From assembly GCA_027596075.1 (NCBI GenBank), contig JADGJC010000138.1, positions 7,733 through 71,732 on the forward strand: DNA of 64,000 bases. Reading direction: 5' to 3'. The stretch is from Rhizophlyctis rosea (taxonomy: Eukaryota > Chytridiomycota > Chytridiomycetes > Rhizophlyctidales > Rhizophlyctidaceae). A model generated the notes under the pieces. The model saw only the letters and a list, made by a program, of their open reading frames with translations, ran no database searches and was not told the origin of the DNA. How positions within the stretch are numbered: position 1 is the first letter of the stretch; the number at the start of each line of letters is the position of its first letter. A program made the translations under genes and the position numbers. Positions 1-64,000 of the stretch are shown here, piece by piece.

Positions 1-529
1 CTCCAAATCCACAGGCCCTAGAACAAACCAACGCCTTCGGCAAAGGCGAATCAATCGCCGACCACCTCCGCCAAGACCACTACCAAGTCAAGAAACTCCT
101 CTACAAGCTCGACAGTATGGAAGTCACTGACCCGCAATTCAACAGCACTCTCAGCACCGTTATGGATACCCTCAAGGAACACGCTGAAGAGGAGGAAAGC
201 AAGGAATTGCCGGAGCTTCAGAGGTTGTTGACAAAGGAGGAGCGAGTGAAGTTGAGTGGGAGTTTCTTGAGGAGGAAGGCGATTTCTCCTACTAGGCCGC
301 ACCCGGGGGCGCCGGATAAGCCGCCTGCGTTGGAGGTTGCTGGTGAGTCAGGGGGTTTTTGACTTTTTTTATTCCGTGGCTGCATTGCTTTTTTCCGATT
401 GGTGGGGTCACACATATCAATCCAAATTTCTCACAATGCATCCATTATACAGCTGGTCTACCTGTGGCCCCCATCGACAAGTTGCGCGACCAAGGAAGGA
501 AGTTCGCCGACCGTCGTGTTTCCCAGTAG
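1..529 (+). CDS. Hemerythrin-like HHE-domain protein, 3' part
   Basis: Partial gene entering from the left edge, so its start is not visible. The reading frame gives ADHLRQDHYQVKKLLYKLD, then TLKEHAEEEESKELPEL, the alternating His and His/Glu helices of the hemerythrin HHE cation-binding domain (the DH and KEHAEEEE residues are the likely di-iron ligands). One intron is evident: donor GTGAGT at 343 and acceptor CAG ending at 452. Splicing restores the frame and gives the tail AAGLPVAPIDKLRDQGRKF and a TAG at 527-529. Known members are small cytosolic proteins that bind iron or sense oxygen/redox state; the role in this organism is inferred only. Without splicing the frame stops shortly after the donor. 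Confidence 0.75.
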
Positions 530-957
530 ATGTACTATTATCGTCTCCAAAAGACCTCCACCTGCCGGGCTTCTATTGGCTGGTCCACTCTAAAATGCAC
601 AACGTCAACGTGATGTCTTCGGTGCTTCATAGGGCAGTCAGATAGTCCTTTATCTTCTCATCCCATCTGTATAATATATATACCTCTTGCTTCACCATCT
701 ACACTTCTCAAAATGGCTGAGGTATCGCAATGGAATGTACTGTTTCCAAAACATGTATAGCAAATGGCAAATCAAAAGTCGCAGCATGATTACTTGTAAC
801 ACTTTCTCTTTTGTATGTACAAAACTTATTTGATGCAAAACAAAGCGTTCCTTACAAACCCTCCAAAAAAAGCCTGCTATGCTCCCTGAGCACATTCATA
901 GAAATGACCCTCTACTCTGCCAAAAGCCGCACAAAACTTCCCCAACACCTCCCCCCA
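530..957. other. Intergenic, convergent 3' ends
   Basis: No ORF with coding character. It holds the 3' flanks of the HHE gene and of the opposite-strand membrane-protein gene. An AT-rich stretch with TATAATATATATA near 670-682 may belong to poly(A) signalling. Nothing else recognised. Confidence 0.5.
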
Positions 958-2691
958 TCACAACCCAAACGCCTCCAAAGACACCTTCCTCCTCGGCCTC
1001 GGAACGATCGTCGCATCATCCGACACATCCGTCTCATTCCCTTCCGATCCCATCCGGTCGTGCGTACTCTCATCCTCCGCCGACGGTGCAAGGAACGGCG
1101 GCACGGAAGGTGCCGGCAAAGGAGAGGGCGCAAAGTTTTGACCCATATCCGTGAACGTATGTCCCATTTCCGGTTCTTGGATCGGGTCGGCGGGGTGGAA
1201 GTCTGGTACTTCTGGTGATGAGGGTGGTGGCGGCGGAGGCGGGACGGGAGATTCCGACTGTCGTCGTCGGTGGTTCCGACGCATGTTTTGATACCACATC
1301 GATTTTGCCACCATGTCGTCGGAGCTTTGTACCTCAACCCCAACTTTCGCCCTCTCCTCCCAATCCCGCTTGATGTCATCCCTCGTCAACCCACGAATAC
1401 GCGGCGGCAACGGCGCTGGAACGTGGTGCTGCTTATGTACGGCCGTGGTGGTGTTAAAGAGTCGTGGGGTCTGTATGGGGTTTGTCGTCGTGTGGGCGAT
1501 GGTCCTTGCGCGTGGGACGGTCGGGTAGTGGTACGGTTGGGCGGTGTGGATGTGGCGGGGGACGGTGTTGTAGGTTTGGTGGTGGTGGTGTGACGAATAC
1601 AAGGATTCTGGGATCGGCAGGTAAGGGTTGGGCTCTGGAGTGGTGGTGCGGATGTGGGGAGGGGATGGGTACGACGGTTGGATGTATTCGTACTTGTATT
1701 GGTGGTCACAGCATGTATGGATTGCGGGTGGGCTTTGAGGATGTAGGAGAATTGTTGGGCTTGTGGGTTGAGGTAGGTATAACAAATCAGGAAGCCCACC
1801 GCCGTTGACGAGAGATGTAGCCGACTCTTGCGATAAACCATACAAACCACCACCCTCAACCCCACGCCTCAAACTCTGCGGCGACCCCGTCCCACCACTA
1901 CCAAAAGATCTCATAGTCCCATACAACGACCCATCCTCCCCGTCAAACGGTCCCAAAATCCGCACCCCATCATCGTCTTTTGTCCCACTGGTTTCAACCC
2001 CACGTCGATGCCGACCCAATCTCCACCACCACCTCCGACGACCCGCATCCTCCAAATCCAAATCCGACTCCTCCGAACTCCAGCTCCAGCTCCTCCTCCC
2101 CCGGCGACGCCGATACACTGCCGACTCCACATTCCTCCAACAAATGCCAATGGCAGCCAACGCTGCCACGACGATGATGGCCACGAACGCGTACAGCACA
2201 ATCTTAGAGGCTGCAGACATGTCGTCGTAATCGTTGTCGCTCAAGACGGCTGTTATGGCGGGTTTGGCGGGAGTCGGCGAGGGTGAGGTGGTAGACTTTT
2301 TTGTGATTGTTGACGTTGTGGAAGTGGATGTGAGCTGTGGGGATGGGGAAAGCATGACGTTCAGATGGGCTGGTGTGGCCGAGGTTGTGGTTGTGGTTGT
2401 TGATTGGATGGTGCTGCTGCTGGTGATGGGAGTGACCGACCACGGGGTTGGTGATGATGGTACTGCGGATGGCATTGGAGTGGGAGAGGATGGCGAGAGG
2501 AGTTGAGCGAGTGGGTTGGGTGAGAATGCGAACGGTGATGGAGAAGTGGGAGGCGGGGAAGGCGACAACTTTGCACCCGCGACTGGAACTGAGAGGTGCC
2601 ATGAAGGCGTATGGGTTGTGGTTGTTGGTCCGGCTGCTGTGTATGCTACCATGCTGAACAACACGAGTATGATGGGGTTTTGGCGGTGCAT
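958..2691 (-). CDS. Mucin-like single-pass membrane protein, function unknown
   Basis: Uninterrupted 577-residue ORF with a true ATG. Residues 1-20 form a signal peptide (hydrophobic IILVLFSMVAYTAA). Residues 21-155 are very rich in Ser, Thr and Pro, as in heavily O-glycosylated cell-surface regions. A transmembrane helix (IVLYAFVAIIVVAALAAIGI, about 164-183) is followed by a basic stop-transfer run (YRRRRGRR). The remaining ~380 cytosolic residues are low-complexity with Pro, His and Ser runs. This is the layout of a fungal wall-stress or adhesion-type type I membrane protein, but I recognise no WSC, LysM or other named domain. Base composition flips between C-rich and G-rich blocks on the coding strand. 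Confidence 0.7.
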   Translation of the reverse strand: MHRQNPIILVLFSMVAYTAAGPTTTTHTPSWHLSVPVAGAKLSPSPPPTSPSPFAFSPNPLAQLLSPSSPTPMPSAVPSSPTPWSVTPITSSSTIQSTTTTTTSATPAHLNVMLSPSPQLTSTSTTSTITKKSTTSPSPTPAKPAITAVLSDNDYDDMSAASKIVLYAFVAIIVVAALAAIGICWRNVESAVYRRRRGRRSWSWSSEESDLDLEDAGRRRWWWRLGRHRRGVETSGTKDDDGVRILGPFDGEDGSLYGTMRSFGSGGTGSPQSLRRGVEGGGLYGLSQESATSLVNGGGLPDLLYLPQPTSPTILLHPQSPPAIHTCCDHQYKYEYIQPSYPSPPHIRTTTPEPNPYLPIPESLYSSHHHHQTYNTVPRHIHTAQPYHYPTVPRARTIAHTTTNPIQTPRLFNTTTAVHKQHHVPAPLPPRIRGLTRDDIKRDWEERAKVGVEVQSSDDMVAKSMWYQNMRRNHRRRQSESPVPPPPPPPSSPEVPDFHPADPIQEPEMGHTFTDMGQNFAPSPLPAPSVPPFLAPSAEDESTHDRMGSEGNETDVSDDATIVPRPRRKVSLEAFGL

Positions 2692-3196
2692 GGCCGTGTA
2701 GCGTCTTTCGGTATGTGTGTGAGATAGTCCCTCAAAAAATACTTATACGCAAAAACAAATGAGGATCCAAATGATCTCAGCGCCCTGCGCGCAAGAGATA
2801 GTGCAATTGAAGAAGCAAAGTCAAGAGCAGGAGGCCAATGTGTAAATTCAATATGAAAATATTGGGAGAAGTGATCAACACGGGTTGCTGCCAAAAGTCA
2901 AAGCTGATGGATGCGCAGTTGAGCAGCCGCCCCAACGCGATAGGATGCCAACATGCGATGATAACACCTATCATGCGCATACAGTATGCGCAGGATATGG
3001 TACGTCCGATCGAGTGGATGAGGCACAGGTCGGGCCAAGGATGACAAGGTGTGCAAACAAGAATCAGGGTCGTGGCTTGGGTGCAGGCGGAGTGAGACAA
3101 CCGCGTGGCTGGGGGAGGCACTGCCCAACTGACATCATTGCTGATTGATGACATTCCAAGTGACAGAGATACCACTTCTTCTGAACTTTCCGCTCC

Positions 3197-3290
3197 ATCA
3201 AGAACGCTTGATATTACAATTGCTTGGCCATATCCCTTCCGGCGTGAGCCCGGTTGACCTGGAGCAATTGTAATATCAAGAACGGTTGAT
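3197..3290 (+). mobile_element. 64-bp MITE-like relative of the introner repeat, with TIRs and TSD
   Basis: The core element is 3212-3275. Its ends are perfect 11-bp inverted repeats, TATTACAATTG and CAATTGTAATA. Directly outside are TCAAGAACGCTTGA (3198-3211) and TCAAGAACGGTTGA (3276-3289), a 14-bp direct repeat with one mismatch, as expected for a target-site duplication. The first ~55 bp match the other two copies (4341-4434 and 10994-11087) except at the variable dinucleotide after GGTTGA. The 3' end differs, replacing the intron-like branch site and pyrimidine tract. It lies between genes and encodes nothing. Confidence 0.7.
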
Positions 3291-3661
3291 CATTAGCAAA
3301 GTCACGACTGTGTTGGGAGTATTGAAGGTTTGCCATATACATCCCATATTACTAAACATATACCCTCCAACTCAGTCATTACGATGATCAACTGGAAAAA
3401 TCGCGTCCTTCACTTCATGCATCCTCCCTAATTTTTTTTTTTTCCTTAATGAAAATCCGTTTACACGTTCCCACCAACCGGTCGCAAATGCATCTTATCT
3501 CGAGTTTGGAAGCTACCCGATACGTTGGATGTGAGCAGTGTACCATGGACCACCCCTTTCTGACGGTGACAGTGCGGTGACAGGGCTGCCAGCTGGAAAT
3601 TGGTGGCACAGTCATGGAGAGAATCATATCAATCACGCACCGTGTTTGACCAGCACGGTAA

Positions 3662-3760
3662 CTCCATCTGGCTGAGTGGTCTGGCGCCGCAACAAGCGTG
3701 TGTCGCAATGCGGCCATCGAGGTCGCAGGTTCGGATCCGGGCCCAGCCCCACTTTTTTTT
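3662..3760 (+). ncRNA. tRNA-like Pol III unit or tRNA pseudogene
   Basis: An A-box-like TGGCTGAGTGG (3669-3679) is followed 49 bp later by a B-box-like GGTTCGGATCC (3728-3738) and then by a run of eight T (3753-3760), a typical Pol III terminator. Between them GCCGCA...TGCGGC can pair. I could not form a proper acceptor stem or an intact T-stem, and the would-be anticodon loop lacks U33. A degenerate tRNA or tRNA-derived SINE head is more likely than a working tRNA. Confidence 0.3.
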
Positions 3761-4001
3761 CTTTTGTTCATGTCAACAGGCAGCAGATCCCTCCACCGTC
3801 AGAGCCCATAGCCCACCAACACATAACTAACTTCTGGGCGCTAGAAATGGTGGTGTGCCCAGGCAATTCGAGGTTATTGCTGCTGTAGTACCGTTGCGAC
3901 CTCACATCGGCTTTGTCTTTTAATTGGTGCAGAGCTACAGGAAAGATCAAGGATCTCCACCAGGGACAACATGTTCAACAGTGAACTCAGTGAAATCGCT
4001 T

Positions 4002-4211
4002 TCAATCATTGCACCTGATGGCGACGCTGATTGATGAACCGAGGAGGGGTTTGCTGCAACGGGCTCCGTGGGCTATGGCACCTACATAGTTGAGGTAAAT
4101 CCAAGCGAGGCGGACATACACCCACCAGAGTGTAAGGAAGCTTTGTATAGCGGTCAAGGGTCCCGTCGCTGGACTAGGTTTCTGTTGGGGAGTCGTACTT
4201 GGAGTCGACAT
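4002..4211 (-). CDS. Possible small membrane protein (69 aa), unrecognised
   Basis: ATG-initiated ORF starting MSTPSTTPQQKPSPATGP, then a hydrophobic, aromatic-rich stretch (LTLWWVYVRLAWIYLNYVG) that could be one membrane helix. No family recognised. A splice donor is possible near the end of the helix, so the C-terminus is uncertain. It sits in a repeat-rich interval with no other gene, and it could be a chance ORF. Confidence 0.22.
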   Translation of the reverse strand: MSTPSTTPQQKPSPATGPLTAIQSFLTLWWVYVRLAWIYLNYVGAIAHGARCSKPLLGSSISVAIRCND

Positions 4212-4340
4212 CCTTTGATATTAGGAATTTCCGTTATCCAGCATCATGAGATCTAATTTTTGTACACAGTCAAATGTCTGAGCGTTGAACTTTGCAAAGT
4301 CGAAACTCGACCAAGAATCTGTGGCGGTGTGTGACGATGT

Positions 4341-4434
4341 TATTACAATTGCTTGGCCATATCCCTTCCGGCGTGAGCCCGGTTGACTTGGAGCATTTAA
4401 GTACAAAAGACTGACTATTGGTCCTTCCCTCCCA
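4341..4434 (+). repeat. Introner-like repeat, intergenic copy
   Basis: A 94-bp unit from TATTACAATTG to CTTCCCTCCCA, differing at four positions by eye from the copy that forms a zinc-transporter intron. It keeps a CTGAC branch-like site and the pyrimidine tract, but the base after the terminal A is T, so no AG acceptor is formed here. The T before the element means that the donor would be the weak GTTATT. No coding exon was found on either side, so this copy is probably not spliced. Confidence 0.75.
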
Positions 4435-4574
4435 TCGCAAAATCCTCGACACACTATCTAAACGATTCACAAACGCCTATCCTCTAATCCCAGACCGTCC
4501 GACCCATGATTTACTCGTAGTAGCGCGTCTTTTGAATGTGACTTGTATGCTTGAGATACTTGTAACGGACGGTA

Positions 4575-4665
4575 TCCACGATGCACGAGCGTCACACATG
4601 TGTGACGCGTCTTGGGCAGCCCTCCATTGCAAAACCCAGTGCAAAATGACCACATGCATCGTGGA
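4575..4665. repeat. Nested inverted repeat around a 20-bp perfect palindrome
   Basis: Outer arms TCCACGATGCA (4575-4585) and TGCATCGTGGA (4655-4665) are perfect reverse complements. Just inside the left arm is the perfect palindrome GCGTCACACATGTGTGACGC (4589-4608). It could be a small non-autonomous element or a structured site; no coding sequence is visible here. Confidence 0.6.
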
Positions 4666-4886
4666 CAAGTTTCGGAGGAAGGACAAGGCGTCCATCACGT
4701 TCCGGCATTTGCCTTTCACGTCTCCTCATCTTCCAACTTCCCATCGCGAGAGCAAAGAAATTGATTTTATTTTTCCAGCGTCTTTGCACGTCAGTTGGGG
4801 TGGTGCACTGTTCGCAGAAAATCTCATATTTACACAAAGTTAAGGTCCAACCACCCATACCCAAATACCCCATACCAAACAACAAA

Positions 4887-5397
4887 ATGCCCCTATCCAC
4901 CCGCCTAACCCTCCGCGCCTCCGCCCCACCCGCCCCCCCCCCCCCCAACCACCAACCCCCCAACCCCCCCCGCACACCCTTGCCACTCCTTCACATTCAT
5001 CTCCACAACCCGCCCAACATCCCCCCAAACCCCCTCCCCCTCCTTCCGCGTCCTCCGCGTCAAAAACTCCTCCGGCTCCCTAATCTACGACATTGACGAA
5101 AACTCTGGAACAGACTTCTCAGACGCGTCCGTGTCGTCGTCGTCAAGAGGGTCGTCGCGGAAATTCAGTAGTGAGGCGGCGAGGCAGAGGAGTATCAGTA
5201 GGGGACGGAGGCATAGTCAGGGGGGTGGGGGGTCGATTAAGAGGAGTACTACTGTGAGGAGGACGAGGACTTGTAGGAAGGGGACGTTTAGTTGTAACGA
5301 GTTGGATTGTGAGATTTTCCCGGTTGAGGAGGATGGGGGGGAGGTGAAGCAGGGTGGGGAGGGTGAGGTGCCAGTACCCATGGTGGTTGATGCTTGA
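4887..5397 (+). CDS. Basic Ser/Arg-rich protein, frame broken at a 14-C tract
   Basis: The ATG at 4887 (MPLSTRLTLRASAPPAPPPP) runs into a 14-base C run (4933-4946). In the assembled sequence that frame ends soon after in a meaningless Pro/Leu/His stretch. A one-base shift at the run joins the start to the frame that has coding character from about 5044 (FRVLRVKNSSGSLIYDIDEN) through a Ser/Arg-rich segment (SRGSSRKFSSEAARQRSIS) and CRKGTFSCNELDCEIFPVEE to TGA at 5395-5397. Either the homopolymer length is mis-called or the gene is truly frameshifted. No domain recognised; the Arg/Ser composition suggests a disordered, possibly phosphorylated protein. Confidence 0.45.
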
Positions 5398-6036
5398 GGG
5401 AAGCAGGTGTTATGGTGTCTGCGTATCTGGTTAGTAGACGGAGAAGAATTCCTTATGGAGAGAAATGCGGGAGCTGGGTGTTGAGTATAGATGAGAAGCC
5501 TGAATAGTCTGATCTGTAGTTATTTCCTTAGCTATGAACCTCATATATAGTTCGTTGTCGAGCCTTGTAAAAGACTGTATAACAGCGCCGACACTGTTGG
5601 TAAAATGTATTTGTATGCCTCAGAAAACGGGATCGGTGCAATTTTTTTTTTAATGAGAAGTGAGGACAAATCATGCAGTCGCACTTCATCTCGCCGTTTG
5701 CCATCAAGAAACTCGAGTTTTGCATGCTTCATTTCGTCACGATGATATTTACAATACATACGTGTAGAAGGTGACAACGAAAGAAGAAAAACATGAAGTA
5801 CATTATGACAACTACAGAAAAGTTGTACAAAAAACATTATCGCGAGTCATGGTGCTATGACTGGCATCACACCACTCGCTCGCATCTATGAGATCTCCCC
5901 TACCCAATCAAAAAAATCACCTGAAGAACTATATACGATAATATGTAGTTGAAATCTATTTTTAGCTTTTCTATCCCTCCAAATCGCTACATTATTCCCT
6001 CATGGCTCCCAGTCATCTCCGTCTCGACCCACCCAC
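5398..6036. other. Intergenic, convergent 3' ends
   Basis: AT-rich sequence between the Ser/Arg-rich ORF (+) and the RGS gene (-). Short ORFs only, no coding bias, nothing recognised. Confidence 0.5.
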
Positions 6037-7455
6037 CTAGAAATTACCAGGCTTCGTCAACTTGTTCGTAAACTTCGAGAAAAATCCCTTCGGACTCTCC
6101 TCATCCCCACTACTACTCCCCGACCGCTGATGTCCCTGCCCCTGCGCCTGTCCCTGTCCCTTCCCCCCATACCGTCCCGGCGATCCCACCAACCCTCCCG
6201 CCGGCGGACTAGCCGCCCCCGCTCCCCGCCCCTTCATCATCAGGCCGCCCACTGAACTACCGGGACTTCCCACCACAACAGGCGCAGCTGTTGGTGCGTA
6301 AGAGAGACCTGGTGTGTCTTCGAATTCGACCTGAAGCATTGTCCGGCAGTATTCTTTTACCATGTGTTTGACGAGGAGGTGGCGGCGGTGGGAGGTGGAG
6401 GATTGGGATGTTTGGAGTTGGGAGGCTTGTTTGTCTAAGTGGCGGAGGAGGAGGTCTACGGCGTGGGCGCGGCCTTCTTCTGTGTAGAGGGGTTGGAGGC
6501 CTGTTTTCGAATTGGTGATTGCAGGTATTAGTCAGTTTTCAGTTCTACGTTTGCATGCCCATGGTTCGCGACAGTAAGCAACACGGACCACCACTCACCG
6601 ATATCCTTCTTCATCCACGTATACACCTCACTCTTTGTGAAACGGATCCAACTCCCTTCCATCAACTGCAAAATATGCATTTTGGCACCGTCAAATACAC
6701 CTTCCAATGACTCACTGGTCCCAGCCTTCATGTTCGCCACGATTTCCCGCCGGGTTTTTTGCTCAATGTTAACTTCAAACTGAGAGGATGGGGAGAGATA
6801 GGTGTCAAAAATGTGTTGTGCGGCGAGGAGGTGGTGACGGGACGAGGGGAATGCCATGGTTTCGTAGTGTTCGACTTCCAGGTAGAAGAACTGGTTTAGG
6901 TTTATCAGTTTGTGGGTAAGCGTATGGTCAGGTTTGACAGATTCGATGGAGGCACAGCCACAGCTGGGCCTCCGCCTTGACAGAAAAGTAAACAAACAAA
7001 TAAAGAAGGCAACATACCAAATTTTCGCAACTGTAGTCTTCAAGCAACGAGTACAGGAAATAACTAAGCGGAACCTTACTCGCCAATATCGCCTTCAACC
7101 CTTCCTGCTCAATCTCGCTGACTGGCACGTCAATAGGACAATCATCTCCAAAGAATCGTATCAGCTTTTTCGACCGGGCCACAGCTCGTTCTTTGTATCT
7201 CTGGTGGTCTACAAGGGGGTTGGGAGGGATGGGACTGGGGTTTGTGGGTGCGGAGTATGGTCTGGCGGGAACGGATGGGGAGCGACTGACGGAGGATTGC
7301 GGTGGTGGTGTTGCGGCATAGGTTTGGGGGCTCGTTGTTGGATAGGTTGGAGACTGGTTGTGGGAGCGGGACATGGTGGAGGTGGTTGAGGACGTTGGTG
7401 GGGGAAGAAAGGAAGCGTTTGATGGACGTCTGGGTGCGGGTGATATGAAAGACAT
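6037..7455 (-). CDS. RGS-domain protein (regulator of G-protein signalling)
   Basis: Three exons on the minus strand: 7455-7018, 6890-6599 and 6500-6037, with GTATGT and GTGAGT donors. A Ser/Thr/Pro-rich N-terminus (MSFISPAPRRPSNASFLPPP) leads into the RGS domain: LSYFLYSLLEDYSCENL spliced to FFYLEVEHYETMAF, then HIFDTYLSPSSQFEVNIEQ and KMHILQLMEGSWIRFTKS. Family members speed GTP hydrolysis on G-alpha subunits at the membrane. A C-terminal tail (LQPLYTEEGRAHAVDLLLRH..., then a Gly/Ser/Gln-rich disordered end FFSKFTNKLTKPGNF) follows. I see no DEP, PX or membrane segment, so it is a soluble RGS protein. The start was chosen as the first ATG of the Pro/Ser-rich frame; an upstream exon is not excluded. 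Confidence 0.8.
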
Positions 7456-8561
7456 AGGTGCGCAGTAGGGAGCACTTTTCGGGTGTGTCAGCGGGAAAGA
7501 GTGAAGAAGGTACAGAGACCAAATAATCAGGGTAAACAATCAAATTGTTGAGAATGACGTGCACCCAGTCGCTGTCTGCTCGGACCGATTTTCGATATGA
7601 ATAGAATGAGAGCAAAGGAGAAGAAGCAAGAAGAGGTAAGATATTTTTAAGGGGGAAAATCTGGGGTTTTGGACGCAACTGGCCTACTGGCACGGTATTT
7701 TCGGACGTGTGATCACACAGGTGTGGGCGGTCGGTGTGACCAGCAGTTGTGTTCGAAACTTGGACCGGCGGATTCTTTGGAGGCCCCGAGCTTATTTCTA
7801 GGCCGCACCACTTCAAAATCTTTCCTTGCTTCTACTGAGAGATCAACGAAACCGTTCTGATTCGTAGAGCTTAGGCAACGTTCGTAACTTTCCGTCGAGA
7901 TGAAAGATTTTCCTTGCCTTTCTTTGTGACAGCCCTGGAATGGAGAAGACAGGCACCCTACGACTCACGAGAAAGAGACAGATGGGTGGAATGTGACTGT
8001 GCCGCTAAGATGTAGCAGCGCCATTCCAGCGGCATGTCGCACAGGGGTTGGATGTCTACAATAGAATCCACACGTGCCGCACCAATTTCGCATTGGTTCG
8101 TGTAACAAGGTTTCGGTAGCTTATTTTTCCACGGTAAACACAGAGACGCAAACCGGGGCTGCCTGCCGGTGACTCCTCGTGAGTTGTGACAGACCTGTCA
8201 AAAGCAAGCTGCCCGGCCTGCTCAATGTCCAGAACCTCTCCAATTGCCCACAAGTACGGTAAAACATCAGCAACACAGATGTCGGACACCGACACAGCTA
8301 ACAGTGCACCTCACATAAACCATTCAAAACCCCGCCGCGGAACCGAAAGTCGAACCTTACGCAACGTTGAACTCGGCAGAAGCAGCAACAGCATACATAT
8401 CACTGGCTCAGGACCACCAAAGAACACACTGCCGCCAAATCCATTCTGGGTTGTGGGTAGTTGACTTCATGGGCGTAGTAGGATTCGCTTGCTGGAGAAG
8501 GAAGCGGTCGGCAAGGCAAACAACGTGCTCCAACCACCTATCACACCACACCCCCGAGCCA
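7456..8561. other. Divergent promoter region
   Basis: About 1.1 kb between the RGS start (-) and the start chosen for the disordered protein (+). An in-frame ORF extends upstream of 8562 to 8367 but begins without coding character. No RNA gene or repeat seen. Confidence 0.4.
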
Positions 8562-9512
8562 ATGTCCTCAGCCCAGTCCATATCTGGTTTATCCGCTTCT
8601 ATGGCATCCTCGGCATCCGCTGCCTCAAAACGTGGTGCAATAGCAAAATGGTTCAGAGCCTTACGGAATAGGATTCATCACGGGCCAATATTGGAGAAGA
8701 AGGTTTCATCATCATCGGGGAAAGGGCAGGACCCTCACTTCCTTACGCCAACACCCAAATGGACCATACCCAGAGACGACTCCCGCCACGTCAACGCCAT
8801 CGGTCCCTCCATAACAACAGACCACATCTCCCACCACCCAACAAGCATCATGATCGTCAGCACCACAACTCCGTCCATAACCTCCACAAAAACATACCCA
8901 ACGAAAAGCATCGATGCCCGCTCCCAAGGTCGTGAATCCATCCACTCAGGATACTCTTCAGACCCACCCGCCTCACCACAATCCCTCCCATCCCACCCCC
9001 CCGACCCTTCCTCCTCCCCAGCTGTCAATTTCTGCCTTCCACATACCCAGGACCACGATTCTCAACTCTATCCACCACCACCACGAACAGGATCAACAAC
9101 AGCAATACCACACAACGCGCATACAACAACCCACACAACACACACATCCACTTCCCTAAACCGTCCCGAATCAACTAAATCATCCGTCATATCCGCCTCA
9201 TCTACCAAAGCCGCGTCAACAACGGCGCTCTTTAGCGGACATGCGGGGAGTAATCCGGGGTTTGTCGTCGGGACGGGACCGAGGAGTGATGCGGGGACGT
9301 TGACGTCGACTAGGGCTGTGCATGCGCCAAGTATTATGAGTGGGAGGAGTGGGAGGGGTGGTGGTGGGGTTGGTGGGCATTGGCATGGCGGGGACCATGT
9401 GTCGATTGTTACGGCGTGGAGTTTCGGCGAGCGGTCAATGGAGACGGGACGGGAGAGGGGTGGGGAGACATGGAGTGTTAGGGATAGGGAGACGGAAAGC
9501 ATTCATTCTTGA
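8562..9512 (+). CDS. Ser/Thr/His-rich disordered protein, unrecognised
   Basis: Single ORF, about 316 residues from ATG 8562 (MSSAQSISGLSASMASSASA). An earlier in-frame ATG at 8367 would add 65 residues of unconvincing sequence. Near the N-terminus is a basic patch (KRGAIAKWFRALRNRIHHG). The rest is low-complexity Ser, Thr, Pro and His, then Gly/Arg-rich (MSGRSGRGGGGVGGHWHGG). No signal peptide, membrane helix or known domain. The first two thirds are C-rich on the coding strand (ACC, TCC, CCA codons); the last third switches to G-rich synonymous choices (ACG, AGT, GCG). Confidence 0.5.
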   Translation: MSSAQSISGLSASMASSASAASKRGAIAKWFRALRNRIHHGPILEKKVSSSSGKGQDPHFLTPTPKWTIPRDDSRHVNAIGPSITTDHISHHPTSIMIVSTTTPSITSTKTYPTKSIDARSQGRESIHSGYSSDPPASPQSLPSHPPDPSSSPAVNFCLPHTQDHDSQLYPPPPRTGSTTAIPHNAHTTTHTTHTSTSLNRPESTKSSVISASSTKAASTTALFSGHAGSNPGFVVGTGPRSDAGTLTSTRAVHAPSIMSGRSGRGGGGVGGHWHGGDHVSIVTAWSFGERSMETGRERGGETWSVRDRETESIHS

Positions 9513-9969
9513 AGGTTAAGGCGGACGATGGAATTTGTGCGTTGCCCCCAAGTGTGGGTGAAATACCGTCTTCATTCGGGATTGAGCACCCAGATTCTCG
9601 TGTAACCGGCCACTGTGGGCTACAGGCGGGTAAACTTTTGCAAGTTGAACGGTTACACAAATTTCCCAAAACGCTGGTGCTTAATCTCGAGTGAAGACAG
9701 TACCTTGAAATATGGAAGTTTTTCAACTTCATCAAACTTCAGCGAGTGGACTTCCTGCGAATTATGTGTGAATGGAAATTCGGTAACCAGGTGGTCACAT
9801 CTCACAGCTCTACCGAAGTGAATACGATACGGCCAAAAATATACAGGATTTTATGATGGAAACGAAACATACACATGAAAAAAATAAATGAAATGGGTAA
9901 TAAAATGGAAAAGCGCTACTCGCCTACGTGCACCAGAACCACCCACAAAAAGCCCCTCCCCTCCCTCCC
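9513..9969. other. Intergenic, convergent 3' ends
   Basis: AT-rich 3' flanks of the disordered protein (+) and the zinc transporter (-). No gene or repeat recognised. Confidence 0.5.
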
Positions 9970-12034
9970 TTATCCAAGCCGACACATATTTGGATTACAA
10001 TGCGCCGACGCAATCCCATTCACACTCCCCTCACTAGCACTATCCTCATCCACGAAACCCTCGCCCTCCAATTGCACCGTGGCATGGTGAATGCCGTACC
10101 GTGAACACACAAGCTCCTGTGCTGCTGCTAAAATGCGATGATAGTCCTGGACGATGAGTTCTGCAGAGGTGGTAGGGTCAACGCGGTGGATTGTGATATG
10201 AACTGATAAGCTGGGTTTGCCGATGGTTAGGTTCCAGATGTGGAGGTCGTGGACGTCTCGGACGCCGGGGATGCAGTGGAGGTCTTTTTCGACGGCGTGG
10301 GGGTCGATGTCTGAGGGTGTTGCTGTATTTGCGAGTGAAGTGGGTTAGGAACATTCCCTCCGCCGAAGTCCCTTCTGCAATTCCCAGCACTAAGCCCGCA
10401 CAGAGAACGCGACACAGGGATGCCGATCACCCACCTTCCATCAACACCGTCAAACTGTTATACATCAACCTAATTGTCGTGGCCAGCACGAATACGGAAA
10501 AGATGAAGGTGCAAATGGGGTCTACAATGGTCAAATCTGGCCTGATCCAGATCGTTATAGCGGCAATCAACACGCCAACGGAACTAAGCAAATCTCCAAG
10601 GACATGAATCGCAGCGGATGTGATGTTGATATTTTGGTGCTTTCGCTTCAATGAGATGAATGTATGTGAGACCTTTGATTACAAGCCTTTGTCGGCCTGA
10701 ACAAAACACATACCTTTTTGGGCATCTTGTTTCTCTGCCGATCAGACCCCGCCAAACCCGCCTCAATCAGGTCGTCTATGGACCGTCCAACATGTTCATC
10801 CTCCTCCTCATGATGATGTTCATGATCATGATCGTCGCCATGATGGTGGTCATGGTCGTGATCGTGGTCATGATCGTCTTTATGACTATGCGAATGCGAA
10901 TGTCCATGTAAATGGCTGCTATGATCATGCCCTCCATGCAAGGTGAGGCCCAAAACGATATTCACAACAACGCCTATTGCCGCCGTCCCAGCCTGGGAGG
11001 GAAGGACCAATAGTTAGTCTCTTGTACTTAAATGCTCCAGATCAACCGGGCTCACGCCGGAAGGGATATGGCCAAGCAATTGTAATACCATTATCCGCCC
11101 ATCAATTGGCGTTGGTCTTCGAACTCTTTCTACTGCTTCCCATAGCAGGAATGCGGTAAGGATCCAAATGAGGAATACAGAGAGGATAGCGCCAATGATC
11201 TGCAATAAATATTAGCGATGCCGCTGGAGTTGAAGATTGCTTGCAATGGTCCTCATACCTCGGCACGATAGAATCCATAACTATGACCTGTTGCGTGTTG
11301 CGTCGATAAGTAAGTAGTCTGAACATACCCGTCCAAATCTCAACATGAATCAAGAGTGCGTCCACGTACGTTTCGTTGCAGGTTGTTGTGAAAGATATAG
11401 TGCTGCCAATGAGATTGCGAACCCGGCAATATCTGCACACGCGAGGTAAGTCTGAGCCCATTGATCATTTTGCGATATGGTATAGCCCAGCTTACCGGAA
11501 AGCAGATGAAAACTATCACTCAAAATCGCCAGGGATCCTGGAAAATGGCACGATGAATAGGTGGATCTGCCGCTTGTCATCTAGCCACAATACCTGATGC
11601 TTACCACTGATAATACCAGCAACTAGTTCCAGAATGAAGAATGCAAAGCACAAACTAGTAGCGATGATAAGCTTGCGCTTATCACGCGCTGCACCCTCGT
11701 TCGCTTCCGCTCCCAATTCGGGACAAGCAAACCCGCTTCCCCGACTACCTCCATTACCCTCTTGATGTGAGCCACTCGTGCTTCCGTAGGAGGTAGCCGG
11801 GGAAGTGCCTTTGTGGTCTTGCACAGAGGCTTGGACCGATGAGGGAGCGCCTACATATGTGTCGCCGGAGATGGCCCGACCATTGTCGGTTTCATCATCC
11901 ACGTCTGTGGAGATATTTGTGTTTCGCGTGAAGGGTGCTAGGAGAGTTTGTGTTGCTAGGGTATCTATTGTTGACAAACGACGTGACCGTCCGGATGAGG
12001 GTGTTGTGGAAAGGAGGGGGGCGTGTTCGGACAT
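9970..12034 (-). CDS. Cation diffusion facilitator, ZRC1/COT1-like zinc transporter
   Basis: Multi-exon gene starting MSEHAPLLSTTPSSGRSRRL. A Ser-rich cytosolic N-terminus leads to helix I (LIIATSLCFAFFILELVAGI), helix II with zinc-site Asp/His (LAILSDSFHLLS), DIAGFAISLAALYLSQ, and IIGAILSVFLIWILTAFLLW. A very long His/Asp loop follows (HDHDHDHDHHHGDDHDHEHH), then helix V with the HxxxD site (SAAIHVLGDLLSSVG) and helix VI. The last exon encodes the CDF cytosolic domain, recognised by VHDLHIWNLTIGKPSLSVHI. Known members export zinc from the cytosol into the vacuole in exchange for protons; the His-rich loop is typical of that group. The intron at 10993-11088 is exactly one copy of the introner-like repeat; removing it joins DGRIM to AGTAAIGVVVNIV. 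Confidence 0.9.
10993..11088 (-). mobile_element. Introner-like element forming a complete intron
   Basis: On the minus strand the intron is G + element (10994-11087, 94 bp) + G: the element begins TATTACAATTG and ends CTTCCCTCCCA. It supplies the T of the GT donor, a consensus branch site GACTAAC, the pyrimidine tract and the A of the AG acceptor. The flanking G on each side completes the splice sites. Splicing regenerates ATAATG-GCTGGG in frame and restores a conserved CDF segment. It shares ~96% identity with 4341-4434 and its first half with 3212-3266. Confidence 0.8.
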
Positions 12035-12794
12035 TATGATGGGCTACTAGCTAGGACTGTTTTTGTTACGACAGAGAGTTGTTGGAAGGTGTTCAAAGTC
12101 CAATTCTGTTCCATAAGATCAGCTGCAAGTTCTATCCCGCGGACTTTGCCAGGGTCTCACCTATCGAGCCCACCCGAAACTACCCGAGTGCCCAAACACC
12201 AACACGGGAGCTGACTTGTATGTATGAGTTGGGAGGGGGAATACCGCGGGACCACAGACCAAGCTAAAGTGTGTGTGTGTGGAAAAAAGGGGCTGGGAAC
12301 GAGGTTTTCGGGAGAGAAGGAAGGTGGAAGGGCTGGAGAATGAATTGGGCGAATCAAATGTCGGGATGAGCGGAATTTGGAATTTTGGAAAGTTGGAAAC
12401 GCGTTCCAAGTTGCATCATTCACGTGAAGGGCGGCACAGCGTATATGGCACTGCAAGCCACTACGCCATGTTCCATATGCCTCCGGGCCAGGGGGATTGG
12501 ATGCGCAATGACCGCAATCGGCCTCAACCATTCCTTCCCCTTTGCAGGCTCCACTGGGTCATCTTGCCTTTCCCACGCACCGTAATTTGTGCTTCTACGT
12601 GGGAATACCATCCGCCTCAACACATTGCGTAGAAAATAGTTGCACCTCGATTTTTTGAGCTGTGGGCAATATCTGTTTACCTTCCATGCGGCTGCTTGCG
12701 CGTCGCTGTCGACAACTTTGGCCTTTCCGCTTCGGCGTGGATAACCGAAAGGTTTACCGTAGATCACCTTACTTGTTCAAAAGCGAATTGCAAC
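12035..12794. other. Divergent promoter region
   Basis: 760 bp between the zinc-transporter start (-) and the VPS13 start (+). A GT-rich run (GTGTGTGTGTG) lies at about 12270-12280. No ORF with coding character. Confidence 0.4.
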
Positions 12795-15700
12795 ATGTTT
12801 GAAGGACTGGTGGCACCCGTCATCAAGAAGGTAGTCCGCAAAGAGTAGCACTTGGCAAAAGTGGTGTACGCAGCTTACACCTTCTTGCGATGTAAACAGG
12901 TCCTTGGTGACTATGTGGCAAATCTGGAAAGCACGCAGTTGAGCATTGGGTTATGGCAGGGCAAGTCTTGGCTTATCTTCAACACCTCCATATCACCATG
13001 CGATTGCTCATATGAATCGGTTTCCAGGTGATGTTGTATTGCACAACCTGAGACTGAAGCGCGAAGCACTGGAGAAGTTCAAATTGCCAATTGATGTTTT
13101 GGAAGGTTGGTTGACGAGCCTGTGGACGTCCCATCTCCTTCTCCAGTCTTTCTCACGCGTTACATGCCAAAGGATATCTTGGCGACCTGACGATGAACAT
13201 ACCTTGGAATGATCTCAAAAACAAACCTGTCAAGATCCTAATAAACAATGTCTATCTGCTGGCGGCTCCAAGAGGGGAAACTGATTACGACCCTGTTGAA
13301 GAGGAGGAAAGTGCGCAAAAGGTCAAAAGGGAGAAGCTGGAAACGGCCGAGATGCTCGCAACGCGACCGAAATCACAGCAAGGAGGTAGTGTTGCATGAG
13401 CAGCGATGATCAGAGCCATCCGATTTTGACCATGGCAATACCAGATACCGAAGCGCAGAATGCCACGTTCGTCACTCAGCTAGTCACAAAGATTGTGGAT
13501 AACCTGCAAGTGAAAATGAAGAACATTCACATTCGATACGAAGACAAATTGAGCAACCCAGCAGTAGGTTTTTCGCTAGACCTTCTTGTGAAGAATTGAG
13601 CAAAATCTTAACACTCCGCATCAGAAACCCTTCTCGGTGGGAATAACGCTTGGCGAACTATCCGCCGTTTCCACAGATGAGAATTGGAATGAAAAGTTTA
13701 TTCATGACGAAGTTGGCGTGATCTACAAGGTATCTGCGTAAGAATGAAGGAACACACTTCACGAAAGCTAACCAAACTGTATTCAAGCTTCTCCGCCTTG
13801 GTAGTCTAGCTGTCTACTGGAACACAGATGCCGTATCCTTGGCAGGGAAACCGCCGAATGACAGTCGAGACGCATTTATGGGTTTGGTAAGCAAATACTT
13901 TTTGGGCGAGTGTGAGCTCGTTCCTCATGAACCGTTCAGATTGCGTCAGGAGAGAAGTTGCCGCCAGAACTTCAATACATCCTCAAACCTGTCTCGGGAG
14001 AGGGCAAGGTAATACCACTCATGGGAACTTGCACAACCGGAGCACATCTTATTAACAGACGAAACAGCTCAAATCAAATAAATCGTACCGGCCTGGAGAA
14101 CCAAGAACATCGGCTACATTGCAATTTGATGAGCTTGGGTTTGTCTTGGATGATGAACAGTACAGCAGTCTTTTCGCCTTGCTTGGTGCATTTTCATTTT
14201 ACGTCCGAAATCAGCCGGTAAGTGGTCAATGTCAGATCACTCCTATTACCATGTTCTAAAACTGCATCATAACCATTCAGTACCGCAAATATCGACCCCC
14301 TCGGTCCATTACTCCGAAGTTGGATCCGCAAGCATGGTTGAAATATGCTGGTATGCTAACAAAAAGGTGCTCGTGGATGATGTGACTTACGAACATGATC
14401 GCGTAGGAACGTGTGTCTTGACGGAGATTCACGATAAACATCGACGGTGGACATGGGCATACTTTGCCGAACGGCGAGATGATCGCCGGCAATATATCAA
14501 ATTGTACGAGGAGTTGAAACGAGGAACTCTGCTCGCTCCGGAGGTTAGTCAGATCGTGAGTCTATTATGAAAGTGAGGAGGTCTCACGCCTTGTGGATGT
14601 GCAGGATCGTGAAGCATTGGACGATTTGGAGCGCAAGCTGTCTTTTGAGGACATCCATCTCTACCGATCATTAGCCAATGCACAACTGAAGAAGGAACGG
14701 GTTTTGAGGGGTAAGGGCTCTTCCTTTGAGGCAATCTGACTGCACGCACCAATGACCATGTGCAGAGAAAACGGTGAAGAAAACGCAGCCTCCACCGTCT
14801 CAACAGACATGGACAGGTTGGGCCGCCAGCTTCATTTACACTCCTCAGGCGCAGGTCCGTAAAGTTGTCTGGCACGTTGTGGGATATGGTGGCTGATCTT
14901 TTCACTAACCATGCCAATAGGATACAACCCAAGATCAAACGACTCTCTCGGACGAAGAGGTCAAGCAGCTATATGATACGATCGAATATGACCCGAAAAC
15001 TGCATTGGAGGTTACTGACTTTCCGGATGAGGTAATTTCATTGTCGTTTCAATTCTACCACGGACATGCCTGACATTCCGTTTCGACATTCAGGCGGTCT
15101 TGCTCGACGCACAGTGTCAACTGAATACGGGCTCGATAACGCTGAAGCAGGAGCCAACTGGGAAGGCGCAAGTCCTGATGTCTCTCGTCTTTGAGGAATT
15201 CACTGCGCAGTTCCAGCAACATCCGCACACAATGAAGGGCAAGCTCTCCTTGGGAGGAATGACGCTCAATGATGGAACTACAGCCAATACATTATACCCG
15301 ACTTTGATCCGCGCGAAGAATAAGAAGGATGACTCCGCATCCATCAGGTTGGTTGGGAACGGAGGAAGGTGTTGAAAATGATCGTAGTTGACAAGAGTGT
15401 TCCTCGTTAGCGAATTGCAAGCACCTTTCCTCCAGCTTGAGTTTGAACAGAATCCTCTGGACAAACGAGCAGATAACGCTTTAACAATTAAGATGTTGCC
15501 GTTGGAAGTCATTTACAATCCCACGACCATAAAGTCTATGCTGGCGTTCCTCACACCTCCTGCGTCCGAGTCGGCTACGGTGTCTACCATTCAGGCTATG
15601 GCGGTGGACACCTTGTCCGGTTTGACTGCGCAGACTCGAGCTGGTCTTGAGTATGCTTTGGAAGAACACAAGACGTTGGATTTGCGGTTGGATCTGGATG

Positions 15701-18700
15701 CTCCCATTTTCATTATTCCCGAAAGGTATCCGTCCGCCAAATTCTTCACGCCTTTATTTCATGAAAGCTAATGGCCGTTTGATCGTTTGTGCAGTTGCAC
15801 CGATGCTTCGTCCATGGTTGCTGTGGTGGATGCTGGTCACTTGGTTGTAAACAGCAACCTTGTGGATTCGGAGAAGAAGAAGGAGTTACAGCAGAAACAA
15901 GGAGCAAAGTTGACGGAAAAGGAGATCGGCTACCTGAAGAGCTTGCTTTACGATAAATTTACGTGCGAGCTTAACTCGGTGCAGGTTGGTAATATACGGA
16001 AATGCAGCATTTACGCATTTGTTGACGGCGTGTAACTCCAATACAGGTCTTGTTGGGACCATCGATAAACCGCTGCATGCAGCTGATATCGAAAGACAGC
16101 CTCGCCAGTGAATTGCACGTGATCGAGCGGGTGAACTTGTCCTTCTGTATCGAAATGTGCATCCTCCCCAAGCTGCCTGATTATCCGCGAACCAAAATAT
16201 CGGGCGAGCTGCCGCGGCTTCACTTGAACCTGTCGGACACGAAGTATAAGACGACCATGCGCTTGATTGATATTGTGATGGATTCGCTTTTTGGTGGGAA
16301 AGAGCAGGGGTCGGATCAAGCTGTGGTTGTGGAGCCTCTTGACTGGAGGTTCTTGACGGGTGGAGATAATGTTGTGGCACTCAATAATGGGGAGGAATCG
16401 GATTCGGAGAAGGAGGGGGCTGACGATGATGATGATTCGTTCTTTGACGCGTCGGAAAATTTGGGAGTCGCTGCTAAGAAAGTGACGTTTGAGGACCCGA
16501 AGAAGGTTACGGTAGAATTGCGATTCGATATTCATCAAGCATCCGTATCATTGAAGAAGGCGGATCGGCATGATGCTACGGTGGAGACGAGTCTGGCAGA
16601 GCTGACGGTTTCTGGGTTCGGTTTGGACGTCAAAACACGGCCGTTCGACATGGATGTGGGGATTCAGATTCGTTCGATTCAGCTGGAGGATCTTTTGCAG
16701 AAACAGTCGGAGTTTACGTATTTGCTTACCCCGACCCTGAAAGATCGCGAAGGAACTCCTGAAGGACCATTGGACGACGGTCAACTTGTTCAAGTGCAGT
16801 ACCACAGTATCAAACACAACCATCCAGATTACGACGGCATTGATTCGTCTGTTGATGTGTCTCTCGCTGCGGTTACTGTCGTGTTGACTAAGGGGACGGT
16901 TCTGTCGCTCTATGATTTCATTTTGATGACGTTTACGGCTGCTGGTGACCCGGCGCATAGTCGGACGGGGTCTCAAACCTCTATCGTAAAAGTTACCTCG
17001 GAGGAAACTGGCCAAACGACAGAAGAGGAGGTTCCTGACGTCAGCCCTCCATCCTATCCTACCACCATGCTTGTGCGTGCCAGCATGAAAAGTATCAATT
17101 TCATCGTCAATCAGGACGGCAGGCAACTAGCGACCGCAACATTCGGTGCCCTCAAAACGTCGGTACTTTTGAAGGAGAGCACCATGAAGGTTACGGGGAG
17201 CATTGGGGATCTGTCGATCGTGGACGATGTAGCTAGGGTTGAGCACAATCGGCTATATCGGCAGCTGCTGAGGATTGATGGGGAGGAGGTAGCTCATTTT
17301 ACTTGGGAAACGTACAACCAGTCGGATGAGGGGTATCCGGGATACGATAGCGCGTTGACGCTGAAGGCTAATTCGATGCGGCTGACATACCTGGAACGCC
17401 TGATCAAAGAGCTGATGGAGTACCTGAGCGAATTCCAACGGATGCATCTATTGTTGGAGGCGGCTAGGAAGGCGGCGGTGGAGTCTGCGGCGCAAATCCA
17501 GGAAACGGCGGGCAAGTTCCATTTCGATATCCATATCGATACACCTATTTTGGAGTTCCCGCATGCGTCGTTGCAGTTGAAGGATATGGTTACGATGTAT
17601 CCTGGGAGTATATCGGCGAAGAATGTGTTTGAGACGGATACGGGGAGTGGCGGGCTGGTGAATAAGATTGTTGCGGATGTGACGGCGATGAAGGCTGTGT
17701 CGAGTTTCTTTGTTGGGGAGAAAGTGAGGGAGAGGCAGATTATTAAGGATGTTAATGTGCATGTTTTGTATACCAGTCAGGATTCGGGTGGGGTGGAGGG
17801 TGTTCCGGAGTCGGCGGTGGGTGTTAAATTGGTGAAGTGGAGCGCTTATTGAGGAGCCGATTTACTGATGTATGCGATCTATTGGCAGGTGGACGTAAAA
17901 GCGTCTGACGTTCGGTTGACATTGACGCCGAAACAGTACAAGTTCCTGTTGGACTTGTTTAATCAGTTGTTTGGAGGACCGGGCCCGGCACCACAAAAAG
18001 AGATTGAGGACCAGTCAGCGGATCGGTCTCAGAGCGAGAAGGATCAACCAGCGCCTGATGTTGCCGACGGAAGTCGCGTCTCTATGGATGCACGAGTACA
18101 TATTCCGTCCATCTGTTTTGAAATCCTCCAACCTTCAACTGGGTCGGGTGACGAGGAAGAGTCGCTGGCAATGTTCTCAGTGCACGACCTCATTGTCAAG
18201 GCTGCTATGCACAAGGACTCGGCGATGGAGGTAGAAGTACAAGTCCAAGCCTTCTCCATCAAAGATACGAGACCAAGTAGTGGGAATCTGTTCCAAGAAA
18301 TCATGCCGGCGAGCACTCGGAAAGAGGAGCAGCTCGTTCTGCGCCTGTCGCGGACAAATACCGGTCGGTCGGTGTACATCGTTACCGTAGACTCTCCACA
18401 GTTGTTCCTTGTTCTGGATCATCTTTTCTTGGTTCGGGATTACTTCGTCGCGCCTTTGAGTCTCTCCAGCGATGCTTCAGGGCCTGTGCGGCAGGAGGGG
18501 ACGCAACCTGCAAATGTTGGTGACGAACCTCAAGAGCCGATGACGTTCCGGGTGACACTTGCGAACGTTGAAATCATTCTCTTACAAGATGCGTGCTTGG
18601 CGTCCACGGAAGCCGTCATCCTCATGGCGAAGCAACTTGTCGTCGCGCAGGAGCTTGTACTCAGCATCGGTGTGCAGGATATGGGGATGTTCTTCTGCTC

Positions 18701-21700
18701 GATGGATAATAGGGAAGAAACTTCGTTGCGGTTTATTCAGAATTTCGATTTGACCATGTCAATGGATGATCGGATGACGGGGCCCGGGCACAAGTTGACG
18801 AATATTCTGTTGGATTTGTCGCCGTTGATGTTGAGGATTTCGTATCGGGATGTGCAGTTGTTGATGGAGATTTTGAATCAGTATACGGAGTTGAGTACGA
18901 GGAGTAATGCGGCCCCTATTTCTGCGGCGGCGGCGGGGGTTGAGAATGCGTTGACGTCGAGCAAGAGTTTGCCGGATATTGTTATGGCGAGGGAGAGGGT
19001 GGGTGGTTTTTTTGCGGTCTTTGGTTGGTGTGGGGTTGGAGGCTCTGATGATGTGTCGTCTGTTATTTACAGCTGCAAGTTAGCATCAAGAGCATTAGAA
19101 TCATTTTGATTGACGATCTCAATGATTTGCATTTGCCGATGTTGGATTTGGTGGTGGACAAGATGGTGGTGGATGTTTCGGATTGGTCTTCTCATGTTGG
19201 TGTTTTCCTTTGTCATACATTACAACAAAATTCGGAGGCTTATTTGTTTTCGTTTTAGCTTCGAGTTGAGACAAGCCCATCGGTTTATATCAACTACTTC
19301 AATGTGCGCAACTCGCATTGGGAGCCCTTCATTGAACCGTGGCAGTTCTATCTTACGGTGAGTTCGAGAAACGCGCGGTTTTAAGTGCCGGTCAGTCATT
19401 GAGGTTTGTCACCAGGCGTCGAGACAATCGGATTCTGGTACAACTTCTGTGGACTTCTACTCCCGGAGAAAATTGGAGGTTACCCTCAGCCATGTGTTCA
19501 TTGAGACGATGTTGCGAACTCAGGATGTTTGGAGTAAGCAACCACAGGTAAGCAAGAAAGGCGTGCTCTAGCTCAATAGGAATCAACTCTGATGTGGACC
19601 GAATGAAGCGGAACGTGAGGGCAAGAAGAGGCGTGCATGCGCCATACGTGATTCGTAACCGTACCGGGTACAGCATGCATTTGTGGGCTGACGCAGTGGG
19701 TGACGGGTTGGACACGGAGTTGAAACAGCTTGCTGACAATGAGGAAATGCCTTGGCGCTTTGATGATTGGCGAACGATGCGTGAGGTACGTAAAGGAGTT
19801 CAGCGGTCAAGAACGGCATTATCTCATATTTTCGCACCACAGCGAACCCTACCCGCTCCCAACAAAGTTTCCATACAATTGCATGGGCCATCGTGGGAAA
19901 CGTTGAAAGGGGTTTTGGTTGATCGGGAAGGCACTCAGTTCTACGTTTTGCGGCCCGCCATCAACCGGGTGGTGCATCGACTTGTTTGTGATGTGAAGCT
20001 GGTAGAAAACGTCAAAGTCGTAACATTCCGGTCAGCAACTGTCATTCAGAACAGCACTCCTATCACGATTCATGCCATGGCGGTGAACGCAAAGAGGCAG
20101 ATGACATGCGGGATATACACCATCGCTCCTGGAGAGGAACGACCTATTCCCATTGAGTCCTCGTATTACGACTCCATCCAAATTCGGCCGCAAGAAGGGT
20201 TTGGGTACACCTGGAGTGCAGAAGTACTGTCCTGGCGGGACTTGCAAAAAGAATCCGTCGCCCTCATCACCTGCAATTCCTACGACCCATCCGTACCGCC
20301 ATTCCGGTTCCAAGTGAACTGTGAATACCACAAAGAAGCCGCCACGACCGCGTACCCGATGCTTACGATGAAGTTGCTACCACCGTTCCAAGTGGAGAAT
20401 CTTCTGCCATATGACTTCCGCTATGTCATTGTGGATCGGACCACCCGTCAGGAACACCGGGATGTGGTCAAACAAGGAGCGCTAAACCCGGTGTTTACAA
20501 TCAACCCTTTGCATCTGCTTGCGATGAGCATCGAGGTCTTAGGAACGGAGTACAAGCCTAGCGATGTGGCGATTATTACGAACTCCGATTTGGAGTATCG
20601 AGATGATACGTTGACTCTGACTGATGCGGAAGGACGACCGCTGCAGCTTAAGATCAAGTATAGCGATCGGTTGGCGCTGGGAGGGAGGAAAGTTAGTATA
20701 TATAGTCCGTATGTGTTGATGAATAAGACGGGGTTGGATATGTTCTTTAGTGCGCGGTCTCTTTTGGCTACTTCGAGGTTTGCGGCTGGGCAAGGTATGA
20801 ATGTGATTTGTGATGTGATGATCATTTGGATGTATGTCCTCATGGCTTTTGCGTTGTGCAGGAGTGAAGCGGTCGAAGAAAACCGACATTGTGAGTTTCT
20901 GGGTCCTTGAATAATCTTTGCTTGGTCCTTATTCATGTATCTATAGGTGGAACCGTTTATGTTTTCGTACTCCAACTTTGAGCCGCTGCGTTCCAGGGCG
21001 CAGGTGAAAGTGGAGGATTCAGATTGGAGCAAGGTATTTTGGCGTGCATTAACTTATTTTGGTGTACGTCGCTGACTCGAGCACCCGCAGCCAATCAGTT
21101 TCGAAGCTGTTGGTAGCTCTTATGATGTTGCCATCCCTTCTGCGACCAGAGGCCTAGAGTATCGGATGGGAGTTACGGTGACGGAAGGGGAGGGCAAGGT
21201 ATGGGCTCTGTTTTCGAGAATGTGTGGATGATGCTGATGGTGATGATCATTTCTAGTTTTACTTGACCAAAGTGGTGACATTTGCTCCGCGGTTCATCCT
21301 CAAAAATAACATGGATGAAGATTTGCAATTTAGGCAGCAGCGCGCAAGTGCTGCGGTCTTGTTGAAATCTAAAGACTCGGGGCCGCTTCATACTATCCGG
21401 TCGGTGGATGAGGGTTTCGCGCAGTTGTCAGTAAGACTTACCGGTCTGACTAATGAATGGTATGTCCTATGCTTGGATGCTTCCATGAGAGAGCCACGTT
21501 CATGTTTTGGCCTTTTTTAGGTCCAATCCTATCAACATCACGGAAGTTGGTCGCATCTACGTGAAGCTGGGGCGCATGAGCTCTCCTGAAGAGGACTTGG
21601 TCCGTGTCGAAGTGCATATTGAGAACGCGACCATCTTTGTGGTGTTTGTGCGACGGGAAAAGATCTGGCCGTTCAAAATCATCAATGATACGGATACCGA

Positions 21701-24700
21701 TGTCACTATATGGCAGCAGGTGAGTCTAGCTGATTATGATGTTTAGAAGATTATTGCTCAATACTTCGGGCAGAACTCTCAAAACCGGTACAAAATACCG
21801 GGCACGGAGACGCGGCCGTATGCGTGGGATGATCCATCATACCGTGGAAAAGTCATGGTGATCAGCGTCAATGGACGGGAAAGAGAAATTGATGCTTTGG
21901 AGATCGGGCAGCTTGTTCCGTTGAAATACCCGGTGAGTACGGTGTTGTGAGCGGCTCACGAGATGCATCTAATTAAATATGCAACAAGCTTCCTGGAACG
22001 AACAAATACGGCGTCATGGCTATCCAAGTGTTTGCCCAAGGACCTACTTTATGCATTAAGTTGAGTCCATATGTGGAATCACGAAGTGCTTTCCGAAGGA
22101 CCACTGTAGGCCGGTCCGATACGGTCAAGTCGGATCTTGACGGCAATCAGGGCGCGTTCGAGATGGTGAGAAAGCTCTTGAAGGGTCCTTGAATCCTTTG
22201 CCAAAGTCTGAAGCAAATCTATAGAAACGGAAGGAGGCCAGCTTGCTGATGGCGTTCCAGTTACGGTTGGAGGGAATTGGTGTTTCGATTGTCAATGCGC
22301 AGCCGCAGGTGAATCAGTCACTCTTTGTTCTTTATGGGCATGAAAGTCACTTACGCCTGAGGTGCAGGAATTGCTCTATGCATCTGCCAAGAACGTCATG
22401 CTAGCATGGACGGACACCACAACGGACCAAGCGCTTTCCTTCAGCATCAAATGGTTGCAGGTAATTTTGGGACGAAGTCAGCATCATCATCGACATAAGT
22501 CTTGAACCTTCCTGTTTAGATCGACAATCAGCTCTACGGCTGTCTTGAGCCAATATTCGTCTACCCCACCGTTCTGCCCAAAGAAGGTGACGAAGAAATT
22601 CATCCAGTTCTGATGGCGACACTTTCGAAGTCCAAAGATACATGTACGATCCACTTGGTTCATAACTTTTTTGATTCAAGCTAATCTCCTGGTACCAGCG
22701 TTCGGTGTGGAGTACTATGAATGGTTCACTATCCTATTGCAGGAACTTTCTGTCGACATGGATGAAGATTTCTTGTACGCTCTTGTGAACTTTACGAAGT
22801 TCAATGTTCCAGGATGGAACGACGCAGAACAGTATGTCACAGAATGTGCTTTGGGGATATGCCAATGTGGCTAATCGAAGGAATTCAGTAAATTATGCGA
22901 CACGACAATGGCAATCCCCGAGCCTCCATTGACCGATGATAGCGCAAGAATGTATTTCGAAAAGTTCCTTCTGCAGCCCGTGCAGTTCAATATTTCGTTT
23001 GTACGCACACAAGCGGCAAATGCGGAGGAGGATAGGTATAGTTCTTAATTTTAGGTTTGATGATGTGCATCCCAATGTTCACCACTTCGTGTAGACATCG
23101 ACGACGTGGATTCTTCTCCTTTGTACTGGACGTGATGACCATGACGATTGGGAACATTCATGTGCGTTGGTTGTGTTTTGCCCTGCCATCGAGGATGTTG
23201 CTGACGTCACGTCCCTTTACAGGATGCGCCCATTCGATTGAATGTAACTACATTATGACCCGTGCTGTTGGGCTCTAGAAGTCGCCAGCTGACCACATTC
23301 GAATAGGCTTTAGAATTGCAACATCCTTACGTTACGCCTTCTCAGCTAGCCGACTTGATTGTCAAATTCTACACACAAGAAACTGTCAGCCAGGTGCGAG
23401 CTGCCGTGCTGCTATCCATTCCAAGCATGCTCTAACCACTTGGTTTGCAGCTGCATAAAGTTATTGGTTCCGCCGATGTACTCGGAAATCCCGTTGGCCT
23501 GTTCAACAACGTCAGCTCCGGCGTGAGCGATTTCTTCTATGAGCCTTTGCAAGGGTTTGAAATCACCAGGCCGCAAGATTTTGGTATCGGAGTAGCAAAG
23601 GTGAGTTCTTTGTGGCGTTTTGAACAGGAAGCATGTTCATAACGGCTTTGGCAGGGCACGGCAAGTCTGTTCAAGAAAACGGTGTTTGGTGTTTCAGATA
23701 CCTTCTCTAAGGTCACGGGCAGCATTGGCAAAGGTATGTTCTTTTGGGATATTCGAGAAAACAAAAGCACTCATGATTTGCATTAGGTTTGTCCGTCATC
23801 ACAATGGATGAACAGGTACGTAAATCTGGTTTCACTCGACTTCGTGGCAAACGATGACCGTGTTTTTCGGTGCAGTTCCAAGAACGGAGACGACTGGCCA
23901 GCGCACGGTAATTGGCGATCATGGCTGCAAAAACGTGTTCTCAGCTTACACAACGGCCTATTAGGAACCGACCTCGGCATGCAGTTTACGGAGTGACTAC
24001 CGGCGCTACTTCCTTGGCTCGCAGTGTCGCCAGCGGTATTACCGGGGTTGTGGTATGTTTGTAAAGTCTCATTTCTCCATCGAGTGGATCTTAACGGACT
24101 ATGCAGTCTAAACCATTGGAAGGAGCACAAGAGGAAGGAGTGGGCGGCTTCTTCAAAGGCATCGGCAAGGGTCTGGTCGGGTAGGTGTCCCATAGGCATT
24201 TTCGATCCCGGCATGATATTCAATATTTTGCACCCCAGTGTCGTCACCAAGCCCGTCATTGGCGTATTTGATTTGGCTACGAACGTTGGAGAAGGTGGAT
24301 TGAGTACTGCATGCCATCCAGCATGAGGAAACAGTCTAATACATCTGTAGGCATTCGTAACACCACCACGGTATTCGATACTGGGTTGGACAGAGTGCGA
24401 CTGCCCAGACACATCAATCGGGACAAGATTCTGACGGTAAGAGGCATCATAAATTGACTCGACTGGTCGCTTTTCCACTGACGAGATATGTCAGCCATAT
24501 GATCCACGAGAGGGTTTAGGACTTAGCTGGCTCAAGGGTTTGGAAAATGGACGGTATTTCCATGAAGAGTACATCGCGCACCTAGGTACGTAACTCGGTT
24601 CTGCCATTTCATTTGAATGCAATATCCAAACGAGATGCAGAATTGCGAATCGAGGATTTGGTGGCAATGGTGACGGGTGCGAGGATCATGATGTTCAGGA

Positions 24701-25124
24701 TCAAGAAGCTGAAAGTAGATTGGGATTTGGCCTTTGAAGGTTCGTTGAGTTTCTCCACACTTTTGTTGCATAGGTTGGCGAGATTGCTTACAATGCAGCC
24801 TTTCAGACATGCAAGTGGTGCGAGTGGAGAATGGTGGCATCACTCTCATCCGAAAAGGCGGCCAGCAAGCAAGATCACGGATCATACCATGTCCAGATCA
24901 GTCAAGCGCACAGGTAAGCGTTGTGCGTTACGGATCTGACCAAAAACAAATCTTGTTTATTGAGATCCGACACTTTCAGTGGTTTTGTTCAAAAATTGAA
25001 GATGGCTTCGGATCGTTTTTGGAACAACGACGGCCCTTTGAATGATACGGATCCCGCAACTGCTGAAAGCCTCGTAGATCATGCTGATAACGAGGCCTTC
25101 ATGATGTGGATAAACTATTTGTAG
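12795..25124 (+). CDS. VPS13: VPS13 bridge-like lipid-transfer protein
   Basis: Giant gene of some 3,000 codons in many exons over 12.3 kb. Exon 1 is [12 protein letters not shown] (12795-12830); exon 2 continues [20 protein letters not shown], then [20 protein letters not shown], the chorein N-terminal lipid-entry domain. Further markers are [15 protein letters not shown] (from 13508), long beta-rich groove repeats in the big exons 16050-17852, 17868-19109 and 19594-20910, the VAB adaptor region (about 19.6-21.9 kb; [20 protein letters not shown]), and the C-terminal ATG2-C-like part ([37 protein letters not shown]). It closes with a PH-like segment ([14 protein letters not shown]) and a stop at 25122-25124. 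Family role: bulk phospholipid flow at organelle contact sites (ER, vacuole, mitochondria, prospore membrane). The second intron (12961-13027) uses a GC donor. Exact exon borders in the middle were not all resolved. Confidence 0.93.
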
Positions 25125-25371
25125 TGTGTTGTTTTTTGTACATATGTGCTGTAATGCAAATACTGTTTACTGTGCTCAAATCTTGTACAGTAGTCTGGAT
25201 CTCTTGATGGCAAGGAGTGAATGATAAAGAACGCCATCTTGACCTAGGATTCAAAATATTGTATTCGATTCATTTTTATTGTTTCCTTTTATTTACATGT
25301 TTGGTATGTTAGTCATTGTACAAAATTTGTGCAGGAACTGCTCTGATGCCCCAGGTTTTTGCCTTCTAACT

Positions 25372-28300
25372 CTACTCCAACCTCCTAACCTTCCCCTCCC
25401 TGCCCTCCTCCCATCGCCCACCTCCATCCTCTCGTTCTCTCTTCCCTCCTGCATAACCACCCCTTCCCCCACCTTCATACCCACCCCGACCCGGCGGTCC
25501 ACCGTACGGTGGGCCATAATAGTCCGGCGGACCCCGGCGAGCCCCGTACATGGGCGGCGGCGGGCCGTACGGATCCCAGAATGGTCGCTGTGGCGGCGGC
25601 ATCATCGGACCGCGTTGACCCCAATGCGGGTCGAAATCTGGTGGTGGGTAAGGGAATGCTCTTGGGTGATGCATGTGTGGTGGAATAGGTCCTGGCCCTT
25701 CAGGGAACCGGGCGTGTGGGTGTGGAGGGAGGAACGGCATGTGGGGTGGGAAGTGGTCTGGGTGCGAGTGTGCTGGTGATGATTGAAAGCCATAAAAGGT
25801 CAGCAAAGGGAGACAAAAACGTGAGATGATCAGTAAAAGGAAATAACGCTCACCATCCATCATCTCGGCATCTTCCATCCCGAACCCATCATCCATTCCT
25901 CCATGTCCAGGAATCAGACCCACACCATGCGGTCCAGCACCAACGCCCTCCTCCTCCCCTCCCCGCTTCGCATTTCCATCCCGCTTTGTAATCACACTAT
26001 CCGCGCTCCGTTTCGTGATCACACTCTCCACTGGTCGCTTCGTCATAACACTCTCCACAGGACGTTTCGTGATAATCCCATTCACCTTCTTCACCGCCGC
26101 CGGCGTTGGCGTCGCCGCATCCGCCTGTGCTTGTGCCCCTCCTGCCGCATTCCCATTCACTTGCGTATCGGCAACAGCACCATTCTCACCCGTCGCAGCG
26201 CCGCTGGTGAGATCAATAGCAGCAGAGGACTTTGATAATGCCGATCCTGCACCGCCGCCAACGATGGTGGAGTGACTACCGCCCGCACCAACAACCTTGA
26301 ATGGAAGACTTGTCGTCGGCGGCCGCGATATGACCGTGAATGGCTTGGTGGTTGTGGGTGGTCGTGAGATACCTGTGAACGGCTTGGTTATCGCCGTCAT
26401 TGCTGCTCCTGCATTTGTCGTTGCTCCGGCCGGTGGCACTGTAGCTGCAGGCGGAGGTGTTCCAACTGCCGTTGCTTCTGGAGTACCCACGTCCCCGACA
26501 ATACCGCCCTCCCCCTCGGACCCGCTCCCCGCGCCCTCCATGGCCTTAGCCCTGCTAGCCGCAAACTCTCTCAAATGTTTCTCAACCGCCTGGCGCAGGT
26601 CGTTGTTCGGCACGAGGTTGTCGGGCGTTTGGTCTGAATTGCAGTTGGGGCATTTGAAACGGAGGTCGTTGTTTTCGTGTTCTAGCAGGGAGTGGCGGAT
26701 ACCTATCACAATAAAATTGACCATAAGAATATGACATGTACGAACTTATAAGTAAACGGAGGGGGAAAAACTTACATTCATCACAGTAGTTTTTCCCACA
26801 ACAAGGGATTTGCACAGCGTCTCGCAGGAGTTTGTGACATATACCGCAGGCTAGTTCGTCCGGCACGGGAGCCATTTCGTAGGCGTCGCCGGCACCGAGG
26901 TAGTTGCGGGCGTGAGCGGTTAGTTTTGTCCATGCTTGCCTGATCGATGTTGGGTTAGTCATCAGTCAATAATCATGCTGTTCGCCACTGAGAATAGTGC
27001 GGCCAGATATGAAACCGGAAGTAGGACAACTCACTCATTAGGCATAGCCTGCACCAATTCCCCACTCTGGGTGACCATCACCCCTCCGCCTGCCGCTGAC
27101 TTGTCGTCCACCTTCTGCAAGAATATCTTCGGAATCCCTGTCGTGCGTTTCAGTTTGGGACGGTCAAAGTCTTTGTTGCCAATTGTAGGGCATTGGTTGA
27201 TGAAGTGGCCTGAGTTTATGGGGATGCAAAAGGAAGGATAGTATGTCAGGGAATAGGTATGATATGAGGGTTGATTGCCGAAAAAATGTATATCAGACAT
27301 AAACGCAGGACCAATATTCTTTTTTGTATTTTTTTGGGGTAACGTAAAGGTAAAGCTACGGTATGAATGACGATAATCACCTTTGTTACCACACCGATAA
27401 CAGATGTAGCCAGGTGGAGGAGCGCGGTTGGAATCTCCCCTCCATTGAGGCCTTTCTCTTCCTTCATGTCCAACCCCGCCCCCTTCACCACTCGCCCCAT
27501 TTGAAGCACCGTGGTGCCCAGATCCGCCGCCTTGATGCCCACCACGGTAGCCGCCACGACCGCCATGGAATCTTGATACGGGCTTTTGACTTTGTGATTG
27601 GAAAAATACAAATTGATATGATGTTAGATGGATGCGAGGGTGGTGGAGTAAGGAAAGACTATCAAACTTACGTTGCCATAATCTCTTGAGTTTGCTGCCA
27701 TTGTTCGTCCTGCTGCTGAAGCATGTGCTGGATGCGCTCTTCTTCGGTCATACTTTCTACGTCCACGACGGGAGCAGGAGCAGACAGTGTTGGTTTCGGT
27801 CTATTATGTGATAAAGTTATGATCCGCATCCTTCGATATGCATACATCTTCCTTTGCGCAAACTTACGCAGTGGCTGTGAGTGTCGTATGTTTCGGTAGC
27901 TGAGCAGGTTGTGGCATGCCTCGTAGACCGCGCACCCCACTTCCCTGGGCGGCAGAGGGCATGACGCCATTGACGTATCTTTGTGCGCTCCCCTTCCCAG
28001 GTCTCGCGGCTGGATTTCGGCTTACAAGGATGGAAGAGTTGCGAGGTATCATGTACATATCGTCGCTGTATTCTGGAAAGGTAATGGTCAGCGTCGCCTT
28101 TCATGATATGTGCAAGTCAAATCTCCTCTAGCCAATTCCGAATCCACCAATTCTAGACCCCGCTCGATGTCGTTTGATGTTAAAAGGACAGTCGCCTTTA
28201 CGAAAAACACATGGGAAACCACCTCGTCTGATCAACAGTCTAACCAACAGCACCAAGGAAGAGATGTCGTTCTGGGAAAATCGATGACCATGGTTCCACA

Positions 28301-28825
28301 ACATGCGTAACTGACTTGACACAGGAACCGACCCAATGCAAACAGAAATGCGAAGCTCACAAACAACGCCAATCCAATCATCCACTCCAAACGTTCAAGA
28401 CAACGTTATTACTCAAGGTTAAAAGCTATACCAATGGACCTCACAGAGAATCCAGAAAACATACACACAAATCAAACCTGTCACACCATGTTGTCGCCAC
28501 CTTACGAACCCAACCACCATCGGCCTTTTTATTGACCAAAAATCCACTGATATATCTAATCTAAGAGATGACCGCACCCAAGCACCCACTCGCCGGAACT
28601 ACACCACCACAAGCTCCCCAGCGCCATTCACAGTCCTACTCTATTATGAGACTCACCATCATTCGTTTGCGCATTATATATTGCGAGATCAAAATCGGTG
28701 CCCTTGCCCAACTTCTTCTGCACCATGATTTCCTTCTTCAAATCGAACACCGATATACTTGGGCCATCGAAAGTGCAAGTATCGTAATCCTTCGCAGCCT
28801 TGAATTTGTAGTAAACGAATGACAT
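25372..28825 (-). CDS. MPE1: MPE1/RBBP6: cleavage-polyadenylation factor subunit
   Basis: Multi-exon gene from MSFVYYKFKAAKDYDTCTFD (ATG at 28825). Domain order: N-terminal ubiquitin-like DWNN domain (ISVFDLKKEIMVQKKLGKGT, DFDLAIYNAQTNDG); a linker with MIPRNSSILVSRNPAARPGK; EERIQHMLQQQDEQWQQTQE; CCHC zinc knuckle (YRCGNKGHFINQC with KDFDRPKLKRTTGIPKIFLQ); RING/U-box (ELACGICHKLLRDAVQIPCC, then CPNCNSDQ). A long Pro/Gly/Arg-rich tail ends GREGKVRRLE. In yeast this is an essential subunit of CPF, needed for mRNA 3'-end cutting; the animal homologue also acts as an E3 ligase. The tail contains an in-frame possible intron (donor GTGAGC after MEDAEMMDG). Confidence 0.92.
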
Positions 28826-29454
28826 TGTGGACAAGCGTGTAACCGAAAGAAATGAAAGAGAAGGACGAGCGACAGGAACCTGGCAAAGACCAAAAAAATT
28901 CAACCGTCAGCAAAAGTGTTATTGTCGGAGGTAAGAGAAGCGGGCTGCGCTTGCGAACACTTCTTAAACGCTCTATCACTTCACACCTGTAAAAGTTCTG
29001 GCCAGCGCTAGTCACTTGAGTCGGCTTTAATCTTATGCTATGACAATGAGAAGGTATCGGATGGAGGTTCCCAATATAGTTGTGGAAAGGTATTCTTTTG
29101 GAAGCGAAACCTGAGGTGTGGGAAATTGATGGGTGGGAAAGAATGGTGGGAAGGTGATGAAACTGCCGGCTGTGGTGGGATTGATTTTGAATGCAGGCGC
29201 AGAACCGTGTCTCAATTCTCGATCATGTGGGTGAGTAGTGATTGGTCAATATATTGAGTCGAGTCACAATATTAAATCGGATGCAATCGGCATTGACAGG
29301 GTAGAAAGGTCACGTGGTCACCTGAACGGGTAATAGACTTCGGTTCAAGCAAGCCTTCAACTCCTTTCGCAGGCGCAAAGCACCTCTCCAGAATCTCGTT
29401 TTCATTTACTATATTCAATCTCGCAACGCGTTAATATAAAGTAGTACCACAACT
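28826..29454. other. Divergent promoter region
   Basis: 629 bp between MPE1 (-) and the TFG-like gene (+), with no recognisable gene, RNA or repeat. Confidence 0.4.
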
Positions 29455-30810
29455 ATGATTGTCGTGAAGGCTACCTGCTCCGGACGGGACGTGACGGAAA
29501 TAAGGCGGCTGCCGATGTCTCGTCTCCCGGGGGAACTCACTTACGATGAGGTGGGTGGGCCGCGTTTTTCAATGTGAAATCCATGCTAAAGTATCATCTT
29601 TCTTCAGCTTTGTATCATCTTGCACCGCTTGTTCAAAAAGAATCTGAGCAGTAATATAGACAACTTGGTGCTGAAGTATGTGGATGAAGGTCGGCACGTT
29701 CGTTCCGGATTTTCTTTGTTACACTGTCCTGATTTCGATATCAAAATCAGACGGGGATTATATCTGTCTCGAGAGCGATATTGATATATCTCATGCGCTG
29801 TCTATCAATAGCACTTTGAAAGTGCACGTATATGGTGGGTATTAAACGGATAACAGGTACAGCTTTGATGGTTTAACAAGGGGAATTGAACCACTAGACA
29901 AAGAGGTTCTGCCTCCTCCGACGCATAGCTCGCTTCTTGCAAATTCCTTGAAAGAGTTGAAGTTGGAAAGTACCCAACATGATGCCCTGAAAATTGCTTT
30001 GGAACAAGTCAGAGATAGGATCGACGAGATTTTGAAGGTCGTTACGCAAAACACAGGCACTGGTAAGTATCAGGTCTGTCGAGCCTGTCAAAGACGTTTA
30101 GTATTCACATCGATGCATCAGATGCCAAGAGTTCGAAGCAGTTAACAAAAGCAGATATGGGTAAGCAAAAGAAGATTATAGGTGTGCAGCATTGCTCGAC
30201 GTGATGGCCAACTCAACTTCCTTTAGCGGAGTTCATGCCGAAGCAAGCTACACCAACTAATACTAAGATCTCACCTACCGGATCAGCGCCACCATCTGCA
30301 GTGCCCTCCAATCCCGCCGCGCAGTATCCGTCTCAACCGGCCCCGGCACCACTCACTCATCAACCGTCATACTCAGGCTATGGAACGCCTTCCGTTCCTC
30401 CGACACCGGCAGGACAGCCGCCGCAATCTGTGCCGCCCGGGCCGCCAGGCGCACCCAGCTACTATGGCGCCCCTCCCAGTTCTGCACCTCCCTCACACGG
30501 CCCGCCTCCTCCTCCTACTTCAGGCTACGTACCCCAATATGGCGCCCCGCCCACTCAATCAACTCTTCCACGCCCACCGTCATCGCAACAATCATATTCC
30601 GCAACCACCTATGGACGACCTCCATCTTCACAACCTCCTCAAGGCCCACCAACACCGCAGGGACCACCCGGCCCTGCCAGTTACGCACTACCAAACGCGT
30701 CACCAGGTCAACCTCCGGTTCCAGGGTTTCCGCAATCTTCTGCGCCGCCTCCCCAACAGTCGTACTATGGTCAGCAGCAGCAATATGGGCAACAGCCGCA
30801 TTATCGCTAG
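29455..30810 (+). CDS. TFG-like PB1 protein of ER exit sites
   Basis: Exon 1 (29455-29550) encodes MIVVKATCSGRDVTEIRRLP and ends LTYDE; exon 2 begins at 29608 with LCIILHRLFKKNLSSN and continues VLKYVDEDGDYICLESDIDI, a PB1 domain with both the basic and the acidic (DEDGD) faces. A coiled coil follows (SLKELKLESTQHDALKIALE, VRDRIDEILKVVTQ). From about 30235 the protein is a Pro/Gln/Tyr/Gly-rich disordered tail ending YGQQPHYR. PB1, then coiled coil, then P/Q-rich tail is the layout of TFG, which forms assemblies at the ER-Golgi interface and helps COPII carriers. Assignment rests on domain order and on the PB1 sequence; other PB1 proteins (for example Bem1-like) lack the coiled coil and P/Q tail. 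Confidence 0.75.
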
Positions 30811-31024
30811 ATGTTTCAGGTTGGTTCTGTATATATCGCATGGTATTTCCGTGCCCAATACAAATGCAAAGCAGTGTTGAATTTTTGCTCAGTGAGGTGT
30901 CGGTTTTGATTTGGTGTGTATGAGTCTTTGTGGCGGTGCCGCCACTGGTATATTGTATTTATGGCGGCATAGAAGTATGTACAAGACGACCAACACGCTT
31001 TGAATCCGGTCTTAGCAATCGATT

Positions 31025-33056
31025 CTAAGGAACTGTCTCTGAAATGAGTGCATAAAGGAACGAAACCAATGCAAATGCGTCCTTGAAAGTGGAAGCATAG
31101 CCAAATGATATCCGGATCACCCCGTCTAAACCTCGAGTCGCCAGGAAGGTTTCGACTATCATTTGCCCTTCTCCACCCTTCCCTACACAGTCCGCAATCT
31201 CCGCCATTACCTCCTCACCGACATTTGTGGCCCGTAGCGCACAACCTGGGTTGCACAGACACCCCGTGCGTAATGATATCCCTTTTGCGCTAGCGGCCCG
31301 TTCAGCCAGTAGCACAGGTACCTTCTGTCCTTTTGAATCATATATGCTGAATGCAATTGTGGCTCCCCTTCCTTCCGTATCTGTCGGACCGTGGATTTTG
31401 ATGGCTGATGTGGTGCTGTTGAGATGCGTGATGCGTGTAAGTGCTGTGATGATGTATTGTGTTAGGGCTTTTAGCCGGGATGTAAGGTCGGGTTGAAGGG
31501 AGGATAGGAAGGAGAGGCCCAGTGGAATGGCGGAGAGGGAGGTGTAGTTTATGGTTCCATCTTCAAAGGCTTGAGCGGTTGTGTGAAGGGTGTGGTGGGG
31601 TGGGGTGAGGAAGGCTGATGTTACGGTTCCGCCAGCGTACTGGATGATTTTTTGCATTTGTTTTTTTGTTTCGGTTATTGCGCGCTTGCTGGTTAGATGT
31701 ATGAAGATTGTTATAGTGGTGCACTTACCCAAGGTCTACGTAAGCGGGCAAGAGCATCCGTTCGAGCAATAAGAGCACCCACCCCGGTCGGGTATCCAAA
31801 CATCTGGAAAGGAGCAGTTTACTGACGATGTCAAAATCCAAGCAAACGTTCACCAGTTCTATCATTACCTTATAGAAACTGACACACACAAAATCTACCT
31901 CATTCCACTTTCGCAAATCTAGTTGATTTGTCGGCACAAAAGCAGAAGCATCCAAGAAAACATCCCATCCATTTTGTTTGGCTTCATGTATGTACTCTAG
32001 GGGATGCTGGACACCGGAAAGATTGGACTGGGCTGGGTAGATGAAGAGTCGTGGTTGTGTGGAGCGCGGGGTATTGAGGGAGGTCTGGGGTAACAAAACC
32101 TTAGCTCAAGGGCTGTTTGTTAGGCAAGAGCTCCATTACCTGGACATGTGCCTTATCAAGGAGCAAAGAGGGCAACAATGGAAGCACTTGAATGGAAGCA
32201 TGCTTTCGTTTTGCATATTCACCAATTCCTGCCACAGAATTGTGTGAATCCTCCGTGAGGAGCAGCACACTTCCTTCTTCAAAAGGATAGGACTCCCCAA
32301 CGAGCTTCAGGGCACCAGTGGCATTTGGGGTGAAGACCACGTCATATAGATTAGGATCTGCGTTGAAGTGATTGAGAACAGCAGCTCGTGCTGCGTCTGC
32401 ATGTGTTGTGGCGAGTGATGAACTACAAGGGACAGGGGGTTTGAGTTCGCGTTTGGGTTGTTCAACAATAGAGCCACATACATGCAAGTTTCACTTACGT
32501 GGGATTGTCTGAATGTGGGTTGCCGAGTGCGGACTGGAGAAGGAGGGATGTGTGCAACTGAATTAGAAATGCTGGATAAGGCGCTCCGCTGTATCATGGA
32601 GAAAGGACATGAATGGCTCAATCGTTTTCTTGACCCATGACTGGTGACTGGTAAATACCCCGTGTAGTCTAGATAAACATGCCCCTGCCCATCCAATCTA
32701 CTGAAATCATTGAGACGTAGCTCGTCCAATGCTGTGGAGGCATAGGTGGGGTAATCTTTCAAGAAGGCGGCGTTTTCGACGTCGTAAGAAGGAGGCGGGC
32801 GAAGTTGATGAGGTTGACATGCGGGTTGGATGGATGGAAGTTTGGTGCTGACAATTTCCTTGCCCGCCGACCGGGCGTGAGGCTTTGAGTTCGATCCGGG
32901 CGCGTTCAAAAATATGGTGTGGATGTTGATTTTGAACGAGAGGCGGGAGGGTTTGACGTCTGACTGAGTGTGCTGCTGACCATCATTGCTAGAATTGGGT
33001 CGCCGCCGTTCGTTCACCGATGTTGTTAATTTGGTCAGCCATTTCATGTTCGCCAT
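31025..33056 (-). CDS. Molybdenum-cofactor-sulfurase-like PLP enzyme, no MOSC domain
   Basis: Multi-exon class V aminotransferase fold. Exon 1 (from ATG 33056) has a long variable N-terminus, then DEL...HVYLDYTG. After splicing the frame is GAPYPAFLIQLHTSLLLQSA, then LGNPHSDNP, typical of MOCOS. DVVFTPNATGALKLVGESYP, DVFLDASAFVPTNQLDL and the PLP-lysine motif SFYKMFGYPTG (spliced after K) follow. The C-terminal part has the sulfur-carrying cysteine motif RTGCLCNPG. The protein stops soon after IRISFGYASTFKDAFALVSF, so the MOSC domain found in full-length Moco sulfurases is absent. By family it would move sulfur from cysteine, possibly to the molybdenum cofactor of xanthine dehydrogenase or aldehyde oxidase-type enzymes; the true substrate is uncertain. 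Confidence 0.85.
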
Positions 33057-33791
33057 ATCATTCGAATGTGAATTTTGATAGGAAAGTCCGGGGATGCAAG
33101 AAAAAGCTCAGGACAAAATAAAGGCGTCCAAAGGGTCCCACAGAAAATATTCGACAGGCTTGGATGTGGGTCCCGGCTGTTGGTGGCGAGTGTCACAAAA
33201 AGGTCTGCATGCGTGTGCGACGGTACCGGCAGCGGAGGGAGGAGCATCCGAGTCCCCAAACCTGCCTTCCGACGCCACCAAACGTAATGACGCCCATCAC
33301 TGACAGCAATACTGTATGAGCATGCGCCAAGCCCCATTTGAAATCGGACACCTTTGCGCATGGAGTGTGACAAGCCGGTCACTTCTTTATTATCTTTGCG
33401 AATGCCAAATAAGCTGGATTGTGTTCAACCAGAGATATTGGGTCCCAGGTCCTAGCTCCCACAACTTCGCGACTTAGTCGACTTCAGGCATGCAATTGAA
33501 ACATTACACAATCAGTGGGCAGTATAGAAAATGATAAAACTCTTTCATTACACGGCATTTGAAGTGTGCGCGCTCCAATTATCAGGGGCCCCAGTGGCCC
33601 CTATTATCTCTTCCCAGCAGGGGCGGAAAAATCGGCAGCTGCGGGAAATTCCAGCCCTCGTGGCTTTGGAAGTTTGGATGACAAACTGTCCCGCAGCTCC
33701 GATTCTCCGAAACCGAAACGCGTCAACACTTTTCCTATTTTTAACCCTCACCCACACCACCCTCCCCTCAAATCTCCCCTCAAGGATATCG
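33057..33791. other. Divergent promoter region
   Basis: 735 bp between the MOCOS-like gene (-) and the DUF427 gene (+). Only short ORFs without coding bias. Confidence 0.4.
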
Positions 33792-34443
33792 ATGAAAACA
33801 ACCGGCTTCTTGCGCTCAATAACAAGCACCTACCTCAACAGACCTACCCATCAACGAAGATTATTTTCCAAAATGGCGAAAGCTGAGTGGAACGGAGCTG
33901 GTATGTGCCGCAAGAATGTTCCACCTCAGCTGTCCAAAGTAACCGCCTTTAACGAAATTTGTCGAATAGTCATTGCGGAAACTGACAAGTACGAAACGGT
34001 CGAAGGAAATGTATACGTGAGTATGCCAGTCTTTACTGTCCAAGTGGTACACACAAGCACGTCTCATCAATGTATATTTTGACCCAGTTCCCTGCATCGT
34101 CCATCAAGAAGGAGTATTTCAAGCCCAGCAACACGCACACCACCTGCGGGTGGAAGGGTGGTATGTGGATCTCAGGCTTGAAGGACGAGAGGTATGAAAC
34201 TTTTGAAGATGTTAATCTGATGTGTTTCCAGTTGCCAGCTACTACACCATTTCCGTGAACGGCAAGGACAACGCCGATGCCGCGTGGTACTATCCCGAGC
34301 CCAAGTCTGCTGCTGAAAACATCAAGGATCATGTTGCGTTCTGGAAGGTATGTTGTGCCGGTACTTCTGATTGGGATGTTTTTTTATACTATGATATCTG
34401 ATGGTGTGCCGAATGCATTCAGGGAGTCACAGTCACGAAATAG
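33792..34443 (+). CDS. DUF427-domain protein, possible mitochondrial targeting
   Basis: Spliced frame: MAKAEWNGA | VIAETDKYETVEGNVY | FPASSIKKEYFKPSNTHTTC, then GWKG | VASYYTISVNGKDNADAAWY, YPEPKSAAENIKDHVAFWK | GVTVTK and TAG at 34441-34443. This is a complete DUF427 domain (conserved EGN.YFP, T..C.WKG and AAWYY.P.P). Introns have GTATGT-like donors, for example after GGAGCTG near 33899. An upstream in-frame ATG at 33792 adds 27 residues (MKTTGFLRSITSTYLNRPTH...) that are Arg/Ser/Thr-rich without acidic residues, like a mitochondrial presequence; the shorter start is 33873. Biochemical function of the family is unknown. Confidence 0.85.
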
Positions 34444-34642
34444 GATTTTTCTGCCTTGCGCGGGGTATCAAGAATAATGATCAGTCTCTTTCTGTCCTTG
34501 CTGGTGTTATTGTACATGTGTTGTAAATAGTCAATTTGTTTTTTGGTATTCATCAAGTTTGATACCGCTGAGCTACTGCTACCAGTGCTGATCGAAGCGG
34601 ACCATATAATCTCCATCTACCTCTATTCTATGCTGATGGATT

Positions 34643-37255
34643 CTACACCAACGATCCACCAACAACCCTAGGTTGACTCTCCTGAGCATAAACACTGCCA
34701 CTCCCACCCCTAACCTCACTCTCCCTACCATCTAATGATCCGATCTCCCGACCCGTCATGACTCTCGGACTGGACCTCGTAGATTTTCCAAGCCACGGCC
34801 CAACCGAAACTCTACTCCTAGCGCTCCTATACAGCCCCATCTCGTGCCTGAAACTATGCTGTGGCTCTCTAACAAGATTCTCTAAACTGCTAAGAGGCTT
34901 CTTGTATTTCGTCGATTGAATGATAAGTTCCTCTTTGGGGCGATGGATCTTGATAGGTGTGGAGAACGCCGGCGGCTTACGGTCACCTTCTTCTTCCGGA
35001 TGTCGTCCCTTATGTCTATCTCTTTCCCTCAACATTCTCGCCCTTCTAGCCCTCTGCTGCAACTCCTTGTACTCCGCTGCCGACCACCATGTTTGGACCT
35101 TGGCAAAGACTTTGGGTCTACGTGCAATGTCTTCGTCCGATAGGTAATCTGTTGCGGCATGTGAGGAGATGGTTTCTGAAGATTGGTGGAAGGGATCTGA
35201 GAGGTAGTTTTCTGAATAGGAGGCATTGGAGATGGAGTCGGCGGAGTCGAGGTCGGAATCTCTGGGGGCTTCAGAGTCTGGTGGTGGGTCGTTTTCGTCT
35301 TCTGGGATCAGATTGAGGTCTGAGAGGAAGGGGAGGACGAGGATGGGTTGGGATGATGGTGGGTTTGTAGGTGCAAGTGTTAAGGATGGTGCGGAGATAG
35401 GTGTGGTGGAAGCATCTGGTGAAGAGGGTTTGCGTATGATGTCCTCTGGTATCATTAGGGCATGTTTCAGCAGAGCTTTCGGAATTCTCATTCTATGTCT
35501 TCTAAATGCTGCCGCAATCGCTTCACACTCCATTTGGCGACGTTGCTGTTCTGTCATGATTTGCCCAGCCAGCTGAGGTTGGGTGGAAGTTTTGGGGGTG
35601 CGCGGTGCAGGGATTGGAGGACGATGTTGGGATCCACTGCCGTCGCGTCCGGTTGATCGGTAGGATAGGCGGTGAGAGGGTACTGTGTTTGAGGTGTTAT
35701 TGGAAAGGCGTTGTGGTGTGATGTGTGGCGTGTAATGGTGAGTGATTGACGGTATTTGCATCTGCAGCTGGTTTTGAATCAGCGATTCAATGTCATCTAA
35801 CATTGCCTGAACATTGCCCGTGGTGTTAACAATGGCGGTGTGGGGCACTATGTGACCATCGGTATATGGCCTAGCCCAGGCTGCTGAGAGTGGAAAGTGT
35901 TCTGAAGGCTTTGTGGGAGCCGTGCGCGCTTGCTTCACGGATGAGGATGGTTTCCCGTGGACCAGCCCATATGTTGATGCTGGCAAACTGAAATCGCTAT
36001 ATTGTGGTAGTAAATGATGGGAGTTGCCTCGTGATGTTGGCGCAGGCGTTGGCGGCACATGTATTACCTTGACAACGGATAGAGGGCGTGGATATGGATC
36101 AGGGTCGCTCAGGCCATAGTGACCTTCGAGTGGGTAGGTTTTTGTTGGGACTGTTTGTGATGGTGCAACTGACATATCTTTGCCGTTGGCCGCCATACCC
36201 ATCGGATGTCCATTCTCAAAAGGTCTCACGTTTTCAGCAGTGACCGCTAGATTCTCCATTGCAGTAGTGCGCCGAGATGCAATGCGGGAGCCTGTAGCAC
36301 TGACTTCCTCAAATATTTGCGATCTGATTGTTGTTGGTACGAGAGAAGATCTTCGTCTGGCACCTAACTGCTGCCCCTTGAACATTGTATCCCGTGGTTT
36401 GGATGTCGTCAACAGCATCCCAGAGGTGGCAGCTTGCTCTACCTCAATAACACCGGATCCTGACATTGACAGGTCGCCGGGAAAGTTGAAAAAAGTATTC
36501 ATTGGCACGGTTCCGGATGGGGGTGTTTGTTGACGAGAGGACGGACCACCGAAGGATTCAGAGCTGAAGCGAACCATCTTTTCTGGTGTGGTCAAGCGGG
36601 ATGGCATGCGTTGCGATCCAGACGTCAATTGGGCCCCCGCGTCTCTAATGTCCAGGGTGTTCCACAGACTTGGTCGCGTAGGAGTTACCGTGCTGCTGGC
36701 TTCGTTTCGCTGCCCACTACTGCTGTCCTCTCCACTCCTGCACTTTTTCTCCGGTGTTACGACATTACTTCTCGCACCAACACTGCCCCTCCCAGCAACA
36801 CTTCCTCTCCCTGCAAAACTCCCACGGCGGCTTATTGCGAGCATGATAGCCGTATCCGGCCTGCTTGCGTCACTCCACCGCATTGGTCCCAAATTCAAAA
36901 TGCGCAACTTCTTCCTATGTCTCCCCCCACGCGACTTCATAGCAGGGGATGATGGCGAGCTCACTGATGCGTCATCATAGTCTGTTGCGGTCGAAGTTGG
37001 GGAGCATCTGATGCCAATTTGCGATTTGCATTCCTTCGGGCGGGAGAAGTTGGCATAAAGTATGCGGGTCGGTACATTTTCTGGATGGCGACGAAGTTCG
37101 TCTTGAAAGGCGACGCGACGGGCATGGGATGCGTAGAGATTTGGAAGGCGGAATTGACGCTCTGGAGATTCTGTAACGGGGGTTGGCGTTTGACGTTGGA
37201 GAATATGATAGATATTGCAATAATTGAAATTAGTTTTATTACCTATCTCCATCAT
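34643..37255 (-). CDS. Large disordered protein, unrecognised
   Basis: An almost uninterrupted 870-codon frame. The start ATGATGGAGATAG is probably followed by a short intron (donor GTAATA, acceptor TTACAG) joining MMEI to ESPERQFRLP; read through, the sequence is AT-rich and unlike the rest. The body is Ser/Pro/Thr-rich with SRRGSFAGRGSVAGRGSVGA and several SRLTTPEK-type phospho-site-like motifs. The most structured part is near the C-terminus: RHRMRIPKALLKHALMIPED, then FAKVQTWWSAAEYKELQQRA with a basic helix (RRARMLRERDRHKGRH). No known domain. It may be a regulatory or cytoskeletal scaffold, but this is a guess. Confidence 0.7.
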   Translation of the reverse strand: MMEIGNKTNFNYCNIYHILQRQTPTPVTESPERQFRLPNLYASHARRVAFQDELRRHPENVPTRILYANFSRPKECKSQIGIRCSPTSTATDYDDASVSSPSSPAMKSRGGRHRKKLRILNLGPMRWSDASRPDTAIMLAISRRGSFAGRGSVAGRGSVGARSNVVTPEKKCRSGEDSSSGQRNEASSTVTPTRPSLWNTLDIRDAGAQLTSGSQRMPSRLTTPEKMVRFSSESFGGPSSRQQTPPSGTVPMNTFFNFPGDLSMSGSGVIEVEQAATSGMLLTTSKPRDTMFKGQQLGARRRSSLVPTTIRSQIFEEVSATGSRIASRRTTAMENLAVTAENVRPFENGHPMGMAANGKDMSVAPSQTVPTKTYPLEGHYGLSDPDPYPRPLSVVKVIHVPPTPAPTSRGNSHHLLPQYSDFSLPASTYGLVHGKPSSSVKQARTAPTKPSEHFPLSAAWARPYTDGHIVPHTAIVNTTGNVQAMLDDIESLIQNQLQMQIPSITHHYTPHITPQRLSNNTSNTVPSHRLSYRSTGRDGSGSQHRPPIPAPRTPKTSTQPQLAGQIMTEQQRRQMECEAIAAAFRRHRMRIPKALLKHALMIPEDIIRKPSSPDASTTPISAPSLTLAPTNPPSSQPILVLPFLSDLNLIPEDENDPPPDSEAPRDSDLDSADSISNASYSENYLSDPFHQSSETISSHAATDYLSDEDIARRPKVFAKVQTWWSAAEYKELQQRARRARMLRERDRHKGRHPEEEGDRKPPAFSTPIKIHRPKEELIIQSTKYKKPLSSLENLVREPQHSFRHEMGLYRSARSRVSVGPWLGKSTRSSPRVMTGREIGSLDGRESEVRGGSGSVYAQESQPRVVGGSLV

Positions 37256-37808
37256 TACTGCAATATCTCGTGTTCAGCGAGAGCTTTCTCGTATCTATCC
37301 TTCTTGCATCTCGCTTACTGACCGTTTTCCGTTTCAGCGCAGGCAATCGGCTGCCCTTGCTGGGCCCTGCAGGACGCCAATGAGTTAAGCACACCAATTG
37401 AGGCATCCACATAATGAAGGATTGACATTATGTTATATCACTTCTCATATACCTTGATCTTTCAACAGGTTCGTTTCCGCTCGACTATTGAATCAAAAGA
37501 CCATGCACACCTGCTTGTAAGAGAGAAATCCTTTGGAAGGATGTTGGATCCATTCAGGGTTCTCATTCAGGGTGCAGTGCCATCGTAAGCCACATTTGCC
37601 ATGTCCGAAAGTCCGAAGTATATGACACGCCTCCCTCACATTTTCCCATTCCCCATCATGCAAACCCCTTGAACTGGAACTGAATTGCTGACATTGTCCT
37701 TGTGCACTTTTGACCATCTTGAATTGACAGCATACTCAACTCGGTCCAACTGAAGTTTAATTGGAAACCCAAGGCGTCAGGAATCTGCATAGTCGTCTTA
37801 CTGATTCA
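37256..37808. other. Divergent promoter region
   Basis: About 550 bp between the disordered protein (-) and the PIF1-type helicase (+). Nothing recognised. Confidence 0.4.
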
Positions 37809-39598
37809 ATGCTAGCGCGTTGCAGAATACCTTGGCTTGTCAAATCTTGCCAGCGATCTTACTCCACCTCCTCCCCCGCTTCCCCTACCTCATTATGCGT
37901 ATGGTCCGCACCAACTGTCAAGGAATTACCAATCGAGCAACCCGTAACGTCCTTGCGGCTTTCTGCCGAGCAACAAGCCCTATTTGATCTTCTGTGGTCG
38001 GGTAAAAATGTGTTCTTCACGGGTGTGTGCTTCCTGCATTTCTCTGTGTGTTAGGGCAACTGATAACAGAAACCTCTTCCAGGCCAGGCAGGCACAGGAA
38101 AAAGCGAGGTCTTGCGCCAATTCATTGCCGCGGCCAAGAAGGAGAATTTGAATGTTCAAGTCGTTGCTCCTACTGGTATCGCTGCCTCCCTTGTGAGTTT
38201 TCTGATCAGATAGCTTCTCTTAGCAAGTATCCGTCCAATTGACGCCGGGCAGTAGATCAAAGGCCAAACGCTCCACTCATTCGCCGGATTTTGGGGTGGC
38301 ATTAAAAACAAAAAGATGAGCACCATCGCCAAATCCATTTGTCTGAATGACCGAAAACGAGAAGCCTATCTGAATACCGACATCCTCGTCATCGACGAAA
38401 TGTCCATGATGGACCCGAGACTATTTACACTGCTCGAACGCACGGCTAGTTTCATCCGGACCGGGGGGAAAAAGCGAGCACATGCACCATTTGGAGCCAT
38501 GCAAATCATTGCTGCGGGGGATTTCCATCAACTTCCTCCCGTATATGATGCCAACAGCGTTGAGGAGTGGAAGAAGGAAAATGAAGAGGAGGGGGAGATG
38601 CCGGACGATATGTTTGCGTTTGATTCTGATGCTTGGAAGCGGTTGGAGGGGTGGACCAAATGGCCAATGGAGTTGGTGGAGCTGCAGGAAGTACATCGGC
38701 AACGGGAAGCGGAGTTCATTAGATTGTTAGGGGAGGTACGCCAGGGGTCATCATTTCTAACGAAGGAGTCCAGAGAGATCATACGCGATTGCATGCTGCA
38801 TTCGCTGCCGGAGGATAGCATCAAGGTTCCGTGATGAAAAAAAATCGATCTCGATCTATCATACATAACTGACATGTTTCTATCCAGCCAACCATGCTTT
38901 GCTCCCATCGGATCGACGCAGATGAACGCAACGGATTCGAGTTGAGATCTCTCCCGGGCATGCACCGCACCTTCGAAGCCAGGGACCTGTATGATGCATC
39001 TGAATTCGGAGGTATCATCAGCTACTACCAACGACCGCAAGCGATACTGGACGATATGTTCAATAGTATGCAAGCACCTCTCCGCATCTCGCTCAAACTC
39101 GGCGCCCAGGTCATTCTCCTGAGGAATATGGATGTTACGGGAGGTCTTGTGAACGGGTCGCGCGGGGTGGTGGTGGGATTCCATCGGACATGGGACCACT
39201 TGGTACAGGAAGAGCTGGACTTACCGGTGGTGCGCTTTACTGGCGGGCAGGAGTTAGTGGTCGGGTATACCTTGTTTGAAACCGAGTTGAACGATAGGGT
39301 AAAGCTCATAAGACAGCAGCTGCCGTTGCGCTTGGGGTGGGCTCTGACGATACATAAAGCTCAGGGGATGTCCTTGGATCGGGCCGAGATTCATATTCGG
39401 TCGGGATTTGCGAGTGGGATGGCGTATACCGCGTTGAGTAGGGCCAGAAGTTTGGGCGGGTTGAGGATCTCGGAGTGGGATGAGGGTGGAGTGTTTGTTA
39501 GTCCGCGAGTGGTAGATTTTCATAAAAACACCAACTGGGGTATATATAGTGGTTTTGTAGAGGAAGTAGATGAAAAGAGTCCCTACGGAAATTCCTAG
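37809..39598 (+). CDS. PIF1-family DNA helicase, likely mitochondrial
   Basis: The first ATG in frame gives MLARCRIPWLVKSCQRSYST, a basic, Ser-rich N-terminus like a mitochondrial presequence. The helicase core follows: LSAEQQALFDLLWSGKNVFF, Walker A GQAGTGKS (formed across an intron ending near 38082), NVQVVAPTGIAASL, Walker B LVIDEMSMMD, GDFHQLPPVYD, LVELQEVHRQ, LKLGAQVILLRN, LGWALTIHKAQGMSLDRAEI and YTALSRARSLGGLRI. These are PIF1 superfamily 1B motifs I-VI, with GAQVILLRN marking the PIF1/RRM3 group. The enzymes unwind DNA 5' to 3' and remove G-quadruplexes and stalled structures in mitochondria and nucleus. It ends with EKSPYGNS. Size (about 560 aa) fits a compact PIF1. Confidence 0.9.
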
Positions 39599-39757
39599 AG
39601 TTGATATATTTATTTGCGGGTTCCGTATGGCTACAAAAGTAGAAGGCCCGTTTGCGAGTTTCTCTTATTAGTCTACAAATGCTACTGATTATTCCCTACT
39701 TCACCAAAACTGCCTTCTCACGCTAACCCCGACTAAAGTGTACAGATTCGCTACAGA

Positions 39758-40824
39758 CTAACTTATGATGCAGCCATCACCTGACTCCTAGATTCAGGAA
39801 TCAGTAATCGTTCCACGAGAAACACTTAAACCTCACAATTGTTACCTGTGTCTGATTCTTTCCTCTCTGCTTTTCTTCTTCCTCCATAGATCTCTGCAAA
39901 GCCAATGCCAGCTGTTCATCCTCAGTCATGCCCTGTTAATGGTGATTTGATCATGAGGTTCTCATAGAATGGACTATTTGCACAGGATAGTCATACCTCA
40001 ATAGAAGGGTCCTGGTGCATTTGATTTCGAAGCATAGGAGGGGTTGCGGCCTTTGTTCCGCGCGTCCCTTGCGCTTGTAATCGCCGTTCGGCGGCAGCGG
40101 CAGCGGCAGAGCCCGTTGCAGTCCGCGCTTGGGTGTGGGGACTCGCTCTATTTGGTGCGGTCGCTGGGGGTTTGCTTCCGGATCCTTTTGACGAATTATT
40201 CGACTTCGCGCTATTGGGTGTTCCACTTCGTGATGGGGCTGGGCTGGAGGGCTTTGAGAGTGAGGGGCACTCATGATCGGCTTCTAGTCGATGTCGTATA
40301 CAAAATGATCGTAGGCATTTTGGGCAAAGGATGGGGACAAGTTCTTTCTTCTCACACTTTTTGTAGCTGCAGGCGTTGGAGTATGCTTTTCCAGTCGTGG
40401 ACTTTCCAGGGTCGGGGCAGCCGGCGGATATATGTTGCTCTACAGTGATGTTAGGGTCAGCTCCTCGTTTTACAGATACCACTCTGTTGCAGACGGGACA
40501 GCTGATGGCTCGGGCGTCGAGGTCGTACGGCAGGTTCGGACATTTGTGACCGGTTTCAGAGTCTGAAGTTTGCGGTTGCGGTTTGTAGTGGTCCTGGCTG
40601 AATTGCTGTCAAACTACGTGTAAACGGGTAGTAGGTTGAAAGCCAGCTTACCAGAACTGCTTCTTACAGTACTGACAGTCATATGGTAGAAAATCTGTCA
40701 TGTAGTACAGGGGAGTGAGTTAGCATATTAATATAGTGGTAAGAGCACGAAAGGCAAACTCCCTCTGACCTAACCGATTGCAAGAAGGTTGGTTACAGTG
40801 GGTACCCAGATTTGGCAACTCCAT
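39758..40824 (-). CDS. AN1/UIM zinc-finger protein (ZFAND2-type) with CaaX end
   Basis: Starts MELPNLGTHCNQPSCNR, then FLPYDCQYCKKQF: the first AN1 finger. HKCPNLPYDLDARAISCPVC is followed by the second AN1 finger (GKAYSNACSYKKCEKKELVP, CPKCLRSFCIRHRLEADHEC). A Ser/Pro/Ala-rich linker leads to a ubiquitin-interacting motif (MTEDEQLALALQRSMEEEEK). The last exon (39758-39787, after a TACTGAT-like branch site and CTAG acceptor) gives ESGDGCIIS and a stop: a C-terminal CaaX box. In animals ZFAND2B (AIRAPL) has this same AN1-AN1-UIM-CaaX order and links the proteasome and Cdc48 to ER membranes during stress. If the last intron is not removed, the frame instead ends VTIVRFKCFSWNDY, without the box. 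Confidence 0.82.
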
Positions 40825-42043
40825 TGGACTAACTTTATGTTTGTAAACGAGAGATATGCCAAGACAAGTCAGGGCGGTGCGTCGTGTGGCAACTTCCTGA
40901 GTGACGTGAAGGAGTTCTAATATATCGGTTGGTGCCTAGCAGGTAGTCTATGCAAGAGAGAAAAGGCTGAGAAAATGGCAAGAAAGTGGAGAACAAAATG
41001 GTGGTTGAAAATCAATTTCTGACTTTCAAGTCTTGGGTGCCGTGGCCGTGTGCTGTCACTGCTGTGCCCTGTCATCCGCAAAACGCCACTTAGGAGCAAA
41101 TACTGCCATCCGGCTACATTGGTTGGGTAGTGGTTGGGCTACCAACCTGTCATAAACCCTATGCACGTTGGATTGAGCAACCGTTGGTTATACCGATATC
41201 GGGTAGACTCAAATGGCCCGAACTGATGCCCCTTGACTACCCACAGTACCGCTCAATGTGCACCCAACCACATGGCAAAAAATAAAGGAAAAGCACCATC
41301 TCGTTGTTGGTATGTAATACTTGTAATGCCATGCGTAGCATTTTTTTGTGTTTGGAATCTGCGGGGTTCGAACCAAGGAGATCGTATTCAAATTGTTAAA
41401 TCACCTACCACTCAGCCACACAAGCGCGTTTGGATTGTTGCAAGTTCACCTCGCGTCACCTATGATCTTATAAGCCACCCCAACTGTCGTCCAATTGGCT
41501 GCATTATGGTGGGACAGTCACAAAGCCCTCCGAGAGGGTGGCACAGGAGCGAACCATATTGGTTGCCTCATCGGGACCCAATCTGAGGCCACCTGGACTT
41601 GCCCAAACCGTTGGTCAATCCTGGGTGGACTCATTTTAGCTGCCGTATCGGCGCACTTTGGAAGCGAACCCCTGTGCCACCAACTGGTGACTTCGCCACC
41701 ACCTAACGCCCAAGGGGCAGAAGAATGTTTCATGGATGCCGTCCCCTGTGATCTCGCCAGGGCACAGCAGCCGAATGTTCGGACTCTGTGACACGTGCAT
41801 TTGCGTCACCAAAAATGTGGGAATCGGGATTGACTTGGGTCTGACTTGGCACTGCCCTGGCAAGGGCCCATGCAGGCAGTCCGTCCATCTGCCTAAAACT
41901 TTCCACGAACAGCTCGAACAGCCTCAACCCATCCTCAACTTTCCAACTTGTTACGTGTGTCAAATCTATTTACATAAAACCATACATACAAAAGATAGAA
42001 GCCGACATATTTGTAGAAGGAATATTGCTTGTTGCGTTCAACA
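40825..42043. other. Long divergent intergenic stretch
   Basis: 1.2 kb between the AN1 gene (-) and the Bro1 gene (+). Only short ORFs. It holds a degenerate tRNA-like stretch on the minus strand (A-box-like 41408-41418, B-box-like GGTTCGAACC 41365-41374, no terminator) and an 11-bp inverted pair, GGTGGCACAGG (41537-41547) and CCTGTGCCACC (41671-41681). No gene recognised. Confidence 0.45.
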
Positions 42044-45000
42044 ATGGCTACCACAAATATGCTAGCGCTGGACTTCAAAAGGACGGAACGGTTATCTCTG
42101 GCGCCTCCAATACGGGCATACATCCAGACCGCATACGCGGAGGACCCTGACGTGTATATTGACGACTTCCGAACCCTGGAGTCCATCCGAGGAGATATTG
42201 TGGTCCCAGATGTGCACCAAGCAACGGCCACAAAGCTGTTAAAGTAAGAAGGATCGCAGCGTAAAGGTTTTGAAGGGCATAACTTTGAAGTCCCAATTAC
42301 AAACAGATATTATGGACAACTACAATATCTTGGAGCAAAGTTTCCCATTGATGAAAACCATGTAAGTACAGGTACTATTGCTCCAGTTGTAGGAACGCTT
42401 AGCTGAAAACGCGTCAACAGATAAAAATATGTTTTTCGTGGTACCAAGTGTTGGGAAAGGATACCCGGAAGTCAGGTATGTGTCCAAACATCAGGAACAT
42501 CTATAAAATTTGGATCATGACATATCTCGACAACCTTTCTGCCAGTCTCCAGCTTCAGCCTCAACTTCGAAAAGGCATGCGTTCTATTCAACATTGGGGT
42601 TCTATACAGTCAATTGGGCATACAGCAGCCGCGTTCGACAGTTGAGGGAATCAAGAAAGCTGCACAATACTTCCAGGTATGGAGTGTTATGCTTGCGTCT
42701 GTCAGACCATCACGAGGAACCCCTCATCGACGAGTTCATCATTCAGCAATCGGCAGGAGTTTACAAAATGCTTCAGGACAGTCTGCCTGAGTGGAATGTA
42801 CCCCAAATTGGTGATCTCCAAGCAACCACTTTGGAGACGTTGACTAGCTTGATGCTTGCGCAGGCACAGGAATGCTTTTGGCATAAAGCGGTTGTGGGTA
42901 AGAGCGAAAGCCGTAGTGGACAAATATACGCCTACTTCCTGACAGTTGAATATGTGCAGACAAAATGAAGGATGGGATTGTTGCCAAACTGGCCATGCAA
43001 GCCGCAGATTTTTACGAGTCGGCGAACGAAACTGCGACGGCAGCAGGTGTCTTCGACAAGGTGAGGACTGGTGGTTTCCATCTTCACGGGTACCAAACAT
43101 GCTCATGGTTGTTCTCAGGCATGGACCACTCAACTGCAAGTGAAGAAATATCACTTCATTGCTGCGGCGCAATATCGGAAATCCGTGGAAAGCCAGAATG
43201 CGGGGAAATATGGGGAAGAGATTGCGAGATTGCAGATAGCTCAAAGTCATGTCATGAAAGCGATGGACTCGACACTCTTCAAGCATGCTTCGTCGTATGT
43301 GCAAGGGGATCTAAAAGTACGTCTCTTGCATCATTGGCTGCGTACCCCACGTATTACAGAACTTATTGGGTCATCAGAACTTGCAGGGTATGATTGCCAC
43401 CGAGTTACAGCGAGCGGTGAAGGACAACGACATTGTTTGTAAGTACATGAACAAGGTCTAACTGTCATATTCGGATCTGATTTTTCGTTCCAGATATGGA
43501 GATTGTGCCCCGAGCGGAGACGCTTACTCCCGTTGGAAGCGCCAAAATGGTGCAAGCAACACCTCTCCCGGCGTTGTCGGAAATGGCCGACGTCGTCGGC
43601 ACACCTCTCTTTTCGCGCTTGGTACCGTTTGCAGTTCACCAAGCTGCATCCGTATATACCAGCAAACGAGACAACCTCACCAAGTCAGAAATCAGCAAAC
43701 TGGAGGAAGCTACGGGTGTTTGTCATAGGTATGTGTTTCCTGTTCATACTTCAAAGAACAAAATACAAATGATGCGGAAACATCCAGCACGCTCGCATCT
43801 ATGAACCTTCCATCTGCCATCGAAGCGCTTGAACAACCGATCGGTCTGCCTCCAGCACTATTGCAGCGCTCACAGGAAGTCCGCAATCAGGGTGGCGCCC
43901 ATGGTTTGAACGACCAATGGCAGACCGTCGTAGGCCTATCACAGAAGGACACCGAGATTTTGGACGAAGCTGTGCAAATCCTGGATGAGGAGGACAAAGA
44001 GGACACAGAATTGCGGACCCGGTTCCAGGAGCGGTGGACGAGGACGGCATCGAAGGATCTTACAAACAATCTCAGGGAGAGCGTGAGGTTATTCAGAGAT
44101 AAGCTGAATGCGGCGAAAAAGGCGGATCAAGTCGTCAGGGGCAAGATTGATACACATTTGCACTTCATCGAATCTTTGAGTCTGACCAAGGTGAGCCAGG
44201 ATAGGGATGAATGCAAAGTGTTGCATATGTTGATCTTGAAATGCAGGAGGAGCTAGAAGCATCAATTCCCTCGAGCACCGCATCTTCTACCTTGGCTCTG
44301 AAAGACCCCAATGTAAAGGAGTTGAAAACCTTGTTGCAACAACTTCAAGAGATCATCAAGAAACGTCAACCGTTGATCGATGAGTTGAAGAAGACATCCA
44401 CGACAGATGATATCGGTCGGTGACATAATCAGAAGTGTCCCGAAGTTCCTCGCTCACGAGTCCTCGATTTGCAGAGACGAAGCTTGCAGAGCTTTCAATC
44501 GGAGGCGGCGAGATCAATGAAGAGGTTGTCTATGCCGATCAAATGAAGAAGTATGATCCTTATGTCATGGCCATCCATGAGTCTGTGTCGCAGCAGGAGA
44601 ATTTGTTGAACGGTATTCGGGTATGTGTCTGCCTACATACCTTTGGAGGAGAATTCTGCCTCACTTTGAGCATTCTACAGGCGGCGAACGCGAAATTTGT
44701 GGAATCCAAGCAAACCAATGAAATGATCCGGCAGAGAGAGCAAGCTCTGCAAAATCTGGATAACGCTTACAAGACTTTTAAGGAAATCAATACCAATTTG
44801 CAGGAAGGCGTAAAGGTGGGTTCAAGCGCTGACGAGGAGTCAGATTGTTTGCCAAATACTCATGGATAATTTATGACCAGTTTTATACCGACTTCCAAAA
44901 CGTCTTGACCAAATTCCGAGACAACTGCAAAGACTACGCGTTCTCGCGCAGCATTGATAAGAAGGACTGTTTGGCGCAACTACAGCAAAGCATCACGAAC

Positions 45001-45332
45001 GTGCCGCCCTTGCCGCCTCGACAGGGTTATCCGAGTGCGTCGCCGGCTGCTGGGCCGCAACCCGGATACCCCGGTGGGATGCCGCCTCCAGGTTTGTGTG
45101 GTAATTGCTCTGCTCGATGTCATATAGACGTGCTTACCCATGATTTTTGGATTTCGCAGGAGTGTGGAACCCCAACCAACCACCGCAATTCGGACCGGCG
45201 GGTGGTGCGGGACCGTATGGGCCAGCGCCTCCAGGTGGATTGTTCTACAACCCGCAGCAACCGACTTCCATCCCTCCGCCGTTTACGGGGCAGCAGTCTG
45301 GCAACTACGGTTATATGCCTTATGGGGCGTGA
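42044..45332 (+). CDS. Bro1-domain protein (ALIX/Bro1/Rim20 family)
   Basis: Multi-exon gene. MATTNMLALDFKRTERLSLA opens the Bro1 domain, followed by TATKLLKYYGQLQYLGAKFP, SFSLNFEKACVLFNIGVLYS (QLGIQQPRSTVEGIKKAAQY) and LMLAQAQECFWHKAV, all signature Bro1 segments. AAQYRKSVESQNAGKYGEEI leads to the V domain (HLHFIESLSLTKEELEASIP; VKELKTLLQQLQEIIKKRQP) with long helices. The C-terminus is Pro/Gly-rich (PPLPPRQGYPSASPAAGPQP) and ends GNYGYMPYGA. Family members bind ESCRT-III Snf7 through the Bro1 domain; ALIX/Bro1 act in cargo sorting at multivesicular bodies and Rim20/PalA in ambient-pH signalling. The sequence alone does not separate these, although the P-rich tail favours Bro1/ALIX. Confidence 0.88.
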
Positions 45333-45805
45333 GTTACCGCGTGAAGAGCAAACACCCTTGCATGTGACTGCATCCGTTTCGCAAATTTGTGTATGATGTA
45401 AATTGAAATTTGATGTCATTTTCATCTGTATAATCCGAGAAGCGGGCACATTTGGAATTGATTGATGGCTGGTCATCGAATAGTTGTTATTGGTTGATGC
45501 GAGAGTTCAGATTTCGTTGGGCTGTAGAAGTGTGTAAATAACGGAAGGATCGGTTGACCACGCCTGTCGTCCAGTGGGACATTGTCCCTTGACAGGGTTC
45601 TTCGGCGCTTCCATTTTGCACATGCTCATGCTGCCCACCACACCTACCGAAAAAACAATTGCGAATTGGACTATATTACAAATAATTTAAGCAGATTCTG
45701 ACCGCAAACCGCCCTGTCACTCTCATCGAGGCCACTCGACCCCAGCCGACGCCCCCACATCCCAATTGCAAAACAATCAGTCCTCAACCGGCCTGATCAA
45801 GAAGA
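45333..45805. other. Intergenic, convergent 3' ends
   Basis: 473 bp between the stop of the Bro1 gene (+) and the stop of the dynein light chain (-). Nothing recognised. Confidence 0.45.
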
Positions 45806-46502
45806 TCATATCGTGAGGCCAAAGACGTTGACGATGACGTACATTGTTTTTGAGTCGTATTTGTAGGTTGTGCTTCCTGCATTGTTCGATGAGATGGAAT
45901 ATGAGATTAGGCATTATGGAGCCGCAACTCAAGCGAGGCCAATGATGAACAAGCTTTAAGCAGGATCATTACCGTCACTTGAGTTGTCCCAATAGCAGGA
46001 AGAAGCGGCATGAAGTCCTGCGCCGTTCTTTTGCATTATTGTGCAAGTGACTGGTAAGAGGGTGGTTAGATTTTTCGATCATAGGAGTTGGTGGGTATGG
46101 CGGAGAAAGTAGAACAGCGGGTATATGAAGGGCGCGGGGAAGAGCGGTATTGTAACTCACCAATGTATTTGAACGGCTTGTTCAGTCCCGTAAGCTTCTT
46201 CAGGCATTGTTCAACGATGTTCGAGTTCCATTGTGCGACTTTGTTGTGGTGATATGCGGCGTTTTGGATGGTGTTTTCGATTGACTGGGAGAAAGAGCGG
46301 TTGGTGAGATAGTTTGAAGGTTTAAAGGGGCGTCTACGACGAGTTTGAAGGGTACCTCTTTGACGACGTTGTCGACTTCGTCCTTCACGAACGCTTTCTA
46401 CAAGTGAGAAAAGCACAACGAGTTTGGGTTTGTGAATTCTGTAGGAAGCTCGGATGCGGCATACGTGAAACTTACCTCCTCTACTCCTTGAAAGTCCTCC
46501 AT
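45806..46502 (-). CDS. Tctex-type dynein light chain (DYNLT1-like)
   Basis: Five short exons. MEDFQGVEE (ATG at 46502, donor GTAAGT) joins [34 protein letters not shown] ([21 protein letters not shown]), [20 protein letters not shown] (WDNSSDG) and [22 protein letters not shown], with TGA at 45808-45806. It aligns along its whole length with the ~113-residue Tctex1 family (conserved HNKV..W, KPFKYIVTC and NGAGLH.ASSC.WD). The protein dimerises and sits on dynein intermediate chains of cytoplasmic, and in flagellates axonemal, dynein, and can tether cargo. It lies head-to-head with ORC1, starts 237 bp apart. The intron density is remarkable: four introns in about 115 codons. Confidence 0.93.
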
Positions 46503-46739
46503 TGTTGTATATTTCAAATTCTTATTGATGGATTCGTTGTATGGGTTCGAAAGGAAAGGAGGACGCGTTGGCAAGTGGGGGAGGGCAAGGGGTTTGGACC
46601 CGTTTGGTCGCAAGACCCATCCATGTCATATTGAGTCATCGGCTGGAATCCAGACATTCGGACGGTCAGTGCCCTTGGGTCTTTGTGTATCGCGTTTTTG
46701 CCTCCCAACTGTTCTTTCCCACACTGCCCCTCCTGCACA

Positions 46740-49691
46740 ATGGCGTCCAAACGAGCACAGAAAAAGGTGGAGAAAGTCATCAACCAGCAGAATAGAGAGC
46801 TAGCAACTGGCGAGAACAATGCACAACTGCAAAACGAAGACGACTTTGGCTTCATCGGCGAACCGCTTAGCAAATCGGTCCCCTTGGTCACCACAAAAAA
46901 GACCACACCGCTCTACGATGAAGTCGGCAAAGCTCCTCCAACTCCCACTCATCGACTGACTCGAAGAATGGCAACCGAAGGCTTTTCAAACTCTGTTCAC
47001 TATATTGGTTTTCGACTCGGCAGATCGGAATACAGAAAGGGCGACTGCGTTTGGTGCGACACCTCGGGCGGCGACGAAGAACCAGAGCCAGCTGTATTGC
47101 AGGACTGTTGGGCAGACGAGAAGCGGAGGCCGTTCATCAAAATCCGATGGCTATACACTAAGGACCGCATTGAGGAAGCCATGAAGAAGAGTGTCAAGCG
47201 CAAGCGGACAGCACCATCGGACCTCGATCAGGTAGCGTGCCATACCGGATATCTTTGAAGGAATACAACAAACAAGATTATATCTTTGCAGAATGAGCTT
47301 TTGTATTCCAACGCCTGTGATAAAATATCACCAGATTTGGTCTGTGGAGGATTTCGCTTGTTACCTCATGACGACTTCCGAAATCAATATCCAGAGGGTT
47401 TCAAACGCCCATCTCCCACCAAAAAGCGGCGGACCATTGCCGTCCCAATTGATGCAGTCTTCTTCTGCCGTCGAGGATGGGACGCTTCAAAAGCCGTGAT
47501 CATAGAGGGGTTCACCTGGGATGATGTAATGGGGTTGCGGGACATGGTACCTGCCAAGACGGAAGAGGTAGTCAAAGCAAAGTCGTCGACGCCACGGAAG
47601 ACAGCATCCACACCAAAGCGGCGCAGAGTTCAGCAAAACATGCACCGGGAGAAGGGCTCCAAGCTCAAAACTATAATGGAGGACGATAAGGACGGCGAGT
47701 TTGCCGCGCTGCAAACAGATGAGGAGGACGCTGATGAAGTGGGTGACTCACAGTTTTGGCACAATTTGGCTTTGTTCTAAAAAACTTCAATGCAGGACTA
47801 TCTTTCAGAACAATCACAATCGGAATCTGAAAACGACGAAACGTTTTCGGAAAACGAGCCATCGACACCTTCCAGAAAACGGAAACGCACCGTAACAGCA
47901 GGGACACCCAGCAAACGATCTCTATCAGGAGCATCGCGACCAGCAATGACCCCAACGAGAAAGGCACCACGCACTCCATCCAAAACAGCCACGACGCCCA
48001 GAACACCGCGTTCTGGTAGATTGCTTGACATCACGCTTCCTGGTCGCTCAGTTGAGCGGCAAGGCTCTTTGACGGAATTCGAAAAGGCGCGGGAGCGGCT
48101 GCACGTGTCCGCTGTGCCAGATGAACTGCCATGTAGGGAGGATGAGTTCAATCTTATATATTACAAATTGGTTGAAGTTATCGAAGCGGGTGCTGGGGAT
48201 TGCATATGTAAGTTACCGGACGAGCATTCCTTTTGATGTTAAAGTCAGAACAGGGATCCTCATTCTCAGAATAGACATTTCGGGTGTCCCTGGTACTGGA
48301 AAGACGGCAACGGTGCAACGTGTTGTTCAGCGACTGTTGGAGGATGTGGAGGATGAGGTCAGTTATACAGCAGCTGCTATGTCTTGAATGACTGATTCAC
48401 GGCTATTGGTATTAACGCACCGCAATGCAGAACTTATCGCCGTTCCAGTTTGTCGAGATTAACGGGATGAAACTGACGGATCCTACTCAGTCCTATGTCC
48501 AACTGTGGCAGGCATTGAGTGGGAACAAAAGTGCTGCAGCACAGGCTGCAGACTTGTTGACGAAGCGGTTTAACACGCCATCGCCAGGACGGCAGCCAGT
48601 GTGAGTAGAGTTGCATGTTTCTGCAGGTGGTTGCTCTCTTGTGCTGATGTCACCGTGCTTGCGCCAGGGTTGTCCTGGTGGATGAGTTGGACCTGCTGGT
48701 TAACAAAAATCAGAAGGTGATCTACAACTTCTTCAATTGGCCCTTCCTACCGCATTCTCGCCTGATTGTCATCGCTATTGCTAATACGATGGACTTGCCG
48801 GAGCGGTTACTTGTGAATAAAGTATCCAGTAGATTGGGTGGGATGCCTTCCATTGCTCATGCCCGTTTGATTACTTCGCCAACTCATTCGCTTTGATCAG
48901 GGGACCGCACCAGGATCAACTTCTCTGCGTACACCCATCAGCAGCTCATCCAGATTGTGCACTCACGGCTGGAAGGTGTGACTGCCTTCGAGAGTGCCGC
49001 GGTTGAGTTTTGTGCACGTAAAGTTGGGGCAGTGTCGGGTGATGCGCGGAGGGCGTTGGACATTTGCCGGTAAAAAGCTCTATCTAGACCTCGTCCTCTT
49101 CAACGGCATTTGACTTATGTTTGGTGATTCTTGTCAGCCGCGCGGTCGAAATCCTCGAAAAGACGCAAAACTCATCGCACGTGGCAGTACCCGACACCCC
49201 GCGAACGGCCAAACACAACAAGCACCTCGTCACTATGAACGTCATTGACCAAGCCGTCAAGGAGATGTACTCTTCTTCGGCGGTGCAGACAATCCAGCGG
49301 GCGAGTATGCAGCAGAGATTGTTCTTGTTTGCGGTTATTCGGCAGGTGAAAAGGACAGGGACGGCGGAGGTGGAGTTTGGGCATGTGAGTTTGTGTTGCT
49401 TTGATCCATTGTGGAAATGCTGGCATCAAAGGTCTGATTTCTTGGCGTGGCACGACACAGGTTTTGACAGAACATGCACGTTTGTGCAAACATTGCAATG
49501 TGGATGAGCTTAACCCATCGCAGTTGGCGATGATTTGCATTCAGCTGTCCAATTCTCGCCTGATCATATTGGAACAGGGCCGAACGGCGGATCTGAAACA
49601 ACGCATCAAACTGCATGTCACTGAGGCTGACGTGGTGGGCGCCACCAGGAACGGACCGGAGGACGCCGTTCGGATATTAGCTGACCAGTAG
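46740..49691 (+). CDS. ORC1: Origin recognition complex subunit 1
   Basis: Starts [20 protein letters not shown]. Residues from about 80 form a BAH domain ([54 protein letters not shown]). A long basic, TPxR/K-rich disordered middle follows ([37 protein letters not shown]), a likely CDK target and DNA-binding region. The AAA+ domain has Walker [19 protein letters not shown], Walker [11 protein letters not shown], sensor 1 [15 protein letters not shown] and the arginine-rich SSRLGG. The C-terminal winged helix ([40 protein letters not shown]) completes ORC1, rather than CDC6, which lacks BAH. It is the ATP-binding subunit that marks nuclear replication origins and loads MCM2-7. Confidence 0.95.
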
Positions 49692-50067
49692 GGACGAGCT
49701 TAAACCATGTACAAACATAGCTCAGTGGGGAGCACGTTTTTGTACATACGTTACATTGCCAGGAGAATCAACCACCAAAAGGTCCCTCAAACCAAGAAAA
49801 CATTTTGGGGTGTGAAATGAGGCATTTTCTCGACATATTTTAAATAAGGGGATCAATCCCCTCCCAAAAAGACGAGATGTACATGAAGGACACGAGACGT
49901 GCGGGGACTATAAAAGGCAAGGGGGGACGAGGCTAAACAACACTGACTAAGACTACAACTCCCTCGGTTTCCTCTGCCGCAAACGAGGAGCTTTCCAAAT
50001 AAGCACTACTCATCCAGTTCTATCTGAACGACTTTCATCTCTACTACACGAGTATACTAAAAACTAA
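49692..50067. other. Intergenic, convergent 3' ends
   Basis: 376 bp between the stops of ORC1 (+) and the ADAM gene (-). A TATAAAAGG motif near 49909-49917 is present but has no gene behind it on that strand. Confidence 0.4.
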
Positions 50068-53000
50068 TTATATCCCGTCACCACGCCGCAAAGTGCTACC
50101 GTTCCTATCCCGCGTAGATGTGACAACCTCTCGGGAGCCTCTCCTCGCTCCTGTCCCATCTCTCAAAGACCCATTGCTGCTTCTTGTCAGGACCTCTCTC
50201 ACCGGCGTGATATTCGTAAAAGTCGGTGATCGCGATATAGGAACGTCCAACCGCGGTGCGGAGCCATGTACTACAGGTGAAGCAGCTCGGTTGTTAAGCA
50301 ACGTCCCCTGAGAATTATATGTTTGGTTTGTATTTGCCGGGCTAACGGATCGCCATCCTTCGCCTGCTGGTGGTGCGGATGCTGGTGCGGGAGGTGGATA
50401 AGCGGATAGTGATGTCCCTGTGCCGTATAATCCCAAGCCGGGATCTGAAGCCGCTTGCCCATTCCACGGGGTTGGATCGACCCAACCTCGGGGGACTGGT
50501 TGGAGGGGTATTGGTTGCGGTGGGCCATCGACGCGGAGTTCATGGACTTTAGGCGCCTTCACTCTTCGTTGCGGGCAGAATATGCAGCGAAGGAGGGCGA
50601 CGATGATGCAGATGAGGATGCAGCCGAGGAGAACGCCGATGGAGATGGCGGCGGGGAGGTTCCGTCTCATCCAGTCCAAGAGGTTTGCAACTGGTGGACA
50701 CATGGGTTAATATTGCTATTTCCCCTGAATTGTGGAGCAACATCGTATACTTACAGAAATTGGACCCATCGCAGGTGCCTTGATTGCAGCGCCCACCGAT
50801 ACCACAAGGCGTTCCATCTGAAAACAATGTGAGATCAAGGGCAAAGATTGAACTTCCAAGAAGCAAAGACAATCGATGCGTACCTTGGAAATATCCGTTT
50901 AACATCAAACACATCCCAGAGGTATCCTGACAGAGCAACTGACACTCTGAATCATGTCCAGGACAGACGGATGTGGTATTGATGCCACCAGCAGAATTCT
51001 TGCATTGCAAGTCACTATTTTGAAAACAAGTGAGATAACATAAATCATTACCAAACAGAATTCAAAAACCTACCGACTGGTACACAAGCCAGCAGCACAC
51101 TGCGCGTTCACAGTTTGGTTGCCAGATTTGGTCTGACAATCGGTCCCGTCTGCAAGGAAGCCATCGGTCGGACAGGTGGCGTTCTTCCCATCGCAATACT
51201 GGAAATCAAACTTTTAGTGAATACTTCGCTCTTCTCTAAATCAAAATCCGCATCATCCTACCTCCGGAATGTCACAGTATCCAGTAGAAGGTCTGCACAA
51301 TGTACCATTGGACTGCAGAAAGTGCGTGACAGCTTTAGCTCAAGTGCATTCAGAGTCGGTGAAAACTACATTTCCTTACCTTAAGAGAACATCCCGTGCA
51401 ACAATCATCGTTCTTATCCGAACAAGTAGCTCCATTTTTGAACGTGCAGTTAGAATTGCAACAAGGGTCATTCTGGCATTCATCCGAAGTTCCACAATCG
51501 CACTGCTCATTCCCTTCTCGGACACCATTGCCACAAATGCCTTGTGTGATAGTGCGCAAAGCGCCAGGCGCTGAACAAAGATGCAAATTGTTAGTCCAAT
51601 ATCGCTTTGGTTGCATAGGTCATCTGTACTCACGTTTCAGACAAGTACCCAGTTTTCCAACCGTATTGCAGATGTCGTTGACACTGCATGGCGAGAACTT
51701 GCCCGTTGAAGCATTATCGGTGGGATGCATGACTTTTCAAATGAATAAATGGTAAGTAAGTTGTGCACGGTAAAGGGCAGCTATACCCAGAAACACCTAC
51801 GATATTGTCCTTGGCAATCACATGCGGTACCACTGCCACATGCACAACACCCGCAACTATCCTTGGAACCACCAGACGCTATGCACGAACATGAGCTGGC
51901 AGTGCAATCGTGGACCGCTCCAAAATCTATTTGTCCAAATGTGGTCAGACACCGCATTGATATGAAAACTCGATCCCCCATTAAAACTTACTGTGTCCAA
52001 TTTCGTGCGCCACAACTTTCCATTCAGTCGGCACGATGGATGAAACTCCCGTTCCTGATACATACTGTGTACTGCTGCCACCTCCTTGCGTCTGCACTGA
52101 CTGCGCACACAGCATTGCTGTCGACGAGGACGATCAAGATTAGAATGAGCCGCAATTTCATCGAGCTGGGGGGAAGACTTACACAACCACGCGACACCCA
52201 CGGACGCTCCCGTGCTGCACTTTGTCATCAAATGCCACAACCCAGCATCGTCCGCCTCCTTCTTTCCCCGCCACCGACTGAAATCGCTCAACCGAGCATT
52301 GATGGAATATCCGTCCGAACATTCGCGGTTCCACTGCATGTTGTTTGCCGTGTCGGTAGGTGTGCAAGACGGTTGCAAGTTCACTTTGATCAAGCCTAGC
52401 GAGATGTTGAATGTGGATTCGTATACTTGGCTGGCTTGATTCCAATTGCTGAGAATGGACTGTAACGCGTTGTCCGTTCCACCCTTGGCGGTAATGTAGG
52501 TGCAATCTGCAGCGGCGGCCTAGAGGATAGCATGAGCTTACGAGAATGTTTGCGTTAAACTACATTGATTCAACTCACCATGAACAAAACACGCCGCGAT
52601 GAGGGACAACCATTACTCTGTCGCCTCCGAAGATGGTTGAGTCCAAGCGATGCATGATATGCGGCTATCGCTTCACTCCCTGCTCCATGATAATAGCCGC
52701 ACGATCCCACGCTACCACCCTCCTGTCGCTTCTTCAACGACGCTGTTCCAATATGGGCCGCCGGTGACATGTCCGGCGTCAGCCCCAAACGTTCAAAGTA
52801 ATCTATAGTAGACTCGGGTGTCAAAAGCTCATCTTCGTCTTTGAAGATCATCAATCGAGAATTGCGCAGCGAGCTAGGTCTGGAGAATGGTGATCCCGGC
52901 TCAACATCGTACTGCATATAGGAGCCAGCGATCAATTAGTTGATTGTATTTCCAGACAGTGTCCAGCCATAGGCTTACCGCTCGCTTGGCCCGTTTGTAG

Positions 53001-53661
53001 TCGTTGACTTCGCGAATGTGATACATTCCATGAGGCGTTGTGAAACTTCCTTCAAAGGATGCATCAGGACCAAACAAACTATTGCATGGGTAATGTTTAG
53101 CAATCCATCACATCACGCAAACCACGGAACATATACACTCACTGCGCGTTGTGAAATAGAATCCGTGCCCAGCCAGCTTGCCAAACCCGCCCGGTTCTTC
53201 CCGTCACAATCACATCTCCCTTGTACGCGTTTGCAATGATCTGCCTGGACGTAGAACCTCCGTCTCCATGTATTTCCACCACGGCATCGGTATGTAGAAG
53301 CTCGTCATTTGGTGTAAGATGCAGGTCGAAGGTTTGATTGAATGCCTAGGCAGTTGACATTTCGAGGTAAGCACTTCAAGCGCAACAATAGTAAGATTCA
53401 ATATGTACCCTGAAGGACAACCGAAGGCTATCATCATAGCCCGGCCTCACTAGTGTGTTCCCCAGGAAATCATAGAAGCGAACTGGTGATCGTGGTGTTG
53501 CTGGTATTTGTGCTGGAGGACCATATAAAGTTAGCCCCTATATGGAAAAAATTCCCTCGTCATTCAGGCATACCTGATACGCATACACAAAGGGCAATTA
53601 TTTGTAAACAAACAATCCAGGCATTGGCGAAAAGCCGGCGAGTGGTCGGAAGGAACACCAT
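50068..53661 (-). CDS. ADAM-type metalloprotease with disintegrin domain
   Basis: Exon 1 is a signal peptide, MVFLPTTRRLFANAWIVCLQ followed by IIALCVCVS. The prodomain (QIPATPRSPVRFYDFLGNTL, FNQTFDLHLTPNDELLHTDA, GRTGRVWQAGWARILFHNA) ends near a KKRQE cluster. The catalytic domain begins AAADCTYITAKGG and has the reprolysin zinc site HEIGHNFGAVHDC followed by a Met near IMHPT (the Met-turn). A disintegrin domain (NGVREGNEQCDCGTSDECQN, CCTGCSLK), a Cys-rich region, one transmembrane helix (AISIGVLLGCILICIIVALL) and a cytosolic tail ending RDRNGSTLRRGDGI follow. Thus it is a full type I membrane sheddase. It cleaves ectodomains of surface proteins; fungal members are poorly studied. Confidence 0.9.
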
Positions 53662-53740
53662 TGAACAGGAGTATTAGGTATCTACGCTTTTGATTTCTGA
53701 TATCTTCGGTGAGGGTATTTACAAATTCAGTCGGTGAGGT

Positions 53741-54073
53741 CTATGTGTCAGGGTGTTTGACTTCGGGGACAAAGTATATACAAGGAAAGGGAGCGGACGT
53801 TTCCACGTCCTTGAGGTCTCGGTAAACAAGAGGACGGACTGGGATTAGGGGAGGAAGTGTCGGAAGTGGTTGCCAAGAAATGTGGGCCCGTTTTGCGCGT
53901 TCGGCCAAGCTCGTTTTGCACAGCCAGGCTTCTAAAATGTTCGAGTGAAACCCGGTTTCGAACTTGATACGCCACTCCCGTAGCCGAACAAAGTCCTTGG
54001 AAAAGGAGAAGGGCAAAGTTTCGTTTTCTACCACCCTGATGACCCTACCAGCGTTATTCGTTAGCGGCCGCAA
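53741..54073 (-). CDS. Possible orphan 3' exon, unrecognised
   Basis: Open 110-codon frame ending HPDT and TAG, with protein-like composition (LREWRIKFETGFHSNILEAW, RAHISWQPLPTLPPLIPVRP). It has no ATG; a splice acceptor (CTGGTAG) sits inside its beginning, so it could be the last exon of a gene whose earlier exons I could not find between 54073 and 54600. It may equally be chance. Confidence 0.2.
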   Translation of the reverse strand: MRPLTNNAGRVIRVVENETLPFSFSKDFVRLREWRIKFETGFHSNILEAWLCKTSLAERAKRAHISWQPLPTLPPLIPVRPLVYRDLKDVETSAPFPCIYFVPEVKHPDT

Positions 54074-54400
54074 TGAAGTGTGAGAAAGCTGCCCTTGAAG
54101 TCAGCCAGACCCGAGCCTGGGAAAGGAATGAGAACCGTGTAAGAACTCTGTTTGAGCACCACCTGGACAGGGCAACCGGGCAGTGTAGTGCAAGCGGGCA
54201 AATGCATTTGGGGGGCACTGCAGGCACTGCACGGTGCACACGCACGGTTACACCCGCGCCGCAGATTCATTCCGCATTTCGGTGCCACGATCCCCATATA
54301 AGGTTTGATGACACACCCAATCCCTCGAATTTTGGAACATGTCACTGAGGACCGGGGGCCTGGCATGCGCCACGCACTTACTGGTACAGGGTTCCCAGTG

Positions 54401-54472
54401 AACTCACCGATGGCTCGATCCGATTATCAGATGATATCTGGCCCACCGGCTCGAGTGAGCCATCGGTGAGTT
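54401..54472. repeat. Perfect 16-bp inverted repeat (hairpin) with 40-nt loop
   Basis: AACTCACCGATGGCTC (54401-54416) is exactly reverse-complemented at 54457-54472. It lies about 160 bp upstream of the amidase start. It could form a cruciform or be a remnant of a tiny inverted-repeat element. The GTGAG inside could be mistaken for a splice donor. Confidence 0.6.
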
Positions 54473-54634
54473 CGGTGGTACCGCTGTATGTAGAACCCGC
54501 TTGGCTTCTGGGCACTTTGTGGAACTCCAGGTTTGCATCTTTGCTAAAAAGTTAATTTTCATGTCCACATGGCTATTTGAAATGCGCATAATACTCGCAC
54601 GACTCTACGTATATCAGAAGCAAAACTCGAACCT

Positions 54635-55695
54635 ATGAAAGTCGCTTGCCTGCAAATCGCGCCTGTGTTGGGCGAAGCAGATTCAAATCGGGCGGGGGCA
54701 GACAAACTCCTTGCATCTCTGAGACCACGAGATGTCGACTTGTTAGTTCTTCCAGAAATGACCTTTTCAGGTTATGTGTTTAGTGGAGTAGACCACATAC
54801 GACCCTGTCTTGAGGACTCTGCGACGGGTGCCAGCGTCAACTGGGCGCGCGACCAAGGTGGGCATTCCACGCGACTGGCCTCTTCCGCGGGGGATTGGTG
54901 TCTTAACGATGTTGCACACTCGTGGAAGCTAGACGACTGCACGCCTTTGTGCAGCTCGGTTATCCCCGCGTAGATTCAAATGACAGTACACGCCGATATA
55001 ATTCTGTATGTCTCGTCAACCCGTCCGGCGACCTAGTAACAACATACGATAAACACTTCCTCTTCGAAACGGACGAAACATGGGCATCAAAGGGTGAAGG
55101 CTTTCAAACACTGGATGTTCCCAATCTGGGGCGAGTACGTACTTCATTATATCCCAAAGTAAGATGCACATGTCATTTTCGAAGTCTCAACTAGCTTGCC
55201 CGCATGTGTTAGATTGGAATAGGAATCTGTATGGACCTGAACCCTTATCAGTTCAAATCGCCCTTTGACGCCTACGAGTTTGCAACCTACCAACTATCCA
55301 ATAATGCAACATTCATAATACTTTCCATGGCATGGCTCATCCAAGAAAAGGACAATGACCCAGATTTGAGCACCACGCCAAACTGGGATACAATGAATTA
55401 TTGGGTGATGAGGTTGACGCCTTTGGTCAAAGCAACCGAAGAAGACCCTGCGAAGCGCATTGTTGTGGTCGTCTGCAATCGGTTCGGATCAGAGAATGGT
55501 AGGGGCTTTTGACGAGTCGTCCTTTTTGACATTGCTGGGGATACCCGCACTCATATCAATCTGACCCCCGTATTTCAACAAACAGGAAAGACATTCTGCG
55601 GGTCCAGTTGCGTCCTAGAATTCGTTAACGGGGAAGCGCATTTACTTGGTTGTGCTGGCAGAGCCGAGGAGAAGCTGCTGATCTGTGATACTTAA
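54635..55695 (+). CDS. NTA1: Protein N-terminal Asn/Gln amidase (NTA1-like nitrilase)
   Basis: Starts MKVACLQIAPVLGEADSNRA. Carbon-nitrogen hydrolase triad: Glu in LLVLPEMTFSGYVFSG, Lys in TTYDKHFLFETDETW, Cys in IGIGICMDLNPYQFKSP (spliced after GRV/GR at a GTACGT donor). FVQLGYPRVDSNDSTRRYNS and the C-terminal NGKTFCGSSCVLEFVNGEAH complete the fold. The ICMDLNPY cysteine motif and the FETDE segment are those of yeast-type NTA1, which deamidates N-terminal Asn and Gln to Asp and Glu and so feeds proteins into the Arg/N-degron pathway. At least three introns, one after WARDQ. The frame ends EEKLLICDT. It is divergent from the ADAM gene. Confidence 0.88.
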
Positions 55696-56210
55696 TCCGA
55701 CCTTGATCCGCGCATGCGTTCTTTGGACCTTATTTGTAGATATTCTCTTGTATACCCGTTTCCTACAGTCAAGAAGATTATAAATTTGACCAATCAAAAT
55801 CGTTAAGACTGACATTTGTTCATATCTGACAAGGAGATGGGGAAAGTTCATCGATTTTCTTGGCTCTTGAGCTCTCCGATAGCATGATAACGAGGCAAAC
55901 AAAATCGACCTTCATAACCTCTTACCGTTTTCACCAAGATGCTGTTGAAGATATCGGTCACATACATTGAAGATCTTCAGTGGGGAGAGATTCTCTCTCT
56001 TTACTTTTCATTTCAATAGAGACAATTAGACAACCAAAATGCCAAGATAATTGATAGCAAGCATCCATTGAAAAACGGATGGATATATTCTTTTCATAAC
56101 ATTATATACAAGGGAAACAACATTGTTTTTGCAAAGGGGACACGGGCAAGGAAAGGCAAGGATATGTACTACTGACTCGAGAGGATTGGTTGGGATATAA
56201 CGGTCCTGAC
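55696..56210. other. Intergenic, convergent 3' ends
   Basis: 515 bp between the stops of the amidase (+) and H2A (-). AT-rich, no gene recognised. Confidence 0.45.
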
Positions 56211-56796
56211 TTAGTATTCTTGGCTTTGAGACCCCTTCTCGCCGGGAGCGCCCTTGCCGCCCTTGGACTTCTTGGGAAGGAGGACGGTGTGGATGTTGGG
56301 GAGGACACCGCCCTGGGCGATGGTGACGTTGCCGAGGAGCTTGTTCAATTCTTCGTCGTTGCGGATGGCGAGCTGAAGGTGGCGGGGGATGATGCGGGTC
56401 TTCTTGTTGTCACGGGCGGCGTTACCGGCCAACTCGAGAATTTCGGCGGCGAGGTATTCGAGAACGGCAGCGAGGTAGACGGGGGCGCCGGCACCGACAC
56501 GTTGAGCGTAGTTGCCCTTGCGGAGGAGACGGTGGATACGACCTATGGGAAAAGGGAGTTTCATAAGTATTGAAGAAGTAGATGGAGGGTACGAGAAGAG
56601 AAAGAAGTGACTACTAACCGACAGGGAACTGGAGACCGGCACGACCAGAGCGGGACTTGCCAGAGGGCTTGGCCTTCTCAGCACCACCAGACTTTCCTTT
56701 GCCACCTGTCAAGAAAAAAGACTCCTCATCAATAACCAGTCCTCACGATAAACAATCACCGCATCGGAAACCAAACGACAAAATCTCACCAGCCAT
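56211..56796 (-). CDS. Histone H2A (H2A.X-like end SQEY)
   Basis: Three exons. ATGGCTG (56796, donor GTGAGA) joins [20 protein letters not shown] and [10 protein letters not shown], then the exon [91 protein letters not shown]. This is a canonical core H2A with the acidic-patch residues ([22 protein letters not shown]). The tail KGSQSQEY carries SQE plus an aromatic, the site phosphorylated by ATM/ATR kinases at DNA breaks. No H2B lies divergently upstream, unlike the usual fungal H2A-H2B pair. Confidence 0.97.
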
Positions 56797-56936
56797 TGTA
56801 GATGTAGTTGCGTGTGAAGAAGGGGGAGAGGAAGTAAGTGTAGAGGAAAGTAGTTCCTTTGTGTTGATGAAGCGTGAGTGTGTTTCGATTGCGATGGGAA
56901 GTTGAAAAAACGAAAGTGGGGGTGCTTGGGGGGGTC

Positions 56937-56950
56937 GGCTTTTATAAAGC
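56937..56950 (-). promoter_or_regulatory. TATA box of the H2A gene
   Basis: On the minus strand GCTTTATAAAAGCC is centred about 147 bp upstream of the H2A ATG, a good TATA element for a highly transcribed gene. No Spt10-type histone motif was recognised. Confidence 0.5.
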
Positions 56951-57843
56951 GGGGCCAGCCTCGATATCCAAACCGAATCGCGATCACGCTTGTCATTCAC
57001 GTGATTAAATCAATCCCAAAAAGGATGTTTTTGTTGACGTGGTGTGACTCCTTGAATCAATCTGAATGCGGTAATATTGATGATTCACTCTTGCCTGACA
57101 GCGTAAGCATATCTTCTGGTAAGTGGCACAGTGACTGATCTGCCGGCATCAATAGCCAAGTAGTGAAGGGTCTTGGAATTGGATGCTGTTGAAAGTAATC
57201 CCTGAGACCTTGTGTATTGAACCGCTTATTTCCCACTCTTTATGAGAATCCAAAAACAGGCCCTCGGGAACCTGAAAATTGAACGATGAAACATATCAGA
57301 ATGACTTCATTTATGGAGTGAGGATTATGCCTGTCATTATTTTGTGCAATCGCCGAACTCTTGCCAAAACTCTCAATCACGGGAAAGGGAACATCAATCA
57401 GAACCATTGCCTTGATCTAAACATACAGCAGCTGCAGAAGGATAATATACAGTCCAGGTCAAAAATAGAGAACAGGCGGCATGCAGCTTGAAGGCGATAC
57501 AAACCGCAGATATGCCATTCGGGATCTGGATCATAACGACCCATGCGCAATGACAGATGTGACATGTGAAGAATATCTCTGAAACGCCATGGAATAGCTA
57601 GACGCCCGATTCAATATCTGACCGAATCCGCATAACCACGGTGGTTTTGTTGGACAACCAACACCCACACAGATGTAATGCAGATTCTAAGTGACACACC
57701 ATGGCCAGCTTCAAAAGAGACAGGGCGTAACACCACTCCATCACAGCTAAAACCAACTCTGCCAGACTATTGCGGATGTGAAACGGGAGCAAAGGTGTCA
57801 GTATGGTTATTTAGCAGTATCAGCTGCGGGACAAGGGGATGCT

Positions 57844-57869
57844 AGACTGTACGGCTGGCTGTACAGTCT
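57844..57869. repeat. Short perfect hairpin
   Basis: AGACTGTAC, an 8-nt loop (GGCTGGCT) and GTACAGTCT. No T run follows, so it is not an evident terminator. Isolated within the gene-free stretch. Confidence 0.45.
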
Positions 57870-58794
57870 CAACAGAGGGGGAGTTTCTGGCAACTTCTTT
57901 CTTCAGCATCGGTACTAGGCCGGTCCAGCACAACTGTTACAAAGCCGACTGCGCAAATCCATCTTGGGCAGGATCAATGTGGGTGTTGGCTGCACGCCAA
58001 GTTCTGGCAGTCTTGCATAATCAATCAGATATTTAGTTCCGTCTGTACATCGCCTCAGTGTATAATCAGGGAGTTGATTGCAAGTGACTGATCAACAAGT
58101 TTGAGCATGCCTTCACGGCGTAAAGCAGATTGCCCACACGGATCCTCCACATTCGCTTTCATTGCACCGTTCATCCTGTTTCTTTGATTGATATTTTTGC
58201 AATGGATCGTTGTGAAATGCGTCAGACCTTTGCCAGATCTTCCTCCAATGGGATGTTCTCAAATTTGATGATGTCAAACCTTGGTCAATCATGTACCAGT
58301 TGCCATACATTTAACAAATCGCCCACCCATTTTCACTTTATCAGAAAGGGTCCGGAATGGAATACTAAAGGACCTGGACTATGCAGGATGAATCGAATGG
58401 TTCTGAACTGTGTAGCTCAGCCACGGTGGTCTAGTTCGCGTTTGGTTATGCTCTACTCCTGATCAAAATGTTCGGCATGGTTACAATCTGACATTTGTCG
58501 TCTTGCGATTGAGATTCAGGTCATCCTTTCATATGCGTGAAAAGGAATCGCTGGCCCACCTTCCCGGACCACGAAGGTGAAGGAATTCCTTAGCACATGA
58601 TGCAGAACATGCGCATTCATCCGATCTGGAAGAGTAAACATCTATATCTATCTAGTACGAGCGCCTGGCACTATACATACATAATTACTTGCTACAGACG
58701 TTCTGGTAGCTAAAGCACCAACAACGTTCGCACATGTGCATCCAAGCTTAGGGTATAACCTATCCTCTATATCAACTACAAAAAACTATAACGC

Positions 58795-61700
58795 CTACCA
58801 AGCTATCTCTTCAACCTCCAGTACCTCTCCTTCCAAAGCCTGCGCTCCCCTATCCAGCAAACCGTGCGAGTCCAACACGTGGTTGAAGCAGTCTTCCGCG
58901 TTAACGAAATCCGCCGTGCAGAGACAACAAATGTGCACTCGGCACCTCGCACACTCGACATGAGCCCCACCGTTTCGCGCCACCGCCTGCGAAAGGTCCG
59001 CATGGCAGCAAGGGCAAAGACTAATCCCATCGTTGTCCCCCCTCGACCCCCGCCGTTCCGCTTCAGCTTCCGCAAGTAGCGCAAGATGCTGTGCGCAGGA
59101 TAATCCATCATGCATCTGAACCCGGCAGGACGTACACACGTGGGTAAAGCATCCCGGACATTCGAATACAATCGGTTCCCGTTCCCGTCCGATATCGGCC
59201 CCGCCGTTCCCATTTCCGCCTCCCGCCATGTTCCCTGCCACTCCGTCCAAACCATGCCCATCCCCGTTTAACCTCGAAATAGTGTATACCTCACCACATC
59301 CCCACGTCGGACAAAAGTCAAACAGGTCGCCATGCCGGGCAACATGAGCTCTTACACAGGTCTCCAAGAGCGCATCGCACAAATCGTCGTCATCCAGCAC
59401 ATCCTCAATGATTCCCACACTAACCGCTGCTTGACATTGCCGTTCCGGACACAAAAGAGGGTACCCTTCACTCTCCGCCTCTCCCGTAACATACGCCACC
59501 CAGCACCGGCGACAAAAACGGTGACCACACCCCGGCATCTCAATTGCATCCTCCAGTTCGCACCCACAAAGCGGGCATTCCGCATGAGAGACCAAGTCCT
59601 GACTTTCCAGCGCACATTCAAAGAACACTTCCCTAGCCCGCCGAATACAGTCCTCGTCTCCCACCAAATCAATGCTCCCATTCTTCAAATCCAGAATTGC
59701 ATCATCAGCTCCACTCCTAGCTCTAACATTTTCCACCCCACCCCTAGTCAAAATTGCCCGGATAGCGCCCTTCGGTATCGGTAGCCGAGTGCTCAAATGC
59801 GTTACCCTCCGGAACTGTTCCAAAACCATTCCCCGTGCCCAATCCCTACTCTCATACTCCCCATACACCCGTAACATGTGACGTCTCGCGTCCGGAAGGA
59901 TGGTCGCGCCACTTTGTTCTTTGATAGAGGCGAGGAAGGCGCGTCCGGCGATGCTGATGAAGAAAGGGGACCAGAGGATTGAGCCAGATTCTTCGACGAT
60001 GGGTTCACCATCAAGGATACGTTCCAGGCATTGTTGATATCGTGCAACGGAGATTGGGTCGGTGCCGTGGATGTGGACGTTGATGGGGGCGGCGTTGGTA
60101 TCGAGGGGAGGGTCTGGATCCATGTCGATTTGGACAGTGCGACTGCCTTCGATGTCGATGATGGTTTCGTCGCGGTTGCAGGTGTTGATTAGGGATTGAA
60201 CCTTTTGGACAACTAAGGGATAAAGGTCTTGTTGCAGGATGAAGCGGCTGGCGTAGAGGGCACGCACGGTGATGGTACTTCGAATCGCAGGGAGTTCAAC
60301 CCCGTTGAGCGCACTGGCTGCTTTTGCGGCATCGGTGGCCCGTTTGAACCTGGCAACCGCCTGATAAATAGTTGCGCTCTTGTCATCATAATTAAGGACT
60401 GTGAACTCTTCTACCCGACCATGTGCAGCAAGAGCTTTGCGGATGGCGAGTTTGCGTTGGGCAGATGGAAACTCGATTTTGCCGAAGGAGATGTCGGTTA
60501 CCATGGAGCTGATTGAGAATAGGCGTTCCAGATCGCGTTTTGTGGTTTTTTCGTAGAGGTTACCGACCCAGACCGAGAAGAAGGTTTGTTGGCGCTTGTT
60601 ATCGAAGCTTACATCGACCGGTCTTCCGTGCAAAGTGGCTCCCTCCAAAGCCTTCAGTGCTGCTTGGGCATCGTTCCGTGTACGGAAATGTAGCAGAGCA
60701 GTAAGGAAGGGCGCAGGCCATGTGATTGTCACCGTCCGAGAACGAGCCAAATCCCTAGTGTGCTTTCTAGCAAATCCAGCGGACAGTATTGCGTCCCCGC
60801 CATCGCCGATCCGAGCCCCATTCAATGCCCGTTGTGCCGCTTCTGCTTCCGTCACCTCCTCAAACACAATGGATGCACTCACGGATCCAGCGGCCGTCTC
60901 CTCCACATGAATGGATGTAATCGTCCCAAACCGCTTCACGATGGACGCTACATGCTTCTCGTTAGTGCCGGGGATCAACCCATGGATGACAATTCGACAT
61001 GGTTCCGGGGCCGTTGCCACACTCAGAATCTCCAATCCCCTCCCAAACACAACACGCGTCCTCTCTGCCACAAGCGTTTCCTCCAAGCCATCCGCTTTCG
61101 CCTCCGTCCATATTCGCTCCGCCTTCAACTCAAACTCATCCCCCACTCCCCAACTGTCCTCCGACCGTTCCGTGAGAGCTGTGCTCTTCGGCCTGCCGTA
61201 CTGTGGATCGTGCAAATACGGGCAATAATCACCTTTTGGGGCATATTAGTCAACAGTCCTCTCTACGACAAATGATCAATACTCACCCTTGAGGCAAGTA
61301 CCGCGAGCGTAGTACCGACAGGGGATGCGTGCTGTGACTGAGTTTGTAGATGGTAGGCTGGACCGTTCGCTATCTGGCGATGCGCAGAGATCAATGTGCA
61401 GAAAGTGGCAAGCTTGAAGGAGCATGAGCACACAGAAGAGGTCTGAGAAGAACTACTTGATGGTTCAACTTACCATCGCCACGCCTGCAGCCTTCTGCTG
61501 TGGAGTAAAACTTACAGACTGTTCTTGCGGTATCTGGGGACCAAGATGAAGTGCCAGAGACTGTCAAGATGGTACTTCAGTTTATCATCTTGTTCTCATC
61601 AAATATTGGCATGAGCACATACCTGTCCGCTGTCGTCCCTCGCCGTATTCACCTCCTCCTTCCATCGCCCAACTTGTAGAGTAATGTGCAAGATCTGCCG

Positions 61701-62115
61701 GCTGAATGACTTCGTGCAGGAACGGACATTGATCTCCCTTTTTACAACGTCCCTCTGCGAAGAATCGGCACATGGAGCGACTGGATGGTTGTACATCACC
61801 TAATGATGGCGGAGTGGCCAACATTGAGGGTGACGGGGGAGAGGGCGCATATGAAGGATGGAATACAGGTGCCGCAAAGTTCAATGTGGGAAACGATGGT
61901 GAGGTAGGAAGCGTTGGTGACTGCTCGGCCGCGTTGGGCGGCGGCGGAATATCCATAGGAGTTTGTAGGAAATACGGGCTTGTTGGGGGTGAGAGAGGAA
62001 GTGCGGGGATGCCCTGATGTAACGCATCGATTGGGAAGTCGTGCGAGAAAGTGCATGACTGACCCCTATTACAATTGCCGCTGGCGTAGTAGCGGCAGGG
62101 CTGACGGCCATCCAT
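58795..62115 (-). CDS. CCCH x4 - RRM - RBR RING protein, putative RNA-linked E3 ligase
   Basis: Start ATG at 62115 (MDGRQPCRYY). Four CCCH zinc fingers: CRYYASGNCNRGQSCTFSH, CRFFAEGRCKKGDQCPFLH, CKFYSTAEGCRRGDACHFLH and CRYYARGTCLKGDYCPYLH, the later ones assembled over short exons (e.g. 61412-61287). The long last exon (61232-58795) has RRM-like units (CRIVIHGLIPGTNEKHVASI; FFSVWVGNLYEKTTKRDLER), a KH-like/phosphoribosyl-like middle (FISIAGRAFLASIKEQSGAT) and an RBR module: RING1 CPLCGCELEDAIEMPGCGHR, IBR FCPTWGCGEVY...CPGCFTHVCTSC, and RING2 CPCCHADLSQAVARNGGAHV. The C-terminal half resembles the RBR end of plant DEAH11/12-type proteins, but the helicase is missing. Suggested role: RNA binding coupled to ubiquitin transfer. 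The usual RING2 catalytic Cys is not at its expected place. Confidence 0.8.
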
Positions 62116-63174
62116 GATCGCGTGACGAACACTGCCCAAACGGGGTGGTCACGATCGAACAAACTGAACAAAATTGTTTGCGCTCTCAGTAGATATTTGC
62201 ACTTGTCGATGACGAAGGGTCTTTCGATTGCGTTAGTCTCGTAAGATTATGATTAGTACGAGCTCTTTGTTTGCTTTGAAGTATAGAGATATGTCGTTAT
62301 TGGGTCTTTCAGCGCACTTTGATTTTGAGGGAGGGCAATCGTGGCAGGCTCTGAAAGAGATTGAGCAGACTGGCAGGCGTGCAATTCACAATGCGGATCT
62401 TCCACATTGGCAGGACAGACGCCACAAAGTTGTCCTGGCCGGAATGGAGATGTGCTTGCAATGCCTTGCACCTTGCAATTGAGGCAGGATGTGGAGTTGG
62501 AAGGACCATTGTGGGAATGGGTGGTACACTGTCACACGAATGAGTGATACCATGGTCCACACTACTCACACTGCACAAGCAGATGCATGCAGTGGTCCGA
62601 CACTCCGGACACTGGCTTGTAGTGATGACATGACAATGATTGCAATACACTTATGTAAGCCATACTGGCCGCAGTTTCCAAAATTGCCCTTGTCATCAAT
62701 ATACCCATAAAAGGCACGTATTGAATTTCCCATCCGATTCATTGGCATACCACCAAAATTGTTTGCGACCATCCACCCAAACACCCCCCAATCCTCTTTC
62801 CAAAGCCAATAATTCTGGTAACCCTTCTACCCTTATTTCAGCTCAAGTTCATACTCACCTCCTCTATAAACGGGAAAGGGTAGTGCCAATACTTGCATAT
62901 TGACCCGTGGATGTGTAGTGGTGGGTCAGTAAGTACCCTATGTCGCCCCGCACAAAAATGGCAGGGCCCTCACAACTCTCAATTCAGCGGCGCAATCTCT
63001 CTGCGTTCCTATAGTCTCGACTGCACCTCAATCTGGCAAGTCGTCTTTGTGCGACGCTTCTGCAACTGTTTGCAGTTGACAGATAGTTTGTTGGTAAGTC
63101 CTTAGTTCGTTAGTCGTGGCTATATTATAAGCTTTTGAACCCCTTCCTCTTTTCCGTTTCCAGGTGTCTCAGAC
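62116..63174. other. Divergent promoter region with a 5'-UTR intron
   Basis: About 1.06 kb between the RBR (-) and coiled-coil (+) starts. A probable intron in the leader of the right-hand gene lies at 63094-63163 (GTAAGT ... TTTCCAG), ending 11 bp before its ATG. No further gene seen. Confidence 0.5.
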
Positions 63175-64000
63175 ATGAACTCCCCAAAATTGAGCAGCGA
63201 GCAGTCGTCAACACCCAACCCTTTACTCACCAGCTTGCTTGACGTTGCGAACCAAGTCCAAGCACTTCAGAAACAACTATCAACATCACAGCAACTCTTG
63301 TCCGTCAAAGAAGATGAAGCAACCCACCTACAGTCGGAATGCGCGGCCTTGAAACTTTCGCTAGAAAAACAAAACCAACTCCACGAAAAGAACGAAGCGG
63401 AGTTGCGCTCTAAGTTGAATGACGTCGCAACCCAAGTGCAATCTCTTCAAAATCAACTATCAACATCAAAGCAGCTTTTGTCCGCCAAAGAAGATGAAGC
63501 AGCTCAACTACATGGTCGGCTAGAGGATTCGATGGCACTGGAAGGGGTGTTGCAGGGCCAGATCAATGAATTGAGGGTAGAGGCGGGAAGCACCAAAGAC
63601 GCAGCCCGTGCGGAGCTTCTCAAGAAAGATAAGGAACTGTGCGGACTTCGGCAGGAGCTTGTGTTGACGAAAGACCAGTACGCCGAGCAGAGATCAGCTG
63701 CGGAATTCCATAGCACGCGAGCAGATGCCCTTGAGTTGGAGGGAAAAGCATTGAACGATCGGCTCCTTCAATTACATCAACAAATGGAAGAATCGAAAGC
63801 AGACAGGGTTACCCTGCAATCTCAGTTCGAGTCATTGATTGAAGAGAAAGTTGCCGCGGAGACCCAAGCGAAGGCACTGTCAGGAATGATTGTAAGTCCC
63901 GTGAGGCAGGCATCTGCAGTTTGCGATTACTGGGATTTTTTTTGACTGATTTCCCTCCAGATCCAGCTTGAACAAGAAGTCACCAATCTTGTTCGGGAGA
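63175..64000 (+). CDS. Coiled-coil protein, 5' part
   Basis: ATG at 63175 begins MNSPKLSSEQSSTPNPLLTS; the gene runs off the right edge. From residue ~22 the sequence is an almost unbroken coiled coil (heptads in LLDVANQVQALQKQLSTSQQ, LEKQNQLHEKNEAELRSKLN, KDKELCGLRQELVLTKDQYA). An intron follows LSGM (donor GTAAGT near 63892; acceptor CTCCAG just before ATCCAGCTTGAACAAGAAG, giving IQLEQEVTNLVRE). A ~31-residue block is repeated 61 residues later (ANQVQALQKQLSTSQQLLSV / ATQVQSLQNQLSTSKQLLSA, each followed by KEDEA). It may be a golgin, myosin-tail or centrosomal-type protein; too little is seen to decide. Confidence 0.75.

Follow-up and report, generated by a model that had tools for sequence, protein, structure and literature searches.

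The annotated fifth intron of a CDF zinc-transporter gene in the chytrid Rhizophlyctis rosea was found to consist of a discrete 94-nt unit with a single G at each end, and this unit occurs three times within 7.9 kb, once as the intron and twice in apparently intergenic DNA. It is suggested, with what we take to be nearly an even chance, that the unit was inserted locally during break repair, with one copy entering an exon of the CDF gene and being kept there as a spliceable sequence. All positions refer to the window, the whole stretch of 64,000 nucleotides analysed (contig JADGJC010000138.1, here C44). The features concerned are listed in the table.

The CDF gene and its predicted intron

The CDF gene model with an ATG|GCT junction gives a 505-aa protein in which 505 of 505 residues are identical to NCBI HDV00_001827 (Rhizophlyctis rosea), and the NCBI model therefore has the same intron borders (11088 and 10993) as those proposed in the first-pass annotation. 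Direct reading also agreed with that annotation on the composition of the 96-nt intron, on the presence of a branch site, GACTAAC, within the unit (read at 11019-11013) and on the restoration of the CDF frame when the intron is removed. A restored frame is no sign of recency, being true of any correctly placed intron. Read unspliced, the frame hits a TAA within the letters of the branch site, so that some splicing is required for a whole transporter, and the intron is presumably spliced in vivo. Judged by its letters, the donor GTATTA appears weak, as it lacks the G at +5 which is present in all six other introns of the gene. Weaker splice sites are described for novel introns in Drosophila in one study (PMC2809761). 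The fold of the intron copy was no better than that of shuffled sequences, and the same was true of the 4341 copy (z-scores of -0.5 and 0.7, respectively). No known structured RNA was matched in Rfam up to E = 10 in the interval 10980-11100, and an intronic RNA gene or a 5S-like origin of the unit was rejected for want of an Rfam match.

An internal donor, GTGAGC at 11055, lies in frame with no stop and has a +5 G like the six other introns. Were it used, the real intron would be the 63-nt GTGAGC...AG, with the first 33 nt of the insertion acting as exon and adding the residues VLQLLGHIPSG, and the perfect fit between unit and intron would then be partly a matter of annotation choice. This is considered rather unlikely, as the NCBI model takes GTATTA and as residues are neither added nor missing at the site in any of 10 other CDF proteins aligned (taken from 119 others listed), which favours the annotated borders. 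Splice-motif enrichment in the genome sample amounted to noise and was uninformative on the donor choice. The 63-nt intron is compatible with any of the origins discussed below, and its likelihood does not compete with theirs.

The second R. rosea protein in the alignment, P0008 (HK097_006899), has an uninterrupted M-A at the site and jumps past intron 6 seven residues later. An intron at the site would thus need an exon of 21 nt in this protein, which hints, as far as the gene model can be followed, at a strain with no intron there. Both R. rosea proteins have A directly after the site, where the other nine have F (eight) or C (one); the change to A probably predates the split of the two strains, and it does not date the intron. 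The CDF paralogues are too diverged at the site, with that on contig C166 reading through in one frame, that on C430 being interrupted by a stop slightly upstream, and the others being uninformative on intron position. The HK097 and HDV00 CDF proteins are merely 79% identical in the alignment, suggesting that the two "R. rosea" genomes may belong to different species.

Table. Positions in the window of the CDF gene, its predicted intron 5 and the copies of the 94-nt unit
Feature	Position	Strand	Remarks
CDF (PF01545/PF16916) zinc-transporter gene	9970..12034	-	8 exons; = HDV00_001827
Intron 5 of the CDF gene, annotated (96 nt, phase 0)	10993..11088	-	G + 94-nt unit + G
94-nt unit, intron copy	10994..11087	-	read from sequence
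Donor GTATTA of intron 5	11083..11088	-	no G at +5
Internal alternative donor GTGAGC in intron 5	11050..11055	-	use would give a 63-nt intron and 11 more residues in frame
Branch-site-like GACTAAC in intron 5	11013..11019	-	read from sequence
94-nt unit, full copy in apparently intergenic DNA	4341..4434	+	4 mismatches in 94; borders T/T; no clear target duplication
Truncated third copy	3212..3275	+	unit nt 1-55, then exact complement of unit nt 1-9; apparently intergenic
Perfect 17-bp inverted repeat of the 3212 copy	3207-3223/3264-3280	+	read from sequence
Left 16-bp direct repeat	3197..3212	+	base 3212 common to repeat and copy; 15/16 match
Right 16-bp direct repeat	3275..3290	+	base 3275 common to repeat and copy; 15/16 match

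Copies of the unit and their surroundings

The full copy at 4341-4434, which had been put at about 96% identity, aligns with the intron copy over unit nt 1-94 with mismatches at nt 47, 48, 67 and 73 (4 in 94, or 95.7% identity). All four differences are transitions, and the copy reads GACTGAC in place of the GACTAAC of the intron. The copy from 3212 was absent from the first-pass annotation. The left end is common to all three copies (with one base of doubt at 3212) and both ends are common to two, whereas the bordering bases differ, being G/G at the intron, T/T at 4341 and A or T at 3212. Common ends between differing borders indicate movement or insertion of the unit in one discrete piece, and the best reading of the intron's two Gs is that they belong to the host, as originally proposed. 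Possible duplication footprints are at most GG at the intron, at most one T at 4341 and 16 bp (15 of 16 alike) at 3212. Within the first 55 nt, one difference from the 3212 copy is present in the intron copy and one in the 4341 copy (nt 47 and 48), a star-like pattern. In their present form, therefore, neither of these two can have served unaltered as the source of its counterpart or of the 3212 copy. A CDF pseudogene fragment around the 4341 copy was considered and rejected, as a BLAST search with 60-bp flanks extended just 3 nt past the unit.

The unit had been described as a dispersed repeat and as a candidate introner expected in many, mostly intronic, copies. A search of 44.1 Mb in 634 contigs, in which masked stretches (including all of C44:1-7732, adjoining the window) read as N and counts are lower bounds, instead gave three places, one of them intronic and all in this neighbourhood. 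Three were found with the 96-nt intron as query, three with the 94-nt copy and three with a 21-nt core, and two with a 26-nt part of the 3' end, the last two being patterns run over the whole genome with up to 3 mismatches allowed. No fourth copy was detected by these DNA queries or patterns. Long queries were less sensitive than direct ones, as a 20-kb query missed the copies on C44 itself. No exact 23-nt match to the unit was present in viral and prokaryote contigs. The two relatives of the intron copy stand 6.6 and 7.7 kb away from it, and the chance of two further copies both falling within 7.9 kb of the first is ~1.3e-7.

The introner interpretation is thereby divided. The observation of an intron that is itself a repeat copy with exact shared ends was retained, and the family was not (three copies in 44.1 Mb). 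According to passages of an introner survey, a family requires at least four similar introns and copy numbers run from 5 to over 2,000 (PMC9860276), and hundreds of near-identical copies are reported for introner-like elements in passages of a second paper (PMC4457414). Since the rule asks for four or more similar introns, in genes of a single genome that are not paralogous, the present set, with one intron among three copies, does not count as a family, and one of the usual size, with tens or hundreds of copies, is most unlikely. As with the introners of these passages (PMC9860276, PMC4457414), the intron corresponds to a repeat unit whose ends are exact, its splice-site bases come partly from the insertion site and protein length is unchanged. 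In contrast to them, there is a single intron with two apparently intergenic siblings, all in 7.9 kb. Unit ends coincide with splice sites at the annotated (predicted) intron only, and the sole intron copy is in sense orientation by definition (n = 1). Neither chytrids nor Rhizophlyctis are mentioned in the main text of the survey (PMC9860276).

The 4341 and 3212 copies are likely to lie outside genes, judging from the open reading frames around them. The stretch that holds both (2743-4870) has short mechanical ORFs only, and none of seven ORFs (four in this stretch and three neighbouring) reached the cut-off of a Pfam family, with one match, in a neighbouring ORF, at E 0.07 and 11.7 bits (cut-off 28.9). 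No related protein was found for an ORF of 142 aa with its start within the 4341 copy, not even an annotated R. rosea one of similar length. A gene at either copy was ruled against by the absent Pfam families and by this homologue-free ORF; as Pfam matches are likewise absent from the two long ORFs next to the stretch, the intergenic setting is likely but indirectly deduced. Between the two copies sits a stretch of 163 bp (3603-3765) which has tRNA-like A and B boxes, as seen by eye, followed by a T run, and which is 80% alike to C609:46739-46901. It was recognised neither by ARAGORN (bacterial settings) nor by Rfam, and is possibly a pol III gene or a tRNA-derived repeat.

Other repeats were noted in the window and beyond. 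A hairpin repeat of ~104 bp at 54385-54488, with the ends TACAGGG...CTGTA in the window copy, is 96-98% alike on contigs C378, C113 and C256 and 78% alike on C527, with varying end letters; it looks MITE-like and might, at a guess, be of mariner-type origin. The intervals 41072-41739, 52844-53363, 56165-56706 and 57602-58041 have matches of 71-93% on other contigs and are larger dispersed repeats or gene families, and a C-rich stretch at 4925-5085 has weak matches on C57 (69%) and C71 (84%). A repeat scan of a sample of 281,000 bases (16,115 of them N) returned 28 rows, four of them in the window; one pair, in L042, was judged by eye to look coding and the others are close-spaced repeats. At 63240-63519 there are two 100-bp copies, 83% alike, with starts 180 bp apart, and a motif of ~55 bp is present in three copies ~400-600 bp apart in L029 (7932-9045, contig C5).

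The truncated copy at 3212 and its hairpin

In the 3212 copy, unit nt 1-55 are followed by ATTGTAATA, the exact complement of unit nt 1-9, and the copy as a whole is a hairpin (fold z-score of -4.4). It is bordered twice by ATCAAGAACG(C/G)TTGAT, and a scan of the sample, with 264,885 readable bases, gave no second pair of direct repeats like this one at the same offset. For a strand of unit nt 1-55, folding predicts that the 3' GCA pairs with the TGC at nt 10-12 and leaves nt 1-9 as a 5' overhang; filling this overhang reproduces the observed letters of the copy. With the 3212 letters the predicted pair probabilities of the 3' GCA are 0.52-0.84 under RNA parameters (0.84 for two of the three pairs) and 0.51-0.54 under DNA parameters, so that the pairing would be favoured with the former and about even with the latter. 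Several other truncation points of the unit likewise pair their 3' end in predicted folds, and the fold therefore permits self-priming and does not single it out.

The fill-in would be the mark of a self-primed ("snap-back") strand that was copied to its own 5' end. As it reaches that end, the strand would have started at unit nt 1 (or at nt 2, one base being shared with the flank). The 16-bp direct repeats on either side indicate that the hairpin was most likely inserted at this place, and probably at a staggered break.

A 17-bp inverted repeat with a flanking direct repeat is also what a MITE would show. Unlike MITEs, the full-length copies have neither inverted repeats nor a constant duplication, and the terminal inverted repeats with constant target duplication over several copies that mark a DNA transposon are replaced here by footprints of GG, T and 16 bp. 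A low-copy introner or unrecognised transposon which hops locally, with three insertions so far or with others in masked or unassembled DNA, is distinctly improbable in our assessment. It would account for the discrete ends, for the host-derived Gs and for the direct repeats and inverted-repeat hairpin at one copy. The genome also contains a different short, dispersed hairpin repeat, and some of its DNA is masked, including that next to the window. Against it are the failure of DNA queries and patterns to reveal a fourth copy, the differing footprints and the lack of terminal inverted repeats in the full unit. The 16-nt end of the hairpin, moreover, was found only at 3212 and at one place on C21 with 1 mismatch, a count equal to that of the reversed control pattern.

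Origin of the intron

Under the favoured explanation, a discrete piece of ~94 nt would have been inserted at nearby sites of the chromosome as filler in local double-strand-break repair, drawn from the 4341 copy or from a sister since lost. One insertion would have fallen in a CDF exon between G and G. The piece would have brought the branch site and pyrimidine tract and borrowed the two host Gs to complete GT and AG, and it would have been retained because the spliceosome removes it and leaves the protein unchanged. A shortened single strand of the same piece would have folded back, primed itself and been filled in to its own 5' end, and the joining of this hairpin into a staggered break would have produced the copy at 3212 with its 16-bp duplication. 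Local DNA copying of a source alone would not explain the left end common to the three copies. Insertion into an exon is favoured because of the host Gs, the weak donor and the P0008 protein. Also in favour of the explanation are the close clustering of all copies found, the snap-back end and direct repeats at 3212, and the 10 aligned proteins, in which no residues are gained or lost at the site. Against it, the argument from P0008 depends on a gene model, the DNA folding of the hairpin is about even, and the copy that is not an intron has an apt branch site, a tract and the ends of a spliceable intron, all of which is easier if the intron came first. A common mechanism of break repair is also opposed by the footprints (at most the 2-bp GG at the intron and at most one T at 4341), as no footprint is shared over the three events.

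The reverse order, in which the intron came first and DNA copies of its excised RNA were captured at two breaks close by, one in full and one as a self-primed hairpin, is judged unlikely, and capture of the excised CDF intron specifically as RNA or cDNA at two breaks within 8 kb, whole and as a self-primed hairpin, somewhat less likely again. The ends of the unit are those of the annotated intron less one base each, its branch site and tract are features of introns, and excision of an intron naturally yields a molecule of the unit's size. The 3212 hairpin would be explained by self-priming of a strand whose free 5' end lay at intron nt 2, the genome encodes reverse-transcriptase domains (PF00078 matches over cut-off, 10 of 12), and nascent introns near their own gene would explain the clustering. 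However, the first G of the intron is missing from both other copies and the last G from the full one, although end bases are commonly trimmed or copied incompletely. The hint from P0008 of another strain with no intron at the site also speaks against this order, as do the single differences from the 3212 copy at nt 47 and 48, which leave neither the intron nor the 4341 copy as an unchanged source in its present form.

Among known systems, the nearest kind would appear to be intron gain in break repair, with sibling copies unusually still present. Gains of this kind, flanked by short direct repeats, are described for Daphnia and others in passages of two papers (PMC3443670, PMC4202315), with which the locus shares a single short insertion and, at one sibling copy, a direct repeat of the staggered-break type. 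It differs from the cases in those passages in that sibling inserts persist nearby, one of them as a hairpin, that the repeat at the intron is at most GG, and that repair is here deduced. Intron transposition by reverse splicing, as outlined in part of the former paper (PMC3443670), is resembled in that the ends of the copies fall one base inside the intron borders, pointing to a molecule of intron size. Unlike such transposition, no second intron with the unit was found in the genome searched, the copies lie outside recognised genes, and the other two are not set between G-T...A-G borders as a unit at another intron position would be. No earlier report of the intron or the unit was found in the open literature, and Rhizophlyctis is absent from the relevant passages of a fungal genome survey (PMC8476143).

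That survey reports, in the same passages, that in genomes without introners intron gain proceeds mostly by idiosyncratic events (PMC8476143), and a 2012 review lists, in its Table 1, five unambiguous events of gain by break repair and 14 by intron transposition (PMC3443670). The source of many gained introns is untraceable; the present one has two sibling copies nearby, one of them with a readable hairpin and duplication. A repeat that matches an intron from end to end does not by itself make an introner family, and the locus serves as a warning in this respect. If the intron were captured after excision, the locus would record, in nature, the return of spliced-intron RNA to the genome beside its own gene, and a like piece landing in an exon would create a new intron. 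The CDF locus is a small natural experiment in which a spliceable sequence moves as a discrete piece.
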